Assembly: GCA_945907065.1 (NCBI GenBank)
Contig: CAMDSC010000018.1
Location: 1 to 46,189 of the forward strand
DNA from: Chitinophaga pinensis
GTDB lineage: Bacteria; Bacteroidota; Bacteroidia; NS11-12g; UBA9320
Direction: 5' to 3'
Length of the DNA stretch: 46,189 bases
The notes below the pieces were generated by a model, which made no database searches, was not told the origin of the DNA, and saw only the letters and a list, made by a program, of their open reading frames with translations. Shown one piece after another: positions 1 through 46,189 of the stretch. The position numbers and the translations under genes were made by a program. Position 1 is the stretch's first letter. Every line of letters starts with the position of its first letter.

Positions 1-29
1 GAAACTATTTAAATTATTTTAGAAAACCC

Positions 30-59
30 TTGACTAAAAAGTAATAATTATTATTTTTG
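30..59 (+). promoter_or_regulatory. Promoter of tRNA-Asn
   Basis: TTG at 30-32 and TATTTTTG at 52-59 are 19 bp apart, which matches the Bacteroidota housekeeping promoter (-33 TTG, -7 TAnnTTTG). The tRNA body begins 15 bp downstream. The tRNA-Asp gene near 24.6 kb has the same -7 octamer and the same 19-bp spacing on the other strand, which supports the call. Confidence 0.75.
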
Positions 60-74
60 CAGTCCTTTAAAAAT

Positions 75-148
75 TCCTCCTTAGCTCAGCTGGTTAGAGC
101 ATCTGACTGTTAATCAGAGGGTCGCTGGTTCAAGTCCAGCAGGGGGAG
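75..148 (+). tRNA. tRNA-Asn (GTT)
   Basis: A complete 74-nt cloverleaf. The acceptor arms 75-81 (TCCTCCT) and 141-147 (AGGGGGA) pair over seven positions with one T-G pair. The D arm has AGCTCAGCTGGTTAGAGC and the T arm has GGTTCAAGTCC. The anticodon stem 102-106/114-118 closes loop CTGTTAA, giving anticodon GTT at 109-111, read as asparagine. No 3' CCA is encoded. A promoter lies just upstream and a strong hairpin terminator just downstream, so it is transcribed alone. Confidence 0.95.
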
Positions 149-156
149 CTAATGAA

Positions 157-187
157 AACCCGATACGAAAGTGTCGGGTTTTTTTGT
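157..187 (+). terminator. Rho-independent terminator of tRNA-Asn
   Basis: A 10-bp stem (AACCCGATAC, 157-166, with GTGTCGGGTT, 171-180, one G-T pair) closes a GAAA tetraloop and runs into a T tract. It lies eight bases after the tRNA 3' end. Confidence 0.9.
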
Positions 188-417
188 AACCAAATTTAGC
201 GATAAATTTATCCCAATGTAACAAATATAAATCTGGAAAATAAAAAAATTATCAGCATTTGCATTTTAAGCATCGTCCTCACTAAGACCAAAAGTTATGA
301 TTTTTATGTTGGTACCTATCACTTAAATTAACCCAACTATTTAATAACGAAATACATATGTGAAATAAGTTGTATTGATTTACTTGTAACGAATTTAAAA
401 TGTGTCAAAAAAATCAT

Positions 418-425
418 TATATTTG
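418..425 (+). promoter_or_regulatory. Putative -7 box (TATATTTG) of the lipoprotein/channel cluster
   Basis: TATATTTG matches TAnnTTTG exactly and lies 26 bp before the lipoprotein start. No TTG is found at the expected 19-23 bp spacing, so the call rests on the -7 box alone. It would serve the cluster running to position 4969. Confidence 0.4.
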
Positions 426-451
426 CTAGACTTTGAAATAAAAAATTAGAA

Positions 452-943
452 ATGAAAAAAACAATGACAATTTTCGGAGTAATATTATTTGCTTCATTCA
501 TTTTTTCAAGTTGTGGAAATAAAGCAGAGAATAAACAAATTCAATCAACTGAAGTAAAAGAAAATAATCAACCGCTGTTACAGCCAGAATTTTTAGGAAA
601 TTATCATGGCATACAACCAAGTTACTATATGAAAAATCAATATGGAGACGATATGTTAATTAATGGACAAAAGGTGTCAGTTCCTTCAATTGACTTTAAG
701 TTTTTAGTAAAAGAAGATGGTGCTGCTAGTTTGCAACAGACAAACCTTGAAGACAATAGCCGATTTTACTATGATGGCACAATCAAGATTATTAAAGATA
801 CCCCCGATATTCTAAAAATAGAATGTTTCTTAAGTGATGGAAAATCTTCTAATCCAACATATACCTTGGCGATTAATAAATCTGATAAAACTGCAATTTG
901 CATCGGTAATAACGAACCTGAATTTAAACTTGAAAAAAAATAA
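452..943 (+). CDS. Small secreted lipoprotein, function unknown
   Basis: A 163-residue protein. A short basic start, a hydrophobic stretch and a lipobox (FSSC, Cys about 21) give a classic lipoprotein signal peptide, so the mature protein should be a lipid-anchored envelope protein. The rest is polar with no recognised domain; residues 40-160 look like a small beta-rich fold (inference). It starts 26 bp after a -7 box and ends 26 bp before the channel gene, so it may be the first gene of that operon. Its first 28 bases from 463 recur with one mismatch at 5073, at the head of a broken gene, which marks the two as relatives or as sharing copied 5' ends. The function is not known. Confidence 0.8.
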   Translation: MKKTMTIFGVILFASFIFSSCGNKAENKQIQSTEVKENNQPLLQPEFLGNYHGIQPSYYMKNQYGDDMLINGQKVSVPSIDFKFLVKEDGAASLQQTNLEDNSRFYYDGTIKIIKDTPDILKIECFLSDGKSSNPTYTLAINKSDKTAICIGNNEPEFKLEKK

Positions 944-969
944 ATTAACCAACTCTAAATTATAATAAA

Positions 970-2886
970 ATGAGAAATTACGCACAAGATTCGATAATAT
1001 CTAACAAAAAAGAACCTAAAAAAGGTGTCATTTCATATAAAAAGTTAATCCATTTTTATTTTGATAATGCAATAAGTAAAACAAAATATTTTATCCTTTT
1101 TTTGCTTCTAATTTCATTTTTATTAGGTTTAATTATGACAGTAGTTCATTATTCAATTAATCAGGATAAAGAGGGCTCTTTCTTTGATAATTGGTGGACT
1201 AGTATTACTACAATTTTAGGAATCGGATCCGGACCAAACTGGACAGATCGTATAATTAACTTTTTATATTGGTCTTTTAGTGTGGCAATATCAGGTTCTA
1301 TTATTGGTTTTATTGCTAAAGGAATCAGTAATTTAGTTGAACAACTTAAAAAAGGCAAGAGTCAAGTTGTTTGCAAAAATCATATTTTGATTTTAGGGTG
1401 GTCTAATAGTATTTTTTCTATTTTAAAAGAATTGTCTATTGCAAATGAAAATATAAAAAATGCGGTTGTTATTATATTTTCAGAATTAGACAATGAAAAA
1501 ATGCAAGATGAAATTGCTGCAAAAGTTGATGTAAAATTAAACTTAAAAATTATTACAAGATCTGGAGATACTAGTAGTCCAATTGAATTAGAAATGGCTA
1601 ATCCAACTGATGCAAAGAATATTATTGTTTTGGGTCAAGATCAAAATAGTGATACAAAAGTAATCACTACTATTTTAGCATTACATTCAATGTTGAAAAA
1701 AACAAAGATTTCCATAATAGCTCAAATAAATGATGCTAAGCATGTAAAAAATATAAGTCAAATAAAAAATATAAATATTATTCCGGTACTCTCAAAAAAT
1801 ATCATTACAAATCTAACAGCACAAACTCTAAGACAAAATGGTATTGGTACCGTTATCCTAGATTTACTTGATTTTGATGGGGATGAAATTTATTTTTCTG
1901 AAATACCTCAACTTGTTGGTAAAACCTATTTAGAAGCGTTACTTTCATTTGATGATTCTTCAGTAATGGGAATAATTGACATTGAAAACCAAACACAACT
2001 AAACCCAGATAATGATACAATAATTAACAAAGGCGATAAACTAATTGTAATTTCAAAAGATGACGATACAGTTATTTATTCTACAGCTCAACTAGCAAAT
2101 CAAAATAATTTTATTCTCCCTGAAGTCTCGTCTGAGAAAAAAGATAATAATATTTTATTTATTGGATGGTCTAGTGTTGGGATTGATATTGTAACATCAC
2201 TAGTTCCTTTTTTAAACTCAACTTCTAAAATAACAGTGGTTTATCTTCCTGAATATGTAGACCTAAACAACATTTCAATTAATATTTATAATAATATAAA
2301 AATTGAATTTATACCGGTTAGCGGATCTGATTTCGATTTGGAAACATTTGTTAAAAAAGGAAATTACAAAGAGATAATGATAATTGGGTATACTGATAAA
2401 CTATCTATTCCAGAAGCAGATACCATGACATTGTTGGAAATGCTTAAGCTTGATAATATCAAACAAAATGAATTGACAAATAAATTTAGAGTAATTGCAC
2501 AAATTTTAGATTCTTCTAAAGCAAAACTTGCAGAATTTACTGAAACGGAAGAATTAATTATTAGTGATAATTTAGTTGCCTTACTAATGTCTCAGTTAAT
2601 TGAAAATCCGGATTTACATTTTGTATTTAACGATCTATTTGATGCAGAAGGTGCTTCCATAAACATGTGCCCGATTGAAGAGTACGCAGAATTGAATACA
2701 GAAATTTCATTTGCTGATTTAGTTTTTACTGCAGGTAAAAGAAACCAATCTGCAATTGGTGTTAAAATTGAAAACACTAACATATCCAATCATACCGAGG
2801 GTATTTTTCTCAACCCAAGCAAAAAAACGAAAATCAATCCCAAAAAAGGAGACCAGATTATTGTAATTAGTTCAACAATATATTAA
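970..2886 (+). CDS. CASTOR/POLLUX-like cation channel with two RCK domains
   Basis: A 638-residue inner-membrane protein. After a cytosolic start there is a membrane helix at about 38-60, a pore-loop region at about 75-92 (WWTSITTILGIGSGPNW), and a second helix at about 97-118. Two Rossmann-like RCK/TrkA-N domains follow, starting at about 137 (HILILGWSNS) and 392 (NILFIGWSSV), each with a TrkA-C-like part. This order matches bacterial relatives of the plant CASTOR/POLLUX channels and Trk-type K+ channels. The filter is not TVGYG, so ion selectivity cannot be called. RCK domains usually gate on nucleotides or cations. The gene ends 5 bp before the ligand-gated channel gene, which implies joint expression. 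Family confidence is high; transported ion and ligand are unknown. Confidence 0.82.
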   Translation: MRNYAQDSIISNKKEPKKGVISYKKLIHFYFDNAISKTKYFILFLLLISFLLGLIMTVVHYSINQDKEGSFFDNWWTSITTILGIGSGPNWTDRIINFLYWSFSVAISGSIIGFIAKGISNLVEQLKKGKSQVVCKNHILILGWSNSIFSILKELSIANENIKNAVVIIFSELDNEKMQDEIAAKVDVKLNLKIITRSGDTSSPIELEMANPTDAKNIIVLGQDQNSDTKVITTILALHSMLKKTKISIIAQINDAKHVKNISQIKNINIIPVLSKNIITNLTAQTLRQNGIGTVILDLLDFDGDEIYFSEIPQLVGKTYLEALLSFDDSSVMGIIDIENQTQLNPDNDTIINKGDKLIVISKDDDTVIYSTAQLANQNNFILPEVSSEKKDNNILFIGWSSVGIDIVTSLVPFLNSTSKITVVYLPEYVDLNNISINIYNNIKIEFIPVSGSDFDLETFVKKGNYKEIMIIGYTDKLSIPEADTMTLLEMLKLDNIKQNELTNKFRVIAQILDSSKAKLAEFTETEELIISDNLVALLMSQLIENPDLHFVFNDLFDAEGASINMCPIEEYAELNTEISFADLVFTAGKRNQSAIGVKIENTNISNHTEGIFLNPSKKTKINPKKGDQIIVISSTIY

Positions 2887-2891
2887 TATTT

Positions 2892-3929
2892 ATGAAAGAA
2901 AAATTAAAAATTTTCATTTGGATTTTTTTTTCAGTCATTTACAATCATAGTATTGTCGCAAATAGTATTAGCAAAGATTCAATTATTACTGTTAAATATG
3001 GTATTTATTTAAAAAAAATAAATCCAGATTTTAAGGAAGGAAAATTTAATGCTGAATTCTATTGGTGGGCAATTTTTAAAAATGACAAAACAAAAACGGG
3101 CATTACTAATGAGGAGATTTTAAATTTAGAATATGTAAATGGATTTGAATGTGAAATAGGCGGTATTACTAAAGAAATACAAGAATCAAAAGAATTAAGT
3201 CCAAATTTGTTCTATTATACAGGGTTTCACCAAGGTGCTTTTTATTTCAATCCTGATTTTAAAATGTACCCATTTGATGTCCAAACCCTTAATATCACTC
3301 TTGAAAACTCACTTTTACCAATTAATAGTTTAAGATTCGTTCCAGATAGCGGTTCCTATTTATTGTCCAAGCAGAAAAAAAATAATTGGGGAATATCGGA
3401 TGACATTATAAATAATAATAATGAAAATTATAAATTTTTTAAAACAGAAATCACATCAGGAATAGGAATTTATAATTCCAATTTTGGAGATCCAACATTT
3501 GAGCCCCAAAGCAAATATGGAAGAATTAATATTGGGGTTTTTATTAATCGCCCTTTTGCTCCTTATATCAGTAAACTTATTATTCCGTTAATGATAATTT
3601 TATTATTAGTTTATTTTGTGTTTTTCTTACCTGCTGAAAAAATTGACATCTCTGCCGGATTAACGGTAACTTCATTATTAAGTGCTATAGCGTTTCAACT
3701 TGCTATATCTGGTGAGTTACCAGAAATTGGTTATATTATTTACATCGATAAAGTATTTTATACGTGTTACTTCTTAATTGCTATTAGTTTAGCCCAATCT
3801 CTTCTTACGTTTTATCTTGACGATAGTGGAGATGAGAAAAAGAAAAGACTTGCGGTTAATCTTGATATATTATTTAGAATTTTATTTCCAATAGTATTCT
3901 TTAGTAGTGTTGTACTTTTTGCAATATGA
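2892..3929 (+). CDS. Pentameric ligand-gated ion channel homolog (prokaryotic Cys-loop superfamily)
   Basis: A 345-residue protein with a signal peptide (about 1-23), a beta-rich extracellular domain and four C-terminal membrane helices. The family hallmark YPFDVQ sits at residues 126-131 in the beta6-beta7 region; the loop cysteines are absent, as in prokaryotic members such as GLIC and ELIC. M1 is about 222-245, containing the family proline (IIPLM). M2, which lines the pore, starts near residue 252 (DISAGLTVTSLLSAIAF). M3 is about 280-303 and M4 about 323-345. Such proteins assemble as homopentamers in the inner membrane with the sensor domain facing the periplasm. The gene starts 5 bp after the RCK channel and overlaps the acyltransferase by 4 bp. 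The ligand is unknown. Confidence 0.85.
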   Translation: MKEKLKIFIWIFFSVIYNHSIVANSISKDSIITVKYGIYLKKINPDFKEGKFNAEFYWWAIFKNDKTKTGITNEEILNLEYVNGFECEIGGITKEIQESKELSPNLFYYTGFHQGAFYFNPDFKMYPFDVQTLNITLENSLLPINSLRFVPDSGSYLLSKQKKNNWGISDDIINNNNENYKFFKTEITSGIGIYNSNFGDPTFEPQSKYGRINIGVFINRPFAPYISKLIIPLMIILLLVYFVFFLPAEKIDISAGLTVTSLLSAIAFQLAISGELPEIGYIIYIDKVFYTCYFLIAISLAQSLLTFYLDDSGDEKKKRLAVNLDILFRILFPIVFFSSVVLFAI

Positions 3930-4969
3930 TAAAAAAAAGAATAGAGTCAATTGATTTTCTTAGAACCATTGCTATTTTAATTATGTTAATAGCAAATGCA
4001 GCTCCATATACATTAAAGGGTCCACATCCTATTTGGTTTAGGATGATTTGTTCATTTGCAGCACCTTTGTTTATTTTTATATCTGGTTTTTCTTTTTTTC
4101 TTTCTTTTAAAAAAAATCAAAATTACAAGCATAAGTTAGTACTAACTTTATATTTACTTCTTTCTGCAATATTTGTAGATGTCGTTATTTGGGGAATTTT
4201 ACCATTTCAAACTTTTGATGTATTGTACCTTATTGCTTTTGGTCAAGCTATTAATATTTTAATTTTTCGTTTAAAATTCCCAATAAAATTATTTATCGCT
4301 TTAATCTTTATTGTTTCCTCACCATTACTTGAAAATTATTTTGGTTACCGATTTAATAATAAAGATTTTAATCTGAATAGTGTATTTTCAAGTGATTTTA
4401 ACTTGTCGGGAGTTTTTCAATTTTCAAGATTTTGCATTGATGGATGGTTTCCTTTAACACCTTGGATAGGCTTTGCTATAATTGGAAGTGTTTCGGCAGA
4501 GTTGTCTGAAAAAATTTCTTTAAATTTAAAAACAGTAAAGTGGGTAAGTTTGATCTTTTTAATTAGTGGATTAGGCGTATTTTTTTCTCAAAACGTAATA
4601 CAATGTGAAAGAGATGGATATTTAGAATTGTTTTATCCACCAACACCACTATTTTTATTAATTGCTTTTGCTTTTATTTTTACAACTTATTCATTTTCTA
4701 TAAAAATGAATTTCTACCTTCATTCTAGATTTAATTATATAAATATATTAGGGCGACATAGTCTATTCATATATATTTTCCATGCCTTTATTATATCTTA
4801 TGTATTTGAATCTTATTTAGTTCCTTCAGGATGTTTTCAATTTGCATTTTTAATGGTTGCTTTTGTAAGTATTTGTATTCTCTTAACAACTTTATTAGAA
4901 CGCATTAATAAAAAAGATTCTTTAAAGTCAATACCTTTATTCATTAAAACCATTTTAGGCTTGAAATAA
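3926..4969 (+). CDS. Multi-pass membrane acyltransferase (HGSNAT/DUF1624-like)
   Basis: A 347-residue, very hydrophobic protein with about ten membrane helices. The start RIESIDFLRTIAILIMLIAN, followed by FAAPLFIFISGFSFF near residue 50, is the signature of the heparan-alpha-glucosaminide N-acetyltransferase-like and acyltransferase-3-like membrane families, which carry acyl groups across the membrane to a sugar or lipid acceptor. It overlaps the channel gene by ATGA, which implies translational coupling, and is the last intact gene of the cluster. The exact acceptor cannot be read from the sequence, and membership of HGSNAT-like rather than generic acyltransferase 3 is a best guess. Confidence 0.7.
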   Translation: MIKKRIESIDFLRTIAILIMLIANAAPYTLKGPHPIWFRMICSFAAPLFIFISGFSFFLSFKKNQNYKHKLVLTLYLLLSAIFVDVVIWGILPFQTFDVLYLIAFGQAINILIFRLKFPIKLFIALIFIVSSPLLENYFGYRFNNKDFNLNSVFSSDFNLSGVFQFSRFCIDGWFPLTPWIGFAIIGSVSAELSEKISLNLKTVKWVSLIFLISGLGVFFSQNVIQCERDGYLELFYPPTPLFLLIAFAFIFTTYSFSIKMNFYLHSRFNYINILGRHSLFIYIFHAFIISYVFESYLVPSGCFQFAFLMVAFVSICILLTTLLERINKKDSLKSIPLFIKTILGLK

Positions 4970-5073
4970 AGTGATGTTTTTTAATGAAAATAAAAAAAAG
5001 TGGAGCTCATAACCCACTCTAAAAAAACGGTAAATAATTAAATAAAAGTGGCGACTACATATAAAAAAAAGTA

Positions 5074-5711
5074 ATGACAATTTTCGGAGCAATATTATTT
5101 GGCTTCATTATTTTAACATCTCCTGGTGGTAATGGTTCCCAAAATACTTCCGATACACAAAATGAAAATACTGTTGATGTTTGTAGATACCTAACAGAAC
5201 CAGTAATTTGGATTGGTCTATTACTAATAAAGATGGTTGTCGAGATGCAATTAGTAAAGAGATTGGTGTTCATAATTGGGAAAAAGTCAATTTTTCTCAA
5301 AATCCGGATTTGAATGGAAAATTTGATGAATTATCAAAAAAATGTACGGTAACAACTGAATTGAAAACTGTAATCGAAGGTATTGATAAAAATAATGTTT
5401 TAGTTAAGGAAATAGGCTCCTCTTATGGATACATTTGGGAAAGTCTTAACAACGAAAACCAAATTTATACTACATCGGCTTTTGAAGGATTAATTTTTCG
5501 CATAACATATTAACTTATGAATGGTAATACTAATTCAGCAGATTTCAAAAAGGTTATTGTCCTTTCAGTTAAGTGGGGTGTAACGAATCCAAATAATACA
5601 GAAGGTGTTATTGAACAAAATAATGTTCCTGTAAGTTGGACGTTCAGTGAGGATTATTTGTCATTGATAAATAATAAAGGAGTTGTGTTTAATAGAATTA
5701 AAATGAGATAA
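5074..5711 (+). pseudogene. Broken paralog of an envelope lipoprotein (frameshift plus in-frame stop)
   Basis: The first 28 bases (5073-5100) match the start of the 452 gene with one mismatch, including ATG ACA ATT TTC GGA. The reading frame opens with a hydrophobic signal (MTIFGAILFGFIILTSPGG) whose lipobox Cys is gone. Sensible polar sequence continues to about 5190 (VCRYLTEP), then moves to another frame from about 5208 (LDWSITNKDGCRDAI onward). That frame is stopped at 5511-5513 but continues as protein-like sequence to 5711 (WTFSEDYLSLINNKGVVF). One frameshift and one stop therefore separate three pieces of what looks like one gene of about 210 codons. A real short secreted protein or separate small ORFs are possible but less likely. 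Confidence 0.6.
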
Positions 5712-5853
5712 CCGGCCCATTACAGCCCATTTTTTGATATCGCGGGGTTAGTGGTAAAAAACATTCAGGTTCTAATAAATATTAGTGGTGAAATGAAAAA
5801 TAAAGCTATTTAATCCGATACATGGCAAATTTGCAAAACGGTATGGGCTGGGT

Positions 5854-5973
5854 TTATAATACTAAAAGCCTCTTCCTTAAAATATCAAACTCTTCTTTTG
5901 AAATAATACCTTTCTCAAATAAGGTTGAGTGTTTTAATAATTTATAGACACTTGCAAACTGAAATAGATTGGT
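5854..5973 (-). pseudogene. Orphan SHOCT-like C-terminal fragment
   Basis: Read on the minus strand this is an open stretch of 39 codons with no start codon, ending in TAA at 5854-5856. It includes KHSTLFEKGIISKEEFDIL followed by basic residues. The pattern L-x-x-G-I-I-x-x-E-E-F-x-x-x-K/R-x-x-L is that of the short C-terminal SHOCT module found at the ends of many bacterial proteins. A stop codon lies directly upstream in frame and no parent domain is left. It is best read as the tail of a lost gene; it lies downstream of the 6003-6323 gene but in another frame. Confidence 0.5.
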
Positions 5974-6002
5974 TTAATCTAACTTTTATTGTCTTAAATA
6001 AA

Positions 6003-6323
6003 TCAACTTGTTTTCTGTAAATATTTTTCTTTTAATTTTTTAGAGATAATATCGATAGCTTTTTCGCTAGCTTTATTTGTTAAAAAGTCAGGCAGCCCTA
6101 ATGAATCTACTTCTGGTTTTAAAAACTCTTCATATGCATCTTTTGACATATCAGACACGTGCTTTTCTAATTCTTCGCCGTGCAATTCAGTTTTTGAATT
6201 ATCAACTTTAACTCGATTTACCACTTCTAATGCCCTGTTAGAAATATAAGCCATTTTTAAAGAAACTCCTAAAAATGGAACCCCCCCTAATACACTAATA
6301 AAAAATTTCATCATAATTTTCAT
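6003..6323 (-). CDS. Small hypothetical protein with hydrophobic N-terminus
   Basis: A 106-residue protein on the minus strand. Residues 1-28 are hydrophobic (FFISVLGGVPFLGVSLKMA) and could be a membrane anchor or signal; the rest is charged and probably helical, ending in a Lys-rich tail. No family is recognised. A TATCTTTA box near 6401-6408 on the minus strand, one base off TAnnTTTG, could be its promoter. An alternative start is the Met at residue 4 or 5. It lies among gene remnants, so it may itself belong to an accessory patch. Confidence 0.5.
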   Translation of the reverse strand: MKIMMKFFISVLGGVPFLGVSLKMAYISNRALEVVNRVKVDNSKTELHGEELEKHVSDMSKDAYEEFLKPEVDSLGLPDFLTNKASEKAIDIISKKLKEKYLQKTS

Positions 6324-6475
6324 TTAACTTGCCCTACTCTTATGGATTTTCAGATTTCTCCCCGTTTTTTTTGAGTGGGTTCTGGTCTCCACTTCTCCCT
6401 TGTAAAGATAATAATTGATATATGCATTTTAACTTGCCCATAACTTGTATATAGGCGCTATAAACATTCGCTTTT

Positions 6476-6492
6476 TACCCCAAATTTGGGTA
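6476..6492. promoter_or_regulatory. Imperfect dyad, possible operator
   Basis: TACCCCAAATTTGGGTA is a near-perfect palindrome (core CCCAAATTTGGG) in the 254-bp gap between two minus-strand genes, about 150 bp before the 6003-6323 gene. The symmetry suits a dimeric regulator. No regulator gene is adjacent and the sequence alone does not name one. Confidence 0.25.
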
Positions 6493-6577
6493 GATAGGTA
6501 TGACTGTCTTTATATATTATTTCAAATATAGTGATTTTTAATTAATGTTTAAAATAAAAAAATGTTTACTATAAAAG

Positions 6578-7054
6578 CTACTTATTGTGTTCTGCAACCA
6601 TTCCTTTAAGAATTGTTTCAAATTTGACAGGTTCAATATATCCTGCTTCTTGAAAAAGAACACTTTTTTTGGTAAGATAAAAATATGTTGTTGGATAGCC
6701 GCTACTGTTTCCACCACTTAAGGCACCCAAAAGTTCACGGCCCGAAAGGGTATCGCCACCGTTAATATATCTTCTATCCAATTCGGGATTAAATTTTATT
6801 GGTACAAAATCTTTATTAATAGCTGCTATTACCAGTTCGTTGGTATAAGTATTTTTATCCATCACTTTACACCAATGGCACCAGTCTGTATAGGTATCAA
6901 TTAGTGCTATTTTTCCTTCTTTGCGAGCTTTTATTACACCTTCGTTCCAGTCATACCATTTTAGTTCTTCAGTAGCGGCAGTTTTTATAGTATTAAAACT
7001 TCCCATCACGAAAAGTATAAATAATCCAAAAGTAATTTTCTTTAGTTTTTGCAT
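6578..7054 (-). CDS. Exported thioredoxin-like protein (WCHWC)
   Basis: A 158-residue protein with a signal peptide or N-terminal anchor (about 1-27), then a thioredoxin fold of the DUF255/thioredoxin_7 type. The motif WCHWC at about 58-62 follows LIDTYTD, as in periplasmic Bacteroidota thioredoxin-like proteins. The cis-Pro region is visible as GYPTTYFY at about 120-127. The likely role is disulfide exchange or quality control in the periplasm; the partner is unknown. It is transcribed alone, divergent from the SPOR protein gene, with 67 bp between them. Confidence 0.78.
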   Translation of the reverse strand: MQKLKKITFGLFILFVMGSFNTIKTAATEELKWYDWNEGVIKARKEGKIALIDTYTDWCHWCKVMDKNTYTNELVIAAINKDFVPIKFNPELDRRYINGGDTLSGRELLGALSGGNSSGYPTTYFYLTKKSVLFQEAGYIEPVKFETILKGMVAEHNK

Positions 7055-7121
7055 GTTTAATAATTGTAACTACGAAAATAAAACAAAAAGTATACCTGAA
7101 TTGTAATTTTATTCTTGAAAT

Positions 7122-7733
7122 TTGCATGATTGCACTTTTAAGGCATTAACAAGAACTTTGAATAACGGTAAGTTTGTAATAGACGGAAAAATTGAAGGGG
7201 AGCCGGAAGCGGTATATTTACCTGAACAAATACCTGAAAAAAATACAAAAAATGGCAGGAATTTGAAAGGTTGGATAGTTCTTTCTGCAGTATTGTTTGC
7301 AGTTTCCTCCTTTCTGTTTTTTAAAGTTTATTCATTGACCAATAAAGTAGCCAAGGCTGAAACATTGATTAATCAAAACATCATCTATAAAACCGCAAAT
7401 GACACTTTGAAACGCAAAGTTGCACAATTGATTAAAGACAATGAAATATTAGCCGAGAACAATGATAGTGCGGGAGGAGTTTTTTTTGAAGTGCAAATAG
7501 GTAATTTTAAAAATTTTAATATGGATGCTTATCTTGGTGAATTACAAGCTTTGCGACAAGAAAAAACAGGCACTACTTCTCGACTTTGTTTAGGCAGATT
7601 TCGTTCATTTAGCAAAGCTACCTTGTTTGAAAAAGACATTGAAAAAATGGGTTTTCCTGATGCATTTTTAGTAGGAAAAATAGATGGAAAACTCGTGAAT
7701 TATCAAGAAGCATTGGCAGCATGCCAAAAATAA
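7122..7733 (+). CDS. Membrane-anchored SPOR-domain protein
   Basis: About 200 residues: a cytosolic N-terminus, one membrane helix (about 49-70, GWIVLSAVLFAVSSFLFFKV), a short coiled linker, and a C-terminal SPOR-type domain (about 120-200). The domain shows the usual pattern FFEVQIGNFKN, then GRFRSFSKATLFE and GFPDAFLVGKIDGK. SPOR domains bind denuded glycan strands of peptidoglycan, often at division sites. The start is uncertain: no ATG exists in frame before the membrane helix, so TTG at 7122 or TTG at 7158 must be used. An ATG at 7126 is out of frame and stops after seven codons. The gene lies 74 bp upstream of the DUF4175 gene and may be co-transcribed. Confidence 0.7.
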   Translation: MHDCTFKALTRTLNNGKFVIDGKIEGEPEAVYLPEQIPEKNTKNGRNLKGWIVLSAVLFAVSSFLFFKVYSLTNKVAKAETLINQNIIYKTANDTLKRKVAQLIKDNEILAENNDSAGGVFFEVQIGNFKNFNMDAYLGELQALRQEKTGTTSRLCLGRFRSFSKATLFEKDIEKMGFPDAFLVGKIDGKLVNYQEALAACQK

Positions 7734-7807
7734 ACTAGAATTTAATTAAAAAATAAAAGGCTATATAATTCGTTTACTTTTAAATACAAAAAGGAACTAA
7801 CAGAACA

Positions 7808-10800
7808 ATGACCAACCCAAACCAATTCACTGATAATAGAAACCTGCACAACAGCGAACTGCTGACAAAGCTGGATGATTTTATCAGAAAATATTATAAA
7901 AACAGACTATTGCGCGGTGCTATTTTTTTTACCGGGGCGATACTTTCTTTTTTTCTATTGGTTTCGTTACTCGAATATTTTGGAAGGTTTGATACAGGTT
8001 TTCGCACATTTCTTTTTTATAGCTTTTTACTTTTTACAGCCGGTATTCTTTATCGCTTTATATTAATTCCGCTGTTAAAATTATACAAAATAGGAAACCG
8101 ACTGAATTATGAAATGGCTTCTGAAATTATAGGGAAGCATTTTAGTAATATTAAAGACAAATTATTAAATACTTTACAACTCAGTCATCAATATCAAAGT
8201 GAATTTGACAATCGTTTTTTGGCCGCTTCCATTGATCAAAAAACTTCTGAATTAAGACCCATACGATTTTCATCTGCCATAGATTTTAAAGGTAACAAGC
8301 GGTATTTGAAATATGCTGTTGGCCCTATGGTGGTTTTAATTTTGATTATGTTAATTGCACCGGGGTTTAAAGAAACTACAACCCGACTTATTCAACATGA
8401 TAAACATTTTGCGGTTCCGGCTCCTTTTGAATTTGTGTTAAACAATAAAATTTTAGAAGCTGCCCAAAATGAAGATTTTGAAGCGGATTTGGGAATCAAA
8501 GGAAAAGTGATGCCCGATGTGGTGTATTTGGTAACCGATGGTAATCGTTTTAAAATGAAAAAGGATGGAAATTCATCGTTTAAATTTACTTTAAAAAATG
8601 TTCAGAAATCGTTTGACTTCCATTTTGAATCGGGCAATTTTAGTTCCGATGGATATCAATTAGTGGTGAAGCAAAAACCTGTTTTGTTAGATTTTAGCAT
8701 CCATCTGGATTATCCGGCATATACCGGACGAACCGATGAAAAGCTTGAAAATATTGGAGATATAACCATTCCTGCTGGAACTAAAGTACTTTGGAAATTC
8801 AACACGAAAAATGTGGAATCTATGAAATTGATTTTTTCCGGAAGCAATGTTCAGGCGGTTCGCGAAAGAGAAAATAGGTTTTCATTTACCAAAAATTTTA
8901 AATCCAGTGAAGTAATAAAAATCAAAACTACCAACAATGAAGCCGAAAGCAAAGACTCCATTATTTACCAAATAAATGTAGTTCCTGATGCCTATCCTCA
9001 AATCACTTTTAGGGAACGTAGAGATAGCAGCAACTCTAGATTGATGTATTTTGTTGGCGATATTACGGATGATTATGGGTTTAATAAATTGATGTTTCAC
9101 TACAAATTTATTGAAACCGATGACCCGGCCAAAAAAGCACAAGGACTAAAAAATGCTATCATTGGAATTAATACCATTCAAAGTGCTCAAAACTTTTTTT
9201 ACCAATGGGACATAACTCCTTTGGATATAAAGCCCGGTGAAAAAATAGAATATTATTTTGAAATTTGGGATAATGATGCTGTGAACGGAAGCAAGGCAAC
9301 CCGAACCAGCAATGGATTATTTGCAGCCCCAACCTTGGAGCAAATAGAAAAGCAATCGGAAAAAAGCAATGAAGCCATAAAAGGCGAAATGGCTGAAGCT
9401 ATTAAGGATACCAAAGCTTTGGAAGATGAAATAAAAAAGCTGGAACAAAAACTGACTGAGAAAAAATCATTAAGCTGGGAAGATAAAAAACAGGTTCAGG
9501 ATTTATTGGAAAAGCACAAAGACCTTCAGGAAAAAATGAAGGAATTGATGGAAAAGAATAAAGACAAAAACAATAAGGAATCAGAATTTAAAGATATTGA
9601 TAAGGATATTTTAGAAAAGCAGGCCGAGCTGGAAAAACTGTTTGAAGAATTGATGGATGATGATATGAAAAAGCTTCTTGAAAAGATGAAAGAGCTTTTG
9701 GAAAAAAACCAAAAAGACCAATTGCAGGAACAAATGGATAAGTTTAAATTTAACGATAAAGAGCTAAAAAAGAAGATGGAGCGGGCTTTGGAATTATTTA
9801 AACAACTGGAGTTGGAAAAGAAAATGAAAGAAACTTCTGATAAATTGGACCAACTTTCAAAAGAGCAGGAAAAATTGGCCGAGGATACTAAAAATGACAA
9901 ATTGAGTCAGGAAGAACTTGAAAAAAAACAAGAAGAGTTGAATAAGAAATTTGAAGACATTAAAAAGAATCTGGAAGAAATAAAGGAAAAAAATGAAAAG
10001 TTGGAAAAACCAAATGATTTAAAGGATACCAAGGAAAAAGAAGAATCGATAGAAAAAGAACAAAAGGAGAGCAAAGAGAATATCCAGAAAAAACAAAATA
10101 AAAAAGCAGCCCCTCACCAAAAGAAAGCTGCCGATGAGATGAAAGAAATGAGCGAAAAAATGAATGAGGAAATGACCGAGATGGAAAAAGAAAAGCAGGA
10201 GGAAGATTATGATGCCCTTCGGCAAATTCTTGAAAATTTGGTAACAGTATCCAAAGACCAGGAACGATTGATGAAAGAATTTAAAGCCGTGGGAGGATAC
10301 AATCCAAAGTTTGTGGAACTGGCTCAGCAGCAAAAGAAACTGCGCGATGATACCAAAATAATTGAAGATTCATTGTTTGCTTTAAGTAAACGGGTTATCC
10401 AAATTCAATCGTTTATTAATAAAGAAATAGGGTTGGTAAATAACAATATGGATAAGGCATTGAGCAATCTTGGGTTTAGGGATATTCCAAATTTGGTAAA
10501 TAACCAACAGTACATTATGACAAGCCTTAATAATTTGGCCTTAATGCTGAGTGAAGTATTAAAGCAAATGCAAGATAATATGAATGCTCCTCCAAATCCT
10601 AATTGCAAAAACCCAAAACCTGGAAAAAAGGGAAAACCCAGCATGAAAGAAATGAAAGAAATGCAAGAGAAAATGGGTAAGGAAATGGAAGAGATGATGA
10701 AAAAGGGTGCAGGAAAAGGTAAAGGTTTCAGTTCACAAGAAATAGCTAAAATGGCTGCACAACAAGCTGCCTTGCGCAAAAAATTGCGTGACTTACAAAA

Positions 10801-11158
10801 GGAACTTGAAAAAGAAGGCAATGGCAAAAAGTTGGGTGATTTGCAAAAAACTCAGGATATGATGGACGATTTGGAAAAAGACCTTGTTAATAAAAAAATA
10901 ACAGAAGAAACCCTTCGCCGCCAAAGAGAAATATTGACCCGAATGCTTGACCATGAGCGAGCTGAAAAAGAACAGGAGCAAGACGAAGAACGCAAATCCA
11001 ATGAAGGCAAAGAAGTGAAACGAGAATTGCCTCCATCCTTGCAGGAATACCTGAAACAACAGCAAAAAGGACAGGAATTGCTGCGTTCCGTTTCACCAAG
11101 TCTCAACCCCTATTACAAAGAAAAAGTTAAAGACTATTTTAAATCATTAGAACAATAA
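7808..11158 (+). CDS. DUF4175 family large membrane/coiled-coil protein
   Basis: A 1116-residue protein. Two membrane helices lie near residues 37-60 and 66-90 and a third at about 167-189 (VGPMVVLILIMLIAPGF). A beta-rich region of about 190-500 follows, with Ig-like strands. Then a very long Lys/Glu-rich coiled coil runs from about 510 to 800, with more charged helical sequence to the end. This layout matches the Bacteroidota DUF4175 family, whose role is not established. Glu/Lys content in the coil is extreme. A 7-bp gap to the biotin carrier gene suggests one transcript. A role as a cell-envelope scaffold is inference only. Confidence 0.78.
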   Translation: MTNPNQFTDNRNLHNSELLTKLDDFIRKYYKNRLLRGAIFFTGAILSFFLLVSLLEYFGRFDTGFRTFLFYSFLLFTAGILYRFILIPLLKLYKIGNRLNYEMASEIIGKHFSNIKDKLLNTLQLSHQYQSEFDNRFLAASIDQKTSELRPIRFSSAIDFKGNKRYLKYAVGPMVVLILIMLIAPGFKETTTRLIQHDKHFAVPAPFEFVLNNKILEAAQNEDFEADLGIKGKVMPDVVYLVTDGNRFKMKKDGNSSFKFTLKNVQKSFDFHFESGNFSSDGYQLVVKQKPVLLDFSIHLDYPAYTGRTDEKLENIGDITIPAGTKVLWKFNTKNVESMKLIFSGSNVQAVRERENRFSFTKNFKSSEVIKIKTTNNEAESKDSIIYQINVVPDAYPQITFRERRDSSNSRLMYFVGDITDDYGFNKLMFHYKFIETDDPAKKAQGLKNAIIGINTIQSAQNFFYQWDITPLDIKPGEKIEYYFEIWDNDAVNGSKATRTSNGLFAAPTLEQIEKQSEKSNEAIKGEMAEAIKDTKALEDEIKKLEQKLTEKKSLSWEDKKQVQDLLEKHKDLQEKMKELMEKNKDKNNKESEFKDIDKDILEKQAELEKLFEELMDDDMKKLLEKMKELLEKNQKDQLQEQMDKFKFNDKELKKKMERALELFKQLELEKKMKETSDKLDQLSKEQEKLAEDTKNDKLSQEELEKKQEELNKKFEDIKKNLEEIKEKNEKLEKPNDLKDTKEKEESIEKEQKESKENIQKKQNKKAAPHQKKAADEMKEMSEKMNEEMTEMEKEKQEEDYDALRQILENLVTVSKDQERLMKEFKAVGGYNPKFVELAQQQKKLRDDTKIIEDSLFALSKRVIQIQSFINKEIGLVNNNMDKALSNLGFRDIPNLVNNQQYIMTSLNNLALMLSEVLKQMQDNMNAPPNPNCKNPKPGKKGKPSMKEMKEMQEKMGKEMEEMMKKGAGKGKGFSSQEIAKMAAQQAALRKKLRDLQKELEKEGNGKKLGDLQKTQDMMDDLEKDLVNKKITEETLRRQREILTRMLDHERAEKEQEQDEERKSNEGKEVKRELPPSLQEYLKQQQKGQELLRSVSPSLNPYYKEKVKDYFKSLEQ

Positions 11159-11165
11159 AACGAGT

Positions 11166-11657
11166 ATGTATAAAGTATCGGTAAACGAACACCCTGAAAT
11201 AGAAATTACAAGTAAAGACGGAAACTATTATTTGAATAACAAGGCTGTAGATTTTGATATTGTGCCCAACTCCGATGGAACCTATCATGTTCTTTACCAA
11301 GGAAAATCACACACCATTCATGTGCTTGAAAAAAAAGCTAATAGCTTTATTTTAGATATTAATAAGTACAAAGCCGAAGCCAAAATTAAGAATGATTTAG
11401 AAGACCTTTTATCAAAAATGGGGATGGACAAAATGCTTGGTGCATCCATGAACGAACTGAAAGCTCCTATGCCGGGAATGGTTTTAAAAATAATAGTGAA
11501 TGCCGGCGACGAAGTAAAAAAAGGCGACAGCCTGTTGGTATTGGAAGCCATGAAAATGGAGAATAATATTAAAGCTTTGGGTGATGGAATAGTTTCAGAA
11601 ATTCCAATAAAAGCAGGGGATAAGGTAGAAAAAAATCAGATACTGATTAAGTTTTAG
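11166..11657 (+). CDS. Biotin carboxyl carrier protein of an acyl-CoA carboxylase/decarboxylase
   Basis: A 163-residue protein. Its last 75 residues form a biotinyl domain: LKAPMPGMVLKI, then EAMKM with the biotinylated lysine at residue 130, then KAGDKVEKNQILIKF. The N-terminal half is a beta-rich adaptor as seen in carriers of propionyl-CoA or methylmalonyl-CoA carboxylase and oxaloacetate decarboxylase systems. The protein shuttles carboxyl groups between biotin carboxylase and carboxyltransferase subunits in the cytosol. Those partners are not adjacent; the accA at 20.9 kb is on the other strand. Which carboxylase it serves is not decidable here. It starts 7 bp after the DUF4175 gene. Confidence 0.88.
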   Translation: MYKVSVNEHPEIEITSKDGNYYLNNKAVDFDIVPNSDGTYHVLYQGKSHTIHVLEKKANSFILDINKYKAEAKIKNDLEDLLSKMGMDKMLGASMNELKAPMPGMVLKIIVNAGDEVKKGDSLLVLEAMKMENNIKALGDGIVSEIPIKAGDKVEKNQILIKF

Positions 11658-11733
11658 GTTTTAGATTGAAAACCTGAAATTTCTATTGATGAATTGTTCT
11701 TTGATTCACCATAAAATTTTAATTCCTTTAATT

Positions 11734-11741
11734 TAAGTTTG
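11734..11741 (+). promoter_or_regulatory. Putative -7 box (TAAGTTTG) of the DUF3078 gene
   Basis: TAAGTTTG matches TAnnTTTG and is followed by GC, as at other promoters in this window; the start codon is 16 bp downstream. No well-spaced TTG was found upstream. Confidence 0.45.
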
Positions 11742-11757
11742 CGCCTTTAAAATTATC

Positions 11758-12762
11758 ATGAAAAAATATCTTGCAATTGCAGCAATCGTATGGGCTAACG
11801 TATTATTTGCCCAAACCACAAAAATGGATTCTTTAAAACTGGAACTCAAAAATACGGAAGCTATAAATACCGAAGCCGAAGGAAAAATAAAAGCCTTAAA
11901 TTCAAGTATTGAAAAATTGATGCCTTTTGTAGCTTGGAAAAAAGGTGGATTTGGAGCTGTTAATTTTAACCAAATGGGTTTTACCAACTGGGCAGCGGGT
12001 GGTATAAATGCCCTCTCTGTAACTACTCTTGGCAACGTATATGCCAACTATGCTAAAGACAAAATTGTTTGGAATAATAACTTGGATGTGGCTTATGGAA
12101 TGATTCAAAATAAGGGTCAGGAGTTGAGAAAAAACGAAGACAAGATAGATTTTTTAACAAAGTTTGGTCATACATCGCCGGTAAAAAATGTGAACTATGC
12201 TGTGTTAGCCAACTTTAAAAGCCAGTTTGCACCATCGCATACCTACGATGCTCAAAATGTGAAAAGCCCAATGATTTCAACCTTTTTGGCTCCAGCATTT
12301 ATTTTGGCTTCTATTGGTATTGATTTTAAACCAAAGCCTTATTTTTCGGTCTATCTTTCACCGGCCACCGGAAAATTTACGATTGTGAATGTGAATGATA
12401 ATTCCATCAAAACTGCATTTGCTGTAGACACCATGAAACGGGTTAGGAAAGAATTTGGAGCATTGATGAATATCTTTTTTCAAAAAAACATTCATAAAAA
12501 TGTGAACCTTTTATCACGCTTATCATTGTTTAATAATTATACAGATTCAAATAAACCCAACCGAAAAAATATAGATGTCAATTTTGAAAGTATGATAAAT
12601 GCCAGAATTAACCGGTTTATTACCGCCAGTTTATTTATCAATGCCATTTATGATAATGATATTCAAATAAGTTTGGATGAAAATGACCTAACCAAAGTTG
12701 GCCCGAGATTGCAGTTTAAGGAAGTGTTTGGGATAGGATTATCGTATAAATTTCAGAAATAG
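11758..12762 (+). CDS. DUF3078 family outer-membrane protein
   Basis: A 334-residue protein with a signal peptide (about 1-19, cut after VLFAQ). A short helical segment at about 22-55 precedes a region with FNQMGFTNWAAGG and VWNNNLDVAYG, the signature of the Bacteroidota DUF3078 family. Alternating strands follow to the C-terminus, which ends in an aromatic-rich strand (GIGLSYKFQK), as in outer-membrane beta barrels. The likely location is the outer membrane; the family role is unknown. It has its own -7 box and is followed by an inverted repeat, so it is probably transcribed alone. Confidence 0.8.
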   Translation: MKKYLAIAAIVWANVLFAQTTKMDSLKLELKNTEAINTEAEGKIKALNSSIEKLMPFVAWKKGGFGAVNFNQMGFTNWAAGGINALSVTTLGNVYANYAKDKIVWNNNLDVAYGMIQNKGQELRKNEDKIDFLTKFGHTSPVKNVNYAVLANFKSQFAPSHTYDAQNVKSPMISTFLAPAFILASIGIDFKPKPYFSVYLSPATGKFTIVNVNDNSIKTAFAVDTMKRVRKEFGALMNIFFQKNIHKNVNLLSRLSLFNNYTDSNKPNRKNIDVNFESMINARINRFITASLFINAIYDNDIQISLDENDLTKVGPRLQFKEVFGIGLSYKFQK

Positions 12763-12768
12763 AAATAT

Positions 12769-12835
12769 GGTTAAAGGTTAAAGTAGAAGGGCTGTTTCCA
12801 TCTCGACAATGCGCCTTAACCTTTTTACTTTAACC
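12769..12835. repeat. Inverted repeat between DUF3078 gene and glyA
   Basis: GGTTAAAGTA at 12776-12785 and TACTTTAACC at 12826-12835 are exact reverse complements, with a 40-bp spacer. Both arms sit beside a second partial copy of the same GGTTAAAG motif (12769-12776, and CCTTAACC near 12814-12821). It may form a long hairpin ending the upstream transcript, but no clean T run follows the 3' arm, so terminator function is uncertain. Confidence 0.45.
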
Positions 12836-12895
12836 TTTCTAATTCCTTTCTTTTTCCAATTAGGATTTTTTGCATAAAACCCTTTGGTTTGCAGC

Positions 12896-14170
12896 ATGCA
12901 ACGCGATACCCAAATATTTAATTTAATCCAACAAGAACTTACCCGTCAGCAAGACGGTATTGAACTTATAGCCTCCGAAAATTTTGTATCAAAACAGGTA
13001 ATGGAAGCCATGGGCAGTGTGCTTACCAATAAGTATGCTGAAGGCTTGCCCGGCAAACGCTATTATGGCGGTTGTGAGGTGGTGGATGTGGTAGAAAACA
13101 TAGCTATTGACAGACTTAAACAATTATTTGGGGCCGAATGGGCCAATGTTCAACCCCACTCAGGTTCGCAGGCCAATGCCGCAGTTATGTTGGCTTGCCT
13201 AAAACCGGGCGATGCCATTTTAGGATTTGACCTTTCACATGGTGGTCACCTTACTCATGGTAGTCCCGTAAATTTTTCAGGAAAATTATATTCAGCTAAT
13301 TTTTATGGTGTAGAGCAAGAAACCGGATTGATAGACTGGGATAAAGTAGATGCCAAAGCACAACAAGTAAAACCAAAATTGATAGTTTGCGGAGCCTCTT
13401 CTTACAGCCGTGATTGGGATTTTGCCCGATTAAGAAAAATTGCAGATAGTGTAGGAGCGTTGCTATTGGCTGATATTGCTCACCCTGCCGGATTGATAGC
13501 TAAAAAACTATTAAACGACCCAATGCCTCATTGCCACATTGTAACCAGTACCACGCATAAAACATTGCGTGGGCCACGTGGCGGTATTATTATGATGGGC
13601 AAAGATTTTGAAAATCCTTGGGGATTGACAGATATGAAGGGTAATATTCGAAAAATATCGTCCATATTGGATGGAGCTGTTTTTCCCGGAACTCAGGGCG
13701 GTCCGCTGGAACACGTAATTGCAGCCAAGGCAGTAGCTTTTGGTGAAGCATTAACCGATGAGTTTGGAGTTTATGCCAAAAATGTAATTGCCAATTCACA
13801 AGCCTTAGCAAAATCATTGGTAGACCATGGTTATAAAATTATTAGTGGAGGCACGGATAATCATATGATGCTGATAGACCTGAGAGCCAAAGACGAAAAC
13901 CTTACCGGTAAAATGGCGGATGATATATTAGTGCGTTGTCATATTACAATTAATAAAAATACGGTTCCGTTTGAAACCCGCAGCCCATTTGTAACAAGTG
14001 GAATTAGAATAGGAGCGTCAGCCATCACAAGCCGAGGCATGAGTGTGAATGAAATGCCTCAAATAGTGGAGCTTATTGATTATGCTTTAATGAATCGTGA
14101 TGATGATGCCAAGTTGAAATCAGTAATCGAAAAAGTTCATTCGCTGATGAAGGGTTTTCCTTTGTACTAA
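12896..14170 (+). CDS. glyA: Serine hydroxymethyltransferase
   Basis: A 424-residue PLP enzyme converting serine and tetrahydrofolate to glycine and 5,10-methylene-THF in the cytosol; it is the main one-carbon entry point and feeds metF, found 30 kb away. Hallmarks are [10 protein letters not shown] near the N-terminus, [27 protein letters not shown], and the PLP-lysine motif [14 protein letters not shown] near residue 221. The start is set at ATG 12896 (MQRDTQIF), since the open frame extends to a TTG at 12884 that would add four unlikely residues. TTGGTTTG at 12884-12891 is one base off the -7 consensus, so the 5' leader may be very short. Confidence 0.95.
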
Positions 14171-14179
14171 AATCAAAAT

Positions 14180-15346
14180 TTGAATACTGAATCGCTTCAA
14201 AATTTCTTTTCAAAACCTAAGTTAATTTTAGGTTTATACATTCTGTTGGCGGTTATTTTTTCGATATTAAATTATCAAAAAGGCCAAACCAAACAGTTTT
14301 CACCCAACGATAAATATACCCATTACAACAACTATGTAATTTTTAAAAATGCCTACTTTAATCTTAAAGAAGGCAAAAATTTATACATCCATTATCCCGA
14401 AAAACAATGGGACCTTTATAAATACAGTCCATCGTTTGCTGCAGCTATGATGGCATTGGCTTACATTCCTGATTGGTTGGGGTTGCTGCTTTGGAATTTA
14501 ATAAACGTGTTAGTGCTTTTTTACGGAGTTAGATATTTTATAAAAGGGCCGCCACATACTATTTTTATGCTATGGTTTATTTTTAATGAATTGGTAACCT
14601 CTGTTATTAATTCTCAAAGCAACTTAATGATAACTGGATTGCTGGTGGCAGCTTTCACTTTTTTTGAGAAAGACAAAGTTCATTGGGCGGCATTATGTAT
14701 TATCTCTACATTTTATATCAAAGTATTTGGAATATTGGCTTGTTTGCTTTTTCTGTTTTATCCCAATAAAGGCAAATTTGTTCTGTGGTGTATTGCTTGG
14801 TCGGTTGTAATAGCATTAATACCCTTGTTTTATACATCACCCGATTTACTCGTTTGGCAATATAAAAACTGGCTAGAATTATTGGCCAATGACCATTCAG
14901 GCTCTTACGGGTATAGTTTTATGGGTGTATTGCACACTTGGTTTGGTATCAATTCAGGCAAAAACGTGTTAGTGATAATTGGATTGGTTGGCCTATTAAT
15001 TCCTTTTATTTTTATTAAACAATTTAATAGTTTTCAATACCGGCTCAATTGGTTTGCAGCCATGCTCATTTGGTTGGTAATATTTAATCATAAGGCCGAA
15101 TCACCTACTTTTATTATAGCCTTCACAGGTATTGCACTCTGGATTTTTAGTTCATCCAAAAATAATTACCTCGTGGCCTTTGCAATTTTTGCCTTCGTAT
15201 TTACAAGCTTGGCACCAACGGATATTTTTCCATTATCCCTTCGCAAAAACTTCTTTGAACCCTTTGCAATCAAAGCCGTTCCATGTGTTTTGATATGGCT
15301 ATATTTAACCTTTTATTTGATAAAAAAGGGGTTGAAAAAATCATAA
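14180..15346 (+). CDS. GT87-like (DUF2029) membrane glycosyltransferase
   Basis: A 388-residue protein with about ten membrane helices. Residues 60-115 carry the GT87 (DUF2029) pattern: an NAYFNLKEGKNLY segment, YKYSPSFAAAMMALAYIP, then LGLLLWNLINVL. GT87 enzymes such as mycobacterial PimE move sugars from polyprenyl phosphates to periplasmic acceptors; the acceptor here is unknown. There is no in-frame ATG near the start, so TTG at 14180 (9 bp after the glyA stop) is used. Close spacing implies co-transcription with glyA. The downstream gap holds a separate promoter. Confidence 0.7.
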   Translation: MNTESLQNFFSKPKLILGLYILLAVIFSILNYQKGQTKQFSPNDKYTHYNNYVIFKNAYFNLKEGKNLYIHYPEKQWDLYKYSPSFAAAMMALAYIPDWLGLLLWNLINVLVLFYGVRYFIKGPPHTIFMLWFIFNELVTSVINSQSNLMITGLLVAAFTFFEKDKVHWAALCIISTFYIKVFGILACLLFLFYPNKGKFVLWCIAWSVVIALIPLFYTSPDLLVWQYKNWLELLANDHSGSYGYSFMGVLHTWFGINSGKNVLVIIGLVGLLIPFIFIKQFNSFQYRLNWFAAMLIWLVIFNHKAESPTFIIAFTGIALWIFSSSKNNYLVAFAIFAFVFTSLAPTDIFPLSLRKNFFEPFAIKAVPCVLIWLYLTFYLIKKGLKKS

Positions 15347-15354
15347 AAAAGTTC

Positions 15355-15386
15355 TTGGTTATGCAAATATTTTGCTGCTACCTTTG
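15355..15386 (+). promoter_or_regulatory. Promoter of the structured RNA
   Basis: TTG at 15355-15357 and TACCTTTG at 15379-15386 are 21 bp apart, a full match to the Bacteroidota -33/-7 pattern. Transcription should begin at about 15390-15393, 200 bases before the next start codon and exactly at the 5' arm of the closing stem of the candidate RNA. Confidence 0.7.
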
Positions 15387-15389
15387 TAA

Positions 15390-15575
15390 GGAAGGGCTGG
15401 CAGAATTGAAAAATTTAATACTAAAATAATACCGGCTGAAGTCAAATGTCAATGTCAGGCTTTTTTTAACCTTAGGGTGATCCTCTCGATTTATTGAGAC
15501 GACGTTAGAAGACAAAGATACCCGACAGGCCAAAACTTGCTTTAAAAGGATTTTTTCATCCTCAGCCCTTTTTTA
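15390..15575 (+). ncRNA. Candidate 6S-like structured RNA (about 185 nt)
   Basis: This gene-free stretch has its own full promoter and ends in a T-rich tract. The ends pair: AAGGGCTG at 15392-15399 with CAGCCCTT at 15563-15570, eight bp, closing a loop of about 160 nt. Inside, TCTCGA and TTGAGA (about 15483-15498) form an apical hairpin, GGGT (15475-15478) can pair with ACCC (15520-15523), and GGAT/ATCC form a small 3' hairpin. A long closing stem, an interior bubble and a length near 185 nt fit 6S RNA, including the Bacteroidota 6S-Flavo type. A long 5' leader controlling the 15592 gene is the main alternative. It lacks the tmRNA, RNase P and SRP RNA signatures. Confidence 0.5.
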
Positions 15576-15591
15576 TTTCAATTAAAACAAA

Positions 15592-16260
15592 ATGAAAATC
15601 TTAAATTATTTATTCGTCCTGCTTGTTTTAGCCTTCATTCCGCAGCAATTATTTGCTGTTACTAAGTTTTCTCCTGAGCCAATTATATCTAACAATATAA
15701 GCTCAACACTTGCTAATAAATCAAAGCCAAAAAAAGAATTTCCATTCAAGCAGATTGTAAGTTTTTATCCTGCAAAAGCTATTGCAAACTATATGATGTT
15801 AGGCTATGAAAGGCAGGTTGGTCCTAAACATGTTTTAAAAATAGCAGTGGGTTATGCTAATTTTGAAGAACAAAATTTATTTCAAGGGTTTAATAATGAA
15901 ATTAAGGATTTTTCAGGCACCCGATTTGATCTAATGTATAAATATTTTATTGGTAAAGAGGCTATAATGTTCAATGGTATCTATTTTGCACCAATTATAT
16001 CTTTCAAAAGCGCAAATTTTAAGTATCAAGATTTTACTGGTTTTGGATCCGTTTGGGAAGACGGCTCAGCTTCAGCATTGGCTGGTGGTTTTATTTTTGG
16101 AGCTCAATTTCCACTAGGAGATAGCTTTTCAGTTGATTTATATATAGGTGATGCCATGATAAAAAGTCATGGAAATTACAGAGAAGCCGACCGTTTTATG
16201 GATAGTTATCGTTCATCCATCGGACTTATTTCAGGTTTTAGTTTTGGATTTGGATTTTAA
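15592..16260 (+). CDS. Secreted beta-barrel-like protein, function unknown
   Basis: A 222-residue protein with a signal peptide (about 1-22, ending LFAV). After a polar stretch (23-50) it shows alternating amphipathic strands, such as KHVLKIAVGYANF and GTRFDLMYKYFIG, and ends in GFSFGFGF, an aromatic terminal strand typical of outer-membrane barrels. The likely location is the outer membrane; no specific family is recognised. It starts 16 bp after the T tract of the candidate RNA, so it may depend on readthrough or on regulation by that RNA. Confidence 0.65.
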   Translation: MKILNYLFVLLVLAFIPQQLFAVTKFSPEPIISNNISSTLANKSKPKKEFPFKQIVSFYPAKAIANYMMLGYERQVGPKHVLKIAVGYANFEEQNLFQGFNNEIKDFSGTRFDLMYKYFIGKEAIMFNGIYFAPIISFKSANFKYQDFTGFGSVWEDGSASALAGGFIFGAQFPLGDSFSVDLYIGDAMIKSHGNYREADRFMDSYRSSIGLISGFSFGFGF

Positions 16261-16274
16261 CTCCAAAGAGTTAC

Positions 16275-16418
16275 TCACTTAGTTTTCTTTTTTCTAAGCA
16301 ATCGATTAAAGAGGATACTTTTTTGTGCAGCTTCCATATTTTGGTTAAAGCCTTTGTGCCCTTCTTTAATGTTGAACAATTTTATTTTACAAAGTAGATA
16401 ATTGAATAGCTTACTAAT
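16275..16418 (-). pseudogene. C-terminal remnant of a hydrolase-like gene
   Basis: The minus strand carries 48 open codons ending in TGA at 16275-16277, with a stop directly upstream and no plausible start. It includes LFNIKEGHKGFNQNMEAAQ followed by a basic tail. The GHKGF piece resembles the catalytic-His region at the end of alpha/beta hydrolases or esterases, but that is a weak inference. The rest of the gene is absent: the barrel-like gene ends to its left and a plus-strand acetyltransferase begins to its right. Confidence 0.35.
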
Positions 16419-16464
16419 CTAAATAAGTAGTTTTGTTAAGTAAAATTTCCAAAAATTTTTGAGA

Positions 16465-16932
16465 ATGTCACAAATTCGGGAATACAATATTAGGGATAAA
16501 GAAGCCTGTTTAATTGCCTTAAAAAGCAATGTGCCACAGTTTTTTGCAGAAGATGAAATCAACCTGTTCGAAATTTTTTTAGATACTTTTGAGAATAAGC
16601 TTGGCAGCAACAAAACCTATTTTTATGTAATAGTTTTAGCTAATGAAATAATAGGATGTGGTGGTTTTGGCGATAAAGATAATACTGGAATTATTTCCTT
16701 AGCTTGGGGATTAATAAACAAAGACTTTCATAAAAAGGGATTTGGAGAACTATTATTAAAGTATCGTTTGGAACTTATTAAAAGACTTTATCCGTTAAAA
16801 CCTATCATAGTTGATACCACACAATATTCATTTGGTTTTTTTAAAAAATATGGATTTATTGTATCAAAAATTACTGACGATTATTATGAAAAAGGAATGC
16901 ACCGTTACGATATGATATTTAAACTCGAATAA
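16465..16932 (+). CDS. GNAT family N-acetyltransferase
   Basis: A 155-residue protein of the GNAT fold. Strands with YFYVIVLANEIIGCGGFG and the acetyl-CoA loop region NKDFHKKGFGELLLKYRLE (about 93-111; family Q/R-x-x-G-x-G/A pattern) are visible, followed by the C-terminal DTTQYSFGFFKKYGF. The start is set at ATG 16465 (MSQIREYNIRD); the frame extends six bases to a TTG. The substrate is unknown. It is followed after 8 bp by a second acetyltransferase, so the two likely form an operon. Confidence 0.82.
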   Translation: MSQIREYNIRDKEACLIALKSNVPQFFAEDEINLFEIFLDTFENKLGSNKTYFYVIVLANEIIGCGGFGDKDNTGIISLAWGLINKDFHKKGFGELLLKYRLELIKRLYPLKPIIVDTTQYSFGFFKKYGFIVSKITDDYYEKGMHRYDMIFKLE

Positions 16933-16940
16933 AGAAATAC

Positions 16941-17477
16941 ATGAAAATAGAAACTGACCGTTTAATATTAAGAGAAATTTCAGTTGTAGATATTCCTCTG
17001 ATTCATCAATTAAATTTAATACCCGAGGTGGATAAATATAATACTTTGGGATTGCCTGAAAGTATTGTGGATACTGAAAATTTGATTCATCCTTTATTAC
17101 AGGCTCAGTTAGAAATACCGCGAGTAAGATATATTTGGGCTATTGAAGATACAGAAAATAATTTCATGGGATTGATAGGAATTAACCTAGGCAAACAAAA
17201 TTATCGATCGGCTGAAATTTGGTATAAACAACATCCAAACTATTGGAATAAAGGCTTTACAGCGGAAGCTGTAAAACAAATACTTAATTTTTGTTTTAAT
17301 GAGTTAAAACTTCACAGAGTTATTGCAGGGTGTGCTGTTAAAAATATAGCTTCCATCAAAGTATTGGAAAAAACCGGATTTATAAATGAAGCCCATCATC
17401 GCAAAATATTACCCATCCGTGGCCAGTGGGTTGATAATTATGAGTATGCTATTTTAGAAGAGGATTTTTTAAAATGA
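16941..17477 (+). CDS. RimJ/RimL-type GNAT acetyltransferase
   Basis: A 178-residue protein with the RimJ/RimL (acetyltransf_3) layout. ETDRLILREISVVDIP at the start, EIWYKQHPNYWNKGFTAEA at about 92-110 (acetyl-CoA binding), HRVIAGCAVKNIASIKVLEK, and a final EYAILEEDF are all typical. Members acetylate ribosomal protein N-termini or small molecules; the substrate here cannot be told. It lies directly downstream of another GNAT gene and faces tilS tail to tail. Confidence 0.87.
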   Translation: MKIETDRLILREISVVDIPLIHQLNLIPEVDKYNTLGLPESIVDTENLIHPLLQAQLEIPRVRYIWAIEDTENNFMGLIGINLGKQNYRSAEIWYKQHPNYWNKGFTAEAVKQILNFCFNELKLHRVIAGCAVKNIASIKVLEKTGFINEAHHRKILPIRGQWVDNYEYAILEEDFLK

Positions 17478-17568
17478 AAGATTAATTCTATTTGAATTCG
17501 CTCTAAAATAAAATTAAGTCAAGAAATTGTATAATTCACACATTTTCAATCTTTTTCAGAAGAAAAAC

Positions 17569-18903
17569 TCAGATGAAATTTAGCTTTATACCTAAAACTT
17601 GCTGAGTAATTGGATTTGCCTTGTAGTCTTCACTAACCACCAAACCACTTACCCAAACAAGTTCGTAATCGGAAATCAATACCCAAATTTTTTCTTTTTC
17701 AGAAATCGAAAGTTTTTTATCAATCAATATATCACTCACTTTTTTATGGCCTTTCATTCCCAAAGGTTTTATTTTATCTCCTTGTTGCCATGGGCGAAGG
17801 ATTAATGGAAATATTAATTTTTCGAAATCAAATTGGGCTTCAAGGTTTGAAATTTGAAATTGGAAATTGGAATTGGAAATTTCAAACTGCCAATGGTGAT
17901 GGGGTGTTTCAATGGTTTTTGTTTCTTGGGTCATTACAAAAGATTGAAAAGGTAGGTGACTAATTGGTTCAATAATTAATTGATGCCGATTGAGTATTAA
18001 CCGATGAGTTTCCGAAAAAAATTGTTTTCCCGATTGTCCGGCTAAACTATTAAATACATCTTCAACGGTTGCAGAATTAAATCCAAATTCAGCTAAAAGA
18101 TTATACAAAACAAACTGTGGCTCGGGCCACTTTAGCAATTTTGAAATGTCAATTATTACTGAATTTTTATCCAATTCTAAAACATCTTTTTTTATGATTT
18201 CAATAAAATGGTTAATAAAACTGTTTGCTTGTATTACTATGTCTGCATTGGTTTTGAGGGTGTTTTCAAATGAAGGATTAATAGCCTGTAGCTGTGGCAA
18301 AACGTGATGCCTCAATCGGTTTCTATAATATTTATCACTAAGGTTGCTGCTGTCTTCACGGTAATTTATCTTTTGTTCTTGGACCAACTGTTCAATTTCA
18401 TCTCTGTTCAAGCAAAGCAAAGGCCTAATTTTATTTCCTGCAACTTCTGCAATTCCTTCCATGCCCTTTAGTCCAGTGCCTCTTACCAAATTTAATAGTA
18501 TTGTTTCAGCGTTATCCGTTTTATGATGAGCGGTTACAATTTTGGTATATTTTTCGGCTTCGCAAAGTTCATTAAACCAATGATAGCGTAAGTCGCGAGC
18601 TGCCATTTGTATTGAAATCCCTTTGGTCTTTGAATGCAATTCAGTTTTAAATTTTTTAACATGAAACTTTATATTATGTGCTTCGCAATAGGATTTTACC
18701 AATGCTTCATCACCATCACTTTCCTTGCCCCGCAATCCAAAATTACAATGAGCTACAGCCAATTTATAGTTTTTATTTACTAAATAATTTAACAAAAACA
18801 TGGAATCTATGCCGCCACTCACTGTTATTAAAAGGGTGTCATCGTCCTTAATCAATTGTTTGGAACTAATAAATTTATCCAACCTTTGAATAAGTTCTGT
18901 CAT
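17569..18903 (-). CDS. tilS: tRNA(Ile)-lysidine synthase
   Basis: A 444-residue cytosolic enzyme that converts C34 of tRNA-Ile(CAU) to lysidine with ATP and lysine, needed to read AUA. The PP-loop motif SGGIDS sits at about 29-34, and AHCNFGLRGKESDGDEA and AAHKT-like TAHHKTDNAETILLNLVRG follow. The C-terminal TilS domain has LRPWQQGDKIKPLGMKGHKK. An odd feature is a low-complexity stretch at about 338-352, FEISNSNFQFQISNLEAQF, encoded by a short GAAATTTG-type repeat between the middle and C-terminal domains. The gene is alone on its strand and divergent from purF. Confidence 0.95.
   Translation of the reverse strand: MTELIQRLDKFISSKQLIKDDDTLLITVSGGIDSMFLLNYLVNKNYKLAVAHCNFGLRGKESDGDEALVKSYCEAHNIKFHVKKFKTELHSKTKGISIQMAARDLRYHWFNELCEAEKYTKIVTAHHKTDNAETILLNLVRGTGLKGMEGIAEVAGNKIRPLLCLNRDEIEQLVQEQKINYREDSSNLSDKYYRNRLRHHVLPQLQAINPSFENTLKTNADIVIQANSFINHFIEIIKKDVLELDKNSVIIDISKLLKWPEPQFVLYNLLAEFGFNSATVEDVFNSLAGQSGKQFFSETHRLILNRHQLIIEPISHLPFQSFVMTQETKTIETPHHHWQFEISNSNFQFQISNLEAQFDFEKLIFPLILRPWQQGDKIKPLGMKGHKKVSDILIDKKLSISEKEKIWVLISDYELVWVSGLVVSEDYKANPITQQVLGIKLNFI
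17846..17886. repeat. GAAATTTG/GAAATTGG short repeat inside tilS
   Basis: Imperfect tandem copies of TGAAATT(T/G)G run for about 40 bp within the tilS coding region. Read in the tilS frame they give an Asn/Phe/Ser/Gln-rich insert. The frame is kept, so the gene should still work. This looks like a small in-frame minisatellite. Confidence 0.5.
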
Positions 18904-18997
18904 AGTACAAAAATGAGAAATAGTAACCTTAATCCAACATATTTGTTTTATTGAATATGAAATATCATATCATAGAAATTTCAAAGCTTTTTAAACT

Positions 18998-19005
18998 TAA
19001 CTTTG
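18998..19005 (+). promoter_or_regulatory. Putative -7 box (TAACTTTG) of purF
   Basis: TAACTTTG matches TAnnTTTG and is followed by CGC; the start codon is 14 bp further on, giving a very short leader. No TTG was found at 19-23 bp upstream. Confidence 0.5.
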
Positions 19006-19018
19006 CGCATCTTATTGT

Positions 19019-20911
19019 ATGAGTGACCCCATAAAGCATGAATGCGGAGTAGCCTTTATCCGGCTCAAAAAACCTTTAGAATTTTATCGAGAAAAATATG
19101 GCACCTCACTTTTTGGACTAAAGCGATTGCAGTTGCTAATGGCCAAACAATTGAACCGAGGGCAGGATGGTGCAGGAATTGGAATCATAAAATTAGACCC
19201 TAAATATGGTCAACGCTATATAGCCCGAAAACGCAGTGTAAGCAAAAATGCAGTAGCCGATATGTTCAACGAAATCAAGCTAAAGTATGATTCTTTAGAC
19301 CCTGAAAAAGTGGACGATATGGAATGGCTGAAAGATAATTTTGCCTATGCCGGCGAATTACTTATTGGGCATTTACGCTATGGCACTCATGGAGGAAATT
19401 CGATTGAGCACATACATCCTTTTTTAAGACAAAACAATTGGATGAGTCGCAATTTAGTATTGGCGGGTAATTATAATATGACCAATGTGGATGAGATGTT
19501 TCAGCACCTTATTGAATTGGGGCAGCATCCTAAAGAAAAATCGGATAATGTGACGATGCTTGAAAAAATTGGGCATTTTATTGACGAAGAAAATGAGCAG
19601 GTTTTTAGAAAATACCGTAATCTTGGATTAACCCATTTAGAAATTACCGAAAAAATAAAAGAAGAACTTGATATTGAAAATATATTAAAACGATCCTTTA
19701 AAAATGTAGATGGCGGTTATAATATGGTAGGTATGCTCGGGCATGGCGATGCTTTTGTAATCCGTGACCCTGCGGGAATTAGGCCTTCATTTTATTGTGA
19801 AGACGATGAAATATTTGTAGCAGCCAGCGAACGTCCGGCTATTCAAACGGCTCTTAATTTTAAGCAACTTGATATTAAAGAACTTCAACCGGGAAATGCT
19901 TTAATAATTCGAAGAAACGGAACGGTTAGCGAAGTAAATATTATACCGCCGGTAGAAAAGAAAAGCTGCTCTTTCGAGCGAATTTATTTTTCCAGAGCAA
20001 GTGATGCAGATATATATCAGGAACGCAAAAAATTAGGGAAACTGTTAAGCCAAGAGGTGCTGGAAAGAGTGAAGTTTGATTTTAAAAATACAATTTTCTC
20101 TTATATCCCAAATTCCGCATCCACTGCCTATTATGGCTTATTGGATGGTATTAATGAACATTTGAATATCTGGAAAACAAATGAAATAATCAAACTTGGA
20201 AATAATGCTTCACAAACTCAGGTTTCTGAAATTATTTCAATATTACCCCGTTTGGAAAAGTTATTAATCAAGGATGCTAAAATGCGAACCTTTATTTCGC
20301 AAGCCAAAGACCGCGATGACTTAGTTGGAGAAGCCTATGATGTAACTTATGGGTTAGTAAAAAACCAAAATGACACCTTGGTAGTAATGGATGATTCGGT
20401 GGTAAGAGGAACAACTTTAAAGCGAAGTATTTTGAGGATATTGGATAGATTACACCCCAAGCATATAGTTGTGGTTTCATCATCCCCAATTATAAAATAT
20501 CCAGATTGCTACGGAATAGATATGAGCCGTTTTAATGAATTTGTTGCTTATAAAGCACTTAAAAGTTTATTAATAAAAAACGGACTTGAACATAAAATTA
20601 CTGAAGCTTATGAAGAATGCAGACGGGTTATACTTTTACCAAATTCTAAACTTAGAAATGTTGTAAAAGACCTTTATGATTTATACACCGACGAACAATT
20701 GGTAGACGAAATTAAGAATATTATTACTCCGGATGAGTTAAATGCTACCGTAGAAATGGTTTTTCAAAGCGTTGATAATCTTCATATCGCTTGTCCTGAT
20801 TATAAAGGAGATTGGTATTTTACAGGTAACTATCCAACACCCGGAGGTATAAAAGTAGCCTTAAGGTCGTTTATATATGCCTACGAAGGACGAACCGAAA
20901 GAGCGTATTAA
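19019..20911 (+). CDS. purF: Amidophosphoribosyltransferase, long Bacteroidota form
   Basis: A 630-residue enzyme for the first step of purine synthesis: PRPP plus glutamine to phosphoribosylamine. The N-terminal class II amidotransferase nucleophile is Cys9 in KHECGVAF, after an eight-residue propeptide. RGQDGAG, HLRYGTHGG and RDPAGIRP follow. The PRPP loop is VVMDDSVVRGTT near residue 460. It is longer than the roughly 500-residue PurF of proteobacteria, as usual for the Bacteroidota version, with extra sequence between the domains and at the C-terminus. It is divergent from tilS and converges with accA, 18 bp away. Confidence 0.9.
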   Translation: MSDPIKHECGVAFIRLKKPLEFYREKYGTSLFGLKRLQLLMAKQLNRGQDGAGIGIIKLDPKYGQRYIARKRSVSKNAVADMFNEIKLKYDSLDPEKVDDMEWLKDNFAYAGELLIGHLRYGTHGGNSIEHIHPFLRQNNWMSRNLVLAGNYNMTNVDEMFQHLIELGQHPKEKSDNVTMLEKIGHFIDEENEQVFRKYRNLGLTHLEITEKIKEELDIENILKRSFKNVDGGYNMVGMLGHGDAFVIRDPAGIRPSFYCEDDEIFVAASERPAIQTALNFKQLDIKELQPGNALIIRRNGTVSEVNIIPPVEKKSCSFERIYFSRASDADIYQERKKLGKLLSQEVLERVKFDFKNTIFSYIPNSASTAYYGLLDGINEHLNIWKTNEIIKLGNNASQTQVSEIISILPRLEKLLIKDAKMRTFISQAKDRDDLVGEAYDVTYGLVKNQNDTLVVMDDSVVRGTTLKRSILRILDRLHPKHIVVVSSSPIIKYPDCYGIDMSRFNEFVAYKALKSLLIKNGLEHKITEAYEECRRVILLPNSKLRNVVKDLYDLYTDEQLVDEIKNIITPDELNATVEMVFQSVDNLHIACPDYKGDWYFTGNYPTPGGIKVALRSFIYAYEGRTERAY

Positions 20912-20929
20912 AAGTAATTATATTACTGA

Positions 20930-21886
20930 TTATGACACTTCAGTATAAACTCCCATGTTGGAGAATTTCTCAACCCGTTGGGTTACCAATTCATCCTTGC
21001 TTAGTTCCAATAGGTCTTTAAGCATTTTTTTTAGTTCAACTTTCAGGGTTTTATACATTCCTTCTGGGTCGTTATGAGCACCACCCAAAGGTTCTTTTAT
21101 TACTTTATCAATTAATCCATTTTCAAGCATATCGGATGAAGTTAATTTTAAAGCAATTGCTGCTTTTTCCTTAAACTCCCAACTGCGCCAAAGTATTGAT
21201 GAACATGATTCCGGTGAAATAACCGAATACCAAGTGTATTCCAACATTGCAATTTTATTTCCAACACCAATCCCTAAAGCACCACCGCTGGCTCCTTCGC
21301 CAATAACTATGCAGATTATAGGTACTGTAAGTACCGCCATTTCCATCAGATTTTTGGCAATGGCTTCTCCTTGTCCTCGTTCTTCAGCTTCTAATCCTGG
21401 CGAAGCACCTGGAGTATCTATTAAAGTAATTACAGGGATATTAAATTTTTCAGCCAATCGCATCATTCGCAAAGCTTTTCTATAACCTTCAGGATTTGGC
21501 ATTCCAAAATTTCGCATCTGGCGTTGTTTGGTATTGCGGCCTTTTTGGTGGCCAATTACCATTACCGGTTGGTTGTCTATTTTAGCAAAACCACCTACCA
21601 TGGCTTTATCATCGGCCACATTTCGGTCGCCATGCAATTCTATAAAGTCTTTAAAAATTCCTTCTATATAATCCAGAGTATAAGGCCTGTCTAGGTGACG
21701 GCTTATTTGCACCTTTTGCCATCCGTTTAGGTCATCATAAATGGTTTTGCGCAAGTCCTGAACTTTTTTTTCTAATTGTTCAATAGTATCACTCATATCC
21801 ACCTTGCCTTTGGCATTGGTTTCTTTGGCTTTTTCTATCTGCTTTTGCAGGTCTTCTATTGGTTTCTCAAAATCAAACAGCATCAT
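20930..21886 (-). CDS. accA: Acetyl-CoA carboxylase carboxyltransferase subunit alpha
   Basis: A 318-residue cytosolic subunit that, with AccD, transfers the carboxyl group from biotin-AccB to acetyl-CoA, the first step of fatty-acid synthesis. It has the usual start [17 protein letters not shown], then [28 protein letters not shown], and the oxyanion regions [18 protein letters not shown] and [15 protein letters not shown]. Its length matches the E. coli protein (319). The second Met is an equally possible start. It is alone on its strand; the other subunits are not nearby. Confidence 0.95.
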
Positions 21887-21938
21887 AAAAAAGAATTATT
21901 GGGTGGCAAATGTAAGGATAAAAAAGTAAAACATTTTC

Positions 21939-22003
21939 TGTCATGCTGACGCAAGAAGCATCTCTTTTACGATAAAAGATTCCTCGTGCCTCAGAAGGAC
22001 AAA
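21939..22003. repeat. REP-like imperfect palindrome, copy 1
   Basis: TGTCATGCTGACGCAAGAAG and following bases (21939-21964) form one arm; 21980-22003 (ATTCCTCGTGCCTCAGAAGG and neighbours) is an imperfect reverse complement, giving a hairpin with a loop of about 15 bases. A related arm in the opposite orientation is at 27860-27886. Elements of this kind are scattered between genes in many Bacteroidota. It lies between accA and the helicase gene. Confidence 0.6.
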
Positions 22004-22013
22004 TTTTGTGAAA

Positions 22014-24485
22014 TTATTTTTCTTCTTTACTATTCCAATAATTAACAAAAAAAAGTAAATCATTATAAGAAAAATCGGCACCTAAACTGTTTTTAGCATC
22101 GCTAATTTTTGTATCAGGATTTTGGGTGTAATAATTGGTTAAAGCTTCAATTTTTTCTGTTGTTAAAAACTGTTCAACTTTTAAAAGACCTTTCTTTACA
22201 AACTGAGCTAAATGCCCGTTAATTGTAGATTCAGCGTAACCCCGTTCTTGTGCTATTTCCGTTATGGATTTGCCACTTGAAAACATTTCATAACTTGTTC
22301 TATGCGATTCGCCAATCTCCTTTTTAGCTTTCTTTAATTCTATAATATCTTTATGCGGTTCAATATTATTTTTCTCACAATACTGTTTCACAACATGTAT
22401 TATTTCAACTCCAAACCGTTGCGATGTAACTTTGCCAATACCACTTATAGCTTCCAAAACTTTAAAATTTGTAGGCAAATTATTAGCTATCCCCAATAAG
22501 GCTTTTAAAGTAAAAATTTGATAATCTTCCACACCGTTTTCTTGAGCATATCCTTTTCGCAAATCGTTAATAGAGTTATACAAATCAGGATGATTGCTCA
22601 TTCGCGATGGTCGAGTTCTTTCTTTTCCCGAACGGGTAGGTTTTAGTTTTTCAAAATCAATTTCAGCATTCACTTTACTTTGTGAATAGCCTAAAGCAGA
22701 AAAATCGGTCATGCAAAATTTAAAGGTTTCCCGTTTTACATAAATGGCTTTATTGGCGGTTTCCAAAGCTTTATTGATGGTTTCTTTTATAGCTTTATTT
22801 TCAGTGGTTATAAAAAAATCTTTTAAAGGTTCTATCAATAATTCCTTAATTTTTCCTTCAAAATATGCTGCCCCTTTTTTCAAACGTTCTTTTAAAAATG
22901 CACTGTTTTCAGGTAAATCGGTTTGTGGCAAAATTTCTTTTATTTGCCTTTGAAACGTGAACAGAACGGTTCCAATTTCTTTCTCCGATTTAGAGATAAT
23001 TTCTCCAATTAATTCAACACTTTTTGAATCAATGGGGGGTGAATTTTCCATCAATTGTTTGTGTAAATAAACAATAGGTTTGTTCAGTTGTCCAAAGTCC
23101 AACAAATCCATAAGTAGCGATTCCTGATAATCAAATTTAGCCTTATGAAGTTCAGAATCATCCAAATTTTCGCTCGAAATAGCCTTATTAAACAAATTAA
23201 TATTAAAATCCAATCGGATGCTTTTATTACTAATTGGGGTGCTTAAAATAATACCCTCTAAAGTTCGGCAACGGCTTAGTGCCACATAAACTTGCCCGCT
23301 GCTAAAGGCAGCTTGCGCATCAATAATTACTTTATCAAATGTTAATCCCTGGCTTTTATGAATAGTGATGGCATAGGCTAGTTTTAATGGGAATTGGGTA
23401 AAGGATCCAATCTCTTTTTCATCAATGGTTTTGGTTTCATTATTAAGGGTATATTTAATATTGCTCCATTCCTCTTGGCTCACTTCTATATCCTCTATTT
23501 CATCGGTAGATACAATTATTTTTTCGCTGTTAATTTGTACGATTCGTCCAATTTTACCATTAAAAAAACGCTTTTCCTTAGCGGTATCGTTTTTAATAAA
23601 CATCACTTGGGCGCCATGTTTCAGTTCCAGGTTTTCATCCGTTGGGTAACTGTATTCCGAGAAATCGCCACTTACTTTTGCTTTATAAAAAAAGGATTTA
23701 CTATCCAATTTTGCTAGTCGGTCGTTGTTTATTTGTCGGGCTGTGGCATTGTGTGAGGTAAGGGTTATATAACCATCATCGGTATTGTTTTCAAAAATAT
23801 CAGGGTCAAGGCGCCTGTTCAATAATTCAAAGGTTTCCTCGTCCATTATATTATTTCTCACTTTATTTAGTAAGTCAATAAATACACGGTCGCTTTGCCT
23901 GAAAATGTGTTTGAGTTCCACAATCACCGGAAAGTTTTCCTTTAATGCATTGCTACTAAAAAAGAAAACGGTTTCGTAATATTCTCTTAGCAATTCCCAT
24001 TCTTCGTCCTTAGCCACAGGAGCTAATTGGTTGATATCGCCAATCATCAGTAATTGCAAACCGCCAAAGGGTTTATAGCGATTTCTAAACTGCCTCAAAA
24101 CAGAATCAATAGCATCCAGCACATCACACCGCACCATGCTTATTTCATCTATAACAAGCAGGTCTATGCTTTTTATAAGGTTTATTTTATCTCTCGAAAA
24201 TTTCTTTGCTTCCACCGCCGAATGGTTAGGCACAAAAGGAGCAAACGGCAACTGAAACAAGGAGTGAATGGTAACGCCACCGGCATTGATAGCTGCCACA
24301 CCAGTGGGGGCTACAATTGTAATTCGTTTGGGTGTATGTTTTTTAAGCCGGAGCAAAAAGGTGGTTTTTCCTGTTCCGGCTTTTCCGGTTAAAAAAACTG
24401 ACCGATTTGTATTTACCACGTAACTAAAAGCCATGTCTAGTTGAGGATTGGATTGTGTGGCAGTTTCAGTTGGATTATTTATCAT
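22014..24485 (-). CDS. PIF1/RecD-like superfamily 1 helicase with HRDC-like and HTH C-terminal domains
   Basis: An 823-residue protein. The helicase core starts with Walker A GKAGTGKTTFLLRL (about 35-48) and Walker B DEISMVRCDVLDAID (about 103-117), and ends with the UvrD/RecD-type motif HKSQGLTF...VYVALSRC near 380-405. Residues about 630-710 hold an HRDC-like helical region (LYNSINDLRKGYAQ, AISGIGKVTSQRFG). The end carries the RecQ-associated HTH region (GKSITEIAQERGYAESTING). Such fusions are found in Bacteroidota and act in DNA repair or replication; the precise role is unproven. It is alone on its strand, followed on the left by a REP-like palindrome. Confidence 0.82.
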   Translation of the reverse strand: MINNPTETATQSNPQLDMAFSYVVNTNRSVFLTGKAGTGKTTFLLRLKKHTPKRITIVAPTGVAAINAGGVTIHSLFQLPFAPFVPNHSAVEAKKFSRDKINLIKSIDLLVIDEISMVRCDVLDAIDSVLRQFRNRYKPFGGLQLLMIGDINQLAPVAKDEEWELLREYYETVFFFSSNALKENFPVIVELKHIFRQSDRVFIDLLNKVRNNIMDEETFELLNRRLDPDIFENNTDDGYITLTSHNATARQINNDRLAKLDSKSFFYKAKVSGDFSEYSYPTDENLELKHGAQVMFIKNDTAKEKRFFNGKIGRIVQINSEKIIVSTDEIEDIEVSQEEWSNIKYTLNNETKTIDEKEIGSFTQFPLKLAYAITIHKSQGLTFDKVIIDAQAAFSSGQVYVALSRCRTLEGIILSTPISNKSIRLDFNINLFNKAISSENLDDSELHKAKFDYQESLLMDLLDFGQLNKPIVYLHKQLMENSPPIDSKSVELIGEIISKSEKEIGTVLFTFQRQIKEILPQTDLPENSAFLKERLKKGAAYFEGKIKELLIEPLKDFFITTENKAIKETINKALETANKAIYVKRETFKFCMTDFSALGYSQSKVNAEIDFEKLKPTRSGKERTRPSRMSNHPDLYNSINDLRKGYAQENGVEDYQIFTLKALLGIANNLPTNFKVLEAISGIGKVTSQRFGVEIIHVVKQYCEKNNIEPHKDIIELKKAKKEIGESHRTSYEMFSSGKSITEIAQERGYAESTINGHLAQFVKKGLLKVEQFLTTEKIEALTNYYTQNPDTKISDAKNSLGADFSYNDLLFFVNYWNSKEEK

Positions 24486-24553
24486 AGGATTAAAGAAACA
24501 AAAGTATTTTTAAAAAAGGAGATTGTTTTAAAAAAGGTTTGGATTTATAAAAG

Positions 24554-24588
24554 CAAAAAACCCAATCTTGCTTTACAACAAAATTGGG
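24554..24588 (-). terminator. Terminator of tRNA-Asp
   Basis: On the minus strand, CCCAAT and ATTGGG (plus 24561-24566 and 24583-24588) pair and are followed by six T. The hairpin starts nine bases past the tRNA 3' end. A T run on the plus-strand side (24590-24595) means it may work in both directions. Confidence 0.75.
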
Positions 24589-24596
24589 CTTTTTTG

Positions 24597-24670
24597 CGGG
24601 TCGGACGGGACTCGAACCCGCGACCTCCGCCGTGACAGGGCGGCATTCTAACCAGCTGAACTACCGACCC
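24597..24670 (-). tRNA. tRNA-Asp (GTC)
   Basis: A complete 74-nt cloverleaf on the minus strand. The acceptor stem GGGTCGG pairs with CCGACCC; the D arm has AGTTCAGCTGGTTAGAAT; the anticodon loop is CTGTCAC with GTC; the T arm has GCGGGTTCGAGTCCCGT. CCA is not encoded. It has its own promoter and terminator. Confidence 0.95.
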
Positions 24671-24685
24671 GGGTAATTAAGGCTG

Positions 24686-24715
24686 CAAAAATAATTTTTA
24701 TTTGCTAAGAATCAA
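24686..24715 (-). promoter_or_regulatory. Promoter of tRNA-Asp
   Basis: On the minus strand, TTG (plus 24713-24715) and TATTTTTG (plus 24686-24693) are 19 bp apart, the same octamer and spacing as for tRNA-Asn. CAG follows the -7 box in both. The tRNA begins 15 bp downstream in each case. Confidence 0.75.
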
Positions 24716-24784
24716 TCTAAAATTTCAATTTATTTTTTGATGCTTTTTTACATCTAAAATCATTAATTGTTGTGTGAAATAATT

Positions 24785-25858
24785 TTACTTAAACTTAGTC
24801 TCAACAGCTTTTACTAATCCTGCGGCATCAAACTTATTATCGCCCATTCCGTTATACGATTTCATTATATTTCCGTTCCAAAGGTAGCGTATGGCCGGAG
24901 TTTGATCATCACCCAAGTTTTTAAAGAAGGTAGGAATATCTAATACTTTGTAAGGAAAAGTGCAGTTGGCAATCTTAAAAAAGTCTGGAATTTTTTCAGC
25001 TTCTTCATCCAAAAAGATAACATACACTTCAGGAAAACCAGTCTTTTGCTTTAGCTTACCAATCGCTTTGGCGGCATCCTGACAATGGTCGCAGCCAGGT
25101 GCAAACAAACAAAGTAACTTTTTGCCATCATCCAGATTTACCGTTTTATTGCTAAATGTGGTAAACTGAGAATATTTTGATTTCACCTTTTTAGGAGCTT
25201 TCTCTTCCGGTGCTTTTGTAACTGAATCTTTTGGATTCACAGCTCTTTTTGTGGTATCTATTGTTATGGATTCGGGTAATAATAAACTATTTGTAGCTGT
25301 GGTATCAGTCAAAATTGCTGTTTCATCCTGAGGTACTTCAGCTTTACAAGGGCAAAATGGAAATGCAGCAAACATTAAAAAAGCTGAAACAGCATACATT
25401 AATAGGATGTAAACGAACTTATTTTGACCTTTTGGTTTGTTTTTAGCTTTGAAATAAAGATAAATAAGAAGACCAATTGTAACAAGGTTTTTAATAAATG
25501 CTTCTAAAGGAGTCATTGGTAAAAGCTGACCAAAACAGCCGCAATTTCCATTCATGGCTCCGTGTTTCACCATTTCGATAGTGAGGTGGATATTGAAAGC
25601 CACCAAAAGGGAGATTGTAACAGGAATTACAAAACTTTTGAGATAATGAGGCTGCAGAATAGCTATAGCAATGGCAATTTCTAAGGCTATAATTAATCGG
25701 GTCAAGTATGCAGCAGTGCACCATGATGCTAGTCCAAGGTCAACAATTTGTTTTTCAAAGCCCCAAATCGGAAACATTTTGGCAATACCCGAAAGCATAA
25801 AAAGTGCAAAAATGATAATCCTGATGGTCCAAGGCAGATATTTATTTATTTTATCCAT
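24785..25858 (-). CDS. MauE/DoxX-like membrane protein fused to a thioredoxin-like domain
   Basis: A 357-residue protein. The first half has four to five membrane helices of the MauE/DoxX type (SGIAKMFPIWGFEKQI at the start, then HGAMNGNCGCFGQLLPM near 103-119, the MauE cysteine pair). After a polar linker the C-terminal 125 residues form a thioredoxin-like domain with CLFAPGCDHCQDAAKAIGKL, active site CDHC. MauE is linked to disulfide maturation, so the fusion probably passes electrons across the membrane to or from the periplasmic domain (inference). It lies between tRNA-Asp and mutL on the same strand, about 100 bp from mutL. Confidence 0.75.
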   Translation of the reverse strand: MDKINKYLPWTIRIIIFALFMLSGIAKMFPIWGFEKQIVDLGLASWCTAAYLTRLIIALEIAIAIAILQPHYLKSFVIPVTISLLVAFNIHLTIEMVKHGAMNGNCGCFGQLLPMTPLEAFIKNLVTIGLLIYLYFKAKNKPKGQNKFVYILLMYAVSAFLMFAAFPFCPCKAEVPQDETAILTDTTATNSLLLPESITIDTTKRAVNPKDSVTKAPEEKAPKKVKSKYSQFTTFSNKTVNLDDGKKLLCLFAPGCDHCQDAAKAIGKLKQKTGFPEVYVIFLDEEAEKIPDFFKIANCTFPYKVLDIPTFFKNLGDDQTPAIRYLWNGNIMKSYNGMGDNKFDAAGLVKAVETKFK

Positions 25859-25960
25859 GATTCAAACTTTTAAAAAGTATTGCGAAATTAGCGTATAACT
25901 GAAAACGCATTGTTATTTATTTTATAATATCATGACATCTTTATGTCTAAAATGTGAAAA

Positions 25961-27787
25961 TTATTTTCCAAACATCTCAGATAATCCTTGTTGCGATATT
26001 TTAATAAAAACAGGTTTGCCATTGGGCAAAAAATTGGGTTGAGGACTTTGAAATAACTGACTAAGTAATAGTTCCATTTCCATTAGGGTTAATGCTCCAG
26101 TGGCACTCATAGCAGCGTTGCGAGCCATACTTCGGGCTAAATTTTCTTTTTTGTCCAACTGTAATTTTTGTTCGTTTTGCCTAAAATTATCAATCAATCC
26201 TTCTAGCGTAATTTGCGGGTCGGCTTTATCATTTATGGCAGGAACGCCGTTAATAATAAATGTGTTTTTGCCAAAAGAACTAATATCAAAACCCAAATAT
26301 TTTATCTCATCAATTAAGGAGTATACCAAGTTGAAATCGGCAGCATTAAATTCCACCATCCTAGGAAATAAAAGGGTTTGCACAGCTATATTGTGATGTT
26401 CAAATTGATTAATAAATTGATCATAAAGCACCCGTTCGCTGGCGGCTTGCTGGTTTACAAGAATTAATTCATTATTTTTAGAACAAATTATATAACCTCC
26501 TGCAATTTGAAAAATTCCGTCAAAAAGCAGTTTTTCTTCCAACATAAATAATTGGTTTTCGGGCTTGGGGTAAATCTCATCCGATTTTTTGCCCCCATCA
26601 TAAAAGTTGGATTCAGGTTTTTTGAATGGTTCTAATAACTTTCCCCAATCTTGCCGTTTATTAGGTTGAATATCAGTTGAAAAAGGGTTGTATTTTGAAT
26701 TTACATTAGGGGAGTTAAATTTTGAAATCACTTCGCTTTCGGGCAATGACGAAGTTTCAAAACTAAAAATCTGATTATCGCTTATTTGCGGCGTAAGAGT
26801 ATATGAACCCAACGATTTTTTTATAACCGAGCGAAGAATGCTGTAAATTGCTTTACTATCTTCAAATTTTACCTCTGTTTTTGTTGGATGCACATTGACA
26901 TCAATTTTTGAAGGTTCAATTTCAAAAAAAATAACATAATAGGGGAAATTATCTTCGGGAATTAATCCTTGAAAAGCAGTTTGAATAGCGTGATTAAAGT
27001 ACGGTTCTTTAATAAATCGTCCGTTGGCAAACAGAAACTGATCGCCTCGTATTCTTTTGGCATACTCGGGACTGCCCACAAATCCTGTAATTTTTAAAAT
27101 ATCAGTAGTTTCATGCAGTTCCAATAATTCACCTTGTCCTTTTTTGCCCAAAACATCTGTTATTCTATTTTGTAAATCCGTTTTTTGAAGCTTTAAAGTT
27201 TCGTTATCATTAATAAAAAAAGTGAATTCAATACCCGGATTGGCTAAGGCCACACGGTTAAATTCATCGTAAATATGACGGGTTTCAATACTTGTGGATT
27301 TTAAAAAATTGCGGCGGGCAGGAATATTAAAAAAAAGATTTTTAACAGTAATTGTGGTTCCTACAGGGCAATTTATAGGTTCATGATGTAAAACTTCACC
27401 AGCTTCAATTTTTAGCTCCGTTCCAAGTGAATCTTCTTCCCGTCTACTTTTCATTTCCACTTGAGACACAGCGGCAATACTGGCCAATGCCTCTCCCCTG
27501 AAACCAAACGTTGTGAGTTTAAAAAGATCATCTGCTTTTTTAATTTTGGAGGTAGCGTGGCGTTCCCAACACATTCGTGCATCGGTTTCGCTCATGCCTT
27601 TACCATTATCTTTTACTTGAATAAAAGTAGTTCCAGCATCGCGAATAAACAGTTGAATTTTATCAGCTCCAGCATCTAAAGAATTTTCTAAAAGTTCTTT
27701 TACTGCCGAAGCCGGACGCTGCACCACTTCACCTGCGGCTATTTGATTGGCTATGCTTTCAGGCAAAAGGCGTATTATATCCGACAT
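25961..27787 (-). CDS. mutL: DNA mismatch repair protein MutL, endonuclease motif altered
   Basis: A 608-residue protein. The GHKL ATPase domain is intact: IANQIAAGEVVQRPASAVKE, ENSLDAGADK, DNGKGMSETDA, TSKIKKADDL, GFRGEALASIA. The conserved KIDVNVHPTKTEVKF follows. In the C-terminal dimerisation domain the endonuclease motif DQHA-x2-E-x4-E is replaced by NQQAASERVLYD (about 443-454), and the CPHGRP-type motif reads PNGKP. The metal-binding D and H are therefore lost; the protein may act as a non-nicking MutL or rely on another nicking enzyme. It is a single gene on the minus strand. Confidence 0.95.
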   Translation of the reverse strand: MSDIIRLLPESIANQIAAGEVVQRPASAVKELLENSLDAGADKIQLFIRDAGTTFIQVKDNGKGMSETDARMCWERHATSKIKKADDLFKLTTFGFRGEALASIAAVSQVEMKSRREEDSLGTELKIEAGEVLHHEPINCPVGTTITVKNLFFNIPARRNFLKSTSIETRHIYDEFNRVALANPGIEFTFFINDNETLKLQKTDLQNRITDVLGKKGQGELLELHETTDILKITGFVGSPEYAKRIRGDQFLFANGRFIKEPYFNHAIQTAFQGLIPEDNFPYYVIFFEIEPSKIDVNVHPTKTEVKFEDSKAIYSILRSVIKKSLGSYTLTPQISDNQIFSFETSSLPESEVISKFNSPNVNSKYNPFSTDIQPNKRQDWGKLLEPFKKPESNFYDGGKKSDEIYPKPENQLFMLEEKLLFDGIFQIAGGYIICSKNNELILVNQQAASERVLYDQFINQFEHHNIAVQTLLFPRMVEFNAADFNLVYSLIDEIKYLGFDISSFGKNTFIINGVPAINDKADPQITLEGLIDNFRQNEQKLQLDKKENLARSMARNAAMSATGALTLMEMELLLSQLFQSPQPNFLPNGKPVFIKISQQGLSEMFGK

Positions 27788-27828
27788 TCTTTATTTTTCA
27801 AATTTATTTAATTCGGCTATTTACCATT

Positions 27829-27886
27829 CCAAGGAACCAAGAATCTTTTCTTTAAAATTGAGATGCTTCCTTCGTCAGAATGACAG
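27829..27886. repeat. REP-like imperfect palindrome, copy 2
   Basis: The right arm, GAGATGCTTCCTTCGTCAGA and following bases (27860-27886), is nearly the reverse complement of the left arm of the copy at 21939. A weaker left arm (CCATTCCAAGGAACCAAGAA region, from 27829) can fold back on it. It sits between the divergent mutL and TrpF-like genes. Confidence 0.55.
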
Positions 27887-27973
27887 ACAATGTTTTACTT
27901 TTTTAGAAATACAAAGTTGGTAAATTGAAGTGGAATAATTGACCTTTGTGTAAAAGTTTCACACCCTTTTTTT

Positions 27974-28543
27974 ATGAAATATAAATTAGACAATGTTACA
28001 AGCTTAACTGCTGCTAGATGGGCTGCTGCCGAAGGATTTGATTATATTTCTTTCAATTTTGATAAATCAAATATCAACTACATTCAACCTATGATGGTGG
28101 CTGAAATTTGTAAATGGGTAACCGGAATAAAGTGCATTGGGAAATTTATTAATACTGAACCTACTGTAATTCTTGATTTATACAAATTATTAAATTTGGA
28201 TGGTATTGAAATTGACTTAGAAACTGCAGAAAATTTATTATTAGATAGTTCTATTCCTTCAATAATTGAGTTGAATAAAGACACAATTCTAAATTGTGAA
28301 GAATTTCAAAAAAATAGCAAAGATTTAATTGCTTTTTCCTTAGCTTTTAGTGATAATTTTCCAACCAATTTTCCTTTTGAAAAGAGTTTTGTATCTTCAA
28401 AAATTAATAATACCGATGGTATAAAAAATGAACCTTTTGGAATTAGCTTTAATTCGACAAATGAAACAGAACCGGGTCTAATTGATTTTGAAGAACTTGA
28501 AAATTCGATAAATTATTGGAAAAACAATTACAATCGTAGTTAA
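27974..28543 (+). CDS. Degenerate TrpF-like (phosphoribosylanthranilate isomerase fold) protein
   Basis: A 189-residue protein with the PRAI layout: MKYKLDNVTSLTAARWAAAE, then YISFNFDKSNINYIQP, then CKWVTGIKCIGKF, and near the end FGISFNSTNETEPGLIDFEEL, which aligns with the phosphate-site strand and GxDxNSgvExxPGxKD motif of TrpF. The catalytic Cys of K-V-C-G is an Asp here (K-L-D-N), and the catalytic Asp region in the middle is not recognisable. Tryptophan-pathway isomerase activity is therefore unlikely; it may bind a related ligand or be drifting. It is not in a trp operon and stands between mutL and a giant surface protein. Family confidence is moderate to high, function unknown. Confidence 0.65.
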   Translation: MKYKLDNVTSLTAARWAAAEGFDYISFNFDKSNINYIQPMMVAEICKWVTGIKCIGKFINTEPTVILDLYKLLNLDGIEIDLETAENLLLDSSIPSIIELNKDTILNCEEFQKNSKDLIAFSLAFSDNFPTNFPFEKSFVSSKINNTDGIKNEPFGISFNSTNETEPGLIDFEELENSINYWKNNYNRS

Positions 28544-28602
28544 AAGAAAACATATAATACTAAATTGTTGATATAGGTTTTTTTTATAAAATATTTTTTT
28601 GT

Positions 28603-28610
28603 TACATTTG
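28603..28610 (+). promoter_or_regulatory. Putative -7 box (TACATTTG) of the giant surface protein gene
   Basis: TACATTTG matches TAnnTTTG, 24 bp before the start codon. No TTG with the right spacing is present, so this is a partial match. Confidence 0.4.
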
Positions 28611-28634
28611 ACTTATTAACCCCGTCTTATAAAA

Positions 28635-31600
28635 ATGAGGCTGCTGTCCTACTTGCTACTAACTATTCTATCTACGACTGTGTATGCACAGCCTAAGAAC
28701 GACAGTTGCGTCAAGTCGCAGCCCATCCCAATTTCGAAGGGAGGATTCGGTACAGGAGTATTTGCAACAGATACTTTTAATATTACCTCGGCCACTGTTG
28801 AGGGTTCAGAATATTTTCATCCTGACTTGGTAAGTGTTGGTAACGATAAAAAATCAATTTGGTTTAAATTTTATTTACCGGTAAAACGTGCTGTAAAGAT
28901 TGAATTAATACAGCCAAGTACTAAAATAAATTATAAGGATGCAGGATTTGTAACCTATAAATCCAACTCGTGTTACCCAGGAATGAGTGCCGCTACTGCA
29001 GCTTATATTACCCCCCTTAATCAGTTTGGAAGTTCGTTTCATCCGTGCATGGAAGCAGGATGGTACATGATTCAGTTAGGCTCTAAGTCCAGTGCCAATG
29101 GTCCGGTATTTATAGAATTAACAATATCGTATCCAAGTCAACATTCATCAGTTAATAGTTCCTACTTCGATTTAACAGATTCGGCCTATAATTTTGGAAC
29201 CCTTACAGTGGGCCGAAATGAAAAATATATTGAATACGAAACAGGTTGCCACACCTTGCAGGATTCGGCAGAATTTTATCCTAGTATTGGAAGTACTTAT
29301 AAAGATTATTCTCAAACGAGTTGGCATATTTTAAAAACACACCGAAGAATTGATTATTTGGAGTTATTTGCTTCAGAAGCATTTGCCAGTCCAATGGTTT
29401 ATTTTCCAAGCGGAACTAAAATTTATGCCAATGTGTATGAAGGAAACGCAAAAACCACAAGCTATAAAACGTTAATAAAAATAGATTCAATTTTGGTTTT
29501 TGATTTTGATAATCGAATTGCTACTAAAGGCTATGCTGGTAAAGCCTATATGTGCAAGCTAAAACCAAAGACGGATTATTCCATTCAGCTTATTTTTAAA
29601 TATGATTTTTTTAAACAAATTCGGTTAACATTAAGACAACGAACGGCAGATTCAGCAACTTTATCTCCACAACCTACAAAATCAGCAATGGCTCCCAATT
29701 CTAATTTGGGCGTTTTGGTTTCTTCATCTGGAGGAACCCAAACCATTCTTAAAGATTATCTATCATGCGATAGCCGTTTAATTAATACAGCATGTGGCAA
29801 AGTGAATCCTTCAACGGGTGTTAATATAAATGGTTCAAAATACAAACTTGCTACTTGGGCTTCTTTTAAACTAAAGAATCCTGCTAATTTATCTTTTGCA
29901 TTTTTAAATACAAGCAATAATCAATGTGCAGGAAAATTAGCTTATCGATTGTTTAAAGATTCAATTCCAGTTATTTGTTCCGGCCTTGACACTTCAAAAA
30001 TTTTTAGCAAAGGAATATTAAATGGAACATCACTATTTTGTGTGCCAGCAGGAAACTATGTAATTCAAATTTTAGGAACAGATACTGCTGATTATCTATG
30101 TGGACCCAGTGAACATTTAGGATATAATCTTAGCATTGGAATTAAAGTATTTGATGCTGTTCAATTCAGCAAATTCGGTCTTGCTGATTCTACAAGAATA
30201 GATAGTATTAATGGTTTTAATTCATTAGTACATACACAAACCTACAGTTCAAAATTAGACGAGTTTGGTTGCGGTCATTCAGTTTTGCCAGGAAAAGTGC
30301 GTTGCGATACAGCACAAAAAAAGGCAATTTACCGATTGTTAAAAATTGGTGATTCGGATGGTGATAGTAAGGTAGATAGTGGTTTACTTTCTATATTTAA
30401 TCTAAAAACAAATCAGGGTCCTGAAAAAATACAATATGCTTTGTATAATAAAAATTTGAGTCAATTGGCTATCAGTCAAAATAAGTATATGTATCCCGAT
30501 ACTTTAGCTAATCCAGGTTTATTGGCTAGTTGCACAAATTACAATGTTTCATACAATGGCGCCTCCAGCAGGTACTATTGTCTTACCCCTGGCGATTATA
30601 CATTGGCTGCTTTTGGTGGCGATTATCATATAGGAATAAAAGATCAACCCCAGTTTATTTTTACAAAAACAAATACTAAATATGGCAAACCATCCACACC
30701 AGAGCAGTTGGATACAATTAAGGCTACCAAAAACTCCAAAGTGGATTATTTTGGATGCTTAAATAATGCAGAAGTTATAGGCGGAGCAATACCATGTGGC
30801 AATAAAAAAATGATTTATAGGGAGTTTTATATCCCTACTCCACAGCTTGTGGAAATAACAAATTATGACCCATCAAGTTTTGCTTATATTGGCTCCAATT
30901 CATTATACCGAGGCAGAATATCGGCAGGAAAATCAGGATTAACACTGCATAAAGACCCCGACGGAAGAAAATGGGAATGTTTTTCCAAGATAAAATCTAA
31001 CGATTGTTATCCTTTGGCTGTTGGCTGGTATACCCTTATAACCAGCACCACAGGGCCAAGTTATGATGATAAAGTTCCGTTTGATGATGTAGATCATCAA
31101 AGTTCAGGTAATGTAAATGGTAAAAGCCAAATTACAATTAATATCATTACTCAAATAGCTTCTAAATTTAATCGTCCATTTAAAGCCTGGCCGGTAAATG
31201 ATAGCCTTAATTCAGGAAAGCCACTAAGCTGGAAACCCAATTATGGAACTAAGATAAATCCTAATAATGGCTATCTTTTTAATTTGAGAGCTGAAAATTT
31301 TACATGTGTTCCTGATACGCCATTATCCATGCATCCTATTACCACATGTAATAGCAATTTAAATCATATCGCATATTATGTTTTTGGGTTAAAAGAAGAA
31401 TCTTACCTAAGGGTTTTGGGTTTAAATCCAGATGTTAAAGCCTATATTTTTGATTTTGATGTAAGAAAAGATTCTTCAAAGATGCAAAGTAGCACCCCGT
31501 TGCAAAGTTGCAATACATTTAGCCGAATAGAAATGTGCCGCATGCAACCCGGAACCTATACACTGGTTTTGATGTGCAGTAATTTGGCTGCTTTTCCAAT

Positions 31601-34600
31601 GAAAGTCTCCCCATCATTGTATATTGATAGTGTAGGAACTTCCCGATTTGATTTTGCTAAAAATGCATATGATTTTGGAAGAGTTTCAGGTGATTCAGTT
31701 TGGTATTCAGGCAAAAAAGGAACAAGTCATCCTACAGTTTCAGGAAGAGCACCAAGCAGTGATTTTTTCTTTTGCACTACTGGAGGTTCTAATACTGATC
31801 CACTTTTTGCCTGCGGAGGATATTATAATCCAAAGGTATATCCAGATAAAAAAAACAATGCCCTTTACAATATTGATAGCAGTGGCTCCAAGTACACTTA
31901 TCTAGGATATCATGCGGTCCGAAATTTATGGTATACGTTTACATTAAAAGGAGCGGGAAAAGCTAAAATAAACATTGAAAATTTGACGAATGGCACTGTT
32001 TGGGGTAACAATTTAAGTTATGGTGTTTATTTAAGTGATGAAAAAGGAAATCTGAATATTGATACCCTTCGGAAATACGGAAAAATTGACTCAACAACAT
32101 CTATGGGGTTAACCCAATTGGAATATAAACCAAGTTCGGGATATTGTAATGGTACAGATTGGCTTTCAGTTACCAAAGATATTTGCGATTCAGTATCTGA
32201 GCGAAGATATTATTTAGTGGTTTCGCTCAATGAAATTGCACTTCCAAATTTAAATTCACAAATCGCAGTGAGTATATTATATGACTCTGTTCCTATTCCT
32301 TCAAAAAATTATGATCATTATACACACGCCAACAGGATAAATGGACTCAATCAAGTTTCCTCACCGTATACAAACACCGTTTTAAAATCGGATATTTTAT
32401 ACAAAGGAAGTCCTGGCTTTTTTGTTGGCACAACAACCGATTCGGCAGACCAAACGGCAAAGTGCACTACTTATGGTAAAAAGAATGGTACAATTTGGTA
32501 TAAGTTTTATGCGGATAGTACCGGAACACTGTTGTTAAATTTAAGGAGATATACCTTTAATTCAGGGTATAGTAAGTATTATGATTTTACACCTTCAAAC
32601 AATCAGTTTGATGAAAATATTGTACTTTTAAGGGAACTAGTTCCAGGTGATTCAACAAAAAAAGGATTGCAAAAATTAAGTTTTGATTATAATCCTGTAA
32701 CTATTTCTAAATACGGTCGAGATTTTGCCACATCCTGTATCAACAAGGGATGGTATTATATTCAGATTTCATCTTGTGGATTAGAATGTTCCGACATGTT
32801 GCAGCCCGAAATGGTTATTCAATATCAAAAAGGAGATTTTTGCAAAACCCCTGTTAATTTAAGTTTAAATGCAATTGGTTCAACCTCGGGAACTGCAATT
32901 ATTAATTGCCATAGTATTGGCGAAGGTTATGGAGAGAACGGTTCAAATATGGGGTGTCTTTATGGCCCAAGTGGTTACAAATCCACTTGGTTTCGTTTAG
33001 ATTACAACGATTCTTTAAAAGCTGATATAGAATTTAAGCTATCTGAAAATACAACGGTATTACCGTCTGATATCCGTTTTCGAACTTTTTATGGAGGATG
33101 TAGTGCATTAACACCAGGTCCATGTAATACAAATTCTCAAACAGTATTTAGCCTTAGTTGTATGAAAAAAGGCTCTTATTTTGTTCAAGTAGTTTCTCCT
33201 TCCTATGCCACAGGTAGTCTTGATCTTCAAATTAATGCCAAAAAGAATTTAGATACCAGTTGCAAACCTTATAGCACATGGACACCCAACGCTAACTTTG
33301 CATACAACCGTTTATGTCCTCAAAATATTGTTAAGTTCACTAACTATTCAACCAATGGCGATTCTGTAAGTTACAAATGGGATTTTGATTTCGGAAAAAA
33401 AGATACAGTTTTTGCCCCAACAATTACCTTTCCTACAAATGCAGCAGATAAGGTGTATAAAGTGAAACTAATAGTTTTAAATCTTACGCGAAGTGCTAGT
33501 GATTCTATAACTATCAACGTAACGATACCTGCTACGCCAATAGTAAAACTGAGAGCTGATACGGCAATATGCAAAGGAGATACCGTTACTTTTTCATATA
33601 CAAATTCAAAATATCGTCACTACTGGCAAAATGCAAGTGCAAATAATATTTTAAAAGTAACATCAACAGGATGGGTGGTGCTTACGGTCGTTCAAAAATA
33701 TGGTAACGATTCCTGTATTATTAATGATAGTGCTTTTGTAAAAGTAAATATTAATCCGATTGTAAATTTAGGAAAAGATACAACCTTTTGTTTGGGTGAT
33801 TCAATAAATGTGAGTGGTCCGGCTAAAATGAAAACCTATCAATGGAGTAATTTTAAAAGCGGTCCGTCTCAAAAAATAGGGGGAACTATCTCGCTTCAAC
33901 TTACCGTTACCGACAGTAATAAATGTAAAGCAACTGATATAATAAATACTACATTAAGAACTTACACAGATACTATTATTAAACCTGTGAAACCTGTTTG
34001 TGTGGATGTTTCTCTATTAATTGTAAAGTCAAAACCTGCCTTTTCAGGTAGTTTTTATGGCAATGCAAATATTGATAATACTGGGAAGTTTAATCCCAAA
34101 ACAGCAGGAGCAGGTAATCATAAAATTTATTATAAATTTAATGATGCTTATGGTTGCATCTTCAAAGATTCAACTATTATAAAAGTAAATCCTTTACCGG
34201 ATGCCCGAATTAATGCTGCCGGACCATTTTGCACGGATGCTGGGGTAAAAACAGTAACACCAAAAACTACTTCTGGGGGTAAATTTTATGGAGGGGCTTA
34301 CATTGATTCTGCTGGAAAATTCAATCCTTCCGCAGCTTCTGTTGGTTTAAATAAAGTTGTTTATCGTCTTAAAGATGCTAATCAATGTAGCAATAAGGAC
34401 AGTATACAGATAAAAGTAAATCCTTTACCGGATGCCCGAATTAATGCTGCCGGACCATTTTGCATCGATGCCGGAATACAATTGGTTAAAGCCAAAGTAA
34501 ATTCGGGAGGTAAATTCTATGGAGGAAGTTTTATTGACTCAATAGGTATATTTAACCCTAAAACAGCGACGGCAGGAACACATAAAATCTATTATTTTTA

Positions 34601-37508
34601 TAAGGATGCTAACTCTTGCTCAAGTAAAGATAGCTTGAATATTAAAGTTAATCCTTTGCCTGATGCTTCAATAAATGCCGCCGGACCATATTGCATTGAC
34701 ATTGGAATAGTAACTTTATCAGCTAAAGCCAATTCAGGAGGTAAGTTTTATGGAGGTAGTTATATTAACTCTACCGGACAATTTGACCCTGCAACGGCCG
34801 GCATAGGGAATCATTGGAATTATTACATATTTACTGATGGCAATAATTGCACAAGTATTGATAGTATTCAGATAAAAGTAAATCCATTGCCAGATGCTTC
34901 AATCTTAGCCTCCGGGCCATTTTGCGTGGATGCCGGAGTTCAAATGGTAAAGGCAAAAACAAATTCAGGTGGTAAATTTTTCGGTGGAAGCTATATTGAT
35001 TCGACAGGAAAATTTAATCCTGTGAAGGCTAATATTGGTAGCAATAAAATTAATTATATATTTAAAGATATAAATGGTTGTATAAATTCTGACAGTTCTG
35101 TAATTATCGTAAATTCATTGCCAGATGCCTCCATAATTTCATTAGGGCCTTTTTGTATAGATGCAGGAATACAAATAGTAAAAGCTAAAATTAATACCGG
35201 CGGTAAGTTTTATGGTGGCACCTATATTGACTCATCAGGAAAATTCAATCCTCAAACTGCTGGCGGAGGAACTCATTCAGTGCTTTACACCTTTATCGAT
35301 GCAAATAAATGCATTGGTTATGATACAATAAAAATAAAAGTAAATATACTGCCAGATGCCTCCATAATTTCCGCAGGTCCATTCTGTATAGATGCAGGCA
35401 TAAAAATTATAAAACCTAAAACTAATTCAGGAGGCAAGTTTAGTGGAGGAAGTTATATTGACACGATAGGTAACTTTAATCCTTTTACGGCTGCATCAGG
35501 CTTGCATAAAATTATTTATAAGTTTACAGATATTAATTTTTGCACAAGTAAGGATAGCATTTTAATAAGGGTTAATCCACTGCCAGATGCACGAATAAAT
35601 GCCGCCGGTCCATATTGTATTGATGCAGGCATTCAGATAATAACTCCCAAAACCAATCCGGGTGGTAAGTTTTATGCAGGTATTTATATTGATTCATCAG
35701 GAAAATTTAATCCGGCCATTGCTAAAACTGGAATTCATAAACTGATTTATAAATTAACGGATATAAATAGTTGTACTAATAAAGATAGTATTACAGTGAG
35801 GGTAGATAAATTACCCGATGCATCTATAATTGCTTCTGGTCCATTTTGTATTGATGCAAAGGTTCAAACAGTTAAAGCTAAGATTAATCTAGGAGGTAAG
35901 TTTTATGGAGGAAGCTACATTGATTCATTTGGTATATTTAATCCTAAAACAGCGGGAGTTGGCCTAAATAAAGTTTATTATAGATTTAAGGATGGTAATA
36001 AATGCGTAAATACGGATAGTATAAGTATTGTAGTTAATATGTTGCCAAACGCTGCGATTTTAGCTGCAGGCCCATATTGTATTGATGATTTAGATCAGAT
36101 AATGAAGCCTACAATAAATAAAGGAGGAAAATTTTATGGAGGAATATATATTGATAGTTCGGGTAGATTTACACCGGCATTAGCTGGTATCGGCAGTAAA
36201 AAAGTGTATTATAGATTTACAGATAATAATAAATGCCTTGCAAAGGATTCAATATCAATTGTTATAAATGCTTTGCCTGATGCAACAATTATAATTGCCG
36301 GCCCATTTTGCACAAACAATGCTCCAGCAATTATAAAACCTAGAGTAAATCCTGGAGGAAGATTTTATGGAGGTTATTATATCGATTCTTTTGGGGTGTT
36401 TAATAATTTTAAAGCCGGGGTTGGTAAGCATAAAGTGGTATATAAAATAACAGATGGATATGGCTGTAAAAATAAAGACTCCCTATTTATTGCAGTTAAT
36501 GGATTGCCTGATGCTAGAATAAATCCAGCTGGCCCATTTTGCGATAATGATGGAGTGAAAGTAATAACTCCGATGACAACTCCTAATGGTATATTTTATG
36601 GCGGACCCTATATTGACAAGTTAGGTAATTTTTCCCCTACATTATCAGCAGCAGGTGTTCACCAAGTTCTATATAAGGTGTCAGATAAAAATACTTGTAT
36701 AAACATTGATTCAATAAAGGTAAAGGTAAATACTAAACCTGTGTTCAATTTTACAGGAGAACCACTAAAGGGATGTGAGCCTTTAGAAGTAGACTTCGTT
36801 GGTGGGGCAGGATTCAAAAAATATGAATGGAATTTTGGCAACGGTCAGAAGGCATCTGGACAGCAAGTCCAAACAACATATAATAATCAAGGGAAGAAAA
36901 CAGTTACACTTATGGTTACTGATAATAATAATTGTGTGGCAACTATTATTAAGCCTAATTATATTACTTCTTACCCACGACCAAAAGTTAATTTTAACTA
37001 TGCACCATTCGAAATTAATTTAAGTTTAACACCCGTTCAATTTACTAATTTCACCGCTGGTGATAGTATCGATCATTACAGATGGGATGTAGAAGATATC
37101 TACGAAACCGACGCCGAAGATTTTACCAAAATCTTCCAAGACTCCGGGAATATAAAAATAAGCTTGCTGGCAGTTAACCGTTGGGGATGTCGCGATAGCA
37201 GCTCACAATATGTTTTTGTTATAGATACTTTTATCATATTTGTACCTAATGCTTTTTCACCTAATGCCGATGGTATAAATGATGAATTTAAGGTTGGAGG
37301 ACTAGGCATTCGTCATTTAGAAATGACTATCTACAACCGATGGGGTGAAAAACTGTTTTACCGAAAAGATAATTCTAATTCATTTAGCTGGGATGGTACT
37401 TATTTGGGTGAAACTGTGCAGGACGGTTCTTATATGTTTACCATATTGGCCCGCGATAGCCGAAATCGACCTTATTTCTTTAAGGGCATGGTAACAGTGC
37501 TTAAGTAG
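28635..37508 (+). CDS. Giant secreted surface protein with 77-residue repeats and T9SS type B sorting domain
   Basis: A 2957-residue protein with a signal peptide (about 1-18, TVYAQ). Residues about 30-1540 are a series of beta-rich modules with IWFKFY, LWYTFTL and TIWYKFYAD starts and CRMQPGTYTL-type ends, like PPC (pre-peptidase C-terminal) domains. A PKD domain follows at about 1550-1635, then Ig-like segments to about 1775. Twelve tandem units of 77 residues span 1777-2700. Two more PKD-like domains cover about 2701-2860. The end (about 2866-2957) has FVPNAFSPNADGINDEF and IYNRWGEKLF, the gliding-motility-associated C-terminal domain used by the type IX secretion system (type B). It should be exported and held at the cell surface. 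An adhesin or gliding role is inference. Confidence 0.9.
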   Translation: MRLLSYLLLTILSTTVYAQPKNDSCVKSQPIPISKGGFGTGVFATDTFNITSATVEGSEYFHPDLVSVGNDKKSIWFKFYLPVKRAVKIELIQPSTKINYKDAGFVTYKSNSCYPGMSAATAAYITPLNQFGSSFHPCMEAGWYMIQLGSKSSANGPVFIELTISYPSQHSSVNSSYFDLTDSAYNFGTLTVGRNEKYIEYETGCHTLQDSAEFYPSIGSTYKDYSQTSWHILKTHRRIDYLELFASEAFASPMVYFPSGTKIYANVYEGNAKTTSYKTLIKIDSILVFDFDNRIATKGYAGKAYMCKLKPKTDYSIQLIFKYDFFKQIRLTLRQRTADSATLSPQPTKSAMAPNSNLGVLVSSSGGTQTILKDYLSCDSRLINTACGKVNPSTGVNINGSKYKLATWASFKLKNPANLSFAFLNTSNNQCAGKLAYRLFKDSIPVICSGLDTSKIFSKGILNGTSLFCVPAGNYVIQILGTDTADYLCGPSEHLGYNLSIGIKVFDAVQFSKFGLADSTRIDSINGFNSLVHTQTYSSKLDEFGCGHSVLPGKVRCDTAQKKAIYRLLKIGDSDGDSKVDSGLLSIFNLKTNQGPEKIQYALYNKNLSQLAISQNKYMYPDTLANPGLLASCTNYNVSYNGASSRYYCLTPGDYTLAAFGGDYHIGIKDQPQFIFTKTNTKYGKPSTPEQLDTIKATKNSKVDYFGCLNNAEVIGGAIPCGNKKMIYREFYIPTPQLVEITNYDPSSFAYIGSNSLYRGRISAGKSGLTLHKDPDGRKWECFSKIKSNDCYPLAVGWYTLITSTTGPSYDDKVPFDDVDHQSSGNVNGKSQITINIITQIASKFNRPFKAWPVNDSLNSGKPLSWKPNYGTKINPNNGYLFNLRAENFTCVPDTPLSMHPITTCNSNLNHIAYYVFGLKEESYLRVLGLNPDVKAYIFDFDVRKDSSKMQSSTPLQSCNTFSRIEMCRMQPGTYTLVLMCSNLAAFPMKVSPSLYIDSVGTSRFDFAKNAYDFGRVSGDSVWYSGKKGTSHPTVSGRAPSSDFFFCTTGGSNTDPLFACGGYYNPKVYPDKKNNALYNIDSSGSKYTYLGYHAVRNLWYTFTLKGAGKAKINIENLTNGTVWGNNLSYGVYLSDEKGNLNIDTLRKYGKIDSTTSMGLTQLEYKPSSGYCNGTDWLSVTKDICDSVSERRYYLVVSLNEIALPNLNSQIAVSILYDSVPIPSKNYDHYTHANRINGLNQVSSPYTNTVLKSDILYKGSPGFFVGTTTDSADQTAKCTTYGKKNGTIWYKFYADSTGTLLLNLRRYTFNSGYSKYYDFTPSNNQFDENIVLLRELVPGDSTKKGLQKLSFDYNPVTISKYGRDFATSCINKGWYYIQISSCGLECSDMLQPEMVIQYQKGDFCKTPVNLSLNAIGSTSGTAIINCHSIGEGYGENGSNMGCLYGPSGYKSTWFRLDYNDSLKADIEFKLSENTTVLPSDIRFRTFYGGCSALTPGPCNTNSQTVFSLSCMKKGSYFVQVVSPSYATGSLDLQINAKKNLDTSCKPYSTWTPNANFAYNRLCPQNIVKFTNYSTNGDSVSYKWDFDFGKKDTVFAPTITFPTNAADKVYKVKLIVLNLTRSASDSITINVTIPATPIVKLRADTAICKGDTVTFSYTNSKYRHYWQNASANNILKVTSTGWVVLTVVQKYGNDSCIINDSAFVKVNINPIVNLGKDTTFCLGDSINVSGPAKMKTYQWSNFKSGPSQKIGGTISLQLTVTDSNKCKATDIINTTLRTYTDTIIKPVKPVCVDVSLLIVKSKPAFSGSFYGNANIDNTGKFNPKTAGAGNHKIYYKFNDAYGCIFKDSTIIKVNPLPDARINAAGPFCTDAGVKTVTPKTTSGGKFYGGAYIDSAGKFNPSAASVGLNKVVYRLKDANQCSNKDSIQIKVNPLPDARINAAGPFCIDAGIQLVKAKVNSGGKFYGGSFIDSIGIFNPKTATAGTHKIYYFYKDANSCSSKDSLNIKVNPLPDASINAAGPYCIDIGIVTLSAKANSGGKFYGGSYINSTGQFDPATAGIGNHWNYYIFTDGNNCTSIDSIQIKVNPLPDASILASGPFCVDAGVQMVKAKTNSGGKFFGGSYIDSTGKFNPVKANIGSNKINYIFKDINGCINSDSSVIIVNSLPDASIISLGPFCIDAGIQIVKAKINTGGKFYGGTYIDSSGKFNPQTAGGGTHSVLYTFIDANKCIGYDTIKIKVNILPDASIISAGPFCIDAGIKIIKPKTNSGGKFSGGSYIDTIGNFNPFTAASGLHKIIYKFTDINFCTSKDSILIRVNPLPDARINAAGPYCIDAGIQIITPKTNPGGKFYAGIYIDSSGKFNPAIAKTGIHKLIYKLTDINSCTNKDSITVRVDKLPDASIIASGPFCIDAKVQTVKAKINLGGKFYGGSYIDSFGIFNPKTAGVGLNKVYYRFKDGNKCVNTDSISIVVNMLPNAAILAAGPYCIDDLDQIMKPTINKGGKFYGGIYIDSSGRFTPALAGIGSKKVYYRFTDNNKCLAKDSISIVINALPDATIIIAGPFCTNNAPAIIKPRVNPGGRFYGGYYIDSFGVFNNFKAGVGKHKVVYKITDGYGCKNKDSLFIAVNGLPDARINPAGPFCDNDGVKVITPMTTPNGIFYGGPYIDKLGNFSPTLSAAGVHQVLYKVSDKNTCINIDSIKVKVNTKPVFNFTGEPLKGCEPLEVDFVGGAGFKKYEWNFGNGQKASGQQVQTTYNNQGKKTVTLMVTDNNNCVATIIKPNYITSYPRPKVNFNYAPFEINLSLTPVQFTNFTAGDSIDHYRWDVEDIYETDAEDFTKIFQDSGNIKISLLAVNRWGCRDSSSQYVFVIDTFIIFVPNAFSPNADGINDEFKVGGLGIRHLEMTIYNRWGEKLFYRKDNSNSFSWDGTYLGETVQDGSYMFTILARDSRNRPYFFKGMVTVLK
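33963..36734 (+). repeat. Tandem array of twelve 231-bp (77-codon) units
   Basis: Units 2-12 start at 34194 and then every 231 bp up to 36504, with no length change; unit 1 is more diverged. Each unit reads LPDA(S/R)I at the start, GP(F/Y)C, GGKFYGGSYIDS, GKFNP, then D-x-N-x-C and (K/R)DSI. Each holds two cysteines, at unit positions 13 and 65, possibly one disulfide (inference). The boundary of units 1-2 and of units 2-3 share 55 identical bases (34179 and 34410), a sign of recent copying. This is a protein repeat, not CRISPR. Confidence 0.9.
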
Positions 37509-37521
37509 ATTGTGATTACAT

Positions 37522-37806
37522 TTATATTAAAGTCTTTGCAGCTTCATTATAAAAATGGCAATTAAAGAGAATTGCAGCTTTGTGATAGTATTTTAAACTA
37601 TCGTCACTATATGAAAAAACGCCAAGTCCTTTGTTCTTGTTCTCGCTAAACCAAAGAAAGTCATTAGGTAGTTGAGTCGTTGAATTGAAAAATAATTTAT
37701 CTGGATGCTCCCACTCTTGAACAACAAATATATTCGGTTGTTGGAGTAAAATAGTTTCAGCTTTTTTTATAAAAACTCCTTGAAAGTTCCAAGTTATTAA
37801 TTTCAT
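37522..37806 (-). pseudogene. Truncated EEP-family (endonuclease/exonuclease/phosphatase) gene
   Basis: The 94-residue frame starts like a full EEP protein: MKLITWNFQG, then KPD-like QPNIFVVQEWEHPDKL with the metal-binding Glu, then FLWFSENKNKGLGVFSYSD. EEP proteins of this type are about 250 residues; here the frame ends in an unrelated tail after about 70 matching residues. The His and Asp active-site motifs of the C-terminal half are missing, so catalysis is not expected. The stop is 13 bp from the 3' end of the giant surface gene, which suggests the rest was lost when that locus formed. Expression of the short form cannot be excluded. Confidence 0.6.
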
Positions 37807-38371
37807 TGTTTCTTGGATGGTGGCTTTTAATAGCCATAAACTTTTTTATTGAGACTAATCTGCTAAAAAAAGTAAACAGTTTTTTTTTGAATAATGTTAT
37901 CAAATCACCCTTTAACATTTTTTTATTCGATATTCTCAGAAAAACATTGGAAGCTGATAATTCAATTTGGTCAAAAAATTATTATTAAAATTTTCAACTT
38001 TATATTTAGGAATGATTTTCTAAAATAATCTTGAAATTATATAAACTATTTTTTAATTTTTAGTTAGCACAAAAAATTTACCAAATTAAAGTTGATTTGA
38101 GTAATCTAAAGTTCACCTTGTTATGGATATGTAAAATTAAATCAAAGGAAATCGCCTTTAAATTTATAAATCACTTAAAATGAAATTATTAATATTAATT
38201 CATACTTTTAAAATTTTGTAAAAACAGAAATTTTACCACATGCATACCAAACTAATCCCATTCTATCGTTAATTTAGCAGACATTGTTTAAAAAACGGTT
38301 TATTTTTCTAAAACGAGATGTAAAAAACGGATTTTGGATTTTTTAAAAGCGCAAATAGTAAAATTTAGTAA
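37807..38371. other. Gene-free AT-rich stretch (565 bp)
   Basis: No convincing gene, RNA or repeat was found here. Open frames are short, lack a recognisable start signal and look like AT-rich noise. The stretch should hold the promoters for the flanking genes, but no full TTG/TAnnTTTG pair with correct spacing is seen before the S41 protease gene. Confidence 0.6.
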
Positions 38372-40018
38372 ATGAAACATTATAAAAAAATAATTTTAGG
38401 GGGTATTTTAGCTATCGGAATATTTTCAGCCTATAAAGCATCGGATGAATATTTCGAGGTTTCAAAAAATCTTGACATTTTCGCCTCAGTTTATAAGGAG
38501 GTAAACATCAGTTATGTGGACGACGTGGAGCCGGGAAGCCTTATAAAGACAGCTATTGACGCTATGCTGAAGAGCTTGGATCCTTATACTAACTACTATT
38601 CTGAAGCGCAAACGGAAGACTATCGTTTTCAGGTAACCGGAGAGTATGGAGGTATTGGAGCCACCATCCGTCAAAGGGGCGAATATATTGTGATTGATGA
38701 TCCTTATGAAGGCTATCCAGCCCAACAAGCCGACCTTAGAGCAGGAGATAAGATACTAGAAGTAGATGGAAAATCAGCTAAAGGAAAAACGAGTGATGAT
38801 ATGACCAAGTTACTAAAAGGTTCAGCAGGAACTGAAATATCCATGAAGATAGAGAGGCCGGGCGTTGGAGAGATGACAATGACCTTTAAAAGAGCTAAAA
38901 TAAAGCTGAATAATGTGCCTTATTATGGTATGGTAGATAAAGAAACCGGTTATATAAAACTTACAGGATTTACACCAGATGCCGGTAAAGAAGTACAAGA
39001 TGCATTAAAAAATTTAAGGAAAAACAATGCCGATCTGCAATCCATAATCCTTGATTTACGAGGCAACGGCGGTGGATTATTGCATGAGGCGGTAAATGTG
39101 GTGAACACATTTATTAAAAAAGGAGAGTTGGTGGTTAGTACTAAAGGTCGGGACAGAGATAATAATAGAACGTATTCAACTCTTGACGCTGCCACAGATA
39201 CTGATATTCCGCTAGTAGTGCTAATTGACGGAGGTTCGGCTTCGGCTTCCGAAATCGTTTCAGGTTCGTTACAAGACTTGGATAGAGGCGTTTTAATTGG
39301 TCAAAAATCATTTGGAAAGGGGTTAGTGCAGTCGCAAAGAATGCTAACTTATAACACGCAAATGAAGATAACTACCTCTAAATATTATATTCCATCCACT
39401 CGCTGCATACAAAAATTAGATTATACCCATAAGGTGAATGGCAAGGCTGAAGCTATTGCAGATTCCTTAAAACACAACTTTTTTACCCGTAATCACCGAC
39501 CAGTAAAGGACGGGGAAGGGGTAACGCCTGACATCAAAACGCCTGAGTCCAAATACACCAAAATAACCCAGAGTTTATTGACTAAGAACATCATTTTTGA
39601 CTTTGCAACACAGTATCGTAACACACATAATACAATAAGCATAACCAAGGATTTTGATTTAACCGATAAGGATTTTCAAGATTTTATAACATTTACAAAT
39701 GGTAAGGATTATAACTATAATACTGACACCGAAGATGCTTTGCAAAAATTTAAAGATCAAGCCAGTAAAGAAAACTATTTATCCGACCTTAATATGGAGT
39801 ACGAATCGTTACTTAACAAGTTGAAACGCAATAAAAGCAATGATATAGAAAAGTATAAAACCGAGATAATGCAAGCTTTGGAAGAAGAAATAGCCAGTCG
39901 TTATTATTTTGAAAAAGCCCGTATAGAGGCATCTTTCGATAATGATTTAGAAATAAAGGAAGCCATTGCTTTACTAAAGGACACTGCTAAATATAGTGCT
40001 TTACTTTCAGGAAAATAG
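38372..40018 (+). CDS. Carboxy-terminal processing serine protease (S41/CtpA family)
   Basis: A 548-residue exported or membrane-anchored protease. An N-terminal hydrophobic segment (about 5-22) is followed by the S41 start (LKSLDPYTNYYSEAQ), a PDZ domain (about 85-165, GIGATIRQ, ADLRAGDKILEVDGKSA), and the catalytic core. LRGNGGGLLHEAVNVV precedes the Ser-containing GGSASASE (289-294) and the Lys-containing KSFGKGLVQ (Lys316), which form the Ser/Lys dyad. The C-terminal 130 residues are charged and helical. It probably trims C-termini of envelope proteins. It is first in a five-gene run to 44436. Confidence 0.9.
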   Translation: MKHYKKIILGGILAIGIFSAYKASDEYFEVSKNLDIFASVYKEVNISYVDDVEPGSLIKTAIDAMLKSLDPYTNYYSEAQTEDYRFQVTGEYGGIGATIRQRGEYIVIDDPYEGYPAQQADLRAGDKILEVDGKSAKGKTSDDMTKLLKGSAGTEISMKIERPGVGEMTMTFKRAKIKLNNVPYYGMVDKETGYIKLTGFTPDAGKEVQDALKNLRKNNADLQSIILDLRGNGGGLLHEAVNVVNTFIKKGELVVSTKGRDRDNNRTYSTLDAATDTDIPLVVLIDGGSASASEIVSGSLQDLDRGVLIGQKSFGKGLVQSQRMLTYNTQMKITTSKYYIPSTRCIQKLDYTHKVNGKAEAIADSLKHNFFTRNHRPVKDGEGVTPDIKTPESKYTKITQSLLTKNIIFDFATQYRNTHNTISITKDFDLTDKDFQDFITFTNGKDYNYNTDTEDALQKFKDQASKENYLSDLNMEYESLLNKLKRNKSNDIEKYKTEIMQALEEEIASRYYFEKARIEASFDNDLEIKEAIALLKDTAKYSALLSGK

Positions 40019-40029
40019 TGTAAAAACCT

Positions 40030-40842
40030 ATGGATGCAGCAATTATTGATATTGTTATTTTAATTATTGCAGGATGTATAGGTGGATTTATAAGCGGATT
40101 ACTCGGAGTAGGTGGAGGCATTATTTTTGTACCAATCCTTGATTATTTTTTAATTAAAAATGGCGTTCTCACTACCGACTTGGTGCCATATACTTTAGCC
40201 AATTCATTTTTTGCAGTATTAGTTTCTGGGGTTGTAGGCAGTTTTCCAGCCTTCCGGTCAAAATCAATTAATATCTCACACCTCATGTTCGTGGGATTTT
40301 CGGCAGTATTATCAGTTATAATTACCTCATATTTTATTAACCTTGGTACATGGTATAGCCCATTTATTTTCAAAATAGTATTTAGTAGTCTATTGTTATT
40401 TACTCTAATTAAAACAATGCTCCATATAGAAACCGATGGTTCGGATGAAAAGATGGGTATAGGTTTGAGCATTTTGGTAGGAACTATTACTGGGATGGTA
40501 TCGGGCCTTAGCGGTTTAGGGGGAGGAATAGTAATGATACCGCTGTTTATGATGTTTGGTAATTTGCCCATAAAGAAAGCTTCGGTATTATCATTGGCAA
40601 TAATTCCGGTTTTGGCTTTTCCAAATGTTCTTTATTATTTAATAATTCAACCTACCCAACGTCTTAGTGAATCAACGGGTCATATTGTTTGGCCAATAAT
40701 TATTCCTCTAATAATTGGTGTATTAATGACAGTAAAATCAGGTGTTAATGCAGCTCAAAACATGTCAGCCAAAGCAATTAAGTTTATATTTGCAACCTTT
40801 ATTATAATAACCATAATAAGAGTTTTAACCTCCTTGGCATAA
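40030..40842 (+). CDS. TauE/SafE family permease
   Basis: A 270-residue inner-membrane protein with about eight helices and two related halves. Each half opens with a glycine-rich signature: GGFISGLLGVGGGIIFVPIL at about 18-37 and GTITGMVSGLSGLGGGIVMI in the middle. This is the TauE/SafE (DUF81) family, which exports sulfite, sulfonates or related organic anions. The substrate is unknown. It starts 11 bp after the protease gene and ends 13 bp before the M28 peptidase, so all three likely share a transcript. Confidence 0.88.
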   Translation: MDAAIIDIVILIIAGCIGGFISGLLGVGGGIIFVPILDYFLIKNGVLTTDLVPYTLANSFFAVLVSGVVGSFPAFRSKSINISHLMFVGFSAVLSVIITSYFINLGTWYSPFIFKIVFSSLLLFTLIKTMLHIETDGSDEKMGIGLSILVGTITGMVSGLSGLGGGIVMIPLFMMFGNLPIKKASVLSLAIIPVLAFPNVLYYLIIQPTQRLSESTGHIVWPIIIPLIIGVLMTVKSGVNAAQNMSAKAIKFIFATFIIITIIRVLTSLA

Positions 40843-40855
40843 GTTTATATAATTA

Positions 40856-42541
40856 ATGAAAAAAAATATTCTATTCGTATTGGTAAGTATTGGTTTGCTT
40901 GTTAATGCAACTGCTCAAAAGCTTTCAAAAAAAGAAACAAAATCGCTGAAACGAATTCAAAGTCATGTTAATTATTTAGCATCTGATCGCTTGGAGGGAC
41001 GCGGCACAGGTAGTGCAGGTGAAAAACTTTCGGCTGAATATGTAGCTAATCAGTTTAAAAAAAATAAAATAAGTGCTAAAGGCGACAACGGCACATATTT
41101 CCAAAATTTTGAAATTACCACCTTGCGTATGGCCAAAGACAGTTCTAAGCTTTTGATAAACAACTTGCCATTGCAACTGTTTGCTGAGTTTTACCCTATT
41201 TCATATTCGGCAAACCGCAAAATAGTAGATACAAAGCTAGTATTAGTAGGTTATGGAATATCAGCACCCGAACTAAATTATGATGATTATGCAGGGAAAG
41301 ATATCAAAGGAAAAGTGGTAGTTATTAATATAGCAACACCGGATAGTCAGCAGGCCCATTCTAAATTTATCAATTATTTATCGCTTGAAACCCGTGTTAA
41401 AAGGGCTGAAAAACTTGGAGCAACAGGAATTATATTTATTAATAATGGAGATAGTAAAGATAATCCAAGTGGTGAATTGGCAAAAAATGTTAAGCCTTCA
41501 TCTATTCCGGTTTTTTTCTTAAATAATAGCAAATATATTTTTGAAATACCCGGGGGAATGCCAGTTATGATGAAGTCGGTTATAGTTAGTATTGCTGCTA
41601 CAGGCCATAATGTTATAGCTTATAAAAATAACAAAGCTAAATACACTGTAATTATTGGTGCACATCACGACCATTTGGGATATGGTGAAATTCCAGGATC
41701 ACGCGAACCTAATAGCAATGCCATACATAATGGCGCTGATGACAATGCCAGCGGAACTTCTGCTTTAATTGAACTTTCCAAACAGTTGAAAAAACGAAAA
41801 TTTAAAAAGTTTAATTACTTATTTATCGCTTTTTCGGGGGAAGAAATGGGCTTAATAGGTTCAAAGTATTTCGTTGAAAATCCAACTATTGAATTAAATA
41901 ACGCCACCTGTATGATAAATATGGATATGGTTGGTAGGCTTAAAGAAACCCTTATGATATATGGAACGGGCACTTCACCTTATTGGAATGAAGCTATTGC
42001 TCTATTAAAGCAAGACAGTTCGTTCATTCGTAAAATCAACACTTCAGAGTCGGGAATCGGATCTTCCGACCATACTTCCTTTTACTTAGATAGCATACCT
42101 GCCCTTCATTTTTTTACCGGACAGCACGATGAATACCACAAACCCAGTGATGATGTAGCCTTATTAAATTTGAACGGGGAAGTAAAGGTGATGGGGAAAA
42201 TAATTAAGTTGATAACCATAATGCCATCTGCAAGCCAACTTAAATATACAGCTGATACGTCAAAAAGTGATAGCAAACGCACGGCATTAAAAGTTACCTT
42301 GGGCATTATGCCTGATTATATCTATGATTCGGAAGGAATAAAGATAGACGGAGTAAAGGATGGCAAACCTGCCGCTGCAGCCGGATTGCAAAAAGGGGAT
42401 ATTATTATTGGTTTAGCTGGAGAGAAAATACCAAATATGCAAGCTTATATGAAGGTATTGGCTAAAATAGAAAAAGGTCAGAAAGCTGAAATTATATACA
42501 TACGCAACGGAGTAACCCTTACCACAGAAGTGCAGTTTTAA
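40856..42541 (+). CDS. Secreted M28 family zinc peptidase with PA and PDZ domains
   Basis: A 561-residue protein with a signal peptide (about 1-20, NATAQ). A PA-like domain lies at about 100-250. The M28 catalytic core contains the five zinc-site pieces: GAHHDHLG, GADDNASG, FSGEEMGLIGS (with the catalytic Glu), NMDMVGRL and DEYHKPSDD. A C-terminal PDZ domain (about 485-560) has AAAAGLQKGDIIIGLAGEKI. M28 enzymes of this kind are aminopeptidases that act in the periplasm or outside. It is preceded by TauE and followed 14 bp later by metF. Confidence 0.9.
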   Translation: MKKNILFVLVSIGLLVNATAQKLSKKETKSLKRIQSHVNYLASDRLEGRGTGSAGEKLSAEYVANQFKKNKISAKGDNGTYFQNFEITTLRMAKDSSKLLINNLPLQLFAEFYPISYSANRKIVDTKLVLVGYGISAPELNYDDYAGKDIKGKVVVINIATPDSQQAHSKFINYLSLETRVKRAEKLGATGIIFINNGDSKDNPSGELAKNVKPSSIPVFFLNNSKYIFEIPGGMPVMMKSVIVSIAATGHNVIAYKNNKAKYTVIIGAHHDHLGYGEIPGSREPNSNAIHNGADDNASGTSALIELSKQLKKRKFKKFNYLFIAFSGEEMGLIGSKYFVENPTIELNNATCMINMDMVGRLKETLMIYGTGTSPYWNEAIALLKQDSSFIRKINTSESGIGSSDHTSFYLDSIPALHFFTGQHDEYHKPSDDVALLNLNGEVKVMGKIIKLITIMPSASQLKYTADTSKSDSKRTALKVTLGIMPDYIYDSEGIKIDGVKDGKPAAAAGLQKGDIIIGLAGEKIPNMQAYMKVLAKIEKGQKAEIIYIRNGVTLTTEVQF

Positions 42542-42555
42542 TAATTTATTTATCC

Positions 42556-43509
42556 ATGAAAATAATAGACAAGATAAAGAATGCCGAAAATACTCTGTTT
42601 TCATTTGAAATTCTGCCTCCATTAAAGGGAAAAAGTATTGAATCCATATTTAATTGTATAGATGGATTAATAGATTTTAATCCCGCCTTTGTTGATGTAA
42701 CCTACCATCGTGAAGAATATATCTTAAAAAAACGCCCCGATGGAAGTTTTGATAGAATCTCTACTCGCAAACGCCCGGGGACTGTTGCTATATGTGCTTC
42801 TATTCAAAATAAGTATAAAGTGGATGCCGTGCCTCATATTATATGTGGGGGATTTACCAAAGAAGATACGGAGAATGCCTTGATTGATTTGGACTTTTTA
42901 GGAATAAGAAATGTTTTGGTTTTAAGAGGGGATAATTTAAAAACAGAATCTCATTTTATTCCTGAGCCTAAAGGAAACGCCAATTCATTGGAGCTAATAC
43001 ATCAAGTGAAAAATATGAATAATGGTATTTATTTAGATGAGGAACTTGAAAATCCAACGGCTACTTCATTCTGCATTGGTGCTGCGTGCTATCCCGAAAA
43101 ACACCAGGATGCCCCGAACGTTATGTCTGACCTGAATTTTTTGAAGCGAAAAGTAGAAGCAGGAGCTGAGTTTTTAACCACTCAAATGTTTTTTGACAAC
43201 TCAAAGTATTTTTCCTTTTTAAAGAAATGTGAAGAACATGGAATCAATGTGCCGATAATACCAGGAATAAAACCGATCACCAATAAAACCCAACTCTACT
43301 TATTACCCAAAATATTCAATATTGAAATTCCTTTTGAACTTTCAAATGAAGTGGAAAAAGCCAAAACCAATGAAGCTGTAAAGCAGATAGGTATTGAATG
43401 GTGTATTGAGCAATGCAAGGAACTGAAACAAAAGAAAGTTCCGGTAATCCATTTTTATACCATGGGATATGCCGACACAACCCGACAAGTAGCCTCAATA
43501 GTTTACTAA
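42556..43509 (+). CDS. metF: 5,10-methylenetetrahydrofolate reductase
   Basis: A 317-residue FAD enzyme reducing methylene-THF to methyl-THF for methionine synthesis. Visible landmarks: LFSFEILPPLKGKS with the catalytic Glu near residue 18, DVTYHREEY, RKRPGTVAICASIQNKY, NVLVLRGDN (folate/FAD loop), SFCIGAACYPEKH, FLTTQMFFDN and VPIIPGIKPI. It links to glyA, which makes its substrate. It is inside the five-gene run, 14 bp after M28 and 6 bp before rsgA. Confidence 0.95.
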   Translation: MKIIDKIKNAENTLFSFEILPPLKGKSIESIFNCIDGLIDFNPAFVDVTYHREEYILKKRPDGSFDRISTRKRPGTVAICASIQNKYKVDAVPHIICGGFTKEDTENALIDLDFLGIRNVLVLRGDNLKTESHFIPEPKGNANSLELIHQVKNMNNGIYLDEELENPTATSFCIGAACYPEKHQDAPNVMSDLNFLKRKVEAGAEFLTTQMFFDNSKYFSFLKKCEEHGINVPIIPGIKPITNKTQLYLLPKIFNIEIPFELSNEVEKAKTNEAVKQIGIEWCIEQCKELKQKKVPVIHFYTMGYADTTRQVASIVY

Positions 43510-43515
43510 TATAGT

Positions 43516-44436
43516 ATGTTCGGCAGAGTAGTTAAATCAACAGGAAGTTGGTATATCGTATTATCCAATGACGATAAACTTTATGATTGCCGTATTAAAG
43601 GAAAATTTAGATTAAGTAAATCTAAACTTACTAATCCCGTTGCCGTTGGTGATTTAGTAGAGTTTGAGCTTGAAGAAAAAGAAACCTTTCAAGGAATAAT
43701 AACTAAAATAGGGGAGCGAAAAAACTACTTAATCAGGCGGTCCAATAAGTTGTCAAAACAATTTCAGATTATAGCTTCCAATGTAGACCAGATTTTAGTA
43801 TTGGCTACTATAGCCAAACCACGCACCACAACTATATTTATTGATAGAATACTATTGGCCGCCGAAGCTTATCAAATCCCGGTAATTATTATCTTTAATA
43901 AAAAGGATATATATAATAACGAAGAAACCTCTATTCTAAAGGACTATTTGGATATATATCAATCCATTGGCTATAGGGTAATGGTAATTTCAGCCTTTGA
44001 TAAAAGCGATTTAGAGGAAATACGGAAGCCAATTAGCGATAAAATATCTCTTATAACAGGTCATTCAGGGGTTGGAAAATCAACATTAATGAATCAACTT
44101 AATCCATTATTAGTTCTCAAAACAGGTGATTTAAGCAAATATCATGAACGAGGAACCCACAATACAACCTTCGCTGAGATGCATAAAATTGTTGATAACA
44201 CCTATATTATTGATACTCCAGGTATAAAAGATTTTGGAGTTGTTGAATTTGAGAGGGATAATATATCTATGTATTTTTCAGATATAAGAAAGTATGCGGG
44301 ACAATGCAAGTTTAATAATTGCAAACACATTGATGAGCCGGGATGCATGGTATTAGTGGCTATCAACGAATATAAAATCCGAATTTCCCGCTATGAAAGC
44401 TATTTAAATATTCTACTTTCCATCGAAAAAGAGTAA
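43516..44436 (+). CDS. rsgA: Ribosome small-subunit-dependent GTPase A
   Basis: A 306-residue circularly permuted GTPase that aids late assembly of the 30S subunit. An OB-fold domain (about 1-70) is followed by motifs in permuted order: G4 NKKD, G5 ISAFD, G1 GHSGVGKST (about 190), G2 GTHNTT, G3 DTPGIKDFG. The C-terminal zinc domain has QCKFNNCKHIDEPGC with the expected three Cys and one His. Length and layout match the family. It is the last gene of the run and is followed by a promoter for the next gene. Confidence 0.95.
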   Translation: MFGRVVKSTGSWYIVLSNDDKLYDCRIKGKFRLSKSKLTNPVAVGDLVEFELEEKETFQGIITKIGERKNYLIRRSNKLSKQFQIIASNVDQILVLATIAKPRTTTIFIDRILLAAEAYQIPVIIIFNKKDIYNNEETSILKDYLDIYQSIGYRVMVISAFDKSDLEEIRKPISDKISLITGHSGVGKSTLMNQLNPLLVLKTGDLSKYHERGTHNTTFAEMHKIVDNTYIIDTPGIKDFGVVEFERDNISMYFSDIRKYAGQCKFNNCKHIDEPGCMVLVAINEYKIRISRYESYLNILLSIEKE

Positions 44437-44513
44437 CAAAACGCTTTTTTGTCCAAAATAGTATTCAATAATTTATACTCTGTCTAATTAAATAAATTAA
44501 TTTGAATTTTTCG

Positions 44514-44544
44514 TTTGGATTTAATAAATCTGCTCTTATCTTTG
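44514..44544 (+). promoter_or_regulatory. Promoter of the final surface-protein gene
   Basis: TTTG at 44514-44517 and TATCTTTG at 44537-44544 are 19 bp apart, a full Bacteroidota -33/-7 match. The start codon at 44569 is 24 bp downstream. This separates the gene from the rsgA operon. Confidence 0.7.
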
Positions 44545-44568
44545 CCCGATAAGAAAAAATTAAGTACA

Positions 44569-46189
44569 ATGACTAATACTACTCTATTATCTCAACAACG
44601 GTCTACGTTTAAATTAGATCTTAAAAAAGGATCAATCTTAATAATGCTCGCTGCATTATTCAATTCCTTTTATTCGCGGTTAAAACCTGCTAAAGGTTTA
44701 TTGGCGGTATTATTTCCGCTGCTCATGGCTGGCTCAGCTATGGCATTACCTATTATTCAAACCCAACCAAGCCAAGGTACTGCCGAGGTTTGTGTTTCCA
44801 GTGCAGGATCACTTACAGTGGTTGCTACTGCTGGTGGTGGTGGTAATATTTCTTACCAATGGCAGGTAGTTGACAGAACCGCAGGTTTTGATACAACCTC
44901 AGGTTCAAGCCAATGGACAAATATCACTTCAGGATATAGCGGAACATACAGCGCCCCAACCTTATTGATCCCAGCCGGTGCAGGACCTCCTAATTTATTG
45001 GAAGATTTCTACAGATGCGTTTTAATTGAATCAAGTGGATCTACTCCTGGTACCAAATTTTCTAGATCTGGAAATTTATTAGTAGTAATTGGCGTACCTA
45101 CTTTTTCAGTTAATCCATCAAGTACACCCGTATGTGAAGGCTCATCAGTTACATTCTTTGTAACGGTAAGTGGCCCTCTTGTTTTTCCACATACTATAAA
45201 CTATCAATGGCAAGTTCAGGAAAATGGAACCGGAGCATTTAGTAATACAAATACCGGTTCTTCTACTTCAGCATCTTTTACTGCCAATACATTTATTACT
45301 ACAAACAGTTGGACGTTCAATGCTACTGACATGGCAAACGATGATCAGGATGTTGTTCGCGCAGTTGTTACAAACGTTTGCGGTTCTTCTAATACTTCTA
45401 CAGCATTACTTACCGTTGACCCAATTCCTAATGTTACTATTACCACTTCAAATCCTCAAAATCTATGTCAAACAGGTTCTTTAACTCCTGCTATAAGTGT
45501 AACTAATGCATTATTAAGTGCAAGACGTGCTTCAGCACCTGTTAATTGGACTGTTAATTACACATATTATAATGGTGTAACAAATACTACTACTCCACTT
45601 ACAGTTTCTAATACCGGTAACGTGGCCGACGTTTTATTTACGCTTCCCGTTTCATCATCTCCCGGATGTTATGTTTGGGATATTTCTAAAATAACAAATA
45701 CTTCAAGTGCAGTTTCTCCGCAATGTAATAAAAACATAAGCGCACAATTACAAGCCAATGTATATCCGAATCCTACAGTTTCTTTAACTGCTGGTCCTGT
45801 TGATGTATGCGATGGAAGTACAGCTAGTTTTGTATTAACGGTTGGAAACGCTACTTATACTTGTAATGGTGTAACTTCAAATGTTCCTTGGGCTGGCACC
45901 TGGGCTTCTGAGCTTCATGAAGGAGGTCCTGCTACTTCTTTTATTAATACGACTTTTTCAGGCTCTGGTAACGGAGCATTTACTTATAGTACTTCAGCAT
46001 TAACACAAGAAGATTATAATGTAGCTTTAATAACATTTGTCACAACAGGTTTTGCTTGTCCAGCTAGCACTGGTTTACCAATAAGAAAACAAATCCGTTC
46101 TTTCCCTAACCCAACTGCTACAATGGGAGGTACTACTTCTCAAAATACGTGTCAAAATGGTACAATCTCTATTCCTGCAATAAACGTGG
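44569..46189 (+). CDS. Partial: large secreted protein with Ig-like modules (runs off the window)
   Basis: An open frame of 540 codons from ATG 44569 to the window edge with no stop. The N-terminus is long: a polar start, then two hydrophobic segments, a first at about 22-35 and then GLLAVLFPLLMAGSAMALP, with a likely cleavage site near residue 61. The mature part is Ser/Thr/Gly/Asn-rich with repeated modules: VCVSSAGSLTVVATAGGGG, then INYQWQVQENG, PVCEGSSVTFFVTVSG, VDVCDGSTASFVLTVG. Spaced Cys and YQWQV strands fit the Ig-like repeats of T9SS surface proteins. The C-terminal sorting domain is presumably beyond the window. It has its own promoter. No function can be assigned beyond surface adhesin-like. 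Confidence 0.85.
   Translation, partial: MTNTTLLSQQRSTFKLDLKKGSILIMLAALFNSFYSRLKPAKGLLAVLFPLLMAGSAMALPIIQTQPSQGTAEVCVSSAGSLTVVATAGGGGNISYQWQVVDRTAGFDTTSGSSQWTNITSGYSGTYSAPTLLIPAGAGPPNLLEDFYRCVLIESSGSTPGTKFSRSGNLLVVIGVPTFSVNPSSTPVCEGSSVTFFVTVSGPLVFPHTINYQWQVQENGTGAFSNTNTGSSTSASFTANTFITTNSWTFNATDMANDDQDVVRAVVTNVCGSSNTSTALLTVDPIPNVTITTSNPQNLCQTGSLTPAISVTNALLSARRASAPVNWTVNYTYYNGVTNTTTPLTVSNTGNVADVLFTLPVSSSPGCYVWDISKITNTSSAVSPQCNKNISAQLQANVYPNPTVSLTAGPVDVCDGSTASFVLTVGNATYTCNGVTSNVPWAGTWASELHEGGPATSFINTTFSGSGNGAFTYSTSALTQEDYNVALITFVTTGFACPASTGLPIRKQIRSFPNPTATMGGTTSQNTCQNGTISIPAINV

Follow-up and report, generated by a model that had tools for sequence, protein, structure and literature searches.

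A rare transferred gene block in Bacteroidota that pairs a pentameric ligand-gated channel with an HGSNAT-type acyltransferase beside a CASTOR/POLLUX-like RCK channel

The pentameric ligand-gated ion channels (pLGICs) of bacteria are relatives of the animal neurotransmitter receptors, yet their natural ligands and physiological roles are largely unknown. In the parts of Tasneem et al. (2004, PMC549065) drawn on here, bacterial pLGICs are found in operons or fusions with PBP-I, PBP-II, Cache and MCP-N domains and with a Na+/H+ symporter, and a role in chemoreception is proposed. Two further families bear on the locus described below. For the plant channel CASTOR, a D265N substitution has been reported as non-functional, with current abolished (PMC6697748). 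Among membrane acyltransferases, the AT3 family is characterized by the motif DxxRx10H, while the corresponding motif of HGSNAT is DxxRx10N (PMC12423673). Members of all three families are encoded side by side near one end of the window, the whole 46,189-nucleotide stretch of DNA that was analysed.

Genes of the locus and their protein families

Four plus-strand genes are closely spaced: a lipoprotein gene at 452-943 (163 aa, with a lipoprotein-type signal peptide and an SSC-G lipobox), a CASTOR/POLLUX-like two-RCK channel gene at 970-2886 (638 aa), a pLGIC subunit gene at 2892-3929 (345 aa) and a gene at 3926-4969 (347 aa) for a TmAT-superfamily (HGSNAT-type) membrane acyltransferase. The lipoprotein and RCK genes are 26 bp apart, the RCK and pLGIC genes 5 bp, and the start codon of the acyltransferase sits on the pLGIC stop in a 4-bp ATGA overlap. 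The original prediction had described exactly this packing, which the open reading frames reproduce in full, and had assigned the two-RCK channel, pLGIC and membrane acyltransferase to families that profile and structure matches confirm. Its view of all four genes as one unit holds for the RCK channel, pLGIC and acyltransferase; it fails for the lipoprotein gene, which lies outside the conserved block and is missing upstream of the RCK gene at a second locus, L004. The real unit is three genes. Their tight packing is not a matter of chance, since the order, the 5-bp gap and the overlap are kept in L004, and the ATGA overlap is kept in genome G462 at 60% channel identity.

The RCK channel matches Castor_Poll_mid (PF06241) at 5.4e-28 (97.5 bits; cut-off 26.7) and the CASTOR structures 6o6j and 6o7a of the PDB at 1.4e-45, with CASTOR/DMI1 at about 1e-45 and both halves aligning to CASTOR. 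Its AlphaFold model has helices at 38-63, 71-82 and 91-127 followed by two Rossmann-type (RCK) halves; the pore part consists of two long N-terminal TM helices, forming one hairpin, and a pore helix. Castor_Poll_mid and two tandem RCK domains are thus present, and the four TM segments predicted for plant CASTOR/POLLUX are absent from the model. The filter region, ITTILGIGSGPNW, is missing the CASTOR filter Asp. Where plants have ADSGNHA (AD265SGNHA) and most bacterial relatives LDPGGD, the window and L004 have LGIGSG. The notion of TILGIGSG as a K+-channel-like filter was set aside, a close relative (L029) having ILDLGKG, which points to a filter of CASTOR type whose D has changed to G. Because the filter Asp is missing, and current is lost in CASTOR D265N (PMC6697748), neither conduction by the RCK channel nor its ion selectivity is assured.

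The pore domain of the pLGIC matches GluCl at 8.5e-11 and GLIC at about 1e-9, and the protein matches NCBIfam LGIC_1 at 3e-16, which is below that model's cut-off. The AlphaFold model (pLDDT 84) aligns in Foldseek over its full length to GLIC, GluCl and GABA-A receptors (about 330 columns, E about 1e-20). A signal peptide is followed by a beta-rich extracellular domain (ECD) and four TM helices, with the ECD forming a beta-sandwich according to both the model and Foldseek. At the ECD-TM interface, residues 126-129 make up a YPFD pro-loop in which P127 and D129 are nearly invariant across an alignment of 25 sequences, and the ECD itself aligns with Bacteroidota homologues. M2 carries an Asp at the -2' acid position of GLIC, from which the channel is predicted to be cation-selective.

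The acyltransferase matches HGSNAT_cat (PF07786) at 1.5e-18 (67.6 bits; cut-off 22) and Acyl_transf_3 (PF01757) at 3.5e-12, also above cut-off; a search by sequence for a relative of known structure found none. DxxRx10N lies on TM helix 1, DFLRTIAILIMLIAN, and the AT3 (OafA/OafB) motif DxxRx10H is not present, Asn standing in place of its His. A histidine in an HPxW motif (HPIW) is found near the position of HGSNAT H297, and inspection revealed no Asp to match D307. In the relative encoded by G462 the alignment shows the active-site His to be replaced, so that catalysis there may differ or be lost. Another related acyltransferase is encoded at L168 (G434 C197) beside small peptide genes; these presumably resemble nitrile-hydratase-type leader peptides.

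The transferred block and its surroundings

The block comprising the RCK, pLGIC and acyltransferase genes spans window positions 964-5109 on the plus strand (4.15 kb); its end lies within a repeat, and this repeat runs on into a degenerate lipoprotein gene. Over 4154 bp it is 96.2% identical in nucleotide sequence to positions 6995-11146 of L004, which belongs to another flavobacterial MAG. Gene order, 5-bp gap and overlap are the same there, no lipoprotein gene lies upstream of the RCK gene, and the flanks are unrelated to those of the window. Between the L004 contig and the window's genome, lepA identity is only 70%; the hosts are therefore distantly related, and the block moved recently and horizontally as a unit. 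The GC content of the block is 27%; elsewhere in the window it is 34.6%. Purifying selection has been maintained on all three genes, with dN/dS values of 0.19, 0.26 and 0.32 (0.19 for the RCK channel). A chimeric MAG as the source of the common block is disfavoured: the copies differ by about 4%, the changes show purifying selection, and each contig is coherent. The window contig is genuine, and the genes adjacent to the block on it are present in 6 of 6 congeners. The trio is a rare, horizontally mobile module shared by distantly related aquatic Bacteroidota.

The interval that runs from tRNA-Asn (75-149) to a thioredoxin-like gene (6540) is variable. In the closest congener, G006, it has other content and is filled with unrelated genes, and the trio is absent from the flanks recovered in five congeners. 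A protein of 103-106 aa that belongs to no known family is encoded near the block in both settings (window 6003-6323, minus strand; L004 6490-6801, plus strand). The two genes, 72% identical in DNA, lie on opposite sides of the block and in opposite orientations.

The lipoprotein gene is an incidental neighbour of the block, and its candidacy as a member of the system was rejected because it is not upstream of the block in L004. Its product matches no family above cut-off. A promoter-like TAnnTTTG box occurs at 418-425, upstream of the gene, and none occurs between 943 and 970; being co-directional with the block, the gene is probably co-transcribed with it in this genome. A remnant of a second lipoprotein gene, frameshifted and with broken frames, follows the acyltransferase at 5074-5711 on the plus strand and has leader and signal-peptide DNA in common with the first (82% identity over 50 nt). 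The leader pattern has two exact matches, with 0 expected, and in L004, downstream of the block, two lipoprotein genes have the same leader and signal-peptide DNA. At all four places (window 452-516 and 5074-5133; L004 11079 and 11643) near-identical leader/signal-peptide DNA precedes the unrelated mature parts of small lipoproteins, which look as if they had been swapped behind a common leader. Insertion of the block through recombination between such repeated leaders is plausible.

Directly after the acyltransferase gene, at 4995-5049 (plus strand), is a degenerate, short-tailed hairpin resembling the DUF805 RNA (RF03081; 25.8 bits, below gathering); copies scoring 36.0 and 37.6 bits, likewise below gathering, lie downstream of the block in L004. 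A full copy of this Rfam RNA is located at 6327-6397 on the minus strand of the window. There, at L004 11956-12024 and at L159, L160 and L161, the RNA is upstream of small genes, and at least four full copies are present in the window's genome. The short-tailed variant, which is without the second half, sits upstream of lipoprotein genes. An earlier identification of the flanking hairpin as an integron attC was replaced by the DUF805 RNA and its short-tailed variants.

Conserved adjacency and candidate functions

A scan with the RCK protein of a genome contig collection in which 84,980 species are each represented by a single genome returned at least 80 CASTOR-like loci. L004 alone among those listed carries a pLGIC and an acyltransferase; for the other 79 among the matches listed, many on short contigs, no relative of either was detectable nearby, and RCK-pLGIC adjacency was rejected as a general pattern. 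Among 395 Bacteroidota genomes, pLGICs occur in 27, PF06241 matches in 60 (34 of them above cut-off) and strong acyltransferase relatives in three; besides the window's genome, one of these three (G264) has the acyltransferase beside a pLGIC. In G462, which belongs to a different class, the gene for a 345-aa pLGIC (60% protein identity) runs by the same ATGA overlap into that for an acyltransferase (37%), and there is no RCK gene upstream of the pair. G264 is a congener of G462 with the same pair, the pLGIC being without its ECD and the acyltransferase cut by the contig end; a similar piece is found at the end of another contig, and the CASTOR-like gene of this genome also lies on a contig other than that of the pair. 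The L151 locus (455-1009; G264 C2) encodes a pLGIC that is without its ligand-binding domain but whose channel frame is still open, followed by the acyltransferase. G061 has a pLGIC, 52-55% identical, that is alone, and when the class was searched again for closely related pLGICs, only G264 had one.

Conserved adjacency, which the original prediction took as the mark of a system, is therefore seen for the pLGIC and acyltransferase (window and L004; G462 and G264). It reaches the RCK gene only in L004, where the block is the recently transferred one found in the window as well, and it is not seen for the lipoprotein gene, which is not retained. The pLGIC-acyltransferase pair is the conserved core, because the pair is kept in G462 and G264 and the RCK gene is linked to it only in the recent block. 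At the level of whole genomes, pLGICs and CASTOR-like channels occur together in 6 genomes where about 1.8 are expected (Fisher p 0.006, from a count by hand that used 27 strong CASTOR-like genomes), but the 6 come from three genera only and so are not independent evidence.

These observations lead us to favour, tentatively and at somewhat less than even confidence, a rare mobile inner-membrane module whose core is the pLGIC with its translationally coupled TmAT/HGSNAT-type acyltransferase, the RCK channel having been added upstream in the flavobacterial version. The three block genes probably work together. The pLGIC would sense a small periplasmic molecule and, given the Asp at M2 -2', admit cations; the RCK channel would react at its cytosolic face to the ensuing change in ions or nucleotides and reset or propagate a membrane-potential signal. 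The acyltransferase would use cytosolic acyl-CoA as donor and acylate an acceptor in the periplasm. This acceptor may be an envelope glycan or the ligand itself, which the enzyme would make or remove and so close a feedback loop. An enzyme that controls or produces the ligand is favoured, since tight coupling of the acyltransferase to the pLGIC persists where there is no RCK gene. We infer all of the coupling steps between the channels and the acyltransferase. The linear chain originally predicted, in which a periplasmic ligand acts through the pLGIC and then the RCK channel on an acyltransferase that alters the envelope, is weakened by loss of the CASTOR filter Asp and by the non-conserved acyltransferase His. 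The same two features speak against the module as we favour it; so do the linkage of the RCK gene, which is confined to a single recent transfer family (window and L004), and the solo pLGIC of G061. Its boldest form, a previously undescribed bacterial signalling module with a neurotransmitter-receptor-type channel, an acyltransferase responsible for making or modifying its ligand and a CASTOR-family RCK channel as electrical output, we consider unlikely.

It is possible, though we are inclined to doubt it, that the functional pair is the pLGIC and acyltransferase, as a chemoreceptor channel and a ligand- or envelope-modifying enzyme, and that the RCK gene is an accidental neighbour in a single transferred block. 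Such a bystander would fit the overlap kept in G462 without an RCK gene, the CASTOR-like gene on a different contig in G264 and an RCK linkage confined to the window and L004. However, the RCK gene is only 5 bp from that of the pLGIC, the whole trio moved together, and of the three genes it has been under the strongest purifying selection since transfer (dN/dS 0.19). That the genes have no functional coupling, having been packed by chance and carried jointly by one recent transfer, is improbable; the narrow distribution, the solo pLGIC of G061 and the other neighbours of RCK relatives would all agree with it, whereas the recurrence of the same pLGIC-acyltransferase ATGA overlap in a different class, at 60% and 37% protein identity and though each family is rare, would not. 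Sporadic distribution, recent transfer and a variable interval next to tRNA-Asn might recall a mobile defence or antagonism island that is inserted at a variable site beside a tRNA gene and whose channels serve as effectors to depolarise membranes, but this is very unlikely: a known anti-phage system was rejected when PADLOC matched no described defence protein model to any gene of the unit, searches of viral contigs found no relatives of either channel, those of plasmids no pLGIC and those of phages no acyltransferase relative, the interval has no recognised integrase or nuclease, and the ligand domain of the pLGIC faces outward. The block as a whole likewise had no match in plasmids; CASTOR-like genes are present on nine large plasmid records.

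Comparison with described systems

The pairing of a pLGIC with an acyltransferase is rare, mobile and, as far as a limited literature search extends, new among known pLGIC operons; a full-text search with limited literature coverage found no earlier report of it. A conserved enzyme partner offers a handle on the ligand of such a channel, as the product or the acceptor of the acyltransferase becomes a candidate. Should the RCK partner conduct, the flavobacterial block would be a case, in bacteria, of two channel families acting in series.

Like the CASTOR, POLLUX and DMI1 Ca2+-regulated Ca2+ channels (PMC6697748), the RCK channel has Castor_Poll_mid, two tandem RCK domains and a pore without TVGYG. 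It departs from them in having two TM helices rather than the four predicted in plants, a Gly for the filter Asp (D265) and a bacterial operon context. The acyltransferase resembles HGSNAT and the TmAT superfamily (PMC12423673, PMC11199644) in its PF07786 match, in DxxRx10N on TM helix 1 and in a His in the periplasmic loop that follows; unlike HGSNAT, it has no equivalent of D307, and the His is not kept in the pLGIC-linked relative of G462. With the bacterial pLGICs GLIC, ELIC and DeCLIC, as treated in the parts of PMC549065 drawn on here, the pLGIC shares its fold and domain order, a sporadic horizontal spread and an operon with partner genes. It differs from the fusions described in those parts in being without a fused periplasmic sensor domain, and from the operons in its partners, since the TmAT acyltransferase and the two-RCK channel are not named there.
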